The position numbers were made by a program, and so were the translations under genes. Under the pieces are notes generated by a model. That model was not told the origin of the DNA. It saw only the letters and a program-made list of their open reading frames with translations, and did not search any database. A stretch of 64,000 bases of DNA from Altererythrobacter sp. H2 (lineage in GTDB: Bacteria > Pseudomonadota > Alphaproteobacteria > Sphingomonadales > Sphingomonadaceae): the NCBI RefSeq assembly GCF_035319885.1, contig NZ_CP141285.1, positions 1,240,001 to 1,304,000 on the forward strand, written 5' to 3'. Position 1 is the first letter of the stretch, and the number at the start of each line of letters is the position of its first letter. This document shows positions 1 through 64,000 of this stretch, in pieces.

Positions 1-885
1 GAGCAGGATCGCGTCAAAGCGGTGCTTCGGTTCCCACTCCAGCGCATCGGCGCGCACGGTGGCGGCCTGCAGGCCGGTACGCTTGAGATTATCGCGTAGC
101 AGGTCAAGCCGCCGCTTGCTCATGTCGAGTGCAGTCACGTTCCAGCCTGCAGCCGCCAGCTGCATGGTCTTGCCGCCCGGTGCTGCGCACAGGTCCAATA
201 CGTGCCGGCCCTCGCCTGCGCCCAGCAGCCGCGCAGGGATGGAGGCCGCGAGGTCCTGTACCCACCAGGCCCCTTCGGCAAACCCGGCGAGCTTCTCCAC
301 GGCTTCGCCGCGGGGCAGGCGCAGGTGGCCGGGGGCGAGGCTGTCCGCGGCGAGCTGGTTGGCCCAGTGCGCCGTTTCGGACGGATCGCGCAGCGCGAGA
401 TCAAGCGGCGGCGGCTCGGCGAGGCCGGGCGCGATGGCATCGGCCCACTCGCCCCAGCGTTCGCGCACGGAATCGGGCAGCGTGGGATGCGGGGGTAGGG
501 TGGCTTCGCGCTTGACGAGAGTGGAGAAGACGCCGTGGGCCAGTCGCCGTGGGCCGCCGGTCAGCAGCGGCAGGCCGGTGGCGATCACCGCATGGGGCGG
601 GGTATCGAACCGCAGCCATTGCGCCAGCATCATGCGCAGCACCATGCGCGGCTTGGCATCATCCGGCAGGGCGCGGGCGGTGGCGCTGTCGATCAGGGCG
701 TCGAAATCGGTCAGCCAGCGCAGCGTCTCACCGGCGATGGCACGGACGAGCGCCCTGTCTTCCGGCCGCCGCACGTCGCCGCTGGCCGACTGGAACGCCT
801 GATCGAGCGTCTCGCCCCGGCGCAGGACAGCGTCGAGCAGACGGAGCGCGGCGCGGCGCGCGTGGATGCCGGTAGGTTGTGCCAT
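1..885 (-). CDS. rsmB: 16S rRNA (cytosine-967-C5)-methyltransferase RsmB, 3' end outside window
   Basis: SAM-dependent RNA methyltransferase of the NOL1/NOP2/Sun family, expected to methylate C967 of 16S rRNA. The reading frame is open from an ATG at 885 to the window edge (295 codons). The N-terminal half looks like the NusB-like RNA-binding domain. The catalytic domain carries the SAM motif DLCAAPGGKT and ends at FDAILL, just before the expected DAPCS catalytic motif, which lies outside the window. The next gene diverges 49 bp away. The family is clear; the exact target base is inferred from family knowledge. Confidence 0.93.
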   Translation of the reverse strand, partial: MAQPTGIHARRAALRLLDAVLRRGETLDQAFQSASGDVRRPEDRALVRAIAGETLRWLTDFDALIDSATARALPDDAKPRMVLRMMLAQWLRFDTPPHAVIATGLPLLTGGPRRLAHGVFSTLVKREATLPPHPTLPDSVRERWGEWADAIAPGLAEPPPLDLALRDPSETAHWANQLAADSLAPGHLRLPRGEAVEKLAGFAEGAWWVQDLAASIPARLLGAGEGRHVLDLCAAPGGKTMQLAAAGWNVTALDMSKRRLDLLRDNLKRTGLQAATVRADALEWEPKHRFDAILL

Positions 886-934
886 GGGGTGCGGTTAGGC
901 GTTCTTGAAAGCAAGCGCCAGTGGGCGCATCTGT

Positions 935-1099
935 ATGACCATGACCAAACGCGCCACCCGCCGCCCGGAAGGCTTCACCAAGCCTGCCCACTGGACCAAC
1001 GACCCGCCGCCTGCTCCCAAGCCGGTCGCGCAGGACGAAGAGCTGAGCCCCACCCGCTATGGCGACTGGGAGCACAAGGGCATCGCGATCGATTTCTGA
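935..1099 (+). CDS. DUF1674 / SDHAF4-like small protein
   Basis: About 54 residues. The C-terminus contains PTRYGDWEHKGIAIDF, the hallmark of the DUF1674 family, whose eukaryotic member SDHAF4 helps assemble the flavinylated subunit of succinate dehydrogenase. The N-terminus is basic and proline-rich, as is usual for bacterial homologs. I chose the ATG at 935; an in-frame TTG at 905 and an ATG at 941 are alternatives. No sdh genes are nearby, so the role in complex II assembly is inferred from the family only. Confidence 0.8.
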   Translation: MTMTKRATRRPEGFTKPAHWTNDPPPAPKPVAQDEELSPTRYGDWEHKGIAIDF

Positions 1100-1105
1100 G
1101 AGTGC

Positions 1106-1179
1106 GCCCCCGCGCAGGCGGGGGCCTCAGTCGGTTCGGAACACGTTCGCTTGAGGTTCCCGCCTGCGCGGGAACTCAA
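1106..1179. repeat. Pair of GC-rich palindromes, probable bidirectional terminator
   Basis: Two dyads with the same core sit side by side between convergent genes. The first (1106-1125) is GCCCCCGC-gcag-GCGGGGGC. The second (1151-1179) has arms GTTCCCGC and GCGGGAAC flanked by TTGAG/TCAA, and it runs over the stop codon of the P450 gene. Neither has a long T tract. The sequence reads as copies of a dispersed GC-rich element that can also act as a terminator between the two converging genes. Confidence 0.55.
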
Positions 1180-2576
1180 AGCGGCCTGAACGTCACCTTC
1201 AGCCCGTCCTTCGGCTGCGGGATCGGCCAGGCTTTCCATTCCGGCGCATAGCCAGGCTCGATTTCGATGGAATAGCGCGTCAGCACCTGGGCCAGCAGGA
1301 TCTTCACCTGCATGTAGGCGAAGTGGAGGCCGAGGCACATGTGCGCGCCGCCGCCGAACGGCACCCAGGCATATTTGTGCCGCGCGCGGACCTGTTCGGC
1401 GGTGAAGCGCATCGGGTCGAACTTTTCCGGTTCGGGCCAGTGCTCTTCCATGTGGTGGACATACTGCGTGTTGATCCCCACCGTCGTGCCGGCCGGGATG
1501 CGATAGCCGCCGAACTCGAAGGCCTTGAGCGCCCGGCGCGGCATCGAGGGCACTGGCGGGATCATCCGCAAGGCTTCCTTGAACGCCATCTCGACCAGGT
1601 CGAGCTTGCCGAGGTCGTCGTAAGACAGATCGCCGCCGCCGCCGGTCACTGCGGTGATTTCGGCCCGCAGTTTGTCCTGCCATTCGGGGTTCTTCGCCAG
1701 CAGCCAGATCAGCGAGGTCGCGCTGGAGGTGATGGTGTCATGCGCTGCCATCATCAGGAAGTTCATGTGGTCGACCACCTCGTCGACCGGCAGCAGGGTG
1801 CCGTCTTCACGGGTAGCGGTGGCGAACTGGCTGAACATGTCCTGCCCGCCGCCCTCGGCGCGTCGGCGTTCGGTCTCGCGGGTGAAGTAGTCGACCAGGA
1901 ACTCGCGGCCCTTCACGCCCTTGCGCATCAGCGTGCCGGGCAGCGGCTTGCGGATCGGCGCGACCGAGGCCTGCACCATGTAGACAAAGGCTTCGTTGAT
2001 CTTGTCCGCTTCCGGGCCCCAGGGAATGCCGATGAAGCTGTCCGCAGCCAGGTCCAGCGTCAGCTTCTTGATCGCCGGGTAGAACTCCATCGGAGACCCG
2101 CCCCAGGTTTTGACCCGTTCGGCAATACCGCGGTTGAGCGCCCCGGAATAGTGCCGCATCGGTTCCGGCTTGAAGGCGATCGACAGGGCGCGCCGGTCTG
2201 CCCGGTGATGGTCGAAATCCATCAGCATCAGCCCGCGCGGGAACAGCTGGTCGAGGACCGGGCCCCAGCCCTGTTCGTTGGAAAAGATCTTGTCGCGGTC
2301 GAACAGCACCAGCTCGTTGGCATCCGGGCCGACCAGAGCGACCTGCCAGCCGCCAAAGGCGCGGTTCTTGTAGACCGGCCCGTGGGTGGCGATCATCCGC
2401 TTCACGAATGCAGGGGGATCGGCCAGCATGGTAAAGGTATTGCCGACCAGCGGCCAGCCGCCATCGCCGGGGATGTGGGCCAGATCGGCCTCTGTGATCC
2501 GCCCTTCGCGCCAGTGGCGCGGGCGGGGCATTGCATCATCGGCTGCGGGCGAGTGGGGCTGAGCGAGTGTGGCCAT
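1176..2576 (-). CDS. Cytochrome P450
   Basis: Heme-thiolate monooxygenase of 466 residues, a normal length for a soluble bacterial P450. Visible motifs are the I-helix oxygen-binding segment AAHDT, the K-helix ExxR (EALR) followed by PPVPSMPRR, and the heme-binding loop FGGGAHMCLG with the axial Cys at about residue 414. There is no signal peptide or membrane anchor. The overall style resembles the CYP51/CYP120-like group often seen in sphingomonads, but the substrate cannot be read from sequence. No ferredoxin or ferredoxin reductase gene is adjacent. It lies 65 bp downstream of hemH on the same strand, with a palindrome in the gap suggesting separate, repressor-controlled transcription. Confidence 0.95.
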   Translation of the reverse strand: MATLAQPHSPAADDAMPRPRHWREGRITEADLAHIPGDGGWPLVGNTFTMLADPPAFVKRMIATHGPVYKNRAFGGWQVALVGPDANELVLFDRDKIFSNEQGWGPVLDQLFPRGLMLMDFDHHRADRRALSIAFKPEPMRHYSGALNRGIAERVKTWGGSPMEFYPAIKKLTLDLAADSFIGIPWGPEADKINEAFVYMVQASVAPIRKPLPGTLMRKGVKGREFLVDYFTRETERRRAEGGGQDMFSQFATATREDGTLLPVDEVVDHMNFLMMAAHDTITSSATSLIWLLAKNPEWQDKLRAEITAVTGGGGDLSYDDLGKLDLVEMAFKEALRMIPPVPSMPRRALKAFEFGGYRIPAGTTVGINTQYVHHMEEHWPEPEKFDPMRFTAEQVRARHKYAWVPFGGGAHMCLGLHFAYMQVKILLAQVLTRYSIEIEPGYAPEWKAWPIPQPKDGLKVTFRPL

Positions 2577-2585
2577 GACGTCCTC

Positions 2586-2607
2586 TTACTGACTTGAATG
2601 TAAGTAA
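2586..2607. promoter_or_regulatory. Imperfect palindrome upstream of P450, TetR-type operator candidate
   Basis: A 22-bp imperfect dyad begins with TTACTgAC and ends with GTaAGTAA; 16 of 22 positions are symmetric. It lies 10-31 bp upstream of the P450 start codon. The TTACT/AGTAA ends and the length fit operators of TetR-family repressors, which often control P450 and lipid or xenobiotic genes. No TetR gene is in the window, so the regulator would be encoded elsewhere. The palindrome is seen directly; its function is inferred. Confidence 0.5.
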
Positions 2608-2641
2608 CGTGTGAATGGCAATGCTCAAGCGCTTTCGTGCC

Positions 2642-3676
2642 TCAGCCGTCCGGCGTAAGCCATCCGGCCAGTTCGCGCCGGATGATCGTTTCCAGCATCG
2701 CCATTCCCGGTTCGCCGGTGTTCAGGCAGGCCAGTGCCGCGTACTGTTCGCCGCCGGCTTCCATGAAGGTCTCGCGGCCTTCCATCGCGATTTCTTCCAG
2801 CGTTTCGAGGCAATCGGCCGAAAAACCGGGCATCGCCACTGCCATGCGCCGGGTGCCGCCTTGGGCCAGCTCCTCCAGCATGTCGTCCGTCGCGGGTTCG
2901 AGCCACTTGGCGCGCCCGAAGCGGGACTGGAAGGTGGTGACGAAGCGCAGTCCCGGCCGGGCCATCGCTTCTTCAAGCAGGCGGGCGGTCTTGCGGCAAT
3001 GACAGTGATAGGGATCGCCCAGGTGGAGCGTGCGCTCGGGCATGCCGTGGAAACTGAGCAGCAGCACTTCCGGGACGAAGTCGAGTGCGTCAATCTGCGT
3101 GGCCAGATCCTGCGCCAGCGCCCCGATATAGGTGGGGTCATCGTGGTAGGGGGGCAGAGTGCGAAGGCTGGTCTGCCAGCGCATTTCCCGCAGCTTGTCC
3201 GCAGCCTTGTCCACAACCGTCGCGGTCGTTGCGCCACTATACTGCGGGTAGAGCGGGGCAAGCAGAATGCGGTCGCACCCGGCATCCATCAGGGCCTGCA
3301 ACTCGTCGCCAATGGCCGGTTTGCCATAACGCATGGCCCAGCGGACGATGACTCCGCCACCCAGCCGGGCCTGCAAGCCTTCGGCCTGGGCGCGGGTAAT
3401 GGCGGCGAGGGGAGAGCCCTGCTCGGTCCAGACCTTGCTGTAGGCGCGGGCGCTTTTCTGCGGACGGGTGTTGAGGATGATGCCGCGCAGGATCGGCTGC
3501 CACACCAGCGAAGGTATCTCCACCACCCGCTTGTCGGACAGGAATTCCTTCAGGTACCGCCGGACAGAAGTGGTATCGGGCGCATCCGGCGTACCGAGAT
3601 TGACGACGAGCACACCGATCCGGCCGCTTCCGACACGGGGGTGGCTCTCAGGAAGGGCTTGGGGCTGCCAGGTCAT
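2642..3676 (-). CDS. hemH: Ferrochelatase
   Basis: Inserts ferrous iron into protoporphyrin IX, the last step of protoheme synthesis. The protein has 344 residues, typical for the family. The N-terminal GVLVVNLGTP strand and the catalytic LLSFHGMPER segment, which carries the conserved His, are both present, as is YPQYSGATTATV. The ATG at 3676 overlaps the stop of the upstream molybdenum hydroxylase gene by 4 bp, so the two are translationally coupled. Downstream is the heme enzyme P450, a plausible consumer of its product although probably transcribed separately. Confidence 0.96.
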   Translation of the reverse strand: MTWQPQALPESHPRVGSGRIGVLVVNLGTPDAPDTTSVRRYLKEFLSDKRVVEIPSLVWQPILRGIILNTRPQKSARAYSKVWTEQGSPLAAITRAQAEGLQARLGGGVIVRWAMRYGKPAIGDELQALMDAGCDRILLAPLYPQYSGATTATVVDKAADKLREMRWQTSLRTLPPYHDDPTYIGALAQDLATQIDALDFVPEVLLLSFHGMPERTLHLGDPYHCHCRKTARLLEEAMARPGLRFVTTFQSRFGRAKWLEPATDDMLEELAQGGTRRMAVAMPGFSADCLETLEEIAMEGRETFMEAGGEQYAALACLNTGEPGMAMLETIIRRELAGWLTPDG

Positions 3677-5937
3677 AGTCCCTCGGATATCAGGGGCAGA
3701 CGGCGAAACCGCAAGCCGGTGGCGGAATAAAGAGCGTTGGCGATGGCCGGGGCGGCAACCGTCACACCCAGTTCACCGGGATCGAACGGTTCTGCCTCGC
3801 TGGCGATGAACTCGACTAGCACTTCCGGACAGTCCTGCAAGCGTGGGAGGGCGAGAGAGCCGAGCCGCTGGCTGGTTGGCAATCCATCCCGATAGCTTGT
3901 GGACGCCCCGACGGCGAGCGATAGCCCGAACACCAGCCCGCCTTCGATCTGCTGGCGGGCCAGCTCGATATTGACGATCCGGCCGATGTCCACCGCAGCG
4001 GTCAGCCGGGTCACGCGCACGCCGCCTTCGCCTGCGCGGGCCGTGGCGATGCAGGCAATTCGCCCCCCCGTGGCGCTGTCGCCCATGCGGTGGCAGGCGA
4101 GCCCCTGGCCGCTCTGGTCACGGCCGGCATCCCACTGCGCCAGACGGGCGGCGCTTTGCAGGCAGGTGACCATGCGCGGATCATCGCCCAGCATGGCTAT
4201 GCGATAGGACAGCGGCTCTCGCTGATAGCGGCTGGCGATTTCGTCGATGAAGCTCTCGGTGAAGAATGCCGTCACCGCATCGGCTCCGCCGCGCATCCGC
4301 CCGGTCGGCAGATGCACCGTGGCGGGTACGTGATCGACCGCCACGTTGGCGATGGCATAGGGCGGTAGCGCGCCTTCAACGGCAAAGGGGTCCGCCTCGC
4401 CGCGGGCGTCGTCAACTGCGGCCCAGGTGGTCCGGTTGGCAAACAGCCGTGCACCCCATTCGCGCGCGGTGGCGGGCATCGCAATCCGGGCGCGCCAGTC
4501 GGCAATCGTGCCATCACCGCTCAGTTTGGCCGAGAGCAGCGCCTTCGCCGGGGCACGCGGCCGGCCAGCCAGCATTTCCTGCCAGCGAGACCAGACCAGT
4601 TGCACCGGCTGCGGCGAGCATTCGCGTGCCAGCAATGCCGCCTCGATCGCGTGATCGTGTTCCAGCCGCCGGTCGAAACTGCCCCCGGCCGGCATGGGAT
4701 AGAGCACCACGTCATCGAGCGAGAGGCCAAGGGCCTCGGCCGCTGCGACCCGTGCCCGTTCCGGTGCCTGGCTGGCCAGCCACAGTTCCAGCCTGCCGTC
4801 CACCAGCCGCGCGGTGGCGCTGGCGGTTTCGGGCGTGGCATGGACCGCCGGGGCGACTTCGTAGCGCAAGGTCAGGCTCGGCTCCCCCATCGCGGTGTCG
4901 CCTTCGCCGCGGGTGGCGATCCGGACTGCGTTCCCTTCCGTCAAGGCGGTTTCGAGCGCGGCGTCGATCCGGTCGCCGTCGAGCGGCCCGGTTACCTGGA
5001 AACGCGGCGCCATGGCGTCCAGCGCCTGCTCGGCCGCCCACCAGTTGCTGGCCACGGCCGCCAGCCAGCGTTTGCCGTTGACCAGCCGGACCAGTCCCGG
5101 CGTGCGCACCGCTTCGAAGTCGGTCAGTTCGGCCTGGGGCAGGGGGCCATGGCGGATCGCGGCATAGACCATGTCGGGCAGGCGCACGTCGCCCGCGAAC
5201 AGGAAAGTGCCATCGACCTTGGCCGGGCCATCCAGCCGGGGAAAGGCGGTCGGCTGCTCCGCTTCCCCCGCCAGCGGTACTTCGCGCGGCGGTTCGGTGC
5301 GGAGCGGCGGCGGATCGGGGGGTTCGAAGCCCGCCGCCGCTTCGGCCAGTTCGGCAAAGCTGAGTTGCTCTGCGCCAAGCGTCACGAAACCGTCCGCGGC
5401 GCTGCATTCTTCCCAGCGCGCGCCCCACCGTTCAGCGGCGGCCATGCACAGGACGGCCCGCGCACTGGCAGCGGCGGCGCGGCATTCGGATTCGTAGGCC
5501 GAAAGCGTGGTCCCCGCAGCGGTAGCGGTGAAGCGGCTGACCTGGGCGAACCGGGCCGCAAGCAGGTCGTCATCGGCCAGCGCCGGGAAAAACGGCATCC
5601 ACAGCGGTGCCCACCGCCGCGCCAGCGGGACGTTGGCATAAGCGCCGCTGACCGGGGCCGGCTCGACCGCCACCTGGCGCCAGTCCGCCCCAAGTTCCAT
5701 CGCGACAATCTGCGGGATCAGGGTGGTGACGCCCTGGCCCATCTCCAGCTGGGGCACGGCCACCGTGACCACCCCGTCGCGCGCGATCTTGAGCCAGGCG
5801 CCAAAGGCGTATTCCCCCTCCACCGGTGTGAGCGGGGTTGAATAGGTGCGCGGCATCAGCCCCCAGGCAACCAGCAGGCCGCCGCCAACGGCAGCGCCAA
5901 CCAGCACGCCCCGGCGGCTGACCCTCAGGTCAGCCAT
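3673..5937 (-). CDS. Tat-exported xanthine dehydrogenase-family molybdopterin-binding subunit (IorB-like)
   Basis: About 754 residues from the ATG at 5937, which gives a short N-terminus with a twin-arginine signal (RVSRRGVLVG followed by a hydrophobic stretch). This start overlaps the mrp stop by 8 bp. The protein matches the large subunit of isoquinoline 1-oxidoreductase-type Mo hydroxylases: LEMGQGVTTL, AGGSFDRRLEHD, TAFFTESFIDE and a C-terminal GELGVTVAAPAIANAL with the catalytic Glu. These enzymes normally pair with a small two-[2Fe-2S] subunit and a cytochrome; neither is encoded nearby. The substrate is unknown. The family call is firm, the isoquinoline activity is not implied. Confidence 0.88.
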   Translation of the reverse strand: MADLRVSRRGVLVGAAVGGGLLVAWGLMPRTYSTPLTPVEGEYAFGAWLKIARDGVVTVAVPQLEMGQGVTTLIPQIVAMELGADWRQVAVEPAPVSGAYANVPLARRWAPLWMPFFPALADDDLLAARFAQVSRFTATAAGTTLSAYESECRAAAASARAVLCMAAAERWGARWEECSAADGFVTLGAEQLSFAELAEAAAGFEPPDPPPLRTEPPREVPLAGEAEQPTAFPRLDGPAKVDGTFLFAGDVRLPDMVYAAIRHGPLPQAELTDFEAVRTPGLVRLVNGKRWLAAVASNWWAAEQALDAMAPRFQVTGPLDGDRIDAALETALTEGNAVRIATRGEGDTAMGEPSLTLRYEVAPAVHATPETASATARLVDGRLELWLASQAPERARVAAAEALGLSLDDVVLYPMPAGGSFDRRLEHDHAIEAALLARECSPQPVQLVWSRWQEMLAGRPRAPAKALLSAKLSGDGTIADWRARIAMPATAREWGARLFANRTTWAAVDDARGEADPFAVEGALPPYAIANVAVDHVPATVHLPTGRMRGGADAVTAFFTESFIDEIASRYQREPLSYRIAMLGDDPRMVTCLQSAARLAQWDAGRDQSGQGLACHRMGDSATGGRIACIATARAGEGGVRVTRLTAAVDIGRIVNIELARQQIEGGLVFGLSLAVGASTSYRDGLPTSQRLGSLALPRLQDCPEVLVEFIASEAEPFDPGELGVTVAAPAIANALYSATGLRFRRLPLISEGL

Positions 5938-6895
5938 GCGCGCCCTTGAGCGAGGCCAGCATCCGTTCGGCAATCGCTCGGAACGCATCCGCTTCCGGCC
6001 CTTCACCCGCAGCAGGGGGCGTTCCTGCATCACCTGCTTCACGAATGGCGATGGTCAGCGGAATCCGACCAAGGAACGGCAGGGAAAGCGCCTGTGCCGC
6101 ACTTTCGACGCCGCCCTGTCCGAACGGGTCGCTCACTTCGCCGCAGTGGGGGCAGGCATATCCGGCCATGTTTTCGACCAGCCCGAGAATCGGCACCCCG
6201 CCGGTCTCGAACAGCTGCATCGCGCGGCGCGCATCGATCAGTGCCAAATCCTGCGGAGTGGAAACGATCACCGCGCCGGCCGGCTTATGCTTCTGCAACA
6301 TGGAGAGCTGCACGTCGCCCGTCCCCGGGGGGAGGTCGACGAGGATGAACTCGGCGTCGCCCCAGTGCGCGTCGATCAGCTGCCCAAGCGCATTGCCCGC
6401 CATCGGGCCGCGCCAGGCCAGCGCCTTGCCCGCTTCGACCAGGTGCCCCATCGAAAGCACCGGCACACCCCAGCGGCTCGAAACCGGGACCAGCTTTTCG
6501 TCGTGCGCCACGGGGCGTTCGCCGACATTGCCAAGGATGGTCGGCTGCGACGGGCCGTAGATATCGGCATCGACCAGCCCGACCTTGTGGCCGAGGCGGG
6601 TGAGCGCCACCGCCAGGTTGGCCGTCAGCGTCGACTTGCCGACCCCGCCCTTGCCCGAGCCGACCGCGATGATGGTGCGGCTTGGCCGGTCGGCCATCAT
6701 GGCCACGCGGACTTCCTCCACCCCCGGCTGGGTCGTCAGCAGGTCCTTCACCGCAGCTTCCAGCCCGTCCCGCGCGTCGGGCGTCAGGCCGGTGGCATCA
6801 AGTACGGCAATCACGCGGCCGCCGGTCTGCTTGAGCGACTTTACCCGCGCTTCGATAGAGGCGGGCAACTGCTGTCTCAGGGGGTTGTCGTCCAT
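5930..6895 (-). CDS. apbC: Mrp/ApbC family iron-sulfur cluster carrier ATPase
   Basis: P-loop ATPase of 321 residues that carries and delivers Fe-S clusters. An N-terminal MIP18/DUF59-like region (residues about 1-85) precedes the deviant Walker A GSGKGGVGKST. Also visible are LVDADIYGPSQP, the LVDLPPGTGD motif, and the paired cysteines YACPHCGE that bind the bridging cluster. The ATG at 6895 is divergent from hflK, 75 bp away. It leads a row with the Mo hydroxylase and hemH. The Mo hydroxylase family needs Fe-S clusters, so the context fits cofactor supply. Confidence 0.94.
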   Translation of the reverse strand: MDDNPLRQQLPASIEARVKSLKQTGGRVIAVLDATGLTPDARDGLEAAVKDLLTTQPGVEEVRVAMMADRPSRTIIAVGSGKGGVGKSTLTANLAVALTRLGHKVGLVDADIYGPSQPTILGNVGERPVAHDEKLVPVSSRWGVPVLSMGHLVEAGKALAWRGPMAGNALGQLIDAHWGDAEFILVDLPPGTGDVQLSMLQKHKPAGAVIVSTPQDLALIDARRAMQLFETGGVPILGLVENMAGYACPHCGEVSDPFGQGGVESAAQALSLPFLGRIPLTIAIREAGDAGTPPAAGEGPEADAFRAIAERMLASLKGAHG

Positions 6896-6970
6896 GGCGA
6901 GGGCTCCCTAGCACCAATTTCCCGCCTGCCACCCCTGTTTTTCCGCCAATCGCCACCTATAAGGGAACGC

Positions 6971-8152
6971 ATGGATATGTTGGACGGTTTGAGAAAACGT
7001 TTCGGGGTAGCGATGGCTGGCAAGAGCCCGTGGGGCGGTAGCTCCGGCGGCGGCTCTGATGGACAGGGGCCCGGTGGCGAGGGCGGCGATTCCGGTTCCG
7101 GCCCCGCTACAGGCGGCGACAAGAAGGGGCCACGCAACCCCTGGCTCCCCGGTGGTGGGGACGGCCCGCGCCGGTCCGCCAATATCGAGGACATCTTCAA
7201 GAACCGTGGTCCTGAAGGTCCGCGCCGCACCGGCGGCCCGCGGGGCCCCAACTTCAATCTGCCCCGTCGCCCCGGTGGCGGCAGCTGGTTGCCTGTTCTG
7301 GTCGTCGGGATCGTCTCGGTCGGCCTGCTGGTATCGATGGCGCATCAGATCGCTCCGCGGGAACAGGCCATCGTCACCTGGCTCGGCGGAAAATACAGCC
7401 ACACGCTGGAACCGGGTTTCAACATCACCATGCCCTATCCGATCCACCAGGTGGACCGGGAAGACGTGCGCGAGATCCGGCTGGAGCGGATTCCGGAAGG
7501 GACCGAGCAGAAGCTGATCCTGACCGGTGACCAGAACCTCGCCAACGTGTCCTACATCATCCGCTGGAACATCAAGGACCTGCGCCTGTTCCGTTTCCAG
7601 CTCGACGATCCGCTGACCACGATCAAGGATGTCGCCGAATCCGCCATGCGCGCGGCCGTGGCGGAAAAGACCCTTGACCAGACTTTTTCTGGCGCTGGCC
7701 GTGCCGATATCGAGGAACGGGTGATGCGCCGGATGCAGGCGCTGCTCGATGCCTATCGGTCGGGCGTGACCATCCAGGGGGTCGACATCAACAAGACCGA
7801 CCCGCCGGGCGAAGTGCTCGATGCCTTCCGTGACGTTTCGGTGGCTGAACAGGATGCCAATGCGGCGATGAACCGTTCGCGCGCCACGGCCCAGCGCATC
7901 CTTTCGCAGGCCGAGGGTGAAACCGAAGCCTTCGACAAGGTCTACGAACAGTACCGCCTTGCTCCCGAGGTCACCCGCCAGCGCCTCTATTACGAAACCA
8001 TGGAGCGGGTGCTGCGCGAAACCGACAAGACCGTGGTCGAGACTGGCGGGGTGACGACCTATCTGCCGCTGCCCGAAATCCGCAAGCGCGCGCAGGAGCG
8101 GCCGGCAGCCGCCGCAGCCGCGCCCACGCCCACACCGGCAAGGGAGCAGTAA
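6971..8152 (+). CDS. hflK: FtsH protease activity modulator HflK
   Basis: SPFH/prohibitin-domain membrane protein that, with HflC, cages the FtsH protease in the inner membrane. Length is 393 residues. The first 105 residues are Gly/Pro/Arg-rich and low in complexity, then comes one transmembrane segment at about 107-124 and the band-7 domain. The C-terminus is an Ala/Pro tail. The ATG at 6971 follows an AAGGGAA ribosome-binding site. The stop is 3 bp before the hflC start, which fits the obligatory HflK-HflC pair. Confidence 0.95.
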   Translation: MDMLDGLRKRFGVAMAGKSPWGGSSGGGSDGQGPGGEGGDSGSGPATGGDKKGPRNPWLPGGGDGPRRSANIEDIFKNRGPEGPRRTGGPRGPNFNLPRRPGGGSWLPVLVVGIVSVGLLVSMAHQIAPREQAIVTWLGGKYSHTLEPGFNITMPYPIHQVDREDVREIRLERIPEGTEQKLILTGDQNLANVSYIIRWNIKDLRLFRFQLDDPLTTIKDVAESAMRAAVAEKTLDQTFSGAGRADIEERVMRRMQALLDAYRSGVTIQGVDINKTDPPGEVLDAFRDVSVAEQDANAAMNRSRATAQRILSQAEGETEAFDKVYEQYRLAPEVTRQRLYYETMERVLRETDKTVVETGGVTTYLPLPEIRKRAQERPAAAAAAPTPTPAREQ

Positions 8153-8155
8153 GTG

Positions 8156-9007
8156 ATGGAAACCCTGTGGCAAGATCACAAGCGCTCGATCATCGCCGTT
8201 GGCGTGCTGCTGGTGCTGGTGCTGTCCTCGCTGTTCGTGGTGCCGGAAGACGAGCAGGCGGTCATCATCCGCGCTGGTCAGCCGGTCAGCGTGGTCAACC
8301 GCTTCGCGCCTGACCGGAACTTTGGTGAAGCCGGGGCCGGCCTCTATTTCCGCATTCCGGTGGTGGACCGCGTCCAGCGGATCGACCGCAAGGTGCTGAA
8401 CGTCACCATGCAGCCGCAGGAAGTGCTGACCAGTGACCAGCAGCGCCTGAAGGTGGATGCTTATGCCCGTTTCCGCATCATCGATCCGGTCCAGACGGTC
8501 CGTGCGGCCGGCACCACGGACGGTGTTATCCGCCAGCTCGAACCGGTGCTGATCTCGGTCCTGCGGCAGGAACTGGGGCGGCGCTCGTTTGCTTCGCTGC
8601 TGACGGCTGAACGCGGCGATGCGATGGTCAACATCCGGCGCAAGCTGGACGAACAGGCCCGCGAATATGGTGCCCAGATCATCGACGTGCGGATCGCCCG
8701 GACCGACCTGCCCGAAGGACGTCCGCTGGAATCCGCCTTCGTGCGGATGCGCACCGAACGCGAACGCGAGGCCGAGGCCATCCGTGCCGAAGGCGACCGC
8801 GCGGCACGCGTGATTCGCGCCGAGGCCGATGCAGAGGCCGCCCGCATTTATGCCAACAGCTATGGCAAGGATGCGAACTTCTACGACTTCTACCGGGCCA
8901 TGCAGAGCTATGACGCGACGTTCGGGCCGGGCGAAGGCAAGGGCGAAAGCAGCATCATCCTGTCGCCCGACAACGAATACCTGCGGCAGTTCCGCGGCCA
9001 GCGTTGA
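8156..9007 (+). CDS. hflC: Protease modulator HflC
   Basis: Partner of HflK in the FtsH regulatory complex; 283 residues. One transmembrane segment at about residues 11-28 is followed by the SPFH domain, with the typical EDEQAVIIRAGQP start and the IDVRIARTDLPE segment. A coiled-coil region rich in Glu/Arg/Ala lies towards the C-terminus. I used the ATG at 8156; an in-frame GTG at 8153 is an alternative, and both sit behind GGGAGCAG. The gene lies between hflK and a Deg protease, a conserved alphaproteobacterial arrangement for membrane protein quality control. Confidence 0.95.
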   Translation: METLWQDHKRSIIAVGVLLVLVLSSLFVVPEDEQAVIIRAGQPVSVVNRFAPDRNFGEAGAGLYFRIPVVDRVQRIDRKVLNVTMQPQEVLTSDQQRLKVDAYARFRIIDPVQTVRAAGTTDGVIRQLEPVLISVLRQELGRRSFASLLTAERGDAMVNIRRKLDEQAREYGAQIIDVRIARTDLPEGRPLESAFVRMRTEREREAEAIRAEGDRAARVIRAEADAEAARIYANSYGKDANFYDFYRAMQSYDATFGPGEGKGESSIILSPDNEYLRQFRGQR

Positions 9008-9123
9008 CGGTTGAGCGAACGCCTGGCGTTCGTTCAATCGCGGTTCAGCCCGGGGCCAATTAGGTGGCCGCCTGCATCAGCTTTGGTTGCCGCAGATGTC
9101 GGCAAGGAAAGGAACGAGAGGAC

Positions 9124-10662
9124 GTGAAGCCCGTGAAGTACGCTTATGGAGTGACCACGGCGCTGCTGCTCGGCGGCGCCACTGTTTCCCTCATCACCGG
9201 CCAGCCGGCCGGTGCGCAGGTCGCACAGAATGACGAGCGCCACATGGCGCAGATCGTGCCCCGTGCCGGTGCGCCGGAAAGCTTCGCCGACCTGACCGCG
9301 CAGCTCCAGCCGGCGGTGGTCAACATTTCCACCCGCCAGCGGGTCGAGGTGAGCGGCAACCCGTTCGCCGGAACGCCCTTTGCCGACCTGTTCGGCCAGC
9401 GGGGCGGCCCGCAGGGGCAGGCACCGATTACCCGCGAAGCGCAGTCGCTTGGCTCGGGGTTCATCATCTCGGCTGACGGCTATGTCGTCACCAACAACCA
9501 CGTGGTCGCCCCGAACGGGCGCGGCACGGTCGAACAGATCACCGTGACCATGCCTGACGGCACCGAATACGATGCCGAACTGGTGGGTGCCGATGCCCAG
9601 TCGGACCTGGCAGTGCTCAAGATCGCCCGCGCTCAGCCGTTCCCGTTCGTCGAATTCGGCGAATCCGGCGAAGCGCGCGTGGGCGACTGGGTGATTGCCA
9701 TCGGCAACCCCTTCGGCCTGGGCGGCACGGTTACCTCGGGGATCATTTCCTCGGTGCTGCGCAATACCGGTGGCGGTGCCTACGACCGCTATCTGCAGAC
9801 CGACGCCAGCATCAACCGGGGCAACTCGGGCGGGCCGCTGTTCGACATGCAGGGCAAGGTGATCGGGGTGAACAATGCGATCATCTCGCCGACCGGCGGC
9901 AGTGTCGGCATCGGTTTTGCGATCCCGGCGGAAGTGGCCGCGCCGATCGTGGCCAAGCTGCGTGACGGGGAAGAAATCGAGCGCGGTTATCTTGGTGTAT
10001 CGATCCAGCCGGTAACGGAAGACCTCGCGGCCTCGCTGGGCCTCGCCAAGAACCGCGGCGAGATCGTGCAGATGGTCTCGCCTGGCGAGGCAGCCGACAA
10101 GGCCGGGATCAAGGCGGGCGACATCATCCTGACCGTTGGCGGCAAGGACGTGACCCCGGACCAGACGCTGTCTTTCCTGATTGCCAATATTCGCCCCGGC
10201 GAAAGTGTCCCGGTCGTGCTGCTGCGCAATGGTGAACGGCGCTCGCTGAACGTGACCGCCGGGCGCCGTCCGAGCGAGGAACAATTGCGCCAGAGCCAGA
10301 TGTTCAGCCAGGACGAAAGCGAGGAAGAGCCAGCTTCGCCGGACGCATCGATGAGTGATGTCATCAGCCAGAAGCTGGGCCTCGGCGTAGTCGAGATCAC
10401 GCCGGCCATCGCCCGCCAGCTGGGCATTGCGCCGGACACCCAGGGTCTGGCGATTGCAGCCGTCGATCCCAGTTCGGACTCCGCGGCCAAGGGCCTGGCC
10501 CGGCGCGACGTGATCCTGACGGCGAATTACCGCCCGGTGCCGAATGCTGCCGCGCTGGAGGCGATCATCCGTGAGGCCGAAGCCGCCGGGCGCAATGCGG
10601 TGCTGCTGCAATTCCAGCGTCGCGGTGCCCCGCCGGTCTATCGCGCCGTTCGCCTGCGCTGA
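9124..10662 (+). CDS. degP: Do/DegP-family periplasmic serine endoprotease
   Basis: Periplasmic protease and chaperone of the HtrA family, 512 residues from the GTG at 9124, which follows GAGAGGAC. A signal peptide covers about residues 1-32 and ends at AGA. The trypsin-like domain has a complete triad: His126 in TNNHVV, Asp161 in QSDLAVLK, and Ser235 in GNSGGPL. Two PDZ domains follow, at about 285-385 and 420-512, separated by an acidic linker. DegP and DegQ cannot be told apart from sequence alone. The hflK-hflC-deg order links it to envelope protein quality control. Confidence 0.94.
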   Translation: MKPVKYAYGVTTALLLGGATVSLITGQPAGAQVAQNDERHMAQIVPRAGAPESFADLTAQLQPAVVNISTRQRVEVSGNPFAGTPFADLFGQRGGPQGQAPITREAQSLGSGFIISADGYVVTNNHVVAPNGRGTVEQITVTMPDGTEYDAELVGADAQSDLAVLKIARAQPFPFVEFGESGEARVGDWVIAIGNPFGLGGTVTSGIISSVLRNTGGGAYDRYLQTDASINRGNSGGPLFDMQGKVIGVNNAIISPTGGSVGIGFAIPAEVAAPIVAKLRDGEEIERGYLGVSIQPVTEDLAASLGLAKNRGEIVQMVSPGEAADKAGIKAGDIILTVGGKDVTPDQTLSFLIANIRPGESVPVVLLRNGERRSLNVTAGRRPSEEQLRQSQMFSQDESEEEPASPDASMSDVISQKLGLGVVEITPAIARQLGIAPDTQGLAIAAVDPSSDSAAKGLARRDVILTANYRPVPNAAALEAIIREAEAAGRNAVLLQFQRRGAPPVYRAVRLR

Positions 10663-10681
10663 TCACGGAACAATTGAACAG

Positions 10682-10722
10682 AAAACCCCCGCCGGACAAA
10701 TCGTCTGGCGGGGGTTTTTCTT
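10682..10722 (+). terminator. Rho-independent terminator after the Deg protease gene
   Basis: A perfect GC stem, CCCCCGCC/GGCGGGGG with inner GAC/GTC-like pairing, spans 10686-10714 and is followed by TTTTTCTTT. An A-run precedes it, so it can also work on the opposite strand for the converging penicillin-binding protein gene. Confidence 0.9.
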
Positions 10723-12911
10723 TATTGCGATCCTGCCGGCGGGGGCGTCGTCTGGCGCGGTTGCGGAGGCGCGACCTGCCGGGGAGGCGGTGCCCGGACA
10801 GGAGGGTCGCCGCGTCCCGTCGCCTGCTCCAGGAAATCATCGCTGGCGGCGGAGCCGGACGGCGGCGGCGCGCGACCGGGCAAAGTGACCGGCGGGCGGG
10901 GGCGGTCCAGCGCGGGGCCGATCTCGCCCTCGATCGGGAAGGGCGGCTGGCGCTGGCCCCCTGACTCATCCTCACCCGTGCCAGGCTCCACCAGGTTGCC
11001 CTGCTCGTCGATATAATAATATTCGCCCGGGTCGCCGTAATAGAACTCGTCGTCCGGTTCGAGCTGCCATTCGGGCAGGGTGAGCTCGGTATCGAACTCC
11101 TCGACCGGCCGGTCCTTCACCGCATAGCGCATATAGGCGGCAAAGGCCTGAGCCGGGGCGCGGCCGCCCTGCAGCCCGCCCACCGCCTTGTTGTCGTCGC
11201 GCCCCATCCACACGCCCGTGGTGATGCCGCTCGAAAAGCCGACGAAGTAGCCGTCCTTGTTGGAGCTGGTGGTACCGGTCTTGCCGGCAACCGGCCGCCC
11301 GATCTGCGCCGCCCGTCCGGTGCCGGTGGCAACGGCGCTCTGCAGCAGGTCGGTCATCCCGGCGGCGACATAGTCGGGCACAAGCTGCACCGCTTCCTTC
11401 TTGTCGTGCCGGTAAATGGTGCGCCCGTCGCCGGTCGTCACCCGGATGATGCCATAAGGTTCGACCGAATTGCCCTTGGCCGAAACCGCCGCGAAGGCGC
11501 GGGTCATGTCGATCAGGCGGACTTCGCTGCTGCCCAGAACCATCGAAGGGAAGGTGGATACCTCCGAAGTGATGCCGAAGCGCCGCGCCATCGAGGCTAC
11601 GGTGCCGAAGCCCACTTCGTTGCCCAGCTGCGCCGCGACCGTGTTGATCGACAGCGCAAACGCGGTGCGCAGGTTGGTCTCGCCAGCATTGCCCCCGCTG
11701 GAGTTGCGCGGGCTCCAGCCGTCGATGGTGACCGGGGTATCGACCACCTTGTCGTCCGGCGTATAGCCCGCCTCGAGCGCGGCGAGATAGACAAACAGCT
11801 TGAAGGCAGAACCCGGCTGGCGCAGCGCATCGGTGGCGCGGTTGTAGTTGGTCTGGACGTAGTCCGTCCCGCCCACCAGCGCGAGCACTGCCCCATCCCG
11901 GTCAAGGCTGACCAGCGCGCCTTGTGCGCCGCCGGGCGTATTGGCCTGGACCGAGGCCGTCGCCGCGCGCTGCATTCCGACGTCAAGCGTGGTCCACACT
12001 TCGATCGGTTCAAACGTTTCAGGTAGCAGCAGATCGAGCTGGGGCAGGGCCCAGTCAGTGAAATAGCGGACCGAGTTCTGGCCTTCTTCCCGCTTCAGGT
12101 TGACTGCCGAGGGATCGACGCTGGCGTCGGGCGCGATCTTGCCCTGTTCCTTCATCAGCCGGAGCACGACCTGCGCACGGTCAACCGCAGCCTGCACATC
12201 GGCCGTGGGCGAATAGCGGCTCGGTGCCTTGACCAGCCCGGCGATGATCGCAGCCTCACCGGTTGAAAGCTCAGTGGCAGGATGGCTGAAAAACCGGCGG
12301 CTGGCGGAATCGATGCCGTAGGCACCGCCGCCGAAATAGACCTTGTTGAGGTAGAGTTCGAGGATCTGTTCCTTGGAGAACTTCCATTCCAGCGCCATTG
12401 CCAGCACGGCTTCGCGCAGCTTGCGGTCAAGCGTGCGGTTGGAATTGAGGAAGACGTTGCGGGCCAGCTGCTGCGATATGGTCGAGGTGCCGCCGATCCG
12501 GTCGTCGCCGGTCAGGCCTTCGATGATCGCGCCGGTGGTGCGCACCGGGTCGATCCCGAAATGCGAATGGAAACGCCGGTCCTCGACCGCGATCATCGCA
12601 TCCTTCATCACTTGCGGGATTTCGCTGGAATCGAGCCATTCGCCATAGCTGGGGCCCAGCGCGATCAGCTCGGTGCCATCCCGTGCGCGAACCACGATGG
12701 TCTGGCCGGGCTGGGTCGCCTTGAGGTCAGCATAGGTGGGCAGCGAGCGCGCCGCAAACAGCACCGATACGCCGAGGAACAGCAGCCCGAGCAAGGCCAG
12801 CCCCAGGCCCCACAGCAGGGCCCGGCGCAGCCATAGCCGCCAGCCGGTTCGCTCCGGCTTTGCTTTGTCCGGCCTGGCAGCTGCCCGCCGCCTGCTCCCT
12901 CGTTTTGCCAT
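10722..12911 (-). CDS. Class A penicillin-binding protein (PBP1A family)
   Basis: Bifunctional peptidoglycan synthase, 729 residues. A basic cytoplasmic tail and a membrane anchor at about 28-52 are followed by the GT51 glycosyltransferase (EDRRFHSHFG with the catalytic Glu, GGTSTISQQLARN, KVYFGGGAYG). The transpeptidase domain has SxxK in PGSAFK, SxN in SIN, and the KTGT box. The final 130 residues form an acidic and then proline-rich tail that is not part of either domain. It converges with the Deg protease gene across a shared terminator. The gene could be called mrcA/ponA-like. Confidence 0.95.
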   Translation of the reverse strand: MAKRGSRRRAAARPDKAKPERTGWRLWLRRALLWGLGLALLGLLFLGVSVLFAARSLPTYADLKATQPGQTIVVRARDGTELIALGPSYGEWLDSSEIPQVMKDAMIAVEDRRFHSHFGIDPVRTTGAIIEGLTGDDRIGGTSTISQQLARNVFLNSNRTLDRKLREAVLAMALEWKFSKEQILELYLNKVYFGGGAYGIDSASRRFFSHPATELSTGEAAIIAGLVKAPSRYSPTADVQAAVDRAQVVLRLMKEQGKIAPDASVDPSAVNLKREEGQNSVRYFTDWALPQLDLLLPETFEPIEVWTTLDVGMQRAATASVQANTPGGAQGALVSLDRDGAVLALVGGTDYVQTNYNRATDALRQPGSAFKLFVYLAALEAGYTPDDKVVDTPVTIDGWSPRNSSGGNAGETNLRTAFALSINTVAAQLGNEVGFGTVASMARRFGITSEVSTFPSMVLGSSEVRLIDMTRAFAAVSAKGNSVEPYGIIRVTTGDGRTIYRHDKKEAVQLVPDYVAAGMTDLLQSAVATGTGRAAQIGRPVAGKTGTTSSNKDGYFVGFSSGITTGVWMGRDDNKAVGGLQGGRAPAQAFAAYMRYAVKDRPVEEFDTELTLPEWQLEPDDEFYYGDPGEYYYIDEQGNLVEPGTGEDESGGQRQPPFPIEGEIGPALDRPRPPVTLPGRAPPPSGSAASDDFLEQATGRGDPPVRAPPPRQVAPPQPRQTTPPPAGSQ

Positions 12912-12997
12912 TCACCCTGCAACCGTCAGGCGCCGCAAGGCGCGCAATCCATCACCCGTGCATAGGCGAGTTCTAACCCCGCGTGAACGGGGCAGAA

Positions 12998-13402
12998 TCA
13001 ATTGTCCTCCGGCACGAACTCGATTGCTGCGCTGTTGATGCAATAGCGCAGGCCGCCCTGGTCCGGCGGGCCATCGGGAAAGACATGGCCGAGATGTCCG
13101 TCACAGGCCGAGCAGGTCACTTCGGTGCGGATCATGCCGAACGACACGTCGCGGTGTTCCGCCACGGCATCGCCTTCGGCCGGGCGGGTAAACGCGGGCC
13201 AGCCGCAGCCACTGTTGTATTTGGCATCGCTTTCGAACAGCTTCTGGCCGCATCCGGCACAGTAATACTCGCCGGCATCATAATGCTTGTCATACTGGCC
13301 GGTATAGGCGCGCTCGGTGCCCTTTTCGCGCAGGATGTGGAACTGCTCCGGGCTGAGCCGTGCGCGCCACTCCGCCTCGGTCAACTGCTTTGGTTCGGTC
13401 AT
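12998..13402 (-). CDS. msrB: Peptide-methionine (R)-S-oxide reductase
   Basis: Reduces methionine-R-sulfoxide in oxidised proteins. It has 134 residues and no signal peptide, so it should be cytoplasmic. Two CxxC zinc motifs are visible (CAGC near residue 49 and CSAC near 98). The catalytic cysteine is in the C-terminal RYCINSAAIEF. It shares a strand with the GST gene 46 bp upstream, and both could serve thiol-linked stress repair. Confidence 0.96.
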   Translation of the reverse strand: MTEPKQLTEAEWRARLSPEQFHILREKGTERAYTGQYDKHYDAGEYYCAGCGQKLFESDAKYNSGCGWPAFTRPAEGDAVAEHRDVSFGMIRTEVTCSACDGHLGHVFPDGPPDQGGLRYCINSAAIEFVPEDN

Positions 13403-13448
13403 TGCCGGTCTCCTCTGGCGCCCGATATGGGGGTCGGGCCTGCGCTGC

Positions 13449-14120
13449 TCAACCGTCGGGATTGGAGTAATGGAGCGGCGGCTGGATCACTTCCATCCGC
13501 TCGGCCAGCAGCGGGCGGAAGCTGGGGCGGCACTTCAGTGTCAGATACCAGTCGTGCGCCTGTTCGTGCCCGGCCCAGTCGATCCCGCCAAGATAGTCGG
13601 CGACCGAGATCTGCGCTGCGGCAGCAAGGTCGGCCAGGCTCATCTGGGCCCCTGCCAGCCACGGGCGGTTCATGCGCAGCCAGTCGATATATTCCAGGTG
13701 GATATGCGCCGCCTTCATCGCTTCGCGCAGGATCCCGCCATTGGGCGGCTGGCGCATCACGATCCGCTTCTTCATCTTTTCATGCAGCAGCGGCATGGTG
13801 ACATCGAGGAAGAAGTTCTCGTCGAACAAGGCGACCAGCCGGCGGATTTCCGCCCGGCTGGCAGCGGTGCCGTTGATCATGGGCACCCGGTCAACGGTTT
13901 CTTCCAAGTATTCGCAGATGGCCCCGCTGTCGCACAGCGTCAGGTCTTTCGCCTCGTCACGCAGCACGGGGGTGCGCCCGGCCGGATTGAGGCGCCAGAA
14001 ATCTTCGCTGCCGTCCCACGGATTGGCGCGCCACAGTTCGTAGCCGATCCCCTTTTCGCTCATCAGCAGGCGGACCTTGCGGCTGAAGGGGCAGAGTGGA
14101 AATTGATAGAGGTGCCACAT
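13449..14120 (-). CDS. Glutathione S-transferase family protein
   Basis: About 223 residues from the ATG at 14120, which follows AAGGAAG; an in-frame upstream start would add 13 unlikely residues. The N-terminal thioredoxin fold begins WHLYQFPLCPFSRKVR, with a CPFS active-site motif more like glutaredoxin or omega-class GSTs than Tyr/Ser GSTs. NPAGRTPVL and DSGAICEYLEE are the glutathione-site signatures. The C-terminal half is the helical GST domain. The substrate is not predictable. Confidence 0.88.
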   Translation of the reverse strand: MWHLYQFPLCPFSRKVRLLMSEKGIGYELWRANPWDGSEDFWRLNPAGRTPVLRDEAKDLTLCDSGAICEYLEETVDRVPMINGTAASRAEIRRLVALFDENFFLDVTMPLLHEKMKKRIVMRQPPNGGILREAMKAAHIHLEYIDWLRMNRPWLAGAQMSLADLAAAAQISVADYLGGIDWAGHEQAHDWYLTLKCRPSFRPLLAERMEVIQPPLHYSNPDG

Positions 14121-14206
14121 AGACAGGCTTCCTTGCCGCATCGCAGTGGCAGCGTCCACCCGGTGCGAGCCGACTTGTCACAATTGTCTGTGGTCAGGAT
14201 GCAGAC

Positions 14207-14569
14207 CTAGATTCCGGACAGGTCGAGCAAGGTCAGGCAGGGGGGCAGCGCATTGGCGGTACCCCCGCTCTGGACCAGTGCCTGCGCTTCCCGGGCGAGC
14301 AAGGCGGCCACCTGTTCCCGGGCCATTCCCGTATCGTCCATCAGCCGGGCAGAGAACCGCACGAAGTATTCGCGCCCACGCTCGGCCAAGGGGGGCAGGG
14401 CCACGGCGGACGCTTCTCCGCGCGCTTGCGCCTGCGCGGTCAGCGCAAAGGTCGCCGCACAGCGCAACGCGGTGCGTTGGTCGAGTGACAGGGCCGCCTC
14501 AGCAGAAGGCTGGGCGATCGAGGGCGACGCTGCGGCCAGCGCGGCGAGAGCAAATGCAACGAATTTCAT
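14207..14569 (-). CDS. Hypothetical exported protein
   Basis: About 120 residues from the ATG at 14569 (MKFVAFALAALAAASPSIAQ), which gives a clean signal peptide cleaved near residue 19. The mature part is mostly alpha-helical by composition and contains two cysteines (in LRCAAT and PPCLTL) that could form a disulfide. I do not recognise a family. It diverges from the aldehyde dehydrogenase gene, 83 bp away, and is followed on the same strand by the GST gene. Confidence 0.7.
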   Translation of the reverse strand: MKFVAFALAALAAASPSIAQPSAEAALSLDQRTALRCAATFALTAQAQARGEASAVALPPLAERGREYFVRFSARLMDDTGMAREQVAALLAREAQALVQSGGTANALPPCLTLLDLSGI

Positions 14570-14652
14570 GCTGACACGTCTAGCTGATCGAAGATGAACA
14601 TGCACCTGCACGCTTGCGCTGCTATGGGCCGCCTCCCACGAAAGGATTCCGA

Positions 14653-16086
14653 ATGACCGACTATCCCCAGTTGCACCTGCTGATCGGCGGCACGAAGCGC
14701 GCAGGCGAGGGCCGCGATCTGCAGGACGTACTCGATCCCGCAACCGGCGAAGCGATTGCGGCCTTGCCGCTGGCCACGCCTGCTGACCTCGACGTGGCTC
14801 TGGACAATGCACAGGCCGGCTTTCGCAGCTGGCGCAAGGCCGCGCCGGAGCAGCGCGCAGCGGTGATGCAAAAGGCCGGTGCGCTCCTGCGCGAGCGGGT
14901 CGATGCCATCGCCGCGATCCTGACCCGCGAACAGGGCAAGCCGCTGGCCGAGGCGAAGGGCGAAGTGATCTATTCTGCCATGCTGTTCGAATTCTACGCC
15001 GGGGAATGCAAGCGCAGCTATGGCCGCACCCTGGTGCGCCCGGCGGGCCAGCGGGCGGAAGTGCGCTACGAGCCGGTTGGCCCGGTTGCTGCCTTTGCTC
15101 CGTGGAACTTTCCCGCGCTCAATGTTGCCCGCAAGGTGGGTGGGCCGGTCGCGGCGGGCTGTTCGGTGATTGTGAAACCTTCAGAGGAAACACCCGCTAC
15201 CGGCCTTGCGGTGGTGCAGGCGCTGCTTGATGCCGGATGCCCGCCGGAAGTGTGCCAGTGCGTGTTCGGTGTGCCGGACATGGTCAGCCGCCACCTGCTC
15301 GGCTCGCCCGTGATCCGCAAGCTGAGCTTCACCGGCTCGACCGTGGTCGGCAAGCACCTGGCCAAGCTGGCGGCAGAAGACCTCAAGCGCACCACGATGG
15401 AACTGGGCGGCCACGCCCCGATCCTGGTGTTTGCCGATGCCGACGTGGACAAGGCGCTCGACACCATGGTGCCCAATGCCTTCCGCAATGCCGGGCAAGT
15501 CTGCGTCAGCCCCACTCGCTTCCTGGTTGAGGAACCGGTATTCGAGCGATTCCGCGACGGCTTTGTCGAGCGGGTCAAGGCCATCACGGTCGGCAACGGG
15601 ATGGATCCGGCCAGCAAGATGGGCCCGATGGCCAGCCCGCGCGGGCCGGACCAGATCGAGCGCATGGTGGGCGACGCCCGCGATCAGGGCGCCGTGGTCG
15701 CAAGCGGGGGCGAGCGGATCGGCAACCAGGGGTTCTTCTTCCAGCCGACCGTGCTGGCCGAAGTGCCGTTGGCGGCCGAGATCATGCAGGAGGAGCCGTT
15801 CGGCCCGGTCGCGATCGTCAACCGCTATGCCGGTGAAGAGGCGATGATCGAAGAAGCCAACCGGCTGCCCTACGGCCTCGCCGCTTATGCCTGGACTTCC
15901 AGCCCCGCGCGGCGGAGCCGGCTGGCGGCAGAGATCGAGGCCGGGATGCTGGCGATCAATCACCCCTCGGTCAGCGCGGTCGATGCGCCGTTCGGCGGCG
16001 TCAAGTGGTCGGGCCACGGGCACGAAGACGGGATGGAAGGGGTCATGGCCTGCATGGTGGCCAAGACCGTGCACGAAGGGGAATAA
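14653..16086 (+). CDS. NAD(P)-dependent aldehyde dehydrogenase (succinate-semialdehyde dehydrogenase type)
   Basis: Soluble ALDH-superfamily enzyme, 477 residues. The catalytic Cys lies in NAGQVCVSP and the general-base Glu in MELGGHAP. The PWNFPA, KPSEETP and GSTVVGKHL segments mark the cofactor site. The overall form matches the GabD/SSADH group, which oxidises succinate semialdehyde and related short aldehydes, but the exact substrate is uncertain. No gabT or other pathway gene is adjacent, so it may be a general aldehyde-detoxifying enzyme. Confidence 0.9.
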   Translation: MTDYPQLHLLIGGTKRAGEGRDLQDVLDPATGEAIAALPLATPADLDVALDNAQAGFRSWRKAAPEQRAAVMQKAGALLRERVDAIAAILTREQGKPLAEAKGEVIYSAMLFEFYAGECKRSYGRTLVRPAGQRAEVRYEPVGPVAAFAPWNFPALNVARKVGGPVAAGCSVIVKPSEETPATGLAVVQALLDAGCPPEVCQCVFGVPDMVSRHLLGSPVIRKLSFTGSTVVGKHLAKLAAEDLKRTTMELGGHAPILVFADADVDKALDTMVPNAFRNAGQVCVSPTRFLVEEPVFERFRDGFVERVKAITVGNGMDPASKMGPMASPRGPDQIERMVGDARDQGAVVASGGERIGNQGFFFQPTVLAEVPLAAEIMQEEPFGPVAIVNRYAGEEAMIEEANRLPYGLAAYAWTSSPARRSRLAAEIEAGMLAINHPSVSAVDAPFGGVKWSGHGHEDGMEGVMACMVAKTVHEGE

Positions 16087-16092
16087 GCGCCC

Positions 16093-16956
16093 CTAGTAGC
16101 AATCCCAGTTGTAGAAGACCTTGCTGAAGTCCCGCTTCAGCAGGTCTTCGCGGCGGATGGCGAAGTGCCCCTGGCCGCTGTCGCCCCACATCAGCACCCC
16201 GTCACTGGTCCACAGGTGCAGCAGCACGCGGTCAACGTCGCGGAATGCGGTTTCGTAGCGCCAGTCGGACTGGGTGAACTCCGGATGGCCGCCGACACGC
16301 CAGTTGCTCTGTTTCAGCGGATCAAGCGTGTTGATATGGTCGTAGAGCGCATCATGCGCGGCGGTGTCGAGGTGTTTTCCGACCGCTTCATGGAACTGCC
16401 ACACGCCGATGTCGGGCCGGTGGGTGAAGGGCTGCGCCGTGAGCGCCACGCCCTTCGGCACGATGCCGGGATCCAGCGGCGAGAAATCGTCGACATAACG
16501 CTGCCCCTCGGTCACCGGCCCGGTCTCCAGGCGCCCCGGGGTGGTCAGATCCTCGCGGAAAATCACCTTGAAGCCGCCCTGCTGCGGGTTTTCGAAATTG
16601 AGGCCGTAGAGGTCGTCGCGCGCGATGAAGAACTGCAGTACGCCGCTGGTGGGATAATCGGGCAGCGGCGGCAGGGCGGCAAAGTCGATCTGGGCGAGGA
16701 AAGTCATCCTCTTGCCTCCGGCATCGACCGGCCAGCTTTCCCCATCCGGCAGCCACACCGGGCCGCCGATCCGCGAGCCGTTCGGCGTGTGCGGTGCCTG
16801 GCCTGCCGGGACCAGCTCCAGCGCGGGCAGGGTATTGGCCGCCTGCCATGTCTCGTAGCGGGCGATGATCTCGGACTGCAGCACCGGCCCTGCATCCGCC
16901 TGCGGCCCGGCGAACAGCGCGAGCAAGGCGGCAAACAGGGAACGTTTCGCAGTCAT
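16093..16956 (-). CDS. YwqG/DUF1963-like protein with an N-terminal signal peptide
   Basis: 287 residues. The body matches the YwqG family (DUF1963): FLAQIDFAALPPLPDYP, LQFFIARDD, VGGHPEFTQSD and the C-terminal MWGDSGQGHFAI...FSKVFYNWDC. The family has no established biochemical role. Unlike typical cytoplasmic YwqG proteins, this copy begins with a plausible signal peptide (KRSLFAALLALFAGPQADAG). It converges with the aldehyde dehydrogenase gene, leaving only 6 bp between stops, and its start faces frmA. Confidence 0.8.
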   Translation of the reverse strand: MTAKRSLFAALLALFAGPQADAGPVLQSEIIARYETWQAANTLPALELVPAGQAPHTPNGSRIGGPVWLPDGESWPVDAGGKRMTFLAQIDFAALPPLPDYPTSGVLQFFIARDDLYGLNFENPQQGGFKVIFREDLTTPGRLETGPVTEGQRYVDDFSPLDPGIVPKGVALTAQPFTHRPDIGVWQFHEAVGKHLDTAAHDALYDHINTLDPLKQSNWRVGGHPEFTQSDWRYETAFRDVDRVLLHLWTSDGVLMWGDSGQGHFAIRREDLLKRDFSKVFYNWDCY

Positions 16957-17067
16957 TCCGGCATCTTACCACCCCGACTGGCGCCGGGCGAGTGGATTTG
17001 CGCGCGCTTGCCCCTTGCCTTGGCGCGGCGGCGCGGCCAATCCCTCGCGCAAGAGGGAGAATCGCCG

Positions 17068-17091
17068 ATGAAGACCAGCCATGAAGACTAG
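17068..17091 (+). CDS. Possible 7-codon leader peptide overlapping frmA start
   Basis: ATG at 17068 lies 7 bp after the purine-rich AGAGGGAGA and encodes MKTSHED, stopping at TAG 17089-17091 inside frmA in another frame. The frmA ATG at 17081 is about 21 bp from that ribosome-binding site and has none of its own. The first 13 bases (17068-17080) are nearly repeated at 17081-17093, so the arrangement may have arisen by local duplication. Translation of the leader is inferred, not shown. Confidence 0.35.
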
Positions 17092-18193
17092 GGCCGCCGT
17101 AGCCTTTGCCGCCAAGCAGCCGCTCGAGATTGTCGAGCTTGACCTGGAAGGCCCCAAAGCCGGTGAGGTACTGGTCGAGATCATGGCGACCGGCATCTGC
17201 CACACCGACGCCTACACCCTCGACGGTTTCGATTCCGAGGGCATCTTTCCCAGCGTTCTGGGCCATGAAGGTGCCGGGATCGTGCGCGAAGTCGGCGCAG
17301 GCGTGACCAGCGTGAAGCCGGGCGATCACGTGATCCCGCTCTACACCCCCGAATGCCGCCAGTGTAAGTCGTGCCTCAGCGGCAAGACCAACCTGTGTAC
17401 CGCGATCCGCGCCACCCAGGGCAAGGGGCTGATGCCTGACGGGACCAGCCGGTTCAGTTACAAGGGGCAGACGATCTTCCACTACATGGGCTGCTCGACG
17501 TTCAGCAACTTCACCGTCCTGCCGGAAATCGCCGTGGCGAAGATCCGTGAAGACGCGCCGTTCCAGTCCGCCTGCTACATCGGCTGCGGGGTAACGACCG
17601 GGGTGGGTGCTGTCACCAACACCGCCAAGGTGCAGGTGGGTGACAATGTCGTGGTGTTCGGGCTCGGCGGAATCGGCCTCAACGTGATCCAGGGCGCGCG
17701 ACTGGCTGGCGCCAACCTGATCGTCGGGGTCGATATCAACCCGGCGCGCGAGGAGTGGGGCCGCCGGTTCGGCATGACCCACTTCCTCAACTCCAAGGGC
17801 ATGAGCCGCGAGGAAACCGTCGCCAGGATCGTCGAAATGACCGACGGTGGGGCGGACTACACCTTCGATGCCACCGGCAATACCGAGGTGATGCGCACCG
17901 CGCTGGAAGCCTGCCACCGCGGCTGGGGCACCTCGATCATCATCGGCGTGGCCGAAGCGGGCAAGGAAATCGCCACCCGTCCGTTCCAGCTGGTGACGGG
18001 CCGCAACTGGCGCGGCACCGCCTTCGGCGGAGCCAAGGGCCGGACCGACGTGCCCAAGATCGTCGACATGTACATGACCGGCAAGATCCAGATCGATCCG
18101 ATGATCACTCACGTCATGGGGCTGGAAGAGATCAACACCGCGTTTGACCTGATGCACGCGGGCGAAAGCATCCGCAGCGTGGTCGTGTTCTGA
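17081..18193 (+). CDS. frmA: S-(hydroxymethyl)glutathione dehydrogenase / class III alcohol dehydrogenase
   Basis: Zinc-dependent, NAD-linked enzyme that oxidises the formaldehyde-glutathione adduct to S-formylglutathione; 370 residues. The catalytic zinc site shows in [12 protein letters not shown] and GHEGAGIV, and the structural zinc Cys cluster in [17 protein letters not shown]. The NAD fold has [11 protein letters not shown]. The start MKTRAAVAF matches the family. A VOC protein gene follows after 21 bp. The usual partner S-formylglutathione hydrolase (frmB/fghA) is not in the window. Confidence 0.96.
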
Positions 18194-18214
18194 AGTTCAA
18201 CAAGGGAGAGTACG

Positions 18215-18607
18215 ATGTTCAATCACATCATGATCGGCTGCACTGACATTGAAAAGTCGAAGGATTTCTACGCCAAGGTGCTGGGCGTGCTCGGTTGCCC
18301 GGAGCCGATGCGGAACGAGGATGCCGAAGGCAACGTCCGCTATTTCTTCATCCATGACGGCAGCGTGTTCGCGCTGACTCAGCCGATTGACGGCAACCCG
18401 GCCACCTGCGCCAACGGTTCGACCATCGGCTTCCGCTGCGGCTCGGGCGAGAAGGTCAAGGAACTGCACGACGTGGCGGTGGCCAATGGCGCGACCTCGA
18501 TCGAAGGCGCGCCGGGCGTGCGCAACGGCAGCATGGGCCCGATGCACCTGAGCTATTTCCGCGACCTCGACGGCCACAAAATCTGCGGCATCCACCAGGG
18601 CGCGTGA
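18215..18607 (+). CDS. VOC-superfamily (glyoxalase-like) protein
   Basis: 130 residues, one vicinal-oxygen-chelate domain. The start MFNHIMIGCTDIEKSKDFY and the C-terminal YFRDLDGHKICGIH are characteristic. Probable metal ligands are His4, a mid-chain residue and the C-terminal Glu/His positions, but I cannot fix them. It follows frmA with a good GGGAGAG ribosome-binding site. Relatives are often found with formaldehyde-dehydrogenase genes, so a role in glutathione-adduct chemistry is plausible but unproven. Confidence 0.87.
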   Translation: MFNHIMIGCTDIEKSKDFYAKVLGVLGCPEPMRNEDAEGNVRYFFIHDGSVFALTQPIDGNPATCANGSTIGFRCGSGEKVKELHDVAVANGATSIEGAPGVRNGSMGPMHLSYFRDLDGHKICGIHQGA

Positions 18608-18614
18608 TCGGCTG

Positions 18615-19115
18615 ATGCGCGGCGAGGCGGGACTGCTGGCTGACCTTGCGTCGCTTGTTGTCCCCTTCGCCGCGCACGAGCACGAGGCAGTCTTTACTGT
18701 CGAGCAAAGCAGCCGGGTCGATGCGGATATCCCCGGCCGCCACACCAAGAACCTGTTCCTGAAGGACACCGGCGGCGCGTTCTGGCTGGTCACCGTTCCG
18801 GCAGAGGCGCGGGTGGACCTGAAGGCCCTGCCAGCCGCCATCGGTTGCAAGCGGGTCAGCTTCGGCAAGCCCGATGACATGGCACGGCTGATCGGGATTG
18901 CGCCGGGTTCGGTCACGCCGCTGGCGATGATCAATGCCGCGCCAGGCTCTGTCACGGTGGTGATCGACGCGGGTCTCGCCGCGGCTGACCGCATGAATGT
19001 CCACCCCTTGCGCAATACCGGAACCCTGGGCCTGGCGGGCGCCGACGTCTTGCGCCTCTTGCGCCACTGGGGCCATGCGCCGGTGATCGCGCCCATCCCG
19101 GTCATCGCCGGATAA
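18615..19115 (+). CDS. YbaK/ProX-type prolyl-tRNA deacylase
   Basis: 166 residues, YbaK/aminoacyl-tRNA-associated fold. The family markers are GRHTKNLFLKD in the middle and GSVTPLAM towards the C-terminus, as in ProXp-ala/PrdX proteins, which hydrolyse Ala mischarged onto tRNA-Pro. The acylation-site lysine is in TKNLFLKD. The stop-to-start gap to the VOC gene is 7 bp, suggesting one transcript with frmA. The editing specificity is taken from the family. Confidence 0.85.
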   Translation: MRGEAGLLADLASLVVPFAAHEHEAVFTVEQSSRVDADIPGRHTKNLFLKDTGGAFWLVTVPAEARVDLKALPAAIGCKRVSFGKPDDMARLIGIAPGSVTPLAMINAAPGSVTVVIDAGLAAADRMNVHPLRNTGTLGLAGADVLRLLRHWGHAPVIAPIPVIAG

Positions 19116-19153
19116 CGGGAAAACCCGGCGCCTCCACCATGGGAGACGCCGGG
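19116..19153 (-). terminator. Hairpin terminator for flagellin transcript
   Basis: A stem of CCCGGCG with extra TCTCC/GGAG pairing spans 19124-19153. On the minus strand it is followed by GGGTTTTC, which fits termination of the flagellin transcript. It sits between converging genes and may also stop the frmA operon. Confidence 0.65.
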
Positions 19154-19178
19154 CACCAGGGGTTCAGGCAGGCGGGTC

Positions 19179-20006
19179 TTAACGCAGCAGCGAGAGGACG
19201 TTCTGCTGGCTCTGGTTGGCCTGCGACAGCATCGCGGTCGAGGCCTGGCTCAGGATCTGTGCCTTGGCGAGCGCGGTCGTTTCCGCCGAATAATCGGTAT
19301 CTTCGATCCGCGAACGGGCATCAGACAGGTTGGTCACAGTGTTGGTCAGGTTGTTGACGGCCGATTCCAGCCGGTTCTGGCCTGCACCCAGGGTGGAGCG
19401 GGCGCTGTTGATCGTGTCCAGCTCGGTGTCGAGCGTGCCGAGCAGCGTGTTCGCAGCCGTCGCGGTCGAGACGTCATAGGAACTGGCTGCGCCGCCGCTG
19501 GCCGAAAGCGCGGTAAGATCGGCCATGGTCAGATCGATCGTGTCGGTGGTGTTTGCGCCGGCCTGGACTGTAACCGTGGCAGTGCTGGCATCGAACAGCT
19601 TCACGCCGTTGAATTCGGTGTTGGTGATGACCTGATCGATCTGCGCGGTCAGTTCATCGACTTCAGCCTGCATATAAGCACGGTCGGTCGCGTCCTGATA
19701 GGTACCCGACGACGACTGGACGGCCAGTTCACGAACGCGCTGAAGCATATTGGTTACTTCGTTAATCGAACCTTCTGCCGTCTGGGCCAGGGCAATGCCG
19801 TCGTTGGCGTTGCGGATTGCCTGGTTCATGCCGCGCACCTGCGCGGTCATGCTGGTAGCGATCGCCATGCCGGCGGCGTCGTCCTTGGCGCTGTTGATGC
19901 GCTTGCCGGTCGAGAGGCGTTCCATCGCCGAACCGAGCATCTTGTCGGCGGCGACGGAGGCGTTCGACGCTTTCAGCGCGGCGATGTTGCTGTTGATGAC
20001 TGCCAT
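19179..20006 (-). CDS. fliC: Flagellin
   Basis: Filament subunit, 275 residues from the ATG at 20006, behind a strong AAGGAG. The N-terminal D0/D1 region begins [11 protein letters not shown] and includes [19 protein letters not shown]. The C-terminal D1/D0 region has [16 protein letters not shown] and ends [10 protein letters not shown]. Only about 60 residues separate them, so the surface D2/D3 domains are missing, as in many short flagellins. It diverges from the sigma-54 activator gene. The C-terminus lacks cysteine, as is usual for export substrates. Confidence 0.97.
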
Positions 20007-20062
20007 TGGTGGTCTCCTTGATGGTTGCCGCAGCCCTGGTTGTTGTGCGGCTGCCACGGTCC

Positions 20063-20089
20063 AGAACGGTCCTGCTCCACCAGCTTTAA
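20063..20089 (-). promoter_or_regulatory. Weak sigma-28-like promoter candidate for flagellin
   Basis: On the minus strand TTAAAGctg is followed about 11 bases later by aCCGtTct, roughly resembling the FliA consensus TAAA...GCCGATAA. It ends 57 bp before the flagellin ATG. fliA and flgM are present in the cluster, which makes sigma-28 control likely. The -10 match is poor, so this site is tentative. Confidence 0.28.
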
Positions 20090-20141
20090 GGCCCGGTTTT
20101 TCAGGCACTTGCCGGGTCTGCCTGATAGGTAGTTTGCCCTA

Positions 20142-20166
20142 GGGTAAAATTTCCGACCCTTTACCC
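20142..20166. promoter_or_regulatory. Inverted repeat between flagellin and activator genes
   Basis: Perfect 7-bp arms GGGTAAA and TTTACCC are separated by 11 bp, a spacing of about two helical turns centre to centre. The site lies about 135 bp upstream of flagellin and 50 bp upstream of the activator start, so a dimeric regulator bound here could act on both. The arms are seen directly; the regulator is unknown. Confidence 0.4.
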
Positions 20167-20213
20167 GTCCCGGGCCCATTCAGCACCGCGCAATGGTTAA
20201 CAGGGGTCGGGTC

Positions 20214-21476
20214 ATGATACGCAACAGAGCAACAGAAACGATGCGACAGCGCCATCCGGCGCTGATCGCCAGCCTGCATTCCCTCCCGGCTGGACTGGCC
20301 AATGATGCGCCCGTTCTGTGCTGCGATGACGAACCGCTGCCGCCCCGGCGTGGCGGAACTCCGGTGGTGGTGGTGGGCCAGGGGTGCCTGGGTGGCATTG
20401 CCCGCAACGCCGGCGGGCTGACGGCTTTCACACCCGATCCGCATGATGCCGATGGCACCCGTGCCGCCTTGTTGGCAGCCATGGCTCCGGCCGGGATGCC
20501 GATTGCCGCCGATCCGGCCACGCTGGCCTTGCTGGCCCTGGCCGAACGGGTTGCCGCCAGCGAGATCCCTGTGCTGGTCGAAGGACCGACCGGTACCGGC
20601 AAAGAAGTGCTGGCGCGGTTCCTCCATTCAGCCAGCCCCCGCAGCGAAGGGCCGTTTGTTGCGGTCAATTGCGCCGCCATGCCTGAAGCCATGCTGGAGG
20701 CGCTGCTGTTCGGCCACCGCAAGGGCGCCTTCACCGGCGCAAGCGAATCGCATGAAGGCTTCTTCCGCGCGGCCCATGGCGGCACGCTGCTGCTCGACGA
20801 AATCGGCGAACTGCCGCTGGCGCTCCAGTCCAAGCTGCTGCGCGCGCTGCAGGAAGGGGAGGTCGTGCCGCTGGGCGCCACGGCCCCGGTCAAGGTCGAT
20901 GTGCGGGTGGTTGCCTGTACCAACCGGCACCTGCCCCGCGAGGTCGAAGCCGGCCGGTTCCGCGAGGACCTTTATTATCGCCTCAATGTCTTCCCCCTGC
21001 GCCTGTCCGCCTTGCGTGACCGGCCGCAGGACATTGCCCCGCTCGCCTTTGCCATGCTCCTGCGTCACGGCGGTGCTGGCTCAACGCCGCGCTGGATCGC
21101 GCCCGAAGCGCTGGCCATGCTGCGCGTCCACCCCTGGCCGGGCAATGTGCGCGAACTGGAAAACGTGATCCGGCGGGCTCTGCTGCTGGCAGGCGACCGG
21201 CCCCTGATTGCCCCGGCCGATATCCGCTTTGATGCGCCAGCCCGGGCGGTAGGGGATGATGCCGCCTGTCCGCCGGCACAGAAAACCCGGTCGGGCCACC
21301 TCTCCGATATCGCTTTCCGTTCCGAGGCCGACGCGATCCAGCGCGTCCTTGACGAGTGCGGCGGGCACCGGGGCGACACGGCGCGGCGGCTCGGCATCTC
21401 CGAGCGGACACTGCGCTATCGCCTCGCCCAGATGCGGGACAGCGGTCTGGTTGCTGCTGCGGGAGGCCGGGCATGA
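20214..21476 (+). CDS. Sigma-54-dependent flagellar transcriptional activator (FlbD/FleQ-like)
   Basis: AAA+ enhancer-binding protein, about 420 residues from the ATG at 20214, which has AGGGG upstream; the ATG at 20193 lacks a site. The central domain has Walker A GPTGTGKE at about 124, the sigma-54 contact loop GAFTGA at about 171-176, Walker B GGTLLLDEIGEL, and a C-terminal Fis-type helix-turn-helix (TARRLGISERTLRYRL). The N-terminal 100 residues are divergent and I see no complete phospho-receiver signature. It overlaps fliE by 4 bp and probably controls the flagellar genes. Confidence 0.92.
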   Translation: MIRNRATETMRQRHPALIASLHSLPAGLANDAPVLCCDDEPLPPRRGGTPVVVVGQGCLGGIARNAGGLTAFTPDPHDADGTRAALLAAMAPAGMPIAADPATLALLALAERVAASEIPVLVEGPTGTGKEVLARFLHSASPRSEGPFVAVNCAAMPEAMLEALLFGHRKGAFTGASESHEGFFRAAHGGTLLLDEIGELPLALQSKLLRALQEGEVVPLGATAPVKVDVRVVACTNRHLPREVEAGRFREDLYYRLNVFPLRLSALRDRPQDIAPLAFAMLLRHGGAGSTPRWIAPEALAMLRVHPWPGNVRELENVIRRALLLAGDRPLIAPADIRFDAPARAVGDDAACPPAQKTRSGHLSDIAFRSEADAIQRVLDECGGHRGDTARRLGISERTLRYRLAQMRDSGLVAAAGGRA

Positions 21477-21823
21477 ACCCGGTCGGCGGCGCGCCAGGCC
21501 TGCAGGGCGTGCTTGCCCTGCGCCAGCAGATTCTCGATCGCAACGAAGGGTTGCGCGCGCTCCAGCAGGCTACCGATACGCCGGTGGCTCCGGCGGCGGA
21601 CAAGCCCGTGTTCGGCGAGACGCTGAAAGGTGCGCTGGAGCAGGTCAACGCCAGCCAGAACCGCGCCAGCGAACTTGCCGCCGCTTACGAGCGCGGCGAG
21701 GTCACCGACATCGCGCAGGTCATGGTCGCGCGGCAGGAATCCGGGGTAGCGTTCGAGGCGACGCTGCAGGTCCGCAACAAGCTGCTGTCCGCATACCAGG
21801 ACATCATGCGGATGGGGGCATAA
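21473..21823 (+). CDS. fliE: Flagellar hook-basal body protein FliE
   Basis: Links the MS ring to the rod; 116 residues. The C-terminal half carries the family pattern EVTDIAQVMVARQESGVAFE followed by LQVRNKLLSAYQDIMRM. The ATG at 21473 overlaps the activator stop (ATGA), and fliF follows after 3 bp. No other rod genes are in the window, so the rod operon must lie elsewhere. Confidence 0.93.
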   Translation: MNPVGGAPGLQGVLALRQQILDRNEGLRALQQATDTPVAPAADKPVFGETLKGALEQVNASQNRASELAAAYERGEVTDIAQVMVARQESGVAFEATLQVRNKLLSAYQDIMRMGA

Positions 21824-21826
21824 GCC

Positions 21827-23425
21827 ATGGCCGATACCGCCCCTCCACCGGTTCTGCTCGATTCCATGCTGCCCGCACCCGGCGACTGGCGCGGGCGCGC
21901 TCAGGCATTTCTGGCCCAGCCGGCCCTGAAACGCAGCCTGCCCGCGCTGGCCGGGCTCGGCGCGCTGGGCGGGGCAGGGCTGCTCTATCTCGCGCTGGCC
22001 GAAGGGCCGCAGCGCACGCTCTATTCCTCGCTGGGTGATGGAGAGCGCGCTGAAGTGGTCGCCGCCCTTGATACGGCCGGGATCGGCTATACCATCGACA
22101 ATGCGACCGGCGCGCTGAGCGTGGGAGAGGACGACCTCTACCGCGCGCGCATGCTGGTGGCGAGCGAGACCGCGCTGGCTACGCCTGAGAGCGGCACCGC
22201 CATGCTCGATACGATTCCGCTGGGGGCCAGCCGCACGCTGGAGGGTGAACGGCTGAAACTGGCGCGCGAGCGCGAGCTCATGCTGACAATCCAGGAGATT
22301 GACGGGATCGAGGCGGTGCGGGTCCATCTGGCCACGCCGGAACGATCGGTGTTCGTGCGCGAGAATTCGCCGCCCAGCGCCTCGGTCATGGTGCGGTTGG
22401 CGCGCGGGCGCAGCCTGACGCCCGATCAGGTTGATGCAATCACCAATCTCGTTGCCGCTTCGGTGCCGGGGCTCCAGGGCAATATGGTGCGGGTGGTCGA
22501 CCAGAACGGGCGGCTGCTCTCCTCGGTGCGCGACGGCGCGGCTGATGGCCTGACCCTCCAGCGCGAGCACGAAGCCAAGCTGCGCGAACAGCTCGACAAG
22601 CTGCTGATCCCGCTGCTGGGCGAAGGCAACTTTTCCAGCGAAGTGCAGGTGGAACTGGCGCGCGAGGAGAGCACCTCGGCGCGGGAAACCTACGACAAGG
22701 AAGGGGTGATCCAGACCGAGGCGGAGAACCGGTCCCTGCGTGCGGCCGCCGGCGCGGTCGGCGGCGTGCCCGGCGTGCTCGCCAACACTCCCCCAGCCCC
22801 CCCCGAACTGGTGCCCGGCGCTCCGGAGGGCACTCCGGGCCAGCCCGGCGCCCCCGGTACGGACGAGGAAACCAGCGCCCAGCGCAGCTATGCCCTGGGG
22901 CGCGAGGTCGCCGTCACCAGTGTCGCCCCGGGCGGGGTGGCGCGGATTTCTGTGGCGGTGGCGGTCAGCCAGGAAGCACTCAAGAAGATTGCCCCGGCCA
23001 ACGAAGCCCGCCTGCGCGCGCTGGTCGAAGCCGCCGTCGGCGCGGATGCTGACCGGGGGGACCAGGTCAACGTGATGGTCGGCAAGTTTGAACCGGCAAC
23101 GCTGGAAGACCCGCCGTTCTACGAAACCGGCTGGTTCGCCACCGCTCTGCGATACGGCTCGGCCATGCTGGCGCTGCTGCTGGTGCTGCTGTTCGGGGTG
23201 CGGCCCTTGCTCGCCATCCTGCGCGGCAAGAGCGAGCCGGCGGTCGAAACTGCCGATGATGAAATCGACGTCGAGAATACGGCGGAAGATCCGCCCGCAC
23301 TGACTGGTGATGCCTTGCGCGAACAGGTCGCGCTCGCCCGCCAGCTGGCGGTCGAGCAGCCGGACCGGGCGGTGGTCGCGCTCCAGCGAATGCTTGCCGC
23401 ACCGGCACAGGGAACTGAACGATGA
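21827..23425 (+). CDS. fliF: Flagellar MS-ring protein FliF
   Basis: Inner-membrane ring on which the basal body assembles, 532 residues. One transmembrane segment lies near residues 39-60 and a second at about 440-463. Between them are the YscJ/FliF ring-building motifs, including LARERELMLTIQEIDGIEAV and the VHLATPERSVFVR stretch. A low-complexity Pro/Gly linker sits near residues 320-345. The acidic C-terminal tail is the expected FliG-binding region. The stop overlaps the fliG start by 4 bp. Confidence 0.96.
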   Translation: MADTAPPPVLLDSMLPAPGDWRGRAQAFLAQPALKRSLPALAGLGALGGAGLLYLALAEGPQRTLYSSLGDGERAEVVAALDTAGIGYTIDNATGALSVGEDDLYRARMLVASETALATPESGTAMLDTIPLGASRTLEGERLKLARERELMLTIQEIDGIEAVRVHLATPERSVFVRENSPPSASVMVRLARGRSLTPDQVDAITNLVAASVPGLQGNMVRVVDQNGRLLSSVRDGAADGLTLQREHEAKLREQLDKLLIPLLGEGNFSSEVQVELAREESTSARETYDKEGVIQTEAENRSLRAAAGAVGGVPGVLANTPPAPPELVPGAPEGTPGQPGAPGTDEETSAQRSYALGREVAVTSVAPGGVARISVAVAVSQEALKKIAPANEARLRALVEAAVGADADRGDQVNVMVGKFEPATLEDPPFYETGWFATALRYGSAMLALLLVLLFGVRPLLAILRGKSEPAVETADDEIDVENTAEDPPALTGDALREQVALARQLAVEQPDRAVVALQRMLAAPAQGTER

Positions 23426-24426
23426 CGATGCTCGAACCGATTGCCGCCAGTGACTGCGCCGCTGTGTTCCTCATGCTGCTCGGCGAAGAGGAGGCGGCGG
23501 CGCTGCTGTCGCAGCTCGGGCCGGACGAATTGCAGCGGGTCGGCACGGCCATGGTCCGGCTCGGCGAAGTCGAACCGGAGCGGATCGCCGAGGCGATTGC
23601 CGGGTTCGTCGCCGAGGCTGACAATGCGGCCCTGCCTGCCGCAGGTCGTGAAGCCCGGGTCGGTGCCCTGCTCGGCCGTGCAGTGGGTCCGGTGCGGGGC
23701 GACAGCCTGATGCAGCGGATCATCCCCGAAGCGAAGCCGCAGGCAGTCGAGATTGGGCGCTGGCTTGCCCCTGCCGTGCTGGCCGGGCTGGTCGAGGAAG
23801 AGCATCCGCAGGTGATTGCAGTGCTCCTGCTCATGCTGGATGCAGACGTATCGGCCGAAGTTCTGGCCACCCTGCCGGCGGGGCTGCAGCCGATGGTGGT
23901 GGAACGGGTGGCGCGGCTGGAGAAGGTGACCGGCGAAGCGGTTGCCTTGCTCGACACCGTGCTTTCGGCGCAGATCGAAAACAGGTTCGGCTCAGCGGCC
24001 CTGGCCATGGGCGGCGCAAGGGAAGCCGCGAACCTGATCAATCTTGCCGGGGGCGAGGTCGGCCGCACCGTCATGCCGGAAATCGAACGCCGCGACAGCC
24101 CGCTCGCCAAGGCGATCGAGGCTGAAATGCTGACCTTCGAAATGCTGTTCGTGCTCGATACTCAGTCGATGGGCCGCTTGCTGCGCGATGTCGACAACGT
24201 CCAGCTGGTCACCGCTCTCAAGGGCCTGGAGGAGGCCGACCGCGGGCCATTCTTCGCCGCCATGTCGAGCCGCGCTGCGGACGGCGTGCGCGACGAAATC
24301 GAGATGCTCAGCAAGGTCAAGCGCAAGGACGTGCTGGCCGCCCAGAAGGCCGTGATCGAAATTGCACGCCGCCTGCGCGACGAAGGCGAGATCGCACTGG
24401 GGGCAGGCGATGGCGAATTTGTCTGA
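23422..24426 (+). CDS. fliG: Flagellar motor switch protein FliG
   Basis: Rotor protein that contacts the stator, 334 residues. The middle domain has the EEHPQVIAV (EHPQ) motif that binds FliM. The C-terminal torque helix is preserved as MGRLLRDVDNVQLVTALKG and SSRAADGVRDEIEM, retaining the charged Arg and Asp/Glu positions known to matter for rotation. Its last 17 bp overlap fliH. The ATG at 23422 overlaps the fliF stop. Confidence 0.96.
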   Translation: MTMLEPIAASDCAAVFLMLLGEEEAAALLSQLGPDELQRVGTAMVRLGEVEPERIAEAIAGFVAEADNAALPAAGREARVGALLGRAVGPVRGDSLMQRIIPEAKPQAVEIGRWLAPAVLAGLVEEEHPQVIAVLLLMLDADVSAEVLATLPAGLQPMVVERVARLEKVTGEAVALLDTVLSAQIENRFGSAALAMGGAREAANLINLAGGEVGRTVMPEIERRDSPLAKAIEAEMLTFEMLFVLDTQSMGRLLRDVDNVQLVTALKGLEEADRGPFFAAMSSRAADGVRDEIEMLSKVKRKDVLAAQKAVIEIARRLRDEGEIALGAGDGEFV

Positions 24427-25018
24427 CCTGTGGCGGGACGAAACGCCGCACCCGGTGCCCGGCTGGATCGCCGCCCTCGGCCAGCCGCACGGATTTCGAG
24501 ACGAGGTCCGCGCGCCGACTGTGCCGGAGCCGGTTGCAGAACCGGATGAGCAGGACACCGTGGCGGCAGCTTTGGCCGAGGCCTATGCGCGAGGCGCGGA
24601 AGACGCGCGGGTGCAATGCCGGGAGGAACAGGAAGTCGCCGCCGTAGCGCAGGGCCGGCTGGCGCTGGCCTTTGCGCGGCTTGATGCAGAGGCCGCGCTC
24701 GCCTTGCGGCAGGCCCTGGCGACAACGGTTGCGACCCTGTGCGAACAGGTGATCGAGCCTGCCCGGATTGACCGGGCAGCACTCGAGCAGCGTTGCGCAT
24801 ACCTGGCGACGCAGCTGGGTGAGGCTACGGCCCCGCTGGCGCTCCAGCTCCATCCGGATGATCTTGCCTTGCTCTCGGCCGAAACTGTGGCGGGCTGGAC
24901 CATCCGGCCCGATCCGGGCCTGCCGCGCGGGGCCTTGCGCCTTGAAGGGCCGGACGGTGTCTTCGCCGATGGGCCGGAAGAATGGCGGCGGCTGATTGCC
25001 GAGGCGCTCGGCCAGTGA
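24410..25018 (+). CDS. fliH: Flagellar export ATPase regulator FliH
   Basis: About 202 residues from the ATG at 24410. FliH is poorly conserved; this call rests on position between fliG and fliI, an Ala/Glu-rich helical middle (residues about 60-130), and a C-terminal FliH/HrpE-like segment with LQLHPDDLALLS and GALRLEGPDGVFADG. It is expected to hold FliI inactive and dock it to the export gate. It overlaps fliG by 17 bp and fliI by 4 bp. Confidence 0.88.
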   Translation: MANLSDLWRDETPHPVPGWIAALGQPHGFRDEVRAPTVPEPVAEPDEQDTVAAALAEAYARGAEDARVQCREEQEVAAVAQGRLALAFARLDAEAALALRQALATTVATLCEQVIEPARIDRAALEQRCAYLATQLGEATAPLALQLHPDDLALLSAETVAGWTIRPDPGLPRGALRLEGPDGVFADGPEEWRRLIAEALGQ

Positions 25019-26346
25019 TCGGCCTGCTGGAGCGCGAGCTTGGGCGCATGGCCGCCAGCAAACTCGACCTCGCCCCGATGCGGCTGGGGCGGGTGGTGCG
25101 TTGCGATGGCGGGCTTATCGAGGTGGCCGGGTTGCCGGTGCCGGTCGGCACGCTGTGCCGCATCGCCGGAGATCATGATACGCCCGAAAGCACTGCCGAG
25201 GTGATCGGCTTCCGCGCCGGTCACAGCCTGATGATGCTGCTCGGCGACAGTGCCATGTTGCGCCCGGGTGCGCTGGTGCGCAGCGAAGGCAGCCCCGGCA
25301 TGGTCCGGGTGGGCGAAGCCCTGCTCGGCCGTGCAGTCGATGGCAACGGCCGCCCGCTCGACGGGGGGCCGCGGCCACAATGCGAGGCGCTCTGGCCGCT
25401 GGGCGGCAAGCGTGAAGGGGCGCTGGAGCGCGCCTCGGTGACGCAGCCGTTCGATTGCGGGGTGCGGGCGATTAATGCCCTGACGACGGTCGGGGTGGGT
25501 CAGCGGGTCGGCATCATGGCCGGTTCCGGGGTCGGCAAATCGGTCCTGATCGACATGATCGCCGATGCGGGGCAGGCCGACGTGACCGTGATCGCCCTTG
25601 TGGGGGAGCGGGCGCGCGAAGTTTCCGATTTCGCCCGCCGCCATCTGGCCGGGCCGCATGGATCGCGCACCGCGCTGGTCGCGGTTCCGGCCGATCATGC
25701 GCCCAACCTGCGCCTGCGCGGGGCACAATATGCCTGCGCGGTGGCAGAGCACTTTCGCGCCCAGGGGCTCAAGGTGCTCCTGATCCTCGACAGCCTGACG
25801 CGCCTTGCCCATGCCGCGCGGGAGATCGGCTTTCTGCTCGGCGAACCCGGCGCGGCGCGCGGCTATCCCCCGTCGGCCCTGGCGGCGGTTACCCGGCTGG
25901 TCGAGCGGGCGGGCAATTCAGCCGGCAGTGGCGGGTCCATTACCGGCTTCTACACCGTGCTGGCCGATGGCGATGACCAGGCCGATCCGGTGGTCGATAC
26001 GGCCCGCGCCATCCTCGACGGGCATCTGGTCCTGTCGCGGGAACTGGCTCAGCAGGGACACTATCCCGCCATCGACATTCCCGCCTCATTGAGCCGGGTC
26101 ATGGACGCCATTGCGGCACCGGAGCACCGCGCAGCCGCACGGGCGTTCCGGTCCCTGATGGCCAGTTGGCACGCCAACCGCGATCTGGTGATGATGGGGG
26201 CCTATCGTGCAGGGGCCGACCCGCAGCTTGACCGGGCGATGGCCCTGAAACCGGCGCTCGATGCCTTCCTCCAGCAGGAACCGCAGGAGCGGGCCGACCT
26301 GGCGGACAGCATCTGCCAGTTGCGGGCAATCATGGCCGATGCCTGA
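25015..26346 (+). CDS. fliI: Flagellum-specific ATP synthase FliI
   Basis: ATPase of the flagellar type III export apparatus, related to F1-beta, 443 residues. Visible are Walker A GSGVGKSVL, ALVGERAREVSDF, LILDSLTRLAHAAREIG and the PPSALAAV loop. I chose the GTG at 25015, which overlaps the fliH stop as GTGA; an ATG at 25048 is possible. It overlaps fliJ by 8 bp. Confidence 0.96.
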   Translation: MIGLLERELGRMAASKLDLAPMRLGRVVRCDGGLIEVAGLPVPVGTLCRIAGDHDTPESTAEVIGFRAGHSLMMLLGDSAMLRPGALVRSEGSPGMVRVGEALLGRAVDGNGRPLDGGPRPQCEALWPLGGKREGALERASVTQPFDCGVRAINALTTVGVGQRVGIMAGSGVGKSVLIDMIADAGQADVTVIALVGERAREVSDFARRHLAGPHGSRTALVAVPADHAPNLRLRGAQYACAVAEHFRAQGLKVLLILDSLTRLAHAAREIGFLLGEPGAARGYPPSALAAVTRLVERAGNSAGSGGSITGFYTVLADGDDQADPVVDTARAILDGHLVLSRELAQQGHYPAIDIPASLSRVMDAIAAPEHRAAARAFRSLMASWHANRDLVMMGAYRAGADPQLDRAMALKPALDAFLQQEPQERADLADSICQLRAIMADA

Positions 26347-26764
26347 CCTGCGGCGTTCCCGCAGGTTGCTGGCCCGGCTTGAACGGCTGCACGCGGTCGA
26401 GCGTCAGGAGGCCCTGACCCGGCTGGCGGAGACACGCGCCGAGCAGCGCCGGATGGAGGACATCGCCTCCCGCAGCCGGATGCTGGCAGGCGGCGGCGCG
26501 CTTGCGGGCGGCACGCTTGACGGCGCCGGGCTGGCCGCCGTGCTGGCCTTCCAGGCACGCCTGACCAGTCTGGTGAGCGATGCGCGGCGGATGGGCGAGC
26601 GTGCCAGCGCGGCGGAAACGGTGGCCCGCGCCGGTTTTGCCGAGGCTGACCGCCGCCTCGAACGGGTCCGCGAACGCCGTCAACACGCCGATCGCAAGGC
26701 CGATGAACAGCAAATGGCACGGAGCTTGCTGGATAGCAGTCAGAAACCACGGGGGCTCTTCTGA
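26339..26764 (+). CDS. fliJ: Probable FliJ, flagellar export chaperone
   Basis: 141 residues, almost all charged or alanine-rich and predicted to form a long coiled coil (for example LLARLERLHAVERQEAL and ERASAAETVARAGFAEADRRLERV). Sequence similarity to FliJ is weak; the assignment rests on coiled-coil character, length and position between fliI and fliK. FliJ acts as the central stalk of the FliI hexamer and as a chaperone-escort. It overlaps fliK by one base. Confidence 0.8.
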   Translation: MPDLRRSRRLLARLERLHAVERQEALTRLAETRAEQRRMEDIASRSRMLAGGGALAGGTLDGAGLAAVLAFQARLTSLVSDARRMGERASAAETVARAGFAEADRRLERVRERRQHADRKADEQQMARSLLDSSQKPRGLF

Positions 26765-27819
26765 TGTATCTGCTCAATCTGCCTGTCCTAGCGCCAGCCC
26801 CGCCCGCCCAGCCGGTGCAAGCACCTGCCATGTCTGTGGAGGGGCCGCAAAAGGCCTTTCCAGAGCTGCTGGCCGCGCTTTTTGAGCATGTTTCCCCGCT
26901 CATGGCATCGATGCCCATGGATGCGCAGATGCCTGTGGCCGATCAGGCCGGCAGCGAATTGCCGGATGCGGCAGAGCCGACCGGCAAGGATTTGCCGGAT
27001 GAGGCAAACGTGACAGCAGATCTTGCGGCCTTCAATCCGGTTTTCGCGCTTCTGGCCCCGCTTCCGTCAGGGCTGGACCCCGCCATCGAGCCCGTAGCGC
27101 AAGCTCCGCTTCCGGGGGCGCCTGCGCCCTTCATGCCGAAGGCTTCGCCTGCGGCAGAAGCGCAGCCTGCTGAAGCGCAGCTTTTGCCGGAAGACGATCA
27201 CCAGCCCGATAGCGAAACTCCGGTCAGGCCGATGGCTGCGCCCGTGGGTGCCCTTCCAACTGTGGAAGCAGCGCCGGTTCCCGTAAGGGTGGTCGAGGCG
27301 CTGGCGATAGCTGCACCGGTGCGGGAATCGCCTGTATCATCTGTGCCGGTCCAATCGCCTGCGCCCCAGCCTCAGCCGACTGCTGGCACCCAGCTGGAGC
27401 AACTGGTCGAAGCACTCGCCCAGGCGCGCGAAGCCGGCAAAGGTGCGCGGGGCGACCTGACCTTGCGCCATGCCGAATTCGGTGCCGTGGCGATCCGGAT
27501 CGACCAGCTCGACGGCGATATGCGGGCCACGGTTTCCGGGCGCGATCCGGGCCTGGCCCCGGCCATGATTGCCGCGCTCGCCGACAGGGCTTCGGCCGGT
27601 CCCGGCGAACAGCACCAGCGCGGCCAAGAGGCCAGCCAGCGCGGCAGCGAACAGGGCAGCGGCTCGGCGCAGGCCGGGCAGGCCGACACCGGCAGCTCTG
27701 GTCGGCGCGGCACCCCGTCACACATGCGCCCAGGCCAGTCCTTCGGCGAACCGCCAGCCTCTGCTGACGGCAGCGACAGCGCAGCAGAAACCCGCGAGCG
27801 GCAGGGCCGCTTCGCCTGA
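26764..27819 (+). CDS. fliK: Flagellar hook-length control protein FliK
   Basis: 351 residues. The first 200 are Pro/Ala-rich and flexible, as expected of a molecular ruler. The C-terminal hook-length domain is recognisable around residues 215-280 (QLEQLVEALAQ, GDLTLRHAEFGAVAIRI, MRATVSGRDPGLAPAM). The tail is Gln/Gly/Ser-rich. The stop of fliJ and start of fliK share TGATG. The secreted protein is expected to switch export from hook to filament substrates through FlhB. Confidence 0.88.
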   Translation: MYLLNLPVLAPAPPAQPVQAPAMSVEGPQKAFPELLAALFEHVSPLMASMPMDAQMPVADQAGSELPDAAEPTGKDLPDEANVTADLAAFNPVFALLAPLPSGLDPAIEPVAQAPLPGAPAPFMPKASPAAEAQPAEAQLLPEDDHQPDSETPVRPMAAPVGALPTVEAAPVPVRVVEALAIAAPVRESPVSSVPVQSPAPQPQPTAGTQLEQLVEALAQAREAGKGARGDLTLRHAEFGAVAIRIDQLDGDMRATVSGRDPGLAPAMIAALADRASAGPGEQHQRGQEASQRGSEQGSGSAQAGQADTGSSGRRGTPSHMRPGQSFGEPPASADGSDSAAETRERQGRFA

Positions 27820-27850
27820 TTGATCCCTCCAATTGCAAGGATGAACAGCA

Positions 27851-28435
27851 ATGGCCAAGGCCAAGGCAAACGATGAACAACCCGCCAAGTCGGGCGGCAA
27901 GATGAAGCTGGTGATGATCGCGGTTGCCATGCTCGCGGTGGGTGCGGGCGGGGCGTATGGTGCCTTTGCCATGGGGCTGCTGGGCGGCCACGTCGACGCC
28001 GGGCCCGATCTGCCCCGCCCGGTCGCCAAGGGGGGCGAGGATCCCTACGCGCCGCCTGCCGATACCAAGGACAAGGATGCCGGTGTCGAGCCGGTCTATG
28101 GCGAAGGGGGCAGTGAATACCGCCGCCTCTACTACAGCTTCGAGGAAGGCTTCACCTCCAACCTCAAGGATTCGACCGGGCTGGTCCAGCTTACACTGGC
28201 TGTTTCCACCACATATGACGGGCGCGTGCTCCAGTGGCTCAAGCGACACGAGCTGGCGATCCGTTCGGCGGTGCTGGTTGAACTGGCTTCCACGCCGGAG
28301 GAAGATGCCTTCACGGAGCCCGGCAAGAAGCGGCTTCAGGAACGGCTCGTCAAGGCGATCAATCGCGTCCTGACCGAACAGGAAGGTTTCGGCGGTGTCG
28401 ATGCGGTCCACTTCCGCTCGTATCTCGTCCAGTGA
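27851..28435 (+). CDS. fliL: Flagellar basal body-associated protein FliL
   Basis: 194 residues. A short lysine-rich cytoplasmic tail is followed by one transmembrane segment (about 18-42) and a periplasmic domain with the family pattern FTSNLKDSTGLVQLTLAVST and the C-terminal AINRVLTEQEGFGGVDAVHF. FliL surrounds the stator and supports torque. It starts 31 bp after fliK and overlaps fliM by 4 bp. Confidence 0.94.
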   Translation: MAKAKANDEQPAKSGGKMKLVMIAVAMLAVGAGGAYGAFAMGLLGGHVDAGPDLPRPVAKGGEDPYAPPADTKDKDAGVEPVYGEGGSEYRRLYYSFEEGFTSNLKDSTGLVQLTLAVSTTYDGRVLQWLKRHELAIRSAVLVELASTPEEDAFTEPGKKRLQERLVKAINRVLTEQEGFGGVDAVHFRSYLVQ

Positions 28436-29322
28436 AGGCGCAGCACGACTTTGTCGCGGAGGGCCGCGCGGCGCAGCATTGCGCCGAATTGCTCGGCCGG
28501 GCGCAGGCGCCGTTCGACATGGCGGCCGCGAGTGCCGAGTTCGCGGCTGAACTGGCGCTGTCCCTGCCAGAGCGGTTGCAGGCCCTGCTGGCCGGGCCAC
28601 GGGTCATGGTTTCCGACTGGCCGGCCGAAGGCATGGCCGCCGGGGAACTGGCCAGTACCTGGTCGACGCCATCGATCCATTTTTCCGTTGCCCTGGGCCG
28701 GAATGCGCCGCGCTTTGTCATCTCGTTCGATAACGCCGCCGCGCTGTCACTGACCGACCGCCTGTTTGGCGGGCGCGGCGGGCGGCAGGACGATGTTCCC
28801 AGGGCCTTGCCCAATTCGGCGGTGCTGTCGGTCGAGCGGCTGGTCTGCGCCGTAGCCGAGACCCTGGCGCGGCTGTGCGGGCAGGAAGGGGAAGCGCCGC
28901 TGATCGCTTCGCAAGCCGCCTTCCGCAGGTTGGGCGTGTTCCGCCGCAACGAACGCTGCCTGAGCTGGAGCTTTACGGTGGAGCAGCAGGCGCAGGACCC
29001 GTGGAGCCTGCGCCTCGCAGTGCCGGAAGCCGCCATGCGTGCCGTGCTGGAATCCCGCGCCGGGGGTAGTGCCGCACCGGCACCCGCAACGATGCGCGGG
29101 CCGGATGCCGAACCGTTCGGTGCGATCCCGCTCCCGCTCACCGCGGTGCTGGCAGAGCTGCGTCTGCCGCTTGCCCAGCTGGCTGCGCTCCAGCCGGGGC
29201 AGTGCATTCCTCTTTCCATCCGCCGCGAGGTTCCGCTCGCAATCGGCCAGCGCATCATTGCGGCGGGTACGGTCGGCACGCTCGACGAGCGGGTCGCGCT
29301 GCGCCTGACGCAGATCAACTGA
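28432..29322 (+). CDS. fliM: Flagellar motor switch protein FliM (divergent N-terminus)
   Basis: C-ring protein, 296 residues from the GTG at 28432 (GTGA overlap with fliL). The middle CheC-like domain is diverged, and the C-terminal SpoA/FliN-like domain is clear (LPLTAVLAELRLPLAQL, ITIP-like pattern, GTLDERVALRLTQI). The canonical N-terminal CheY-P binding peptide LSQxEIDALL is absent: the protein begins KAQHDFVAEGRAAQHCAELL. It is also shorter than typical FliM (about 330). Position between fliL and fliN supports the call. Confidence 0.85.
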   Translation: MKAQHDFVAEGRAAQHCAELLGRAQAPFDMAAASAEFAAELALSLPERLQALLAGPRVMVSDWPAEGMAAGELASTWSTPSIHFSVALGRNAPRFVISFDNAAALSLTDRLFGGRGGRQDDVPRALPNSAVLSVERLVCAVAETLARLCGQEGEAPLIASQAAFRRLGVFRRNERCLSWSFTVEQQAQDPWSLRLAVPEAAMRAVLESRAGGSAAPAPATMRGPDAEPFGAIPLPLTAVLAELRLPLAQLAALQPGQCIPLSIRREVPLAIGQRIIAAGTVGTLDERVALRLTQIN

Positions 29323-29337
29323 TCAAGGAGACCTGAC

Positions 29338-29622
29338 ATGACAAACCATCCGGCCGATCTCGGCCTCATCGGCGAGGTCACCGTGAGCCTGAGCGTGGAG
29401 CTCGGGCGGACCGAGCTGGCCCTGCGCGAGGTGATGGCCCTTGGGCAGGATTCGGTGGTGGCGCTCGACCGCCTGACCGACGAGCCGCTCGACGTGCTGG
29501 TCAACGGCCGCCTCATCGCCAAGGCGGAAATCGTGGCGGAGAACAACCGGTTTGCCCTCCGGATCGTGGAGCTGATTGGGGGCCGGCGCGCCACCGATGC
29601 GCCGGTGTCGGAGGCTGCGTGA
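29338..29622 (+). CDS. fliN: Flagellar motor switch protein FliN
   Basis: 94 residues, essentially one SpoA domain: VTVSLSVELGRTELALREVM, ALDRLTDEPLDVLVNGRLIA and KAEIVAENNRFALRIVE. FliN forms the base of the C-ring with FliM. An AAGGAGA ribosome-binding site precedes the ATG. It lacks the long N-terminal extension of enteric FliN. The stop overlaps fliO by one base. Confidence 0.95.
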   Translation: MTNHPADLGLIGEVTVSLSVELGRTELALREVMALGQDSVVALDRLTDEPLDVLVNGRLIAKAEIVAENNRFALRIVELIGGRRATDAPVSEAA

Positions 29623-29897
29623 TGGGCTGGTATCTTGCCAAGATGCTGCTGCTGGTCCCGCTGCTGGGGCTGATGATCTGGGGCAGCCTGAAACTGACCC
29701 AGCGGGTCCAGCAGAAACTGACCGGCGCCAATGCGGGGCGTGTGCAACGGGCACGGCTGGTTGAAACCACCTTCCTCGGCCCCGGCCTCAAACTGGCGGT
29801 GGTGGAGTTTCGCGGGCGGGAAATCCTGCTCGGCTGCACACGCAACGGGCTGACCCGGCTGGCGGATGTGCCGACCTCTGAGGAGCACGGGCAATGA
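29622..29897 (+). CDS. fliO: Flagellar biosynthesis protein FliO
   Basis: About 91 residues with one N-terminal membrane helix (about 4-24) and a short cytoplasmic part ending in the family-like [18 protein letters not shown]. FliO is an assembly factor for the FliP ring. I used the ATG at 29622; an in-frame GTG lies 3 bp upstream. It overlaps fliP by 4 bp. The call relies on position and topology because FliO is weakly conserved. Confidence 0.85.
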
Positions 29898-30652
29898 TTG
29901 TCCGGCTCGTGATCCTGCTTGGCGTGATCGCCGCGCTGGCCCTGCCCGATGCGGCACTGGCCCAACCGGGTTTGGGCGGGGCGCTCGACCGGGCGCTGGC
30001 AGCCTCGCCCACCAGCGATGCAACGCCGCTATCGCTGTCGCTGCAGATCCTGCTGCTGATGGGGCTGCTCACGCTGCTCCCGGCGATCGTGCTGATGATG
30101 ACCAGCTTTACCCGCATCCTGATCGTGCTCTCGATCCTGCGGCAGGCGCTGGGATTACAGCAGAGCCCGCCCAACCAGGTGCTGATCGGGCTGGCCCTGT
30201 TTCTCTCGCTGTTCGTCATGGCCCCCACCCTCGCGCAGGTGAACGCGCTGGCGATCGAGCCTTATGCCGCAGGTTCCCTTTCGGGCGAGCAGGCCATCGC
30301 TGCCGCAGCCGAGCCGTTCCACGCCTTCATGATGAGCCAGACGCGCGAGACCAACCTCGCCATGTTCGCCGACATCGCCGGTGCGGGATCCTTCGCCAGC
30401 CCTGACGACGTGCCGTTTTCCATCCTGCTGCCGGCGTTCGTGACCAGCGAGCTGGAAACCGCGTTCCAGATCGGTTTCATGCTGTTCCTGCCCTTCCTGG
30501 TGATCGACCTGGTGGTCGCCAGCGTGCTGATGAGCCTGGGCATGATGATGCTCTCGCCCTCGATCGTCTCCCTCCCGTTCAAGCTGCTCCTGTTCGTGCT
30601 GGTCGATGGCTGGGCGTTGCTGATGGGCAGCCTCGCGATGAGTTTCGGGTGA
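29894..30652 (+). CDS. fliP: Flagellar export gate protein FliP
   Basis: 252 residues. A signal-like N-terminus ends near ALAQ. The conserved core contains [39 protein letters not shown], a periplasmic loop, and [18 protein letters not shown] followed by SLGMMMLSP. FliP forms the pentameric core of the export gate with FliQ and FliR, both encoded directly downstream. Confidence 0.96.
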
Positions 30653-30665
30653 GGGGGCACAGGCG

Positions 30666-30938
30666 ATGAACGACGACGCCTCGCTGCTCGGCCTGATCGA
30701 CCAGATGCTGTGGACCACGGCGCTGATTGCCGGTCCGATCCTGCTTGCTGCGCTGGCTGTCGGCCTGGTGGTCGGGATCATCCAGGCCGCCACCTCGGTC
30801 AACGAACAGACGCTCACCTTTGTCCCCAAGCTGGCAATCATCGCGCTGGTCATGGTGCTGATGGGCGGGTCGATGATGGCCCTTCTGAGCGACTTCCTGC
30901 GTGAAATCTTCGCCCAGATCGGCACCCTGGCGCGCTGA
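30666..30938 (+). CDS. fliQ: Flagellar export gate protein FliQ
   Basis: 90 residues with two membrane helices. The pattern LAALAVGLVVGIIQAATSVNEQTLTF and FVPKLAIIALVMVL is diagnostic. It ends at the base where fliR begins (single-base overlap). Confidence 0.96.
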   Translation: MNDDASLLGLIDQMLWTTALIAGPILLAALAVGLVVGIIQAATSVNEQTLTFVPKLAIIALVMVLMGGSMMALLSDFLREIFAQIGTLAR

Positions 30939-31720
30939 TGCAGGCCGCCACCATCGCCTTTGCGCTGTTTGAGCAGCAGCTGCCGGAAGTGCTGTTCCTG
31001 TCCGTCCGGGCAGGGGCGGCGATGCTGGCCGCGCCGCTGTTCGGGGCGATGAGCGTGCCGGTGCAGTTGCGTGCCTTCTTCGGGGTCGTGCTGGCGGTCT
31101 TCATCCACCAGTGGATGCCACTGCCGCCGCTGCCCGATCTGCTGAGCATGGCCGGCATGGTCGCCCTGCTGCAAGAGGTGGTGGCCGGCTTCGCGCTCGG
31201 GTTCGTGCTCCAGATCGCCTTTGCCATTCCGCTGATCGCGGCCGAACAGATCGCCGGCACTATGGGCATGGCCATGGCAACTTCGGTTGACCCGGCCAGT
31301 GGTTCGCAGTCCGGTGCGATCGGTCAGATGTTCAGCCTGACGCTGATCTTCGTATTCCTGGGCCTTGGCGCGCACCTGCTGTGGTTCGAGCTGCTGCTGG
31401 AAAGCTATCGCGCCGTGCCGCCCGGTCCGCTGGCACTGAGCGCCGAGGCCATGAAGCGCATCGTGATGTTCGGCGGGCAGATGCTGGCAACGGCGGCGGC
31501 CATCGCCCTTCCGGTGGTGCTGGTCCTGCTGCTGGTCCAGATCGCCACCGGGGTGCTGAGCAGGTCTGCCCCGTCGCTCAATCTGTTTGCGCTGGGCCTT
31601 CCCGCAGGCGTGCTGGCCGGCATTGCCGCTCTGATTGCAGTCCTGCCAGTAGTGGTCGAGCAATTCGCCGACGTGTCCCGCATCGCGGTGGAACAGGCTG
31701 CAGGCGTACTGCTGCCATGA
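30938..31720 (+). CDS. fliR: Flagellar export gate protein FliR
   Basis: 260 residues with about six membrane segments. Family markers include RAGAAMLAAPLFGAMSVPVQ, GFALGFVLQIAFAIPLIAAEQIAG and the DPASGSQSGAIGQ loop. FliR completes the FliP5Q4R1 gate. The stop overlaps the flhB start by 4 bp, as expected from the FliR-FlhB partnership. Confidence 0.96.
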   Translation: MQAATIAFALFEQQLPEVLFLSVRAGAAMLAAPLFGAMSVPVQLRAFFGVVLAVFIHQWMPLPPLPDLLSMAGMVALLQEVVAGFALGFVLQIAFAIPLIAAEQIAGTMGMAMATSVDPASGSQSGAIGQMFSLTLIFVFLGLGAHLLWFELLLESYRAVPPGPLALSAEAMKRIVMFGGQMLATAAAIALPVVLVLLLVQIATGVLSRSAPSLNLFALGLPAGVLAGIAALIAVLPVVVEQFADVSRIAVEQAAGVLLP

Positions 31721-32850
31721 GCGAGCAGTCACCCGGCGAAAAGACCTTTGCCCCCAGCGCCAAGCGCCTGCGTGATGCAACGCAGAAGGGCGACGTGCTC
31801 CGCTCGAAAGAGCTGGCAACGGCGGTGGCCATGGTGGCAGGCCTTGCTGCACTGGTGGCGACCGGGCCATGGTTGCTGGCCGGGCTGGAAGGCGCAATGC
31901 GCGCCGGCCTCAGCTTCGACAAGGCGGAGCTGGAGCGCTTTACCCCGCTGACCATGGTCGTGCTGGCGATGAAGGCGGTCCTGCCCCCGGTGCTGGTGAT
32001 CGGGCTGGTGGTGCTGGTGGCCACGGTCGCCTCCCAACTGCTGTTCGGCGAAGGGCGCTGGGTCGGTGCCAGCCTCGCACCCAAGGCCTCGCGGATCAAT
32101 CCGCTCGAAGGCCTCAAGCGGATGTTCGGCGTTCAGGGCCTGATCGAACTGGGCAAGGGATTGCTCAAGATCGGCCTGCTCGGCGCGCTCGCGTGGTGGT
32201 GGGCGAGCGGGGCGATTGCAGGGTTGCTCGGGCTCGGCCGGGGCGATCTGGAAACCCAGCTCGGCACCGCATGGCAGGCCGGGCTCGATCTGCTGCTTAT
32301 CCTGACCTTCGGCCTTGCCCTGATCGCGCTGGTAGACTGGCCGATCCAGTATGTGCGGCGCCAGAACCGGCTCAAGATGACGTTTCAGGAAATGCGTGAC
32401 GAGAGCAAGGAAGCCGAAGGTTCGCCCGAGCAGCGGGCCGCCCAGCGCCAGCGCCAGCGTGAGATGGCCCGCGGCGGGGTGTCGAAAGCGGTGCGCGAGG
32501 CGCAGTTCGTGCTGGTCAACCCGCAACACTTCGCCGTGGCGCTGGCCTATGACCCGGCGCTGGCTCCGGCACCCATCGTGCTGGCCAAGGGGCGGGGGGA
32601 AAGGGCGCTGGCCATGCGCGAACTCGCTGCGGAATTTGCCGTGCCGGTGCTGGAGTATCCTGCCCTGGCGCGATCGGTCTATTTCACCACGCGCGAGAAC
32701 CAGGTGATCCGGGAGGAGCTCTATGTGGCCATTGCCGCGCTGGTGGCTTTCGTGATGGCACTGAAGCGCGGAGACCATCCGCCGCGTCCGCAGGTGGAAG
32801 TACCGCTGACCCTGCGGTTCGATGCCGAAGGTCGGCTGGCCGGGGGTTAA
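31717..32850 (+). CDS. flhB: Flagellar export switch protein FlhB with NPQH cleavage-site variant
   Basis: 377 residues from the ATG at 31717. It starts with the usual EKTFAPSAKRLRDATQKGDV region, has four membrane helices, and ends in the cytoplasmic specificity-switch domain. The autocleavage loop reads VLVNPQHFAVAL, with Asn268-Pro269; most family members have NPTH here, so Thr is replaced by Gln. KGRGERALAMRELA and the VLEYPALARSVY segment are conserved. FlhB works with FliK in substrate switching. Confidence 0.95.
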   Translation: MSEQSPGEKTFAPSAKRLRDATQKGDVLRSKELATAVAMVAGLAALVATGPWLLAGLEGAMRAGLSFDKAELERFTPLTMVVLAMKAVLPPVLVIGLVVLVATVASQLLFGEGRWVGASLAPKASRINPLEGLKRMFGVQGLIELGKGLLKIGLLGALAWWWASGAIAGLLGLGRGDLETQLGTAWQAGLDLLLILTFGLALIALVDWPIQYVRRQNRLKMTFQEMRDESKEAEGSPEQRAAQRQRQREMARGGVSKAVREAQFVLVNPQHFAVALAYDPALAPAPIVLAKGRGERALAMRELAAEFAVPVLEYPALARSVYFTTRENQVIREELYVAIAALVAFVMALKRGDHPPRPQVEVPLTLRFDAEGRLAGG

Positions 32851-32880
32851 CCCCCATGGGCGCAGGACGTTCTACCCGGC

Positions 32881-34299
32881 ATGGATAGCAGCACATCCTC
32901 ACTGGTCTCGCGGCTCGGCGGCGGCAGCGGGGTCGATATGGTCAAGCTCGCGAGCGACCTGGCCGAAGCCCGCTATGCCACCCAGATTGCGCGGCTCGAA
33001 TCCCGCAACGAGCAGCTCGAAGCGCGCGTTTCTGCCGCTGCCCAGTTGCGCGGGCAGTTCAGCCAGCTTGCCTCGGCGCTGGGCGAGCGGATCCGCACCG
33101 GCGATCTTTCCCCGCAGGCGACGATCGGCAGCCCGGCAGTGGCCGGAGTCTCGGTCGCGCCGGGAGCAAGCCCACGCGGCAGCTACAGCCTGGAAGTGAC
33201 ACGGCTGGCCCAGGGCCAGGTGCTGGCCTTGCCCGGCCCGGCCAGCGCCGCAGACCCGGTTGGTGAGGGCGCGCTGACGATACGCTTCGGCTCGGTGGCC
33301 GATGGAGGCTTCACGGCTGACAGCGGCCGGAACCCGCTGGAATTCACCGTGGCGGCAGGCGAAACGCTGGAGCAAGTCGCCGCGCGCATCACTGCGGCCA
33401 ATGCCGGGGTCAGCGCCTATGTCGCCAACGGAACCAATGGCCCCGAACTGGTGCTCAAGGGCGGTGAAGGCGGCGCCAGCGGCTTCATCGTCGAAGTGAC
33501 CAACACCGGCAGCGCCGGGCCGCTCGACGGCCTTGGCTGGAACCCTGCTTCGGATAGCGGGCAATTGCGCCAGGGCGCGCAGGATGCCGCCTTCCTGCTC
33601 GATACCGTGGCGATGACCAGCCCGACCAACCGGGTGACCAATCTTCCCGCCGGCATCCAGCTCGACCTGCGCGGGACAAACACCGGCGCGCCGACCACGA
33701 TCGGTTTTGCTGACCGCAGCGGCCAAGTGGCCGGGGTGATGGGGGATCTCGTCGCCGCCCTGAACGATATCGCCGGGCAGGTCCGCGCTCTGGGCGATCC
33801 GCAGGCGGGCGACCTTGGGTCCGACCCCGGCCTGCGGGCCTTGCGCAGTGCCTTTGCCTCCCTTTCGGCCGCAGTGGTCATGCCCAACGCCGCCACTGGC
33901 GAGCCGCGCACGTTGGGAGACCTCGGCCTTTCGCTCAACCGCGATGGCAGTTTCCGGCTGGACAGCGACCGCCTGAACCGAACGCTGACTGAGAGCCCGC
34001 AGGGCGCTGCGGCGATGTTCACCACCGGGCTGTTCGGTGTGTTTGCAACGGTCGACCGGCTCGCCCGCACCGCCTCCTCGCGCGCGGACCCGGGCTCTTT
34101 GGCAGGCTCCGAAGCGCGCTACAGCGCGCAGCTTCAGCGCAACGCCGATGCGCTGGACAAGATCGCCGAGCAGCAGGAACGCCTGCGCGAACGGATGACC
34201 CGCGAATTCGTCTCGGCCGATACCCGCGTCGCATCCTCCAATTCTACCCTGTCGTTCCTGCGCACGCAGATCGACATGTGGACGGCAAGGAGCCAGTGA
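32881..34299 (+). CDS. fliD: Flagellar filament cap protein FliD
   Basis: 472 residues, typical. The N-terminal coiled coil has GVDMVKLASDLAEARYATQI and ARLESRNEQLEAR. The middle contains SYSLEVTRLAQGQ, ETLEQVAARI and LVLKGGEGGASG, typical of the FliD N domain, and the C-terminal coiled coil ends with STLSFLRTQIDMW. FliD caps the growing filament and promotes flagellin folding. fliS follows after one base. Confidence 0.94.
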   Translation: MDSSTSSLVSRLGGGSGVDMVKLASDLAEARYATQIARLESRNEQLEARVSAAAQLRGQFSQLASALGERIRTGDLSPQATIGSPAVAGVSVAPGASPRGSYSLEVTRLAQGQVLALPGPASAADPVGEGALTIRFGSVADGGFTADSGRNPLEFTVAAGETLEQVAARITAANAGVSAYVANGTNGPELVLKGGEGGASGFIVEVTNTGSAGPLDGLGWNPASDSGQLRQGAQDAAFLLDTVAMTSPTNRVTNLPAGIQLDLRGTNTGAPTTIGFADRSGQVAGVMGDLVAALNDIAGQVRALGDPQAGDLGSDPGLRALRSAFASLSAAVVMPNAATGEPRTLGDLGLSLNRDGSFRLDSDRLNRTLTESPQGAAAMFTTGLFGVFATVDRLARTASSRADPGSLAGSEARYSAQLQRNADALDKIAEQQERLRERMTREFVSADTRVASSNSTLSFLRTQIDMWTARSQ

Positions 34300-34300
34300 C

Positions 34301-34663
34301 ATGCTGGCCTTGCTGGATGATCCCGCCACGGCCTATCGCCGGGTCGATCTCGACGCCCGGATTGAAGGAAGCGACGGGGCCGGGCTGACCCGGCTATGCC
34401 TGGAACGTGCCATTGCGGCACTTGCCCGCGCGCGGACGCAGGATGGGCGGGCGCAGCGAGCGGGCGCGCTGGAGCAGGCCGGATCGGCACTGATCGCCCT
34501 GCTCGGCGGGGTCGCTTCGGATAATCCGCTGCGGAGCGCCCTGGTGCAGTTCTACGGCGGGGCGCGGGCGGACGTCATGGCGTCGCTGACCCGGTTTGAT
34601 CCGGAACGTCTGGCGGGGATTGAACGCGATCTCGCGGACGTGCTGGCCCTGCTCCAGAAATAG
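34301..34663 (+). CDS. fliS: Flagellin export chaperone FliS
   Basis: 120 residues, all helical by composition. It shows the FliS features YRRVDLDARIEG, LCLERAIAALARAR with a run of Arg/Ala helices, and a C-terminal segment around LADVLAL. FliS binds the C-terminal D0 of flagellin. It converges with fliA, 25 bp apart. The sequence is diverged but position after fliD supports the call. Confidence 0.86.
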   Translation: MLALLDDPATAYRRVDLDARIEGSDGAGLTRLCLERAIAALARARTQDGRAQRAGALEQAGSALIALLGGVASDNPLRSALVQFYGGARADVMASLTRFDPERLAGIERDLADVLALLQK

Positions 34664-34688
34664 CGCCTAAGTTGACCGATCCGGTGGC

Positions 34689-35423
34689 TCAGTCCGCCAG
34701 GTCTGCCAGGTCTGCCAGCATCACCCTGAGCTTTGCCAGCGCCTGCGCCCGCAACTGGTGCACGCGCGGCACGCTGACCTCCAGCACGTCGGCAATTTCG
34801 GTAAGGTTGAGTTCCTCGACAAAGAACAGCTGGAGAACCAGCTGGAGCCGCTGCGGCAGCGCCTCCATCGCGGAGGCCAGGCGCGCCCTGTCATCGAGTG
34901 CGGCGAGCTGCTCGAACGCGTCAGGGCCGTCGTCGGCGAAGGCCATGCTGGAGTCGTCAAGGCAGTCATCCAGTGCCACCAGTGCTGTCTGGCCCTGCTG
35001 CATCGCCCGCAGCGCCGCTTCGTCACATTCCAGCGCGGCGCACAGTTCGGCGGGGGCAGGCGGGCGGCCATGCAGGCCGGTGAGGCGCGCCACGGCCGCG
35101 TCGTAGGCCTGCCGCCGCCGTATCGTGCCACGACTGTCGGGCATGGTGCGGCGGACAAGGTCGAACATCGCGCCGCGCACCCGCAGCTTGGCATAGGCGG
35201 CAAATCCGTCATCCGGGGCAAGGCCATGGCGGCGCGCGCATTCGGTCAGGGCGAGCAGGCCGGCCTGGATCAGGTCCTCCACCTCGATCCCGTCGCGGCC
35301 CATGCCGTGGATGTGCCATGCTGCCCGGCGGACCAGCGGCATGAACCGGCGCACGCGGTCTTCCACCAGGGCAGGCGGGACATGAAGCCGGGCATCGGCA
35401 AACTGGTTGTGGTCTTGCTTCAT
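34689..35423 (-). CDS. fliA: RNA polymerase sigma factor FliA (sigma-28)
   Basis: 244 residues. Region 2 shows RVRRFMPLVRRAAWHI and GIEVEDLIQAGLLALTECARR with RVRGAMFDLVRR. Region 4 shows LPQRLQLVLQLFFVEELNLTEIADVLEVS. FliA directs late flagellar genes such as flagellin. The last nine residues are LADLADLAD, encoded by a threefold 9-bp repeat. It overlaps flhA by 4 bp. fliA is uncommon in classical alphaproteobacterial flagellar systems. Confidence 0.94.
   Translation of the reverse strand: MKQDHNQFADARLHVPPALVEDRVRRFMPLVRRAAWHIHGMGRDGIEVEDLIQAGLLALTECARRHGLAPDDGFAAYAKLRVRGAMFDLVRRTMPDSRGTIRRRQAYDAAVARLTGLHGRPPAPAELCAALECDEAALRAMQQGQTALVALDDCLDDSSMAFADDGPDAFEQLAALDDRARLASAMEALPQRLQLVLQLFFVEELNLTEIADVLEVSVPRVHQLRAQALAKLRVMLADLADLAD
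34692..34718. repeat. Threefold 9-bp tandem repeat at fliA 3' end
   Basis: Three copies of GTCTGCCAG (the first has one C for T) lie at the very 3' end of fliA and encode the C-terminal Leu-Ala-Asp triplets. Copy-number change would add or remove three residues without a frameshift. Confidence 0.8.
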
Positions 35424-37498
35424 GCGGCAAGCATCTCCGGTTCAGGGTTGATGGCAGGGGCGCCGATCACGTCGAGCACGTTGACCGGCTGGGTTACGGG
35501 AAGTTCCTGGAGCGAAAGCACCAGTGCGCGGGGCACCCGGTTGCGCAGCAGCGCGGCCAGTGCACGGCGCGCGGGCGGCTGGACAATCAGGGCGACCGGG
35601 ACGTCAGCCTGCGCCACGATTGCGGCCATGCGTTCGGCAATCATCCGCCCGCAATCAGGATCGATCAGCGGCTGGCCGGTGGCCGGATCGGTCATCCCGC
35701 CAAGGATGGCCGCCTCCAGCCCTGCATCGAGCGTGGCAACCTGGAGCTGCTGGTCGGGCGGGCAAACCTGGCCCACGATCCAGCCCCCCAGATCGGTGCG
35801 AACATGGTCGATCAGGGTATTGAAATCGTGGGTTTTCTGCAGGGCCAGCGCAAGGCTGGTGAACACCGGGCCGGGATGCGACAGGGAAATGCCGTCTGCC
35901 ACCAGTGCGCGCAGGAAGCGGGTCAGTGCCGCCAGCGACAGCGGCTCAGGCGTAATCGCCTCGACCAGCCCCGGCACCTTTTCCCGCAGCGTATCGAGCA
36001 GCGCGCGGACTTCTTCCGGCCCCAGCAGCGCTTCGATCCGCGCCAGCAGCAACTGGTTGAGATGGGTGGCGATGACCGTGCCCGGATCGACCACCAGATA
36101 ACCTTCCGCCACCGCGATTTCGCGGGTGGCGGGGTCGATCCACAGGGCGGGGCAGCCGAAGCTCGGGTCAAGCGTGGCCTCGCCTGCCATGGCCGCGCCG
36201 GCGGGCACTTCGCCAGTGTCGATGGCGAGCAGCCGGTCGGGCCGGACCTCGCCCTGACCCAGCGTGACCCCGCCCAGCCGCACGCGGTAAGCCCGCGGCC
36301 CAAGTTCGAGCGCATCGGCCACCCGGAACTGGGGCAGGACAAAGCCGAACTGGCGCGACAGCTGCTTGCGGATGCCGGTCAGGCGCGGCAGCAGCGGGGC
36401 CTTGCGCGCCTCGTCCACCAGATGGACCAGGGCATAGCCGAGCTCGAGCGCAACCAGCGTGTGGTCGGTCACATCCGCGATACCAAACACGTCGGGCCGG
36501 TTTTCGTCGACCGCGAAGGCCGGTTCCGCCGGAGTCTCTGCCCGGCGGCGCAGGCGGTGCCAGATCAGCAGGCAGATGGCCGCCGCCGGAAGGAACAGCG
36601 TCTGCGGCATGGCCGGGATCAGCCCGATTGCGCCGAGCACGGCGGCTACCGGCAGCCAGCCGCGCGGTTCGGCCACCTGCCCGCCAATCTGGCCAACCAG
36701 GTCGCGGGAATCGGTGACGCGGGTCACGATCGCAGCCGCAGCGATGGACAGCAGCAGCGCCGGCACCTGGGTCACCAGCGCGTCGCCAACTGCGAGCGAG
36801 ACATAGACCTGCCCTGCCTCGCCCGCGCCCATGCCATGCGCGATCATGCCCAGTGCAAACCCGCCAAACACGTTGACCGCCAGGATCAGCAGTCCGGCGA
36901 TGGCATCGCCCTTCACGAACTTGGAAGCACCATCCATCGAGCCGTAGAAATCGGCTTCGACCGACACCTCGGACCGGCGCGCGCGTGCTTCATCGGGCGT
37001 GAGCAGGCCTGCGGCGATGTCGGCGTCGATCGCCATCTGCTTGCCGGGCAGGGCATCCAGCACGAACCGTGCGGACACCTCGGATATGCGGCCCGCGCCT
37101 TTGGTCACCACCACCAGATTGATGATCAGCAGGATCGCGAAGACGAACAGGCCGACGGCGAAGTTTCCGCCGATGATGAACTGGGCAAAGGCCGCGATGA
37201 CCTGGCCGGCGGCGTCCTCTCCCTCGTGCCCGTTGACCAGTACGACCCGGGTCGAGGCGACGTTGAGCGCCAGCCGCAGCAGCGTGGCAAACAGCAGTAC
37301 GCTGGGGAAGGACGAGAAATCGAGCGGTTTGCGGGCATTGAGTGCGGTGGTCAGGATGATGACCGAAATGGCCAGGTTGAGCACGAAGAACAGATCGAGC
37401 AGGAAAGCCGGGATCGGCAGGACCATCAGCACGATCAGCGCCAGGATGCCTGCGGGCAGTGCGAATGCGCCGGGCAGGCCGGCCAGCCGCGCGCTCAC
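35420..37498 (-). CDS. flhA: Flagellar export gate protein FlhA
   Basis: 692 residues from the GTG at 37498 (GTGA overlap with the upstream transglycosylase gene). About eight membrane helices are followed by the cytoplasmic ring domain. The conserved segments ATLLRLALNVASTRVVL, AVGLFVFAILLIINLVVVTKG, DALPGKQMAIDADI and DGASKFVKGDAIAG are all present. FlhA forms the nonameric export ring. Downstream flhF and flhG, common in polar flagellar clusters, are missing; fliA follows directly. Confidence 0.96.
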   Translation of the reverse strand: MSARLAGLPGAFALPAGILALIVLMVLPIPAFLLDLFFVLNLAISVIILTTALNARKPLDFSSFPSVLLFATLLRLALNVASTRVVLVNGHEGEDAAGQVIAAFAQFIIGGNFAVGLFVFAILLIINLVVVTKGAGRISEVSARFVLDALPGKQMAIDADIAAGLLTPDEARARRSEVSVEADFYGSMDGASKFVKGDAIAGLLILAVNVFGGFALGMIAHGMGAGEAGQVYVSLAVGDALVTQVPALLLSIAAAAIVTRVTDSRDLVGQIGGQVAEPRGWLPVAAVLGAIGLIPAMPQTLFLPAAAICLLIWHRLRRRAETPAEPAFAVDENRPDVFGIADVTDHTLVALELGYALVHLVDEARKAPLLPRLTGIRKQLSRQFGFVLPQFRVADALELGPRAYRVRLGGVTLGQGEVRPDRLLAIDTGEVPAGAAMAGEATLDPSFGCPALWIDPATREIAVAEGYLVVDPGTVIATHLNQLLLARIEALLGPEEVRALLDTLREKVPGLVEAITPEPLSLAALTRFLRALVADGISLSHPGPVFTSLALALQKTHDFNTLIDHVRTDLGGWIVGQVCPPDQQLQVATLDAGLEAAILGGMTDPATGQPLIDPDCGRMIAERMAAIVAQADVPVALIVQPPARRALAALLRNRVPRALVLSLQELPVTQPVNVLDVIGAPAINPEPEMLAA

Positions 37499-38367
37499 AG
37501 CCCGAAGCTCCGCAGCGTGGCATAGGCACGGCGGGCGTGATCACCGGCCTGGCCGGGCGATCCGGTGAAGCCTTGGGCCAGAAGCTCGCTGATCGGGCGC
37601 AGGGCAGGGCGGTTATCGGCAAAACCGCTGGCTGCGCCGGCAAAACCGTTCCGCGCCGCGAGAAAGGGCGCAGGGACGGCGGAAGCAAGCTGGCCAGGAG
37701 CAGCAAAGGCTGGATGGCCGGACACCGGGCCGGCGTCCATCGCCTGCGCCATCTTGCCCCGCATCAGGTCCATCACTTCACTCAGCGAGCGGGCCGTGCC
37801 GTCGCGCTCGAAAAAGATCGGGCGGTTGGCGGCAGCTGGCCTGGGAAAGAGTGCGGCTGCGGATTGGGACGGGTCGGACTGGAGCGCGGAGAGGAACCGG
37901 CTGGCCCCGCCCGAGCCGAGGAAATGGGCCAGATAGAGCTCGCCTGCATCGGGTTCGCGCCCGAGCACCGGGATCAGTTCAGCCCGGTTGTCCTGCGCCA
38001 GTGCCCCGGCCATGACCGAGGCGAGCGCGGGATCGTGGCGCAAACCGAGGATCTGCTGCCGCATCGCCGGGTCGCTGACATAGGGGCCGTTGGCGCCCTG
38101 CCCGATGGCCGCAGCATAAGGGGCAAGCCCATGCGCAGCGCCGTGCTTGCGGACAGTGGCGAGCCAGGTGCTTTCGATGAACTGGAACAGTCCTGTGGCG
38201 CTGGATGTGCGCGCCTTGGCATCGGGATCGAGGCCGGATTCGATCCGCGCCTGCGCCAACAGAAAGTCGAAGCCGATACCCGTCCGCCCCGCGCCATGGG
38301 CAATCGCCGCGCGCACCGGAAGCGGTGCGGCAGAGGGACGGACAGACTCTATTCGGCTTTCGCCCAC
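37495..38367 (-). CDS. Lytic transglycosylase (SLT domain), likely flagellar peptidoglycan hydrolase
   Basis: 290 residues. The SLT catalytic domain is N-terminal: AQARIESGLDPDA with the catalytic Glu, SSATGLFQFIESTW, and YAAAIGQGANGPYV. The C-terminal 140 residues are Ala/Pro-rich with SLSEVMDLMRGKMAQAMD and have no recognised domain. There is no clear signal peptide, so it may be exported by the flagellar apparatus or by another route. Located between flgN and flhA, it probably opens the cell wall for the rod, the task of FlgJ or SltF in other bacteria. Confidence 0.85.
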   Translation of the reverse strand: MGESRIESVRPSAAPLPVRAAIAHGAGRTGIGFDFLLAQARIESGLDPDAKARTSSATGLFQFIESTWLATVRKHGAAHGLAPYAAAIGQGANGPYVSDPAMRQQILGLRHDPALASVMAGALAQDNRAELIPVLGREPDAGELYLAHFLGSGGASRFLSALQSDPSQSAAALFPRPAAANRPIFFERDGTARSLSEVMDLMRGKMAQAMDAGPVSGHPAFAAPGQLASAVPAPFLAARNGFAGAASGFADNRPALRPISELLAQGFTGSPGQAGDHARRAYATLRSFGL

Positions 38368-38434
38368 GACGGGCTCCCTTGCGGCAATGGTTCGTCACCA
38401 TGCACAGCAAGGGGTGTGCCAGTTTGCCCGGCGA

Positions 38435-38746
38435 TCAGGCCACGCGGGCAACCCGGTAGGTGCCGGGCCGGTCGACCAGTGCATCGATCCGGGCGGAAAC
38501 TTGTGCAGCCAGGAGGTTGCGAACCCGGCGGTTTACCTCGTTCAGCGCCCGTGCGCTCTCCGCCAGGGCGCGGCATTCGGCGTCTGGCGCTGCCGGGCTG
38601 GCCGGCTCCAGTTCAGCGCACAGACCCTGCTTGCGCTGCGCGGTGGCCAGCAGCGCGTCGAGGTCAAGGGTGGCAAGGGCCTGCCGCTCTGCCTCCAGCA
38701 CGGCAATCATCTGCCGCAGATGTTCGGCGGTCATGGCGGAGCTCAT
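38435..38746 (-). CDS. flgN: FlgN-like flagellar export chaperone
   Basis: 103 residues, helical, with the FlgN-type start AEHLRQMIAVLEAERQALATLDLDAL and a second helix ending NEVNRRVRNLLAAQV. FlgN binds the hook-filament junction proteins FlgK and FlgL, which are not encoded here. The gene overlaps flgM by 4 bp, the usual flgM-flgN pairing. The assignment rests on helix pattern, size and position. Confidence 0.8.
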   Translation of the reverse strand: MSSAMTAEHLRQMIAVLEAERQALATLDLDALLATAQRKQGLCAELEPASPAAPDAECRALAESARALNEVNRRVRNLLAAQVSARIDALVDRPGTYRVARVA

Positions 38747-39036
38747 GCCTGGCCCCCGAGGACCAGCCGGGCAGCAATCATGGCATCGGCAATCTTCGCG
38801 GGAACGATGGGATAGCTGCCTTCGCGCAAGGCGTCGCGAATCTGGTTGACCCGTTCACGATCGACCGGGGGGGCGGCACTGTCGGGCGTTGCGCCCAGCT
38901 CCACCTGCACACCTTCGGCACCGGCTCCGGCGGATGTCGCAGCCTGTGGGCGAGGCCTCTCGGTGGCCTGGGTGTGGCCGGAGATCGCCGGGGCGGCGTT
39001 CACCGGCAGCGTCTTGCGAATGTCGATCGGCGACAT
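38743..39036 (-). CDS. flgM: Anti-sigma-28 factor FlgM
   Basis: 97 residues. The N-terminus is SPIDIRKTLPV, followed by a disordered Ala/Pro region. The C-terminal sigma-binding half has DRERVNQIRDALREGSYPI and PAKIADAMIAARL, typical of FlgM. FlgM holds FliA inactive until hook completion, when it is exported. It leads the flgM-flgN-transglycosylase-flhA-fliA operon, so sigma and anti-sigma are on one transcript. Confidence 0.92.
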   Translation of the reverse strand: MSPIDIRKTLPVNAAPAISGHTQATERPRPQAATSAGAGAEGVQVELGATPDSAAPPVDRERVNQIRDALREGSYPIVPAKIADAMIAARLVLGGQA

Positions 39037-39217
39037 GTCGGGTCTCCTGCGCTGTGCTGCGATACAGGACGACCTGTGAAAGGTTTGATTAAGGGGTCAC
39101 GGTCCCGATTCGGCTTTAGCTTTCCAAGCAGCGTGGAAGGCGTAAGCTTCCGGCGGGATCGCGAGTCGCACTGGCGGGAACGGCCGCCCTTCTGCGTCAC
39201 GTTGAAAGGGGATACTC

Positions 39218-39622
39218 ATGAAAAAGATCGTACTTGTAGCCGCGCTTGCGGCGCTCTCTGCCTGTTCCCAGTCGGAAGCCCCGGCTGAACCCGTAGCCGC
39301 GGAGGAGCCGGCAGCCGCCCCGGCAGCGGCAACGGTGGCCGCCGATGGTGGTCCTTCCACCGGTATGTTCAAGATCACCCAGCAGGATGGCACGGTTTTC
39401 ACCGAAGAAGTCCGCCCGGACGGAACCTACACCTCAACTTCCGCGACCGGCGAAACCGAGACCGGCAGGTGGGTCCAGAAATCGCCGAACGAATATTGCA
39501 CGACCGGGGACGAGGAAGGGGCGGCAGAAGTCTGCCACAGCGAAACCGTGGGAGAGGATGGCGTGTGGACCTCGACTGATCCCGAAGGGAAGACCGGAAC
39601 GGTCGAGCGCATCGAGGCCTGA
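39218..39622 (+). CDS. Hypothetical lipoprotein
   Basis: 134 residues. The N-terminus MKKIVLVAALAALSAC is a lipoprotein signal with lipobox LSAC (Cys16). Asp is not at +2, so outer-membrane sorting is likely. An Ala/Pro/Glu spacer is followed by a small domain with GTVFTEEVRPDGTYTS and RWVQKSPNEYCTTGD, including two Cys that may pair. Not a recognised family. AAAGGGGA precedes the ATG. The 181-bp region upstream separates it from the divergent flgM and holds the two promoters. Confidence 0.8.
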   Translation: MKKIVLVAALAALSACSQSEAPAEPVAAEEPAAAPAAATVAADGGPSTGMFKITQQDGTVFTEEVRPDGTYTSTSATGETETGRWVQKSPNEYCTTGDEEGAAEVCHSETVGEDGVWTSTDPEGKTGTVERIEA

Positions 39623-39647
39623 TTTACCTGCAAGCCAATGCTGACCG

Positions 39648-39679
39648 GGGCACCGGAACGCCATGTCGTTCCGGTGCCC
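39648..39679. terminator. Perfect 13-bp hairpin between converging genes
   Basis: GGGCACCGGAACG and CGTTCCGGTGCCC pair perfectly around a 6-base loop. It lies between the lipoprotein gene and the converging cysH. There is no long T tract, so termination in either direction is likely but unproven. Confidence 0.7.
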
Positions 39680-39687
39680 TGGTTGCT

Positions 39688-40479
39688 TTACAGGAACGGC
39701 TCGTAACCCGGCGGCAGATCGCTGGTTGCACCGTCGGTGTGGATGCCGCACTCGGTCTTGTCCCAGCCTTTCCAGCGGCCCGAACGCGGGTCTTCTCCCG
39801 GTGCGACCTTGCTCGTGCACGGCGAACAGCCGATCGAAGGATAGCCTTGCTCGACCAGCGGGTGCGGGGGAAGGTCGTGCGCGGTGAAATGACGCGCGAT
39901 GTCTTCGGCGGTCCAGTCGATCAGCGGGTTGATCTTGAGGCGGCCGTGGCCGTCACTGGTGTCGAGCTCGAACCGGGGCAGATTGGCCCGCGTCTGCGCT
40001 TGGAACGCCTTGCGCCCGGTGATGGTGGCATCCAGTCCGGCCAGAGCGCGTGCCAGCGGCCGTACTTTGCGGATTTCGCAGCAGCCGTCAGGGTCGTAGG
40101 ACCAGCGCAGGCCGGTTTCATCCCGCTGTGAGAGGTCAGCCGGGTCCGGGCTCAGGATCCGGAGAGCAGTCAGGCCAAACCGGGATGCCAGCGTGTCGCG
40201 GTAGGTCAGCGTCTCGGCAAAATGCTTGCCCGTGTCGAGGAACAGCACCGGCAGGGCCGGGTCGACTTCGGCCACCAGATGCAGCAGCACTGCGCTTTCC
40301 GCGCCGAAGCTGGAAACCACCGCCATGTCGCCCGCCAGCCCGTCAGCAATAACCGCTCGGAGCATTTCGCGCGTGTCGGAGCCACGGAACATCCGGTTCA
40401 GGCGGATTGCGTCATGCTCGGTGAAGCGCGGGCCGGTGTCGATCCGGTCACGCAGGCGGACGGGATCGGCCTCAGCCAT
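39688..40479 (-). CDS. cysH: Adenylyl-sulfate reductase, assimilatory (CysH, Fe-S type)
   Basis: Reduces activated sulfate to sulfite; 263 residues. SSFGAESAVLLHL and LFLDTGKHFAETL mark the nucleotide-binding fold. The motifs DGCCEIRKV and IGCSPCTSK form the CC...CxxC set that binds a [4Fe-4S] cluster, and the catalytic Cys is in KTECGIH. The cluster motif points to APS rather than PAPS as substrate. The ATG at 40479 overlaps the DUF934 gene; an in-frame ATG at 40491 is also possible. Confidence 0.93.
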   Translation of the reverse strand: MAEADPVRLRDRIDTGPRFTEHDAIRLNRMFRGSDTREMLRAVIADGLAGDMAVVSSFGAESAVLLHLVAEVDPALPVLFLDTGKHFAETLTYRDTLASRFGLTALRILSPDPADLSQRDETGLRWSYDPDGCCEIRKVRPLARALAGLDATITGRKAFQAQTRANLPRFELDTSDGHGRLKINPLIDWTAEDIARHFTAHDLPPHPLVEQGYPSIGCSPCTSKVAPGEDPRSGRWKGWDKTECGIHTDGATSDLPPGYEPFL

Positions 40480-40957
40480 GGCTCGCGCCATGGCGCAGCT
40501 GCCAGATCGGCACCCGGCCATCGGTGGTGGGCTGGTAGACTTCCGGCCAGCGGCCGAACGCCGCATTCGCGTCTTCCGGATTGATCGGCTGGTCCGGGGC
40601 AAAGGCATCAAACCCGCAGCGCCGCAGGAAGCCGATCTGGTCAACCAGCAAGTCGCCCACCGCGCGCAGCTCGCCGGCAAAGCCCGCTTCCCGCAGGATC
40701 CGGGCGGAGGAATAGCCGCGCCCGTCGCCGAACACCGGGAAATTGACTTCCACCAACGCGATCCGGTCAAGATGAGGCAGCAGCGCGCGGGCATCGTCAC
40801 CCGGCTCGATCCGCACGGCAGTGGCGTTCGACTGGTCGAGGAAGGAATCGACCGTCACCGCCGCATGATCGACCGGCTCGTCGCTGCGGAACCGGAACTG
40901 CACTTCGTCAGGGCTCACGCCCAGCCCCTCCCGGGCAGGGAAATTGGTGTCAGCCAT
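40472..40957 (-). CDS. DUF934 protein of the sulfite-reduction operon
   Basis: 161 residues from the ATG at 40957. The sequence fits DUF934: RIEPGDDARALLPHLDRIALVEVNFP, DGRGYSSARILRE and GELRAVGDLLVDQIGFLRRCGFDAF. DUF934 genes lie almost always next to cysI and cysH in proteobacteria, but no activity is established. It has a conserved-looking Cys in RRCGFD. It overlaps cysI by 8 bp and cysH by 8 bp, so production of the three is coupled. Confidence 0.9.
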   Translation of the reverse strand: MADTNFPAREGLGVSPDEVQFRFRSDEPVDHAAVTVDSFLDQSNATAVRIEPGDDARALLPHLDRIALVEVNFPVFGDGRGYSSARILREAGFAGELRAVGDLLVDQIGFLRRCGFDAFAPDQPINPEDANAAFGRWPEVYQPTTDGRVPIWQLRHGASHG

Positions 40958-42584
40958 AAAGCGCCTCCTTGAACGGCTCCATGCCGATGCGACGGTAGGT
41001 ATCGAGGAAGCGCTCGCCGTCGGTGCGTTCGCGCAGGTAAACATCGGTCACGGTTTCGACCGCGCCGACCACGCCGTCCTCGTCGAAGCCGGGGCCGGTA
41101 ATCTTGCCGAGCGAGGTATCGGCTGCCTCGCTGCCGCCGAGCAGGAGCTGGTAGTTTTCCACCCCCTTCTTGTCGACGCCGAGGATGCCGATATGGCCGG
41201 CATGGTGGTGCCCGCAGGCGTTGATGCAGCCGGAAATCTTCAGCTTCAGCTCGCCGAGGGCAGCGGTCTTGCCGGTCTCGGCAAAGCGGGCGGAAATCTT
41301 CTGCGCCACCGGGATCGAGCGGGCGTTCGCCAGGCTGCAATAGTCGAGCCCGGGGCAGGCGATGATATCCTCGATCGTATCGAGGTTGGGGCTGCCCAGT
41401 CCTTCGGCTTCGAGCGTCTGCCACAGGGTGTAGAGCTGGGCCTTGCGGACATGCGGCAGAACGATGTTCTGCGTGTGCATGACCCGGCATTCATCGAATG
41501 AATAGGACTTCGCCAGTTCCGCCATCACGTGCATCTGGCGAGCCGTGGCATCGCCGGGAATGCCGCCGACCGGCTTCAGGCTGATGACGGCCGAAACGTA
41601 GCCGGGCACCTTGTGGGGATGGGTGTTGCGATCAACCCAGAGCGCGAAATCGGGATCGCTCCGGTCAAGCCGGTCACCCGATGCGTCCTGGAAGGCAGGG
41701 TCCGCGAAATAGGGCTTGATCCGCTCCAGCTCGGCCGTGGGCGGCTCGATCCCCTGGCTCAGCAGGTGGGCGAACTCTTCCTCCACCTGGCGGGCATATT
41801 CCTGCGCGCCCAGTTCATGGACGAGGATCTTGATCCGCGCCTTGTACTTGTTGTCCCGCCGCCCGTAGCGGTTGTAGACGCGCAGGCAGGCCTCGGAATA
41901 GGTAATCAGCTGGTCGAGCGGCACGAAGGCGCGGATGCAGGGCGCGACCATCGGAGTGCGGCCCATGCCGCCGCCAACGTAGAATGCGGCGCCCAGTTCG
42001 CCTGCTTCGTTCTGCACGATCTCGATCCCGATATCGTGCAGCTTCATCGCCGCACGATCCGTTTTCGAGGCGATCACGGCGATCTTGAACTTGCGCGGCA
42101 GGAAGCTGAATTCCGGATGGAAGCTCGACCATTGTCTGAGCAGTTCAGCGTAAGGCCTTGGATCGACAAGCTCGTCAGCAGCAGCGCCAGCGAAATGATC
42201 GGAACTGATATTGCGGATGCAGTTCCCGCTGGTCTGGATCGCATGCATTTCCACTGCGGCGAGGTCGGCCAGAATGTCCGGCGCATCCTCCAGCTTGATC
42301 CAGTTGTACTGGATGTTCTGCCGGGTGGTGAAGTGCCCATAGCCCCGGTCATACTTGTCGGCGATATCGGCTAGGGCGTGCATCTGCGCGCTGCTGAGCG
42401 TGCCATAGGGCACGGCCACGCGCAGCATGTAGGCGTGCAGTTGCAGGTAGAGCCCGTTCATCAGCCGCAGCGGCTTGAACTGGTCTTCGGTCAGCTTGCC
42501 TTCGAGGCGGCGACGGGTCTGGTCGCGGAACTCGGCCACGCGCGCATCGACCATCGCCTGGTCATAGTGGTCATAGCGGTACAT
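40950..42584 (-). CDS. cysI: Assimilatory sulfite reductase hemoprotein (CysI-type)
   Basis: Six-electron reduction of sulfite to sulfide, 544 residues. The siroheme-[4Fe-4S] ligands are in CPGLDYC (C-x5-C) and SGCINACGHHHAGH (C-x3-C). The N-terminal half has the parachute domain with FTTRQNIQ. There is no flavoprotein domain, and cysJ is not adjacent, so the electron donor is probably ferredoxin or a separate reductase. A nitrite reductase role is possible by family, but the cys context argues for sulfite. It overlaps DUF934. Confidence 0.93.
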   Translation of the reverse strand: MYRYDHYDQAMVDARVAEFRDQTRRRLEGKLTEDQFKPLRLMNGLYLQLHAYMLRVAVPYGTLSSAQMHALADIADKYDRGYGHFTTRQNIQYNWIKLEDAPDILADLAAVEMHAIQTSGNCIRNISSDHFAGAAADELVDPRPYAELLRQWSSFHPEFSFLPRKFKIAVIASKTDRAAMKLHDIGIEIVQNEAGELGAAFYVGGGMGRTPMVAPCIRAFVPLDQLITYSEACLRVYNRYGRRDNKYKARIKILVHELGAQEYARQVEEEFAHLLSQGIEPPTAELERIKPYFADPAFQDASGDRLDRSDPDFALWVDRNTHPHKVPGYVSAVISLKPVGGIPGDATARQMHVMAELAKSYSFDECRVMHTQNIVLPHVRKAQLYTLWQTLEAEGLGSPNLDTIEDIIACPGLDYCSLANARSIPVAQKISARFAETGKTAALGELKLKISGCINACGHHHAGHIGILGVDKKGVENYQLLLGGSEAADTSLGKITGPGFDEDGVVGAVETVTDVYLRERTDGERFLDTYRRIGMEPFKEALYG

Positions 42585-42585
42585 G

Positions 42586-42882
42586 TCAGATCACCCAGTT
42601 GCCGATATCGGGTTCGGCCGGTTTGAGAGTCAGGTCGGGGCGGACGGTCGGGCCGAGCGCGCGCACGCGGTCCTTGATATGGGCCGGGCGCACCCCGCGA
42701 TCGTCTCGGGTGGCATCGATGGCGTAGCAGGCGTTGACCCGGCGCGCGGCTTCCTCGCGGCGGGCGATCTCGTCAGCCCGGTCGCCGACATCGACAGCGT
42801 CCTCGACATGGAGCGACCAGTCATGGCCGTTCCACCAGGTGACGGCGCCGGTCTTCAGATCATTTCCGGTCAGGATTTTCAT
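42586..42882 (-). CDS. DUF2849 protein of the sulfur operon
   Basis: 98 residues with no membrane segment or signal. It contains KILTGNDLKTGAVTWWNG, WSLHVEDAVDV and EEAARRVNACYAIDA, matching DUF2849. The family is seen in alphaproteobacteria between the siroheme methyltransferase gene and cysI, as here. No function is known; its constant place suggests a role in siroheme or sulfite reductase assembly. The stop lies one base before the cysI start, and its ATG overlaps the upstream gene by 4 bp. Confidence 0.88.
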   Translation of the reverse strand: MKILTGNDLKTGAVTWWNGHDWSLHVEDAVDVGDRADEIARREEAARRVNACYAIDATRDDRGVRPAHIKDRVRALGPTVRPDLTLKPAEPDIGNWVI

Positions 42883-43649
42883 GGCAGGGCTTCCTCGGCA
42901 ATTCGGGCTACGGCGAGGTTGTCGCGGGCGGTGACTTCACCGATCACGATCAGGGCGGGGCTTTTGACCAGTGCCCGCTCGACCAGATCCGGCAGGCCAG
43001 CAAGCAGCCCGCGCAGCACCCGCATCTGCGGGCGGGCGGCGTTCTCGATCACTGCCACCGGCATATCGGGTGCCAGACCGTCAGCCATCAGCTTCTCGGC
43101 TATCTGGGGCGCAGTCGATACGCCCATGTAGATCACCAGCGTGCGGCCCTTGCCCGCAAGACCGGACCAGTCCTGCTCGGAAAGGCCCTTGCACTGGCCG
43201 GCGACGAAGCTGACCACGCTGGCGGCATCGCGGTGGGTCAGGGGAATCCCGGCAGCCGCGGCAGCACCGTTCGCGGCGCTCACGCCGGGCACGATCTCGA
43301 CCGGGACACCGGCGGCGTGGCAGGCCTCTGCCTCCTCGCCGCCGCGCCCGAAGATCAGGGGATCACCGCCTTTCAGCCGCACGACATCGTGCCCGCGCAG
43401 CGCCTCGCGCACCAGCAGGGCGTTGATATCGTCCTGTGCCATGGTGTGCCGGGCACGCTGCTTGGCGACCGAGACCAGCCGCGCATCGGGCCGCGCCATG
43501 GCCAGAATGGCCGGATCGACCAGTCCGTCATGCACGATCAGGTGGGCCGCGCCGATCAGGCGGGCAGCGCGCAGGGTCAGCAGGTCGGGGTCACCCGGAC
43601 CGGCTCCGACAAGATGGACCGTGCCCGGCTTTGGGTGGGGGTGTCGCAT
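42879..43649 (-). CDS. cobA: Uroporphyrinogen-III C-methyltransferase (siroheme pathway)
   Basis: SAM-dependent methyltransferase that converts uroporphyrinogen III to precorrin-2, the first step to siroheme. It has 256 residues and covers only the methyltransferase domain of CysG. Motifs are VHLVGAGPGDPDLLTLRA, VVRLKGGDPLIFGRGGEE and PVEIVPGVSAANGAAA. The precorrin-2 dehydrogenase/ferrochelatase part is absent from the protein and window. It leads the operon whose sulfite reductase needs siroheme. The 98 bp upstream hold no obvious riboswitch. Confidence 0.95.
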   Translation of the reverse strand: MRHPHPKPGTVHLVGAGPGDPDLLTLRAARLIGAAHLIVHDGLVDPAILAMARPDARLVSVAKQRARHTMAQDDINALLVREALRGHDVVRLKGGDPLIFGRGGEEAEACHAAGVPVEIVPGVSAANGAAAAAGIPLTHRDAASVVSFVAGQCKGLSEQDWSGLAGKGRTLVIYMGVSTAPQIAEKLMADGLAPDMPVAVIENAARPQMRVLRGLLAGLPDLVERALVKSPALIVIGEVTARDNLAVARIAEEALP

Positions 43650-43747
43650 GGCGCCGAATTGGCGGCATGGCCCACTCCTCGCCAGCGAGAATGGATGTCA
43701 GCCATGGAAGGGCAGATTTTGAAAGGCGAACTGCCCGGGGTGGTAGT

Positions 43748-44854
43748 TCAGCTTTGCTTGCTGCCCGGCCCCATGTCGGGGTCTGTATCTGGCCTGGTGT
43801 CCATCCGCTGAGCGATGGCGGCGATCAACTGTTCGAACTGGGCGTTGTTGCGCAGGTTGATATCGCGCTGGGGGAAGGGGATTTCGATCCCGTTTTCCTG
43901 GAACAGGTCCCACAATCGCTTGAGCACTTCCGAGCGGATATTGCCGATTCCCGCCTCCGGGTCGGTAATCCAGCAGTGGATCACGAAATCGACCGAGTTT
44001 TCCCCGTACTGGTCCAGCCACACGGTCGGCGGCGGCGAAGCCAGCACCCGCTTGCTCGCTTTGGCGGCTTCCAGCATCAGCTTTTCGGCCAGCTTGATAT
44101 CGCAGTTGTAGCCGATGCCAACCGGCACCTGCATCCGCACGTTCTTGCTGGAATAGGACCAGTTTTCCACCTGGTTGACCATCAGGTTCTCGTTCGGGAT
44201 CAGGTATTCCTTCTGGTCGCGGGTGGTGATCGAAACGGCGCGGATGCCGATTTTGCGGATTTCGCCGAAGGTGGAGTTGCCGGCCTGGTCCGACACCGCG
44301 ATCACGTCGCCCGGCTTGATCGACTTGTCGAGCAGCAGGATGATCCCCGCGATCAGGTTGCCGAAGGTCTTCTGCAGGCCGAACCCGATGGCGAGGCCGA
44401 ACGCGCCGGAAAACACCGCCAGCGCGGTCAGGTCGATACCCAGCACGTCGATCCCGATCAGGATCGCCAGTGCCCAGACGGCCAGCGTGACCAGCTTGTC
44501 GGCCAGGACATGTTGCGACGGGTCCAGCCGGTTCATCCGGCGCAGGCCGGAATGAGCCAGCTTGCTGACGAACCAGGCGGCGACGATGATGGTGCCGATC
44601 ACCATCAGCAACACCATGGCATCCCACAGCGATACCCGCATTTCGCCGATGCTCAGTGCCCAGGCGTCGAGCGTGTCGACTACGCCGCCCACCGCCTGGC
44701 TGCGTTCGGTCACTGCTTCCTTGATACCGTCGGCCGTAGGGGTCACGGCCTCGCTCTCGACCGGCTCAGGTACAGGGGGCGTCACCGATGCGGCTGTCTC
44801 GGTCGGCTCGGGAGACGGGGCGGGCGTTGCAGTCGGTGCGGTTGGTAAGGTCAT
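43748..44854 (-). CDS. Mechanosensitive ion channel, MscS family
   Basis: 368 residues. An N-terminal Pro/Thr-rich extension is followed by about four membrane helices; the pore helix region has AVFSGAFGLAIGFGLQKTFGN with the Ala/Gly packing pattern of TM3. The cytoplasmic MscS beta domain includes IIQLDKSIKPGDVI-like and IGIRAVSITTRDQKEYLIPN segments. It relieves hypo-osmotic stress. It overlaps metC by 4 bp, an unexplained but probably genuine transcriptional link. Confidence 0.93.
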   Translation of the reverse strand: MTLPTAPTATPAPSPEPTETAASVTPPVPEPVESEAVTPTADGIKEAVTERSQAVGGVVDTLDAWALSIGEMRVSLWDAMVLLMVIGTIIVAAWFVSKLAHSGLRRMNRLDPSQHVLADKLVTLAVWALAILIGIDVLGIDLTALAVFSGAFGLAIGFGLQKTFGNLIAGIILLLDKSIKPGDVIAVSDQAGNSTFGEIRKIGIRAVSITTRDQKEYLIPNENLMVNQVENWSYSSKNVRMQVPVGIGYNCDIKLAEKLMLEAAKASKRVLASPPPTVWLDQYGENSVDFVIHCWITDPEAGIGNIRSEVLKRLWDLFQENGIEIPFPQRDINLRNNAQFEQLIAAIAQRMDTRPDTDPDMGPGSKQS

Positions 44855-46059
44855 CCTTGCTCCATGGCGGCAAAAGCGCGGTCCAGGTCAGCGATCAGGT
44901 CGGCAGGATCTTCCAACCCGATGGACAGCCGCACGCCCAAACGGTCTTGCCCAGACCAATGCGCAGGCGGCCAAGGGGTTTCGCTGCGGATGGGGGCCGG
45001 GTCGAACGGCACGACCAGGCTTTCAAAGCCGCCCCAGCTGTAGCCGATGCCAAACAGCTCAAGCGCATCGATAAAGCGCGCCCGGCCCGCTTCGTCGCTG
45101 CCCCCGAATACAAAGCTGAACAGACCGCAGCCCCCGGTGAAATCGCGCAGCCACAGGTCATGGCCGGGAGCGCCCGGCAGCATCGGGCACAGGACCTGCG
45201 CCACTTCCGGTCGGCCGGAGAGCCAGCGTGCGATCTCCACTGCGCTGGCGGTACTCCGCTCCAGCCGCACGCCCATGGTGCGCAAGCCCCGCGCGGCCAG
45301 CGCAGCATCGTCGGGCGAGACCACGTGGCCCAGCGCCTGGGCGGTCTGGCGCAGGCGGGCATACCAGCGTTTCCCGGCGCTGGCCGAACCCATCATCAGG
45401 TCCGAGTGGCCGCCAACGTGCTTGGTCAGGCTCATGATCGCGATGTCGCAGCCGTGGCTCAGCGCGGCAAAGCCGAGCGCGCTGGCCCAGGTGTTGTCGA
45501 GCAGGCTGACCGCGCCTTTCTCGCGCGCCATGGCGGCAAGGGCGGGCACGTCGCACACCTCCATCGTCAGGCTGCCCGGGCTTTCCAGCAAAACCGCCCG
45601 GGTGCGGTCGCAGAACTTCGACGGGAAGGCATCGGGATCGAGCGGATCGAAAAACCGGGTCTCGATCCCCATCCGTGCCAGCAGGCCGGTGGCCATGGTC
45701 CGGCTCGGTTCGTAGGCATTGTCCGTCACCAGCAGCACGTCGCCCGGCTGCAGGACTGCCAGCAGCGCACCTGCGATGGCCGCCACCCCGCTGGGATAGA
45801 GCACGGTTCCCGCCGCGTCCGGCTCCAGCTCGGTCAGCGCCTCGGCCAGGGCCCACTGGGTCGGTGCGCCGCGGCGGCCGTAGAAGAAGCGGCCGTCTTC
45901 GTTGTGCTTACCGCCATCCTCTTTCGCCGCCATGTCCGGGTAGAGGTGGGTGCTGGCACGCCAGACAGGCGGATTGACCACGGGGCCGGTCCATTCCGGG
46001 CGTCGCCCGGCGGTGACGAGTTTCGTCTGCGGACGGGTGTCAGACGGGACTTTCGCCAT
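44851..46059 (-). CDS. metC: Cystathionine beta-lyase (PLP-dependent)
   Basis: 402 residues from the ATG at 46059. The PLP lysine is in SLTKHVGGHSD, and the Tyr/Arg phosphate site in FFYGRRGAPTQWALAEAL. The NTWASALGF segment and the ELFGIGYSWGGFESL stretch are typical of MetC rather than MetB or MetZ. It cleaves cystathionine to homocysteine. The gene begins one base after sseA ends and continues into an MscS channel gene. Its neighbourhood with sulfur genes fits methionine and cysteine metabolism. Confidence 0.92.
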   Translation of the reverse strand: MAKVPSDTRPQTKLVTAGRRPEWTGPVVNPPVWRASTHLYPDMAAKEDGGKHNEDGRFFYGRRGAPTQWALAEALTELEPDAAGTVLYPSGVAAIAGALLAVLQPGDVLLVTDNAYEPSRTMATGLLARMGIETRFFDPLDPDAFPSKFCDRTRAVLLESPGSLTMEVCDVPALAAMAREKGAVSLLDNTWASALGFAALSHGCDIAIMSLTKHVGGHSDLMMGSASAGKRWYARLRQTAQALGHVVSPDDAALAARGLRTMGVRLERSTASAVEIARWLSGRPEVAQVLCPMLPGAPGHDLWLRDFTGGCGLFSFVFGGSDEAGRARFIDALELFGIGYSWGGFESLVVPFDPAPIRSETPWPPAHWSGQDRLGVRLSIGLEDPADLIADLDRAFAAMEQG

Positions 46060-46060
46060 A

Positions 46061-46909
46061 TCAGCGCGCGGCCCCGGTTTCCTTCGGCGTGGCCGGGTCT
46101 GCGCCCCACTCGCTCCAGCTGCCGTCGTAAATGGCGGCATCGTGCTTCCCAGCCAGTGCGGCGGCAAACAGCACGACCGAGGCGGTCATCCCGCTGCCGC
46201 AACTGGCCGTCAGCGGGCGGTCGAGGTCGATCCCGGCGGCAGCGAAACGTTCGCGCAACTGGTCGATGGGCAGGAAGGTGCCGTCTTCCGCCAGCAGCGA
46301 GCGGAAGAACAGGTGCCGCGCGCCGGGAATGTGCCCGCCCGGCAGACCATGCACGGCGTCCTCGCTTTCGCCGGTAAAGCGGCCGGCGTCCCGCGCGTCG
46401 ACAACCTGCTCGGCCCCGGTTTCGCAGGTGGCGAGCATGTCGTGCTTGCTGCGCACCAGCGAGCGGTCATCGTGTGCCAGAGTGGCAGCACCTGCCGGGA
46501 CAGCGGGCACCCCCGCTTCGAGCGGACGCCCTTCGGCGCGCCATTTTTCCATCCCGCCATCGAGCACCGAAACCGGGCCCACCCCGAACATCCGCGCCAT
46601 GAACCAGGCCCGGGCGGAACTGCGCAACATGCTGTCATCGTAGAGCACGACATGATCGCCGTTATTGACGCCACATGCGCGCAGGCGCGCTTCGAACTGT
46701 TCGGCGCGGGGCAGGGCGGCGGGAACGGGCGAGGTGTCATCGACCAGCGAAGCAAGGTCGAGAAACCGTGCCCTGGGGATATGCCCGGCAGCGAACTCGG
46801 CGCGGGCATCGCGGCCAGCAGAGGGGAGGTGGGCGGAAGCGTCAAGCACCACCAGGCTGGGCTGGCCGAGGCGGGCGGCGAGCCATTCGGTTGTTACGAG
46901 CAGGTCCAT
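46061..46909 (-). CDS. sseA: 3-mercaptopyruvate sulfurtransferase (two rhodanese domains)
   Basis: 282 residues with tandem rhodanese domains. The first has VVLDASAHLP and YDDSMLRSSARAW; the second has VVDARDAGRFTGE and the active loop ASCGSGMTASVV with catalytic Cys. The CGSG(V/M)T loop marks mercaptopyruvate sulfurtransferase rather than thiosulfate rhodanese. The start is the ATG at 46909; longer in-frame starts lack sense. It heads the sseA-metC-mscS operon, linking cysteine-derived sulfur handling. Confidence 0.93.
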   Translation of the reverse strand: MDLLVTTEWLAARLGQPSLVVLDASAHLPSAGRDARAEFAAGHIPRARFLDLASLVDDTSPVPAALPRAEQFEARLRACGVNNGDHVVLYDDSMLRSSARAWFMARMFGVGPVSVLDGGMEKWRAEGRPLEAGVPAVPAGAATLAHDDRSLVRSKHDMLATCETGAEQVVDARDAGRFTGESEDAVHGLPGGHIPGARHLFFRSLLAEDGTFLPIDQLRERFAAAGIDLDRPLTASCGSGMTASVVLFAAALAGKHDAAIYDGSWSEWGADPATPKETGAAR

Positions 46910-46949
46910 GCTTCCGGGGTAGCGCCCCGGTGCCCCGCCTGTCGAGCCT

Positions 46950-48152
46950 TCAATCGAGCGCAGCCACCCCGATTGCGCGATAGGTCTGCGGCATTTCATC
47001 AAGCCGGAAGGGCTGGAGCTTGCGCGCGCCTTCTTCCGGCAGGGTGCCGACAATGAAGGTCCGCGCGACCGGTGGCTGGCCTGCCGCCAGTGCCCGGACC
47101 CGCAGCAAGGGCACATAGAGGCGGGCCTTGCCCTGGCTCAGTGTCCGGATCTCGGCCGTGGCCATGCGGACATCGCGAGCGAACTCGACGCTTTCACCCG
47201 GCGCGATCCGTGCAAACCGGCCCGCCTCGGGCAAGGTGCGGGCGGGGTCGGCCACCTGCTCGGAGCTGGGCACGCTGCCATGTGCGGTGACCATGTCGAG
47301 CTCGACCGTGACGTTCTCCAGCTCCGTGTCGCCCCTGTTCACCAGCGAGACGCGGCAGGTGAAGGTTGCGGCCATCATGCTGCGGGTCAGGTGGCTGGGG
47401 ACCATCTCGATCCGCAGGCCAGCCGGAGCAGCAGGAGCAGGAGCAGAAGCAGGAGCAGGAACAGAAGGGGGCGTACCTGCTGTCGTTCCTAAGACCGGCG
47501 CAGGCAGGGACGCTGGCGGGGAGGGCTGGGGGGCGAGGTCCGGCGGCGACTGCGCGCGCAGCAGCGGCGGATCAATGGTCGGAACGCCCGCCACGCCAGT
47601 CTGGCGGCGCCGCCAGAACAGCACTGCTCCGGCCAGGATGACCAGCAGGGCAGCGATGGCAGCAAGCCATCGCCAGACGGGGCTTTCCAGAGCGGGTTCT
47701 GCTGCAACGTTGCCCGTCATGACCGGCGGTGCGGCAGCTGGTGGGGGCGGTGCCGTTTCGACCACGCCGGGCGATTCAACCAGCGATTCAGAGGCGTCCG
47801 GTCCGGCTGCCGGGCTCTCCTCAGGAGCAGAAGGACCGGGTGCCTGACGCGACGACGGGGGCGAAGGCACGCGCGAAATCTCAGCAGGTTCCGCAGGCCG
47901 CCTCGTTGCGCCAGATGCGGTGGGGCGCGGGGTTGGCGCTGTGGCGGGTGTGGGTGCAGGCGAGGCCGTCTCCACGGGGCGGGGCCGGGTTGCGATGGGC
48001 GCATCCGGATCGACCGGCCCCTGCACTTGCGGCGAGGGGGAGGGGGACTCGGTCGGGCTCGGCGGCAACTGGAAATCGCGCACAGTCGGTGCTGCGCCCG
48101 CCATCGTGGCGGGGGCCAGAGCAAGAAGAAGGGCAAAGCGGATGGGTGTCAT
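46950..48152 (-). CDS. Proline-rich single-pass membrane protein of unknown function
   Basis: About 400 residues from the ATG at 48152. A signal peptide (about 1-21) leads a long Pro/Ala/Ser/Thr-rich exported region (about 22-165). One membrane helix follows (WRWLAAIAALLVILAGAVLFW) with a basic RRRQ stop, a second Pro/Ala-rich linker, and a C-terminal beta-rich domain with TFTCRVSLVNRGDTELENVTVELD, which resembles an immunoglobulin-like or CARDB fold. This domain would be cytoplasmic if the topology is right. I do not recognise the family. Confidence 0.8.
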   Translation of the reverse strand: MTPIRFALLLALAPATMAGAAPTVRDFQLPPSPTESPSPSPQVQGPVDPDAPIATRPRPVETASPAPTPATAPTPRPTASGATRRPAEPAEISRVPSPPSSRQAPGPSAPEESPAAGPDASESLVESPGVVETAPPPPAAAPPVMTGNVAAEPALESPVWRWLAAIAALLVILAGAVLFWRRRQTGVAGVPTIDPPLLRAQSPPDLAPQPSPPASLPAPVLGTTAGTPPSVPAPASAPAPAAPAGLRIEMVPSHLTRSMMAATFTCRVSLVNRGDTELENVTVELDMVTAHGSVPSSEQVADPARTLPEAGRFARIAPGESVEFARDVRMATAEIRTLSQGKARLYVPLLRVRALAAGQPPVARTFIVGTLPEEGARKLQPFRLDEMPQTYRAIGVAALD

Positions 48153-48280
48153 GGCCTGGCTGTGTGAGGGCTTGAGAAAATGAATGCGGGGCGATTGGCT
48201 TGCGGCGCTGAATAGGGGCTGAAACCTGCCACTGCCAGCGATGACTTGTGCCGGGCGCCTGTTGACGCCACATGCGCGGC

Positions 48281-48754
48281 ATGAGCGACACACCAGATCC
48301 CGCGCACAGCGCCCCCCGCTTCCTTGGCCAGCAGACCGCCTTGCCCGCTTCGCCCGGTGAGGCCTTGCTCGATTATGTGCCCAATCCGCGCGCAGGTGCG
48401 CTCTACCTGGTGCGCTTTGCCGTGCCGGAATTCACCTCGCTCTGCCCGGTAACCGGTGCGCCTGATTTCGCCCATCTGGTAATCGACTATGCGCCAAGCG
48501 AAACGATCGTCGAATCGAAGAGCCTCAAGCTGTTTCTCGGCAGCTTCCGCAACCACAATGGCTTTCACGAGGACGTAACCGTTGGCATTGGCCAGCGGCT
48601 GGCGGCGGAAATGCAGCCCCGGTGGCTGCGGATCGGCGGCTACTGGTATCCGCGCGGCGGCATCCCGATCGACGTGTTCTGGCAGACCGGCGCCGTGCCC
48701 GAAGGACTGTGGGTGCCCGAACAGGGCGTGGCCGGTTATCGCGGGCGGGGCTAG
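48281..48754 (+). CDS. queF: NADPH-dependent 7-cyano-7-deazaguanine reductase
   Basis: Reduces preQ0 to preQ1 in queuosine tRNA modification, about 157 residues, the short type of QueF. The catalytic Cys is in [13 protein letters not shown], the substrate and NADPH motif is [20 protein letters not shown], and the C-terminus has [11 protein letters not shown]. An in-frame ATG at 48272 is an alternative start. No other queuosine gene is nearby, and I see no preQ1 riboswitch in the 128 bp upstream. It converges with the helicase gene. Confidence 0.94.
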
Positions 48755-48757
48755 GCA

Positions 48758-51052
48758 TCAGTCTGCCAGCGTGATGAAGCTGTCGATCACCCGCTTGGTG
48801 CCGGCTTGCTCAAACGCTATTTCCAGCTTGTTGCCTTCCTGATCGACCACGGTGCCATAACCGAACTTATCGTGGAACACGCGGCTGCCGACTGCGACAT
48901 CGGTGCGGGCCTTGGCAGCAAAGCTGGCCGCGCTGCGGCGGCTCTCCTCCACCCGCGCCGGGCGGCTGTCATAGCCGGTGGCGAGGGCCCGCTGCCAGCC
49001 GGGCCCGCGGGTGTTGCCGCGATCCGGGCGAGCCTGGCTGACATGGGCGAACGGGTCGTCGGTCTCGCTCCAGTTGGCGCGCCACAGGGAGGCGCCTCCG
49101 GTCAGCGTGGTTTCCTGCTCGATATGCTCGTCGGGCAGTTCTTCGATGAAGCGGCTCGGGATCGAGCTGGTCCACTGGCCGTAAATGCGGCGGTTGGCGG
49201 CATGGAACACGGTGCAGTGCCGCCGGGCGCGGGTGAGGGCAACGTAGGCAAGGCGCCGCTCTTCCTCCAGTGAGGCAAGCCCGCCTTCGTCCAGCGCACG
49301 CTGGCTGGGAAACACGCCTTCTTCCCATCCGGGCAGGAAGACGTTGTCGAATTCCAGCCCCTTGGCCGCATGCATGGTCATGATGGTGACCTTCTCGGCG
49401 TCGTTCGCGGCCTCGTTGTCCATCACCAGCGCGACATGTTCGAGGAAATCGCCGAGCGTATCATAGTCCTCCATCGCGCGGGCAAGCTCGGACAGGTTTT
49501 CGATCCGCCCCTTGGCTTCAGCAGTTCTTTCCGCCTCCAGCATGGCGAGATAGCCGCAATCGTCGAGCACCTGGCGCATAAGCTCCGCCGGGCTGGTCTG
49601 CTTGGCCAGTTCGCGCCAGTGCAGGAACTGGCCAAGCAGCCCGGCAATCGTGTTCCCGGCGCGGGCAGGCAATTCGTCGCTGTCAGCCAGTTGCAGGGCA
49701 GCGGCGGCAAGGGGCAAGCCGGTGCGCCGGGCGTGCTGGTGCATCTTCTCCAGCGTCTTGGCGCCAAGGCCGCGCTTGGGCTGGTTGTGGATCCGCTCGA
49801 ACGCCAGATCGTCTTGCGGCTGGGCGATGACGCGCAAATAGGCGAGTGCATCGCGGATTTCCGCTCGCTCGTAGAACCGGAAACCGCCGACGATCTTGTA
49901 GCCCAGGCCAATCTGGATGAAGCGGTCCTCGAACTCGCGGGTCTGATACTGGGCGCGCACGAGGATCGCCACCTGGTCCAGCGCCGCGCCTTCGCGTTCC
50001 AGCCGCTCGATCTCTTCGCCCACCCGGCGGGCTTCCTCCGGCCCGTCCCACACACCGATCACGCGCACCTTGTCGCCGCCATTGACTTCGGTCCACAGGG
50101 TCTTGTCGTGGCGCTGGCTGTTGGCGCGGATCAGCCCGCTGGCGGCCGCAAGAATGTGCGGGGTGGAGCGATAGTTCTGCTCCAGCTTGATCACCGCCGC
50201 GCCCGGAAAATCCTTCTCGAAGCGCAGAATGTTGGCGACTTCCGCCCCGCGCCAGGAATAGATCGACTGGTCGTCATCCCCGACCACGCAGATGTTCTTG
50301 CGCTCCTGCGCCAGCAGCCGCAGCCACAGGTACTGGACCTGGTTGGTGTCCTGGTATTCGTCAACCAGGATGTACTTGAAGCGTTGCTGGTAGATCTCCA
50401 GCACCTCGCGGTGGGTGCGGAACACGTTGAGCATGTGCAGCAGCAGATCGCCGAAATCGCACGCATTCAACGCCTTCAGCCGGTCCTGATAGAGCTGATA
50501 GAACTGTGCCCCGCGCCCATTGGCATAGGCTTCGTTCTCCACCGCATCGAGATCGCCGGGGTTGAGCCCGCGATTCTTCCAGCGATCGATCAGACCGGCC
50601 AGCTGGCGCGCGGGCCAGCGCTTCTCGTCGAGGTCGTTCTGCTGGATCAGCTGCTTGAGCAGCCGTAACTGGTCGTCGGTATCGATGATGGTGTAGTTCG
50701 ACTGAAGCCCGACCAGCTCGGCATGGCGGCGCAGCATCTTCGCCCCGATCGAATGGAACGTGCCGAGCCAGGGCATTCCTTCCACCGCGTCACCAATGTG
50801 CTGACCAACCCGGTGGCGCATCTCGCGCGCGGCCTTGTTGGTGAAAGTGACGCAGAGGATCTCGCTCGGCCAGGCGCGCCGGGTGGCGACGAGATGGGCG
50901 AGGCGCGCAGTCAGCGCCGCCGTCTTCCCGGTCCCTGCCCCGGCCAGCATCAGCACCGGCCCTTCGGTGGTCAGCACCGCCTGCTGCTGTGGCGGGTTCA
51001 GCCGCGCGGCATAAGGGGGCACGGGGGCGACAGGAGGGGATTCGGATTGCAT
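48758..51052 (-). CDS. uvrD: UvrD/PcrA-family DNA helicase
   Basis: Superfamily 1A 3'-5' helicase for repair and replication, 764 residues from the ATG at 51052. All motifs are visible: Q motif LNPPQQQAVL, Walker A AGAGTGKT, VTFTNKAAREM, Walker B DEYQDTN, motif III VGDDDQSIYSWRGA, motif V TMHAAKGLEFDNVF and motif VI VALTRARR. The C-terminal tail has VGSRVFHDKFGYGTVVD, typical of PcrA/UvrD tails that contact RNA polymerase. The call between UvrD and PcrA is a naming matter. Confidence 0.96.
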   Translation of the reverse strand: MQSESPPVAPVPPYAARLNPPQQQAVLTTEGPVLMLAGAGTGKTAALTARLAHLVATRRAWPSEILCVTFTNKAAREMRHRVGQHIGDAVEGMPWLGTFHSIGAKMLRRHAELVGLQSNYTIIDTDDQLRLLKQLIQQNDLDEKRWPARQLAGLIDRWKNRGLNPGDLDAVENEAYANGRGAQFYQLYQDRLKALNACDFGDLLLHMLNVFRTHREVLEIYQQRFKYILVDEYQDTNQVQYLWLRLLAQERKNICVVGDDDQSIYSWRGAEVANILRFEKDFPGAAVIKLEQNYRSTPHILAAASGLIRANSQRHDKTLWTEVNGGDKVRVIGVWDGPEEARRVGEEIERLEREGAALDQVAILVRAQYQTREFEDRFIQIGLGYKIVGGFRFYERAEIRDALAYLRVIAQPQDDLAFERIHNQPKRGLGAKTLEKMHQHARRTGLPLAAAALQLADSDELPARAGNTIAGLLGQFLHWRELAKQTSPAELMRQVLDDCGYLAMLEAERTAEAKGRIENLSELARAMEDYDTLGDFLEHVALVMDNEAANDAEKVTIMTMHAAKGLEFDNVFLPGWEEGVFPSQRALDEGGLASLEEERRLAYVALTRARRHCTVFHAANRRIYGQWTSSIPSRFIEELPDEHIEQETTLTGGASLWRANWSETDDPFAHVSQARPDRGNTRGPGWQRALATGYDSRPARVEESRRSAASFAAKARTDVAVGSRVFHDKFGYGTVVDQEGNKLEIAFEQAGTKRVIDSFITLAD

Positions 51053-51278
51053 GGTTGCGTGAACAGCTAGGGAACATCGGCCTGAACCGCAAGCAAGCCC
51101 GGGTTCGGCTTTTCCGGAGGCCGGTTCGCTCCGTCGCGAAAAGGGCACACGGTCCGCCCGGTCCTGCATCCGGCAAGCCCAATCGCCGCCGGGGTAGCTT
51201 GCCTGCGTGGCTTGATGCCCTCACACCCCGTCCGGGTCGCGTTCGTCACGCATGGTTCAATCGTCAAAGGAGCATACC

Positions 51279-51677
51279 ATGCGGTACCCCACACTATTTG
51301 TCATTTCCGGTCTTGTTGCCCTGTTCGCCGTTCCTGCCGCTGCGCAAGACCATCACGGATCGGACCCGGCGGCTCACGGCAGCGCGCCAGCTTCGGAGGC
51401 ACCCCACAACAGCGCCCATGAGACTGACGAAGCCGATATGGCCGGGCGGCCGGCAGAGCGGAAAGCGGAATTTGCCGCCTGGCCCCAGCCAATCCGGGAT
51501 TACTTCCAGACCCTGCCGGAAAATCGCCGTGCGCTCTTCTGGGGGCTGCCCGACAGCGACAAGCAGGCGCTTAGCATGATGGCCGAACCCGAACGCGCCG
51601 CCGCCTGGCAACAGGTTGAGCAGCGGTTTGCCGCCCAGAACGAGCAGGCCGCGCCGGTGGAAGATCCGCAGAGCTGA
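51279..51677 (+). CDS. Small periplasmic protein, paralog 1 of a tandem pair
   Basis: 132 residues. A signal peptide (RYPTLFVISGLVALFAVPAAAQ) is followed by a His/Ala/Ser-rich linker and one helical domain of about 55 residues from EFAAWPQPIRDYFQTL to WQQVEQRF. Trp, Tyr/Phe and Arg positions are spaced as in the next gene; a 50-residue ungapped alignment shows 14 identities. The mature protein has no Cys. AAAGGAG precedes the ATG. No known family comes to mind; the downstream hairpin separates the two genes. Confidence 0.8.
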   Translation: MRYPTLFVISGLVALFAVPAAAQDHHGSDPAAHGSAPASEAPHNSAHETDEADMAGRPAERKAEFAAWPQPIRDYFQTLPENRRALFWGLPDSDKQALSMMAEPERAAAWQQVEQRFAAQNEQAAPVEDPQS

Positions 51678-51689
51678 TCCACCTGACTG

Positions 51690-51735
51690 GGGCGGCAAGG
51701 CGCGCGTTTCACGGTTCGCCTTGCCGCCCTTCTTG
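51690..51735 (+). terminator. Strong hairpin after paralog 1
   Basis: A 13-bp perfect stem, GGGCGGCAAGGCG with CGCCTTGCCGCCC, closes a 14-base loop at 51690-51729 and is followed by TTCTT. It looks like an intrinsic terminator with a weak T tract. Confidence 0.75.
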
Positions 51736-51850
51736 CCCGATCCATCCCGGATTCTCCATCCGGTTGCCTAACTTAGGTTGGTCTGGGGGGAACAAGCCGG
51801 CGGCTGGCCGGGTTGCGACCGAAACAACAGGGCTAACGTAGGAGACCATC

Positions 51851-52513
51851 ATGAACAAAGTGACGTTTGCCGCAGCGATCGCGCTGGCCACTGCCCTGCC
51901 ATTGTCCGCTCAGGATTCTGCCATGCCTGACAGGCCCTCAACGGCGGGCCAGGCTGCCTCGACGATGAGCGCCGAGCAGCAACGCGATTTTGACAGCTGG
52001 CCCCCGGACCGGCGAAGCCGGTATGAAGCCTGGCCCGAAAATACCCGTACCTATTACTGGACGCTTGACGCCGATCAGCAGCGCGGCTGGTGGCTGCTTA
52101 ATGATGATCAGCGCATGCGGATCATGGCCATGACTCCGGAGCAGCAGGCGCAGACCTGGGCCTCGATCAACCAGCAGTTGCAGGGCACCGCCCCGCCGCC
52201 CGCAGCCCCGCCGCCAGCCAATCCGGGCATGACCCCGCCTGATGGCGCAATGCCTCCGCCTGCCCAGTCGAGGAGCCAGGCACCTATGACCGGGTCGACC
52301 CCGGGCGCCATGGGCGACACCACGAGTCCTGCCACCGCACCTGCGACGGCAGCGGCGCGCAGCACTGCGGTGCGCAATATGGCTGGCAATCCCGGCTCCG
52401 TGCGCTGGACCGACAACACCGTGATGCAGCAGGTCCCGCCGCCGCCCCAGGGCGAATACCCGGTGTGTACAGCCACCCGCCGCGACAGCTGCCGCAACCC
52501 CGGCGGTCAGTGA
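51851..52513 (+). CDS. Small periplasmic protein, paralog 2 of a tandem pair, with Pro-rich tail
   Basis: 220 residues. A signal peptide (MNKVTFAAAIALATALPLSAQ) is followed at about residues 40-105 by the domain shared with the upstream gene: DFDSWPPDRRSRYEAWPENT, YYWTLDADQQRGWW and MTPEQQAQTW. Aromatic residues are enriched. The rest is a long Pro/Ala/Met-rich low-complexity tail ending with two Cys in CTATRRDSCRN. The shared domain argues for tandem duplication followed by tail gain. The function is unknown. Confidence 0.8.
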   Translation: MNKVTFAAAIALATALPLSAQDSAMPDRPSTAGQAASTMSAEQQRDFDSWPPDRRSRYEAWPENTRTYYWTLDADQQRGWWLLNDDQRMRIMAMTPEQQAQTWASINQQLQGTAPPPAAPPPANPGMTPPDGAMPPPAQSRSQAPMTGSTPGAMGDTTSPATAPATAAARSTAVRNMAGNPGSVRWTDNTVMQQVPPPPQGEYPVCTATRRDSCRNPGGQ

Positions 52514-52521
52514 GTGAGAGC

Positions 52522-52546
52522 GGGCCGGACCGTGGAAGTCCGGCCC
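52522..52546. terminator. Hairpin between converging genes
   Basis: GGGCCGGAC and GTCCGGCCC form a perfect 9-bp stem around a 7-base loop, between paralog 2 and the converging rsmD. It has no T tract on the plus strand. Confidence 0.55.
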
Positions 52547-52568
52547 ACCTGTCCTGTCAGGCTGAAGG

Positions 52569-53120
52569 TCAGATTTCTCCGGCTACCCTGGCAAACCACA
52601 GCTTGGCCTTGCCCACCTTGCGCTCCGCTTCGATCGTGAAGCCTTTGACGTCGACCGTTTCACTGGCACCGGTTTCCAGCGCTACCCAGCTGGCCGGGCC
52701 AATCCATCCGAGCCGGTGCAACCGGTCGAGGGCTACCGCGCCTGCGCCGGTGCCGTAGGGCGGGTCGAGCAGGATAAGGTCAAAAGGCGCTTTGGCGGCA
52801 GGCAGGGCAAGCACCGATCCGGCGCGCACTTCGCTGCGGTCACGTGCGCCGAGGGCGGCGATATTTGCCCTGATTGCGTTCAGGGCTTCGCTATCCTGTT
52901 CCACGAACAGGCAATGCGCCGCCCCGCGGCTGAGCGCTTCCAGCCCGAGTGCACCTGACCCTGCAAACAGATCGGCCACCTTCAGACCATCGAATGCGCC
53001 GAGGCGGCTGGTCAGCATGTTGAACAGCGTCTCGCGGGTGCGATCAGCGGTCGGCCGGGTCAATTCACCCTTGGGGGCGCGGAGCTTGCGCCCGCGCCAG
53101 TCCCCTGAAACCACTCTCAT
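52569..53120 (-). CDS. rsmD: 16S rRNA (guanine-966-N2)-methyltransferase RsmD
   Basis: 183 residues. The SAM fold shows KVADLFAGSGALGLEALSRGA, and the catalytic motif IV is LILLDPPYG. It begins RVVSGDWRGRKLRAP and TADRTRETLFNML, which are diagnostic of RsmD. It is 23 bp downstream of the pseudouridine synthase gene and probably co-transcribed, so two ribosomal RNA modifiers share a unit. Confidence 0.95.
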   Translation of the reverse strand: MRVVSGDWRGRKLRAPKGELTRPTADRTRETLFNMLTSRLGAFDGLKVADLFAGSGALGLEALSRGAAHCLFVEQDSEALNAIRANIAALGARDRSEVRAGSVLALPAAKAPFDLILLDPPYGTGAGAVALDRLHRLGWIGPASWVALETGASETVDVKGFTIEAERKVGKAKLWFARVAGEI

Positions 53121-53143
53121 GCGCAGAGACTCATGGATTGTGC

Positions 53144-53920
53144 TTATTTGCCGGGCCGGGCCAGCGAGCCCCGGAACCGTTCAAGGTCGGCCTTGCGGAT
53201 TTCCACCACCTGGCCGCGTTGCAGGTCACCCAGCGCGAAGGGGCCATAGCCGAGGCGCATCAGGCGGCTGACCTCAAGCCCGAAGTGTTCGAGCACCCGC
53301 CGCACTTCGCGGTTCTTGCCTTCGGTAATGGTCATCTCGATCCACTGGTTGCGGCCTGTCCGGCGTTCCATGTTGGCGTCGATCCGGCCGTAGCGTACGC
53401 CGTCGATCTCGATCCCCTCCATCAGGCTTTCGAGCTGCTCCTGCGTGATGTCTCCGAAGGCGCGGGCGCGATAGGTGCGGGGCACGCGGCTGGCAGGCAG
53501 CTCCATCTGGCGCTTGAGTTCGCCATCATTGGTCAGCAGCAGAAGACCTTCGGTGTTGAAGTCGAGCCGCCCGATCGGCATGACCCGGCCGGCGTCGCGC
53601 GGCAGGGCATTGCGCAGCGCGGTGTAGATCGTGGGGCGGCCCTTGGGATCGCGCTCGGCAGTGATGAGCCCGCTGGGCTTGTGGAACGCGAACAGGCGGG
53701 TCTGGTCAGCCTTGCCAACCGGCTTGCCATCGACAGACACGCCGCGCAGGTCCGGCAGGATCGTGGCCGGGGTTTCCAGCACCTTCCCGTCAAGCGAAAC
53801 CCGCCCGTCGGCAATCATCCGCTCCACTTCGCGGCGGCTGGCAACGCCGGCACGCGCAAGGAGCTTGGCGATGCGTTCGCCTTCCGGGCGGTCGCCAGCG
53901 AGGGGGTCATACTTGGGCAT
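53144..53920 (-). CDS. rluB: rRNA pseudouridine synthase, RsuA/RluB family
   Basis: 258 residues. The N-terminal S4 domain (ERIAKLLARAGVASRREVERMI...GRVSLDG) binds RNA. The catalytic Asp is in IGRLDFNTEGLLLLTNDG. ITEGKNREVRRVLEHFG is the third family motif. It could modify 23S U2605 (RluB) or a neighbouring site; RluB is the usual alphaproteobacterial assignment. Unlike many relatives it lacks a long C-terminal Arg/Gly extension. Confidence 0.92.
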   Translation of the reverse strand: MPKYDPLAGDRPEGERIAKLLARAGVASRREVERMIADGRVSLDGKVLETPATILPDLRGVSVDGKPVGKADQTRLFAFHKPSGLITAERDPKGRPTIYTALRNALPRDAGRVMPIGRLDFNTEGLLLLTNDGELKRQMELPASRVPRTYRARAFGDITQEQLESLMEGIEIDGVRYGRIDANMERRTGRNQWIEMTITEGKNREVRRVLEHFGLEVSRLMRLGYGPFALGDLQRGQVVEIRKADLERFRGSLARPGK

Positions 53921-53942
53921 GAGGTGGCCCCTACACGTGTCA

Positions 53943-53966
53943 TCATCCCAGCGAAAGCCGGGATGA
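53943..53966. repeat. Dispersed dyad repeat
   Basis: Arms TCATCCCAGC and GCCGGGATGA flank a 4-base loop. The GTCATCCC...GGGATGAC form is shared with part of the larger element at 60171-60256, so the two belong to one dispersed repeat type. Confidence 0.65.
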
Positions 53967-53968
53967 CG

Positions 53969-55126
53969 TCAGACAGACAGCAGTGCCTGCTCGACCGTTT
54001 CGTGGAAGCGGCGGATGCCGCCCTCGAGTGTGCCGAGCGTGATTTCCCTGACCGCGCCACTCGACAAGCCCTGCTGGCCCAGTTCCGCCGCGCGGAAATC
54101 CTCACTGGCGAACACGCCGCCGTCGAGCAGGGCCCAGCTGCGCTCCCAGTGATCGCGCGCCTTGTCAGTCGCCGGCGCTTCCGGGATGAGCATGAAATCC
54201 TCCACCAGCGTCAGGTCGTGCGCCTGCGGCATCAGCACCATCAGGTTGAGGTAATCGGGGCTGGGAATGACGATGGTGGCGGGGAGCAGTTGGTAGGCGA
54301 AAGTGACCAGGCGGCGCAGCGCCGCCATGTCGGTCAGGTCGGCCCCCGCCATGTCCTCGGCCCGGCCCACTGCGCTGCGCTGGTGCGGGCCGACCAGATC
54401 ACCGCTGGTGATGCCGTCCTTGAAGAACGGCCCGATCGTGTTCGCGTGCAGGCGGGTGACGTGATAGCTTTCCAGGAACGCATCCATGATCAGCTTCCAG
54501 TTGCCGCGCACGGTGTGGGTCTTGCGGCGGAACAGCACGTGGCCACGGGTGCCGAAGGCGTCAAAATCTGCGCCCAGTTCGCGGGCATGGGTGAAGTCGG
54601 CGTCAGCAGCAGGCGCAAACCAGATCAGCCCGCCCGCTTCGCAACTGGGCAATTCGACCAGCCCGTAATCGCCCTTGTCCATGCCGGGGAAAGTCTCCGG
54701 GCGGGGGAGGGCCAGCAGGCGGCCGTCCGTGCTGTAGGTCCAGGCGTGATAGGGGCAGACCAGCCGTTTGGTGCACTGCACCTCGTTGCCTTCGACCAGC
54801 CGGGTGCCGCGATGGCGGCAGACGTTCATGAACACATGGACCGCGCCATCCCCGTCGCGCGTCAGCAGCAGCGGACGGCCGGTCGCATCGTGCGGCACCG
54901 CCATGCCCGGATCGGGCAACAGGGCGGACGGCGCAATCACCTGCGGCATCCGGTCGAACAGCGCGGCCTTCTCCCGCGCGAAATGGGCCGGGTCGGTATA
55001 GACGCTGGCCGGCACGGTCTCGATCCCGCCTGCCGCGCGGCTCTCGCCCCGCGCCAGTGCCTGCGCGAGGGCAAGTTGCCCGGCGGTCGGGCGTAAACCG
55101 GGGACAGCGGTTTCGGACACGTTCAT
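53969..55126 (-). CDS. Rieske non-heme iron oxygenase, large subunit
   Basis: 385 residues from the ATG at 55126, behind GGGGAAGAGAG. The Rieske cluster ligands are in [11 protein letters not shown] and CPYHAWTYS (CxH...CxxH). The mononuclear iron site is in [10 protein letters not shown], with the bridging Asp just upstream in LIMDAF. The family covers ring hydroxylases and choline- or carnitine-type monooxygenases. No ferredoxin, reductase or small subunit lies nearby, which fits the alpha-only types that use external electron carriers. The substrate is unknown. Confidence 0.9.
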
Positions 55127-55198
55127 GCTCTCTTCCCCAATCCTCTCCAAGGCGGCTAGTGTCGCAGAAATTTGCGCCAACGGGAAGGACGCTAGGGC

Positions 55199-56935
55199 AT
55201 GGCCGGGGAGACGAATTCGGAGGCAAAGGTGAAGCCGGGCTGGCGCACTCTGGCCCGTTCGCTGCGCAATCCGAAAAGCGGGTTCATGGCACTGTTCGGC
55301 TTTGCCCAGGGCCTGCCCCCTGCGCTGTTCCTGGGGACGCTCTACGCCTGGCTTTCAGAGGCGGAAGTGGACCTGGAAACGATGGGCGTCTTTTCGCTGG
55401 TGGGCCTGGCCTATGCCTTCCAGTTCCTCTGGTCGCCCTTGCTCGACAAGGTGGACATTCCGGTCCTGCGCAAGCTTGGCAAGCGCAAGCAGTGGATCGC
55501 TCCGATGCAGCTGGTCATCGGCATTGCGCTGGTGGTGATGAGCGCGCTCGACCCCAAGAGCGCGCTGGGAATGTTCAGCCTGCTGGCCGCCATCGGTGCC
55601 TTCGCCAGCGCCACGCAGGATATCGCCATCAACGCCTGGCGGATCGACGTGGCGGACGAAGAGGCAACGCTCGATATCCTCTCCACGATCACGCAGATGG
55701 GCTTCCGCCTGGCCGCGCTGATCGGCGGAGCACTGGGCCTGATCATTGCCGAGCGGATCGGCTGGCCGCAGACTTATGTGATCATGGGCGTTATCATGCT
55801 GGCCATCGGGATCGCCGGCCTGTTTGCGCCTGACGCCAACGTGGCCGACCGTACGGCTGAAACCGACGCGGCTGACAATGCCAACCTGGCCGAGCTCAAC
55901 AACGCCGGCGAAATCGAGCCGAAAACGCGCAATCTTGCCCTGCTGGCGGTGGGGCTGCTGTGGACCTGGGCGATCGGCACAGTTGTGGTGTTCATGGTCC
56001 GCAGCATGACAGCGGCGCCTGAGCTGCGCCCCGATGTGACCGAGTTCACCACCACCTACGGACCACTGGTGATCATCGCCACGGTTGTTCTGCCCGCTCT
56101 GATTGCCGCCTGGCTGGCCAAGGCCAGGCGTGACGGCCGCAATGTCATTCGCGCCCATGCGGCAGAGGGTGTCCGCCCCCGTGCCACCTTTGCCGATCAT
56201 TTATACCGCGCGCTGGTCCTGCCGCTGGTGGAATTCGTGGGCCGGATGGGCTGGTCGCTGGTGCTGATCCTGGCGCTGGTGCTGACCTACCGGATCACCG
56301 ATTCGATCTGGGGCGTGTTTGCCTATCCGTTCTATCTGGGGGAGCTTGGTTACACCGGCGACGAAGTGGCCTTCGCCTCCAAGTTCTTCGGGGTGGGGGC
56401 GATCCTGGCCGGGCTGGCGCTGGGCGGGTGGCTGATCACCGTGCTGGGCCGCATGGCTACCCTGACCATGGGTGCGGCCCTGGCAGCGGCGACGAACCTG
56501 CTCTACGCCGACCTGGCGGTGGGCGGGCAGGCAATGCAGGCCGCCAGCGACGCAATCGGGTTCACTGCCCTGATCGCCTGGATGGCACCCTTTGGCAGCG
56601 AGGCCCTGCCCCGCCTGACCTTTACCATCTTCTGGGAGAACGTCGCCATCGGCATCGCCGGGGCGGCCTATATCGCCTGGCTTTCGAGCATCGTCGCCAA
56701 GCAATACGCCGCCGTCCAGTACGCGCTGCTGGCCTCGCTGACGCTGCTGGTCGGCACATTGGGGCGCGGTGCGCTGGGCCAGATGATCGAGGATCGCGGG
56801 TATTACTACGTGTTTGTCTTCACCGCGCTGATCGGGACGGTCGCCGTGGTGCTGTGCATCGCGGAATGGATTCGCGAAGCGCGCGGCGGCAGGGCGAGCG
56901 GGGTGGTCCAGCCCGATCCGGCGATCGCGGCCTAG
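55199..56935 (+). CDS. ampG: AmpG-like MFS permease
   Basis: 578 residues with about 12-14 membrane helices. The N-terminus [23 protein letters not shown] and [20 protein letters not shown], with [12 protein letters not shown], matches the AmpG muropeptide permease family. AmpG imports GlcNAc-anhydroMurNAc peptides for cell-wall recycling and can affect beta-lactamase induction. A longer than usual loop rich in Asp/Asn/Ala (about residues 215-240) divides the halves. Other MFS roles are possible. The start faces the Rieske gene, 72 bp apart. Confidence 0.85.
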
Positions 56936-58173
56936 TCCGGCAGCTCGCCGTTCAGGCGCAGCACCTCGCCTGCGAGGTAGAGTGACCCGGCGATCAGCAC
57001 CGGCAGGTCATCATCCGGCAACGCGGCGAGGGCGGCAGGCACATCGGGGAAGGGGGCCGCCTTGGGTCCGAACGCTTCCGGCGGGTGGCAATCCTGCATC
57101 GGCACCGGCACGGCTGACAGGCTGGACAGGTTGCCCGCCAGGGGGCCGGTCAGGGCCAGCGGGTCTTTGCCTTCGATCATGCCGATTACCAGATGCAGCG
57201 GCCGCGCGGCAAAGTGCGCCGCCAGAGCCTGTCCAGCGGACGGGTTGTGCCCGCCGTCGAGCCAGACTTCGCGGGTGCCGACAAGCGGGCCGGGAGAAAG
57301 ACGCTGGAGGCGGGCGGGCCAGCGGGCTTCGTTCATTCCGGCTTCGATGGACTGGCCTGAAACCGGCAGCAGGGCCTGCGCGCGCAGCATCGCCATGGCG
57401 AGGCCTGCGTTCACGCGCTGATGGTTGCCGGGCAGGGCGAGCGGCAGGTCCGGTGCCGGCTCTGCCACGATTATCGGCGCGCCCGCCCGCGCCGCGACTG
57501 CGCGGATAGCGGTCATTTCGAGTTCGGCTTGAGGGATGGTAACGAGCGGCACGCCCGCCTTTGCAATCCCCGCTTTCTCGAACGCGATCCGCGCCATCGG
57601 TTCGCCCGGCACACCGTCCTCAGGGGCCAGCAGGAAGCGTTCGTGGTCGAGGCCCAGGGCGGCGATCCCGCAGGCGGCGAGCACGTCCGGCGTGAGCGCA
57701 TTGGTCGCATCGAAGCGCCCGCCGAGGCCGACCTCGACCACGCAGGCATCGGCGGGAATGCGGGCAAACTCGGTGAAGGCGGCGGCGATGGTCACTTCGA
57801 AGAAACTCGGGGCCAGGTCCGCGCTCGCGTCGAGCACCTGCTCCAGCAGCGCCTCCAGCCGGTCATCCCCGATCAGCTTGCCTGCTACCCGGATACGCTC
57901 GTTGTAGCGCACCAGATGGGGACTGGTGGTGACATGGACTCGGTATCCTTGTGCCTCCAGCATCGCCCGCAGGAACGCACAGGTCGAACCCTTGCCGTTG
58001 GTGCCCGCGACATGGAAGGTCGGCGGCAGGCACAAGTGCGGATCGCCCAGCCGGGCCAGCAGCGCCCGGATCGTCTCCAGCCCGAGCCGCCCTTGCGGCA
58101 CACTGAGCGCCGCCAGCCGGTCAAGCTGGGCCTGGACGCCGGGATGGGTAGAGGTGCCGAAGTCCAGCGCCAT
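56932..58173 (-). CDS. folC: Bifunctional dihydrofolate / folylpolyglutamate synthase
   Basis: 413 residues. The ATP loop is HVAGTNGKGSTCAFL, and the Mur-ligase-type second motif lies in CVVEVGLGGRFDATNAL. HQRVNAGLAMAML and WLDGGHNPSAGQAL complete the family set. It adds glutamates to folates. It follows accD by 27 bp and its stop overlaps that of the converging AmpG gene by 4 bp. The accD-folC order is conserved in alphaproteobacteria. Confidence 0.95.
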   Translation of the reverse strand: MALDFGTSTHPGVQAQLDRLAALSVPQGRLGLETIRALLARLGDPHLCLPPTFHVAGTNGKGSTCAFLRAMLEAQGYRVHVTTSPHLVRYNERIRVAGKLIGDDRLEALLEQVLDASADLAPSFFEVTIAAAFTEFARIPADACVVEVGLGGRFDATNALTPDVLAACGIAALGLDHERFLLAPEDGVPGEPMARIAFEKAGIAKAGVPLVTIPQAELEMTAIRAVAARAGAPIIVAEPAPDLPLALPGNHQRVNAGLAMAMLRAQALLPVSGQSIEAGMNEARWPARLQRLSPGPLVGTREVWLDGGHNPSAGQALAAHFAARPLHLVIGMIEGKDPLALTGPLAGNLSSLSAVPVPMQDCHPPEAFGPKAAPFPDVPAALAALPDDDLPVLIAGSLYLAGEVLRLNGELPD

Positions 58174-58200
58174 CAGTTCTGTCCCGCGGGGGGAGGGGCG

Positions 58201-59052
58201 TCAGGCTGCCGCCCGGGCAGGCTGCAGGTAATCCAGCAGCGTCGCAAGCCGTTCACGCAGATCGGCCCGCGTGACCACCATGTCCACCATGCCGTGCTTG
58301 TGCAGGTACTCGGCGCGCTGGAACCCTTCGGGCAGTTTTTCGCGGATCGTGTCCTGGATCACCCGCTGCCCGGCAAAGCCGATCAGCGCGCCGGGCTCGG
58401 CAATGTGGACATCGCCCAGCATGGCGTAGCTGGCGGTCACGCCGCCGGTGGTCGGGTCGGTCAGCACCACGATATAGGGCAGGCCGGCCTCTTTTAGGCG
58501 GCGGGTCATCACGGTCGCCTTGGGCATCTGCATCAGGCTGAGAATGCCTTCCTGCATCCGCGCGCCCCCCGCGGCGGTGCAGACGATATAGCCGCAGCGG
58601 CGGCGCAGCGCCTCGCGCGCCCCGGCGCAGAACGCCTCGCCCACGGCCATGCCCATGCTGCCGCCCATGAAGCCGAAGTCCTGCACGCCGACCACGGCCT
58701 GCCGGCCCTCGATCGTGCCGGAGCCGACCACGAAGGCATCCTTGTGCGGGTTCTTGGCCCGGGCTTCCTTCAGCCGGTCGGTGTATTTCTTCGAATCGCG
58801 GAACTTGAGCGGGTCTTCCGCCACCTCCGGCTGCGGCAGCACGGCAAAGCCTAGGTCAAGCAGCTGCGCCAGCCGCTCGTCCGCGCCGATCCGCCCGTGA
58901 TGCTCGCACCGCGGGCAGACGTGGAGGTTCTCCTCGTACTCCTTGGTGAACAGCATTTCCTGGCACCCGGGGCACTTGACCCACAGGTTGTCAGGGGTTT
59001 CGCGCTTGGTGCCGAAAGGCAGCGAATTGCGGACGCGGGAGAGCCAGTTCAT
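58201..59052 (-). CDS. accD: Acetyl-CoA carboxylase carboxyltransferase subunit beta
   Basis: 283 residues. The N-terminal zinc ribbon has [19 protein letters not shown] and [10 protein letters not shown]. The crotonase-type fold shows [12 protein letters not shown] and [19 protein letters not shown], forming the CoA site. It works with AccA to make malonyl-CoA. It lies downstream of trpA, with a dispersed repeat in the gap. Confidence 0.97.
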
Positions 59053-59077
59053 GGGTTGGGCCTTAGTGTCTTTTTTT

Positions 59078-59165
59078 CGTCATGGCGAGGGGTGGAAGCC
59101 CCTTCCTCGTCAATGCGAGGAGCGAAGCGACGCGGCAATCCAGTTCCGTTCCACGCGCAATGACG
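59078..59165. repeat. Composite dispersed repeat between trpA and accD
   Basis: The element has outer arms CGTCAATGCG (59108-59117) and CGCAATGACG (59156-59165) around GAGGAGCGAAGCGACGCGGC, and a partial extra copy of the left arm at 59078-59090 (CGTCATGGCGAGG). GTCATTGCGAGGAGCGAAGCGACG-type elements are common intergenic repeats in sphingomonads and other alphaproteobacteria. It could mark an mRNA stability or processing point between trpA and accD. Confidence 0.75.
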
Positions 59166-59169
59166 CGAA

Positions 59170-59952
59170 TTATCGCGCCCCGTGTACCGCCTCCGCCAGA
59201 GCAGCGGTTAGCTCGCGCAGCTTCGCGGGCGCATCCGTGCCGTGCTCTGCCACCAGTTCGACCAGCGCGGAACCGACCACCACGCCGTCGGCCACTTTGG
59301 CGATGGCAGCGGCTTGCTCCGGCGTGCGCACACCGAAGCCGACCGCAACCGGCAGGTCGGTCGATTGCCTGATCCGGGCGACCGCGCCTTCGATCGAGGC
59401 AATGTCCGCCTGCTGCTTGCCGGTGATCCCGGCGACGGAGACGTAGTAGAGGAAACCCGCCGAGCCTTCGAGCACTTGGGGCAGGCGCGCGGCGTCGGTG
59501 GTTGGCGTGGCGAGGCGGATCGGGGCGATGCCCTTGGCTCGCAGCGCCGGGCCGAGCGCGTCGTCTTCCTCGGGCGGGATGTCGACGCAGATCACCCCGT
59601 CGACGCCGGCCGCACTGGCAGCAGCAGCGAACCACTCGGGCCCGCGCCGCACCATCGGGTTGGCATAACCCATCAGCACCAGCGGCACGTCCGGGTGGCG
59701 GGCGCGGAAGTCGGTGGCGTAGCGCAGCACGTCGGCGGTGGTCGTGCCCTTGCCGAGACTTCGCAGGTTAGCCGCCTGAATCGCCGGGCCATCGGCCATC
59801 GGATCAGTGAACGGCATCCCCAGCTCGATCACATCCGCGCCGCCTTCGACCAGCGCATCGAGATGGGCCGCGGTGTCGCCATCGCCTGCGGTGATGAAGC
59901 AGACGAGCGACGAGCGGGTGGCGGAGAAAGTGGTGGAGAGGCGGTTAGTCAC
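59170..59952 (-). CDS. trpA: Tryptophan synthase alpha subunit
   Basis: Cleaves indole-3-glycerol phosphate to indole, which is channelled to TrpB; 260 residues. The catalytic Glu and Asp are in VIELGMPFTDPMADGP. PLVLMGYANPMVRRGP and VAVGFGVRTPEQA are also present. It starts at a GTG (59952) that lies within the last codons of the small membrane protein gene (8-bp overlap), so translation is likely coupled to it. Confidence 0.96.
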   Translation of the reverse strand: MTNRLSTTFSATRSSLVCFITAGDGDTAAHLDALVEGGADVIELGMPFTDPMADGPAIQAANLRSLGKGTTTADVLRYATDFRARHPDVPLVLMGYANPMVRRGPEWFAAAASAAGVDGVICVDIPPEEDDALGPALRAKGIAPIRLATPTTDAARLPQVLEGSAGFLYYVSVAGITGKQQADIASIEGAVARIRQSTDLPVAVGFGVRTPEQAAAIAKVADGVVVGSALVELVAEHGTDAPAKLRELTAALAEAVHGAR

Positions 59953-60145
59953 CCATGTCGCTCCCGAACTTGGTGGTGAAGGTGAAAATCAAACTGAACA
60001 TGATGAACGCGAAAATCGCTCCGACAATCAGTGGTTGGGGCTCGATTGATTCTCCCTTCAACAGGTTGTTGAGGGCCATGACGATGGGAAACAATATCGC
60101 ATTCGCGGCGCCAAACTTGAGGCCCCGAACGGGATCAGCCTTCAA
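59945..60145 (-). CDS. Small two-helix membrane protein between trpB and trpA
   Basis: 66 residues (MKADPVRGLKFGAANAILFP...). Two hydrophobic stretches, AANAILFPIVMALNNLL and PLIVGAIFAFIMFSLIFTF, are joined by a short charged turn with KGESIEPQ. The C-terminus is TTKFGSDMGD. I do not recognise the family. The gene's stop overlaps the GTG start of trpA by 8 bp. Its composition (many Phe, Ile, Asn) and AT content differ from the neighbouring genes. An ordered start codon and tight coupling argue it is real. Confidence 0.7.
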   Translation of the reverse strand: MKADPVRGLKFGAANAILFPIVMALNNLLKGESIEPQPLIVGAIFAFIMFSLIFTFTTKFGSDMGD

Positions 60146-60170
60146 GATTGCCCTCCCAGTCTCGCCATTT

Positions 60171-60256
60171 CGTCACCCCGGACTTCATCCGGGGTCCAGC
60201 TTGCTTCTGCGTAGAAGGCAAAGGCAGCGGGATCCCGGGTCAAGCCCGGGATGACG
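60171..60256. repeat. Dispersed composite dyad repeat between trpB and the small membrane protein
   Basis: The outer arms are CGTCACCCCGGA (60171-60182) and CCCGGGATGACG (60245-60256); the inner parts GGACTTCATCCGGGGTCC and GGGATCCCGGGTCAAGCCCG are themselves dyads. The whole can fold into a long hairpin with two smaller ones. It occupies nearly all of the intergenic space after trpB. Confidence 0.75.
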
Positions 60257-60272
60257 GAGGAGGTCGTGGAAC

Positions 60273-61505
60273 TCACATCTCCACTCCCAGCTTTTCCGCA
60301 ACGGTGAAGATGTCCTTGTCGCCGCGGCCGCACAGGTTGGCGAGGATCACGCTGTCCTTCGGCATGGTCGGCGCTACCTTCGCCACGGCGGCAATCGCGT
60401 GGGCAGGCTCCAAAGCAGGGATGATCCCTTCGGTGCGGCACAGCAGCTGGAACGCGTCGAGCGCCTCGTCATCGGTGATCGCGGTGTATTCGACCCGGCC
60501 CATGTCCTTGAGCCAGGCGTGCTCGGGGCCGATCCCGGGATAGTCCAGCCCGGCGCTGATCGAGTGGCCTTCGGTGATCTGGCCGTCCTCGTCCTGCAGC
60601 AGGTAGGTCTTGTTGCCGTGGAGCACGCCGGGCACCCCGCCGAGCAGGCTCGCGGCGTGCTGGTCGCCGTCGAGACCATAGCCTGCTGCCTCGACCCCGA
60701 GCATCCGCACATCCGGATCGTCGAGGAACGGGTGGAACAAGCCGAGCGCGTTGGAGCCGCCACCGATCGCCGCAACCAGCAGGTCGGGCAGGCGGCCGGT
60801 GCGGGCGAGCATCTGGGCACGGGCCTCGCGCCCGATCACGCTCTGGAAATCGCGCACCAGCTCCGGATAGGGATGCGGGCCAGCCGCGGTGCCGATGATG
60901 TAGAAGGTGTCGTGGACATTAGCGACCCAGTCACGCAGGCCTTCGTTCATCGCATCCTTCAGCGTGGCTGCGCCGCTGGTGACGGGCACCACTTCCGCGC
61001 CCAATAGCTTCATCCGGAACACGTTGGGTGCCTGCCGCGCCACGTCGGTCGCCCCCATGTAGATGACGCAAGGCAGGCCGAAGCGCGCGCAGACGGTAGC
61101 GGTGGCGACGCCATGCTGGCCCGCGCCGGTCTCCGCGATGATGCGGGTCTTGCCCATGCGGATCGCGAGCAGGATCTGGCCGATGCAGTTGTTGATCTTG
61201 TGCGCACCGGTGTGGTTGAGCTCGTCGCGCTTGAACCAGATTTCGGCACCATGCCCTGCAGGCGCGTTCTTGCGCAGCTCCTCGGTCAGGCGCGGCGCGA
61301 AATAGAGCGGGCTGGGGCGGCCGACGTAATGCTCCAGCAGGTCGTCGAACTCGGCCTGGAACGCCGGATCGGCTTGGGCCTTGCGGTATTCGCGCTCCAG
61401 ATCGAGCACCAGCGGCATCAGCGTCTCGGCGACATAGCGCCCGCCATAGTCGCCGAAATGGCCGCGTTCGTCGGGCTGGTTGCGAAAGGTGTTGGGGGTA
61501 TTCAT
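60273..61505 (-). CDS. trpB: Tryptophan synthase beta subunit
   Basis: PLP enzyme that joins indole and serine, 410 residues. The PLP lysine is in HTGAHKINN. The phosphate loop GGGSNALG and GETGAGQHG-type sequence ([13 protein letters not shown]) are present. Start [25 protein letters not shown] is typical TrpB1. It is separated from trpA by a small membrane gene and a repeat, and from trpF by an unrelated gene on the other strand. Confidence 0.97.
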
Positions 61506-61592
61506 GGCCCAGCCGTTGGCAGAGCCCCGCGTCGCTGTCCAGCCACCAGCGCCGCCAAGATGAACGCCAGGTGTATCACCGCCTTAACACGG

Positions 61593-61610
61593 TGTTGCGA
61601 TTTTGCAACA
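61593..61610. promoter_or_regulatory. TGTTGC-N6-GCAACA palindrome in the trpB / barrel-gene divergent region
   Basis: A perfect 6-bp dyad, TGTTGC and GCAACA, separated by GATTTT, lies 88 bp upstream of trpB and 118 bp upstream of the barrel gene. The surrounding 60 bp are notably AT-rich compared with the rest of the window, as expected of a promoter region. A regulator cannot be named. Confidence 0.4.
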
Positions 61611-61727
61611 ACATTAGAATATCAGCGCGAAATATTGTTTGTCATATGGCGTTCATCCTGACTCTGCCCATTTAGCGAGGCCCGCCCCGTAGTTCGTGGC
61701 GGATGACAGAAAAGAAGGATAATTCAG

Positions 61728-62177
61728 ATGCGCAAGTTTGCATTCGCACTCGTCGCGGCCACCGCTGCCCTCGCTGCCGTTCCGGCACAGGCCAATGAAG
61801 GCCGCGTGGAAGCCCGTGGCGGCATCGCCTGGGCTGGCGGTCAGGAAGAAGCCATTGCCGGCGTCGCCGCCGGTTATGACTTCGACCTTGGCGAGGCCGC
61901 ATTCATCGGCGTCGAAGGCTCGGCCGACAAGATCCTCGCCGGCGGCGCGGACGTCGTCTGGGGCGCGACCGGCCGCATCGGTGCCAAGGTCAGCGACAAC
62001 GGCAAGCTGTTCGTCGCGGGCGGCTACAGCTTCGGCGAAGGCGAAGACGTGCCGCACCTCGGCATCGGCTACAGCCACAAGATCGGCGGCGCTTACGTGA
62101 CCGGCGAATATCGCCGCTTCTTCAGCGATTTCCAGGACGTGAATGCCGCCACCCTCGGCGTCGGCGTGAACTTCTGA
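61728..62177 (+). CDS. Outer-membrane beta-barrel protein (porin-like / opacity type)
   Basis: 149 residues. A signal peptide (MRKFAFALVAATAALAAVPAQA) is followed by alternating strands such as GRVEARGGIAWAG, IGVEGSADKI, LFVAGGYSFGEGE and YVTGEYRRFF, ending in GVGVNF with a C-terminal Phe as required for Bam-dependent insertion. The length fits an eight-stranded barrel. Gly-rich turns and acidic loops are typical. AGAAAAGAAGGA lies upstream of the ATG. Its role is unknown; it is transcribed against the trp genes. Confidence 0.85.
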   Translation: MRKFAFALVAATAALAAVPAQANEGRVEARGGIAWAGGQEEAIAGVAAGYDFDLGEAAFIGVEGSADKILAGGADVVWGATGRIGAKVSDNGKLFVAGGYSFGEGEDVPHLGIGYSHKIGGAYVTGEYRRFFSDFQDVNAATLGVGVNF

Positions 62178-62203
62178 TCGCAGCGAACCTCCCGGTAACG
62201 GGC

Positions 62204-62235
62204 AAGGGCGGCTCCTCGCGGGGCCGCCCTTTTTT
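62204..62235 (+). terminator. Rho-independent terminator after the barrel gene
   Basis: AGGGCGGC and GCCGCCCT form a GC stem around a short loop, followed by TTTTTT. It ends at the trpF stop codon and may terminate trpF as well from the other strand. Confidence 0.88.
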
Positions 62236-62870
62236 CATGCCCCGCGCGCGGCGCCGCAGAATGCGGTGATCAGTGCGGGGTCCTTGACCCCCGGGGCGCT
62301 TTCCACGCCCGAGGAGGTGTCGAGCAGCGGCGCGCCGGTCTGGCGCAGGGCCTCGGCGGCATTGGCCGGGGACAGTCCGCCTGCGAGGCCCCAGGGCAAG
62401 GGCCCCTTCCATCGGGCGACCAGCGACCAGTCGAACGCCAGGCCCATTCCGCCAGGCAGTGCGCCCTTGGGCGTCTTCGCGTCGAACAGGATCAGGTCCG
62501 CCGCGTCGCGATAAGCCATCGCGCGGGCCACGTCCGCCGCGCTGGCAACGGGGAGCGCCTTCCACACCGGCAGGCCGAACCGCTGGCGCACCTGCGCGGT
62601 CCGTTCAGGAGATTCGTGGCCGTGGAGCTGCACCGCGTCGAGCGATCCGGCGCGAATGCCTTCGGCAATGGCGAGGTCATCGGCGTCGACAAACAGCCCG
62701 ACCTTGCCGATCCGCGCGCCTGCATGGCCCGCCAGCACCGCCGCCTCGCTTGGCGTCAGGTTGCGGGGCGAGGGCGGGTAGAACACCAGCCCGCACCAGT
62801 CGGCCTGCGCAGCCACGCAGGCATCCACTGCCTCGGGCGTGTTGACGCCGCAGATCTTGATCTGTGCCAT
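62235..62870 (-). CDS. trpF: Phosphoribosylanthranilate isomerase
   Basis: Third-from-last step of tryptophan synthesis; 211 residues from the ATG at 62870. KICGVNTPEAVDA contains the catalytic Cys, and the catalytic Asp is in LILFDAKTPKGAL. GLAGGLSPANAAEAL is the phosphate loop and LDTSSGVESAPGVKD the final family motif. It is upstream of trpB on the same strand, but the barrel gene and its terminator lie between them. pepA ends 43 bp upstream. Confidence 0.96.
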   Translation of the reverse strand: MAQIKICGVNTPEAVDACVAAQADWCGLVFYPPSPRNLTPSEAAVLAGHAGARIGKVGLFVDADDLAIAEGIRAGSLDAVQLHGHESPERTAQVRQRFGLPVWKALPVASAADVARAMAYRDAADLILFDAKTPKGALPGGMGLAFDWSLVARWKGPLPWGLAGGLSPANAAEALRQTGAPLLDTSSGVESAPGVKDPALITAFCGAARGA

Positions 62871-62913
62871 CCGCCGCCCATGCGGTGTGCGCACGCCGCT
62901 TGCAAGCTGTGCG

Positions 62914-64000
62914 TTACTGCTCGTAGCTGCGCACCAGTTCGTCAAACAGGCGCACGCCGTAGCCCGGAGCGCCGCCGGGATTGGTGGGGGTGGCGTCCGT
63001 CCCGTCCACGCCGGCCATGTCGATATGGGCCCACGGGGTCGGCTCCGGCGTCATGAAGCCGATGAAGTGTGCGCCCCGGCCAGCTCCCGCACCAGGCGCG
63101 CGGGTGCCGTTGGCGATGTCGGCAATGGGGGACTTCATGTCCTCGGCATAACTGGGATGGAGCGGCATCCGCCACACCGGATCGCCGGAGGTTTGGGCGG
63201 CGGCCTCGATTCGCCCGGCCAGCTCGTCGTTTCGGGCGAACAGGCCAGCATAGTCATCGCCCAGGGCGGTGGTGATCGCTCCGGTCAGGGTGGCCAGATT
63301 GACCAGCGCGGCCGGCTTGAACCGGTCCACGGCATACTGGTTGGCGTCGGCCAGCACCATGCGGCCTTCCGCATCGGTGCTGATGATTTCGATCGTGCAC
63401 CCGTTCATCGTGCGGACCACGTCGCCGGGGCGGGAGGCATTGGGGCCGGGCATGTTCTCGGCCAGGGCGGCAATGGCCACCACATTGGCGGTTGCGCCCC
63501 GGCGGGCGGCTGCAAGGGCAGCGCCGATGACCCCGGCCGCGCCGGCCATGTCACCGCGCATGGCTTCCATCCCCGCGCCGGGTTTGAGCGAAATGCCGCC
63601 GGTGTCGAAGGTGATGCCCTTGCCCACCAGCGCCAGCGGGGCGGCATCGCCCCCGCCGCGATATTCCACGATCATCATCCGCGCCGGTCGGACCGAGCCT
63701 TGCGAAACCGAGAGGATCGAACCCATGCCGAGGCGGCGCATCTCCGCTTCGTCCAGCACGGTCACGCGGGTGTTTGGCACGCCCTCGAAAGCGGCGCGCG
63801 CGGCGGCGACGAAGCTTTCGGGATATTTGAGGTTGGAAGGCAGGGTGATGAGGTCACGCGCCAGCCGCATCCCTTCGACCAGCCCGGCGTGTTCGCGGGC
63901 GAAAGCCTGTGCCGTGCCTTCCGGCGCGACCACAGTGATGGGGTCAAGCGGTGGCGCCGTCCGGTCGACCGTCTTGAGCCGGTCGAACCGCCACTGGCCG
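62914..64000 (-). CDS. pepA: Leucyl aminopeptidase (M17 family), 5' end outside window
   Basis: Open from the window edge to the stop at 62914 (about 361 codons seen, from ...GQWRFDRLK). The metal-binding and catalytic motifs are VGKGITFDTGGISLKPG, MRGDMAGAA and STDAEGRMVLAD (with Ser in place of the more frequent Asn). The C-terminus has GVRLFDELV. It is a cytosolic dinuclear-metal exopeptidase. The start lies beyond the window. Confidence 0.93.
   Translation of the reverse strand, partial: GQWRFDRLKTVDRTAPPLDPITVVAPEGTAQAFAREHAGLVEGMRLARDLITLPSNLKYPESFVAAARAAFEGVPNTRVTVLDEAEMRRLGMGSILSVSQGSVRPARMMIVEYRGGGDAAPLALVGKGITFDTGGISLKPGAGMEAMRGDMAGAAGVIGAALAAARRGATANVVAIAALAENMPGPNASRPGDVVRTMNGCTIEIISTDAEGRMVLADANQYAVDRFKPAALVNLATLTGAITTALGDDYAGLFARNDELAGRIEAAAQTSGDPVWRMPLHPSYAEDMKSPIADIANGTRAPGAGAGRGAHFIGFMTPEPTPWAHIDMAGVDGTDATPTNPGGAPGYGVRLFDELVRSYEQ

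Follow-up and report, generated by a model that had tools for sequence, protein, structure and literature searches.

Spy and CpxP, members of the LTXXQ family (PF07813), are small exported helical proteins linked to stress, and the Spy fold is built from long helices. Proteobacterial proteins of the DUF3106 family (PF11304) contain repeated segments of the type W/L..LSPEQR. Further, LEA proteins and apolipoproteins are characterised by 11-mer repeats, which serve as a model for lipid binding or for folding upon drying; the LEA-type 11-mers form a continuous amphipathic helix without helix breakers.

With respect to regulation, the closest described system is the EcfG regulon of the sphingomonads. 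In Sphingopyxis granuli, the EcfG motif is given as GGAAC-N16-CGTT, with TGTT, CATT and GGTT as variants of the -10 box (PMC7083833), and the motif given for Sphingomonas melonis is GGAAC-N17-20-GTT (PMC6599016). Many known targets of the regulon are unannotated proteins (PMC7083833, PMC6599016).

The locus compared here with these systems lies in a 64,000-nucleotide stretch of DNA, called the window below. Two of its genes, P1 and P2, represent an apparently new lineage-restricted family of predicted exported helical-repeat proteins that is probably linked to stress.

The P1 and P2 locus

Both open reading frames lie where the first-pass annotation had placed them, and its observation that each gene has its own ribosome-binding site and is followed by a hairpin also stands: the sites at P1 and at P2 are of the GGAG type, and both hairpins are stable (Table 1). 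A scan of positions 51000-52700 found no terminator with a T-tract. The genes that flank the pair are presumed to be pcrA/uvrD and rsmD.

Table 1. Features of the P1 and P2 locus, in window coordinates
Feature	Position	Strand	Basis or remark
pcrA/uvrD helicase gene (presumed name), divergent neighbour at the conserved locus; true start possibly further inside	48758..51169	-	
Conserved upstream element of class B (GTCGCGTTCGTCACGCATGG); its GTTCGT starts 38 nt ahead of the P1 ATG	51236..51255	+	
P1 ribosome-binding site AAAGGAG	51266..51272	+	sequence
P1, 132 aa; belongs to class B (repeats without Cys)	51279..51677	+	class B side of the repeat tree
Predicted signal peptide of P1 (residues 1-22); mature protein predicted to begin with QDHHGS	51279..51344	+	permissive heuristic
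P1 repeat domain, residues 48-113, six 11-residue units aligned to P2	51420..51617	+	alignment; AF2 helices
Hairpin 3' of P1, without T-tract	51689..51730	+	folding; -33.6 kcal/mol, z -3.4
EcfG-type promoter of P2, GGAAC-N17-GGTT, 62 nt before the ATG	51789..51814	+	motif match; variant box
P2 ribosome-binding site TAGGAG	51839..51844	+	sequence
P2, 220 aa, class A member (repeats and C-x7-C tail)	51851..52513	+	class A side of the repeat tree
Predicted signal peptide of P2 (residues 1-20); mature protein predicted to begin with QDSAMP	51851..51910	+	permissive heuristic
P2 repeat domain, residues 41-106, six 11-residue units	51971..52168	+	repeat profile; AF2 helices
P2 C-terminal tail module, Cys206 and Cys214 (C-x7-C)	52400..52510	+	tail comparison
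Hairpin 3' of P2, between P2 and the convergent rsmD	52522..52546	+	fold of 52510-52560: -23.9 kcal/mol, z -3.1
rsmD-like methyltransferase gene (presumed name), convergent flank of the conserved locus	52569..53120	-	

An array of 11-residue units

P1 and P2 had been reported to share a gapless 50-residue domain with 14 identical positions. The best ungapped 50-residue window of the two proteins does contain 14 identities, including A1, W2, P3, R7, Y9, W22 and W44, and the two blocks are indeed homologous. The identity count alone is weak, as 14 identities were reached in 10 of 500 shuffles; the homology is real because the similarity-scored local alignment gave 105, which exceeds all of 5000 shuffles (best 80). 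The notion of a single 50-residue domain, on the other hand, has to be given up, since the block falls within a tandem array whose six 11-residue units are predicted to be helical.

Identities at a lag of 11 residues exceeded the shuffled expectation 2.57-fold in the 57 class A proteins and 2.08-fold in the 26 class B proteins of the discovery set (the classes are described below), the strongest signal of lags 1-20. The units of P2 read AEQQRDFDSWP, PDRRSRYEAWP, ENTRTYYWTLD, ADQQRGWWLLN, DDQRMRIMAMT and PEQQAQTWASI, and P1 aligns to P2 unit for unit. Scored with a repeat profile at a 4-bit threshold, the chains contained 3-11 units as against at most two in shuffled proteins, and six units were obtained for 39 of the 57 class A and 16 of the 26 class B proteins. 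P1 on its own scores three units by this profile, the other three resting on the alignment with P2. In the protein with 11 units (L098), a portion of the array can still be recognised in the DNA as a 33-nt tandem repeat, with 75% matches.

Among 54 ungapped domains, drawn from 70 non-redundant ones, the Tyr and Leu of unit 3 and the Trp of unit 6 are invariant (54/54). Positions 3-4 of the unit are mostly Gln/Arg. Position 7 is mostly aromatic, with Leu/Val/Ile in unit 5 and Ala in unit 6. Almost throughout units 1-5, position 10 is taken by Trp, Leu, Met or Ile. Pro is found at the boundary of unit 1 in 80% and at that of unit 2 in 70% of these domains. The core of the family is an array of tandem 11-residue units, usually six, with recurrent aromatic and Leu/Met positions. 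At residue 57 of P1 the conserved Trp of unit 1 is replaced by Arg.

AlphaFold2 (AF2) models, computed from shallow alignments of four sequences (the window proteins and their copies in a MAG), predict that each unit forms one short helix followed by a Pro/Thr/Asp turn. The six helices of the P2 model start at model residues 21, 32, 43, 54, 65 and 76, all five start-to-start steps being 11 residues, and those of the P1 model at 20, 36, 47, 58, 69 and 80, with four of the five steps equal to 11. Block pLDDT from these four-sequence alignments was 81-90 over the P2 domain and 84-91 over residues 31-90 of the P1 model, unit 1 of which stood at about 61. The pTM values of the two models were 0.37 and 0.56, and the long P2 tail was modelled with low confidence.

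The 11-residue unit, which the family shares with LEA proteins and apolipoproteins, invites a different reading, in which amphipathic 11-mers punctuated by Pro bind lipid (such as the outer-membrane glycosphingolipid of sphingomonads) or fold on drying, and do not build a globular solenoid. The many Trp/Tyr at unit positions 7, 8 and 10, the Pro that marks most unit 1 and unit 2 boundaries and the low-complexity Pro/Ala/Thr linkers are all consistent with it. However, the family differs from LEA and apolipoprotein sequences in its Pro/Thr/Asp unit boundaries and predicted helix breaks; a break is modelled at each unit, with pLDDT mostly above 80, and the invariant aromatic and Leu/Met positions suit a packed core better than a lipid face. 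We regard the lipid-binding or drying alternative as doubtful and retain the packed, solenoid-like array as the preferred reading.

Comparison with known families

The first-pass annotation had not recognised a family for the domain, and this judgement is borne out by searches of Pfam, NCBIfam and the PDB, none of which placed it in a credible named family. In Pfam and NCBIfam this applies to P1 and P2 themselves as well as to the domains of 42 relatives and to 28 tails. The best Pfam match of P2 was DUF4125 (E 0.053; 13.6 bits, below the cut-off of 25), which was matched by one of the 42 relatives' domains, and the only Pfam match of the tails was DUF3089, weakly and in 2 of 28. DUF3106, whose repeated segments resemble the units of the P1/P2 family, was not among the Pfam matches at E<=1 for the 42 domain sequences, a search in which HMMER filters drop weak matches. 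A literature search covering titles and the beginnings of abstracts returned no description of the family, which does not prove it unpublished; the family is apparently undescribed.

Descent from the LTXXQ proteins deserves closer consideration. Like Spy and CpxP, the members of the P1/P2 family are small, predicted to be exported, helical and linked to stress, and they have (L/M)(T/S)PEQ-like segments, so that P1 and P2 could be divergent periplasmic chaperones of this type. PF07813 was the commonest weak Pfam match (9 of the 42 domain sequences, best E 1.7e-4), and Spy was the sole match of the domain profile among PDB sequences (E 0.36). Neither P1 nor P2, however, matched PF07813 in Pfam up to E 10, the best match of P2 being the sub-cut-off DUF4125. 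A profile-profile comparison (hhalign) of the domain with the LTXXQ proteins of related genomes gave a probability of 2% over 8 columns, the LTXXQ side consisting of three sequences, two of them near-identical. Further, LTXXQ proteins above the cut-off were found in 3 of 30 relatives, two of which (G005 and G007) also carry the P1/P2 family on different contigs, and the models show short helices with an 11-residue pitch instead of the long helices of Spy. Membership of the LTXXQ family appears very unlikely.

Searches by predicted fold likewise gave no significant match. Foldseek with the P2 model returned 4 matches in the PDB, 0 of them at E 0.001, and a BFVD search with the P1 model returned 41, again 0 at E 0.001, although a missing PDB or BFVD match is no demonstration of a new fold. 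When the Foldseek candidates were re-checked, the best Z was 4.5 for P2 (the P22 scaffold C-loop, rmsd 4.0 with 87 aligned residues; 24 chains) and 2.6 for P1 (12 chains compared).

Two classes and a cysteine tail

The family comprises two classes that differ in their C-terminal part. In the discovery set, all 57 class A proteins have exactly two Cys after residue 18, spaced as C-x7-C, and all 26 class B proteins have none there; 6 of the latter carry one or two Cys within the first 18 residues, which were not counted. The spacing is the same in all 71 discovery proteins that carry the tail (57 of class A and 14 with the tail only). The discovery labels were assigned by a script and then corrected by eye for six proteins, P1 included. 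Because the tail had helped to define these classes in the first place, a later set provides the fairer test of the Cys rule; it is not independent, as many of its 68 genomes belong to a few genera. Sorted by Cys alone, its 80 proteins comprised 45 with exactly two Cys at C-x7-C and 35 with none, and there was no other pattern. Over both sets, C-x7-C is found in 102/102 class A proteins, and 61/61 class B proteins lack Cys beyond the signal-peptide region; one of the later class B genes (L252) has no convincing start, and in the reading adopted for it a Cys stands at residue 13, ahead of the counted part. The two C-terminal Cys of P2, to which attention had been drawn earlier, are confirmed (residues 206 and 214 are its only Cys) and are a hallmark of class A and not an oddity.

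We favour a structural disulfide for this pair, and the tail of class A would then act as a docking or stabilising loop. Conservation of both Cys in every class A protein would also suit a redox sensor or a thiol-active site, but none of the 28 tails matched a redox family in Pfam or NCBIfam, their sole Pfam match being the weak one to DUF3089, and a redox function appears unlikely. A general C-terminal sorting tag was also considered for the tail and rejected, since the tail profile finds one place in the window's own genome, that in P2. At E 0.01 this profile gave a match of any kind in 17 of the 59 genomes searched, the window's own included; among the matches, L154-L164 and L171 are flanked by pcrA and/or rsmD, and the weaker L165-L170, L172 and L173 by none of the three neighbours tested.

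A tree computed from the repeat columns separates the same two classes. All 21 class B rows lie on one side of a branch with an ultrafast bootstrap of 99 and an SH-aLRT of 96; the branch occurs in 98% of bootstrap trees, and 0 of 500 label shuffles produced an equally clean division. The tree holds 69 of the 83 domain proteins, after cuts at 80% redundancy and by length, and its 75 columns are few for 69 rows. Judged from these sequences, P1 (class B) and P2 (class A) are paralogues belonging to two ancient classes. The description of the two genes as tandem paralogues accordingly survives in so far as they are homologous neighbours, but a recent tandem duplication is ruled out by the repeat tree and by the loci themselves: among the 142 loci with repeats, 81 have class A only, 40 class B only and 21 both. 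Where both classes are present, class A comes first, adjoining pcrA, in 20 of the 21 loci, and class B comes first in the window only.

P1 may be under weak constraint. Compared with the copies in the MAG, P2 has a dN/dS of 0.13 from 17 differences and P1 one of 0.46 from 10, both small numbers; rsmD does not differ between the window and the MAG. The suggestion is based on the latter ratio, the three scored units of P1, its lost conserved Trp and the unchanged rsmD alongside.

A His-rich linker had been put forward as a further mark of one of the two proteins. P1 does contain five His, but the linker is peculiar to P1 and not common to class B, because the mature parts of the other 25 discovery-set class B proteins have 0 to 2. 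Such residues could point to a metal-binding or metal-buffering protein of the envelope. Indeed, His stands at predicted mature position 3, which we take for an ATCUN-like pattern, in 12 of 57 class A, 1 of 26 class B (P1) and 2 of 14 tail-only proteins, and some members have Met- or His-rich linkers. The majority of members, however, lack these His, and of the 26 class B proteins none but P1 has more than two; the cleavage sites are heuristic, and the related genomes share ancestry. A role in metal handling is decidedly unlikely. Metal stress in particular, one of the two conditions that the first-pass annotation proposed for testing, receives no support from our findings; the regulatory signal detected is of the general-stress-response type.

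Distribution and synteny

In the window's own genome (3.24 Mb, in which the window spans C1:1240001-1304000), the domain profile matches the places of P1 and P2 only, up to E 10; P2 used alone as the query added one weak match, to its linker part (L003). A scan of species genomes yielded one named record, the MAG used above, which is labelled Erythrobacter sp. 34-65-8 and contains both genes, with P2 98% identical. With a profile built from P1, P2 and three relatives, matches were obtained in at least 80 of 298 genomes of the window's own family, in 34 of 96 genera, and in six of those 80 through the tail only. With an improved repeat profile, at least 106 of 396 genomes of the order were matched, all 106 from the window's own family, and at least 1 of 385 genomes in a sample of the class, which was the window's own. 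Since scoring was confined to the best candidates of each genome, these counts are minimum values. The family is dispensable in the lineage, as 290 of the 396 genomes of the order gave no match. Phages, searched with P2, and plasmids, searched with the relative from G005, gave no match.

The proposal of a small sphingomonad envelope family is upheld by the order-wide and class-wide profile searches as to its restriction to a lineage, and the predicted export makes an envelope location probable. A permissive signal-peptide rule, consisting of a hydrophobic start and an AxA-like site and run without a negative control, was satisfied by 57/57 class A and 26/26 class B proteins.

The genomic position is conserved. 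In the discovery set, 80 of the 83 domain proteins are encoded between pcrA/uvrD and rsmD, antiparallel to rsmD; the three exceptions are two second copies elsewhere (L064 and L073) and L078, for which rsmD was not found in the fetched stretch. The interval also contains 13 of the 14 tail-only proteins and, again antiparallel to rsmD, all 80 domain proteins from the 68 later genomes. In G001, a genome of the window's genus, it holds a small, predicted exported, tail-type protein without repeats. Of 30 genomes that gave no credible repeat match in the first search, 29 yielded the rsmD locus, and a tail protein was found there in G001 and G017 with the first profile and additionally in G014 and G016 with the tail profile. 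Before counting, L102 (a class A gene containing an N and a change of frame) and L121 (long G242 ORF, weak tail-profile match, could not be placed) were dropped. The weak single-sequence matches L003, L008 (inside a histidine-kinase-like ORF), L009 (three stops) and L012 were left out as well.

Upstream elements

The two classes also differ in what precedes them. GGAAC occurs at -110 to -40 in 57/57 class A genes of the discovery set (5.4 in shuffles) and in 42/45 of the later set (4.7 in shuffles), as against 3/26 and 3/35 for class B. The full pattern GGAAC-N15-18-NGT[TA] is found upstream of 51/57 and 31/45 class A genes, that is 82/102 (0.7 and 0.5 in shuffles), and of 0/26 and 0/35 class B genes, that is 0/61; in class A it mostly lies about 60 nt before the start codon. 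The second box is variable: the NGT[TA] box is missing in 14 of the 45 later class A genes, the strict CGTT box is present in only 16/57 and 5/45, and the widest pattern (CGTN, NGTT or CATT) is found in 54/57 and 35/45 of class A and in 1/26 and 0/35 of class B. For seven later proteins that had no acceptable ATG, TTG/GTG starts were adopted instead; among the 45 later class A genes, the number with GGAAC thereby rose from 38 to 42 and the number with the full motif from 26 to 31.

As the GGAAC element lies between pcrA and the class A gene in most loci, it could in principle serve the divergent pcrA/uvrD. In the window, however, P1 separates pcrA from P2, yet P2 retains the element. Further, the loci that have class B alone speak against this assignment, the full motif being absent from class B in both sets, and the class A copies without a flanking pcrA (L064 and L073) also have an upstream GGAAC. 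Assignment to pcrA/uvrD is highly improbable, and we continue to regard the element as part of a putative class A promoter.

On both strands of the 64-kb window, the N16-17 pattern with the boxes given above for the EcfG motif has four matches, the P2 site included. The other three are within the long open frame 5846-8152, which contains what we presume to be an hflK-like protein. The window's own genome encodes NepR (model over the cut-off), and near nepR are ORFs that we take to be PhyR-like and EcfG-like; GGAAC-N16-CGTT sites precede the phyR-like ORF and nepR. With the EcfG regulon of sphingomonads, class A thus has in common a promoter of the GGAAC-N16-17-NGTT type and a host with NepR, PhyR-like and EcfG-like ORFs. 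It differs from that regulon in having class B paralogues without the promoter. These sequence signals suggest that class A is under EcfG general-stress control.

Class B has an upstream element of its own. GTTCGT precedes 24/26 and 29/35 class B genes, that is 53/61 (0.4 and 0.7 in shuffles), as compared with 2/57 and 4/45 class A genes; in class B of the discovery set it lies 32-52 nt ahead of the start. A regulon of this element was not apparent in the window's own genome, where 50 matches with up to two mismatches compare with 47 for a reversed control pattern; of the 49 other copies, 7 were inspected with their surroundings, and none was followed by a convincing gene start. CenR, whose motif is TGA-N8-TGA, was considered as a candidate regulator; no CenKR homologue is reported for the Sphingomonadales (PMC9275681).

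Proposed role and significance

The reading that we favour, with a probability of roughly one half, is that P1 and P2 are sphingomonad-specific exported paralogues made of 11-residue repeats, class A being driven by EcfG and carrying a disulfide-bonded tail and class B being controlled otherwise, and that both protect the envelope by binding. Both classes would be secreted by Sec, and P1 and P2 would fold in the periplasm as a compact helical solenoid, with the tail of class A closed by its disulfide. Class A would be produced when the PhyR-NepR-EcfG general stress response is on, and class B under another signal. The repeat surface would bind unfolded envelope proteins or envelope lipids, and the envelope would thereby be protected under stress. 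Holdase-like binding, proposed by analogy, is our tentative first choice of activity, slightly ahead of lipid binding; metal binding and redox sensing rank lower.

A more specific version, which we offer as a conjecture, is that the domain forms a miniature helical solenoid of an undescribed kind and acts, when induced by stress, as a chaperone or scaffold of the envelope peculiar to sphingolipid-bearing Gram-negatives, the regulation having been split after an ancient duplication. Each 11-residue unit would contribute one 9-residue helix, and units would have been added via in-frame duplication. One copy would have kept EcfG control and the disulfide tail, and the other would have lost the tail and been rewired to a second regulator.

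P1 and P2 are set apart by the cysteine tail and the promoter class, not by the His linker. In Sphingopyxis granuli, only 37% of the direct general-stress genes have a predicted function (PMC7083833). The family described here offers a concrete target, as it combines a conserved syntenic gene, a promoter of the general-stress type, clear modules and a natural paralogue without that promoter. The effect of the stress response on an envelope of this kind would thus be testable with one or two knock-outs of such genes in sphingomonads. Finally, a predicted 11-residue helical unit in variable copy number may provide a simple model of how repeat proteins grow.

Sequence divergence and predicted N-termini

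By sequence comparison, P1, the class B protein of the window (repeats, no cysteine beyond the signal peptide region), carries Arg at residue 57, where the sister MAG copy labelled Erythrobacter sp. 34-65-8 (L013) has Trp; Trp occupies the matching position in 96% of 54 ungapped domains. Base differences between the window and this copy amount to 10 in P1, 17 in P2, the class A protein (repeats plus a C-x7-C tail), and none in neighbouring rsmD. In L098, a locus of a related genome, a class A protein has 11 repeat units, and a 33-nt tandem repeat is still visible in the DNA.

Predicted mature class A proteins often open with D-H-H, D-D-H or D-N-H (L043, L053, L060, L063, L066 and others), and predicted mature P1 opens with Q-D-H. 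His at position 3 of the predicted mature N-terminus, an ATCUN-like metal-binding pattern, occurs in 12 of 57 class A proteins, one of 26 class B proteins (P1) and two of 14 tail-only proteins (C-x7-C tail without repeats).

Other EcfG-like matches

Three more sequences in the window resemble the promoter type of the general-stress sigma factor EcfG. All lie inside a long open frame containing an hflK-like protein, the match at 6964 near the likely hflK start, and they are perhaps chance matches.

Gene content of the pcrA-rsmD interval

Among 21 two-gene loci, only the window has the class B gene first, adjoining pcrA. In one genome (L096), a class A, a class B and a tail-only gene stand consecutively between pcrA and rsmD. 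Predicted exported tail-only proteins, whose N-terminal parts are of at least two different kinds, either replace the repeat gene or adjoin it at the same locus (L043, L044, L045, L047, L050, L088, L091, L093, L096, L117, L118, L120, L122). In G001, of the same genus as the window, the interval is occupied by a small protein that is predicted to be exported and has a C-x7-C tail and no repeats; the content of this locus therefore changes quickly.

Coordinates of the features discussed
Feature	Sequence	Position	Strand
P1 residue 57 codon	window	51447-51449	
Interval compared with L013	window	51279-53120	
Class B-first gene pair	window	51279-52513	
EcfG-like match	window	6964	+
EcfG-like match	window	7566	+
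EcfG-like match	window	7592	-
Class A, 11 units	L098	4501-5283	
Three consecutive genes	L096	4102-5740	
Tail protein of G001	L123	1143-1421
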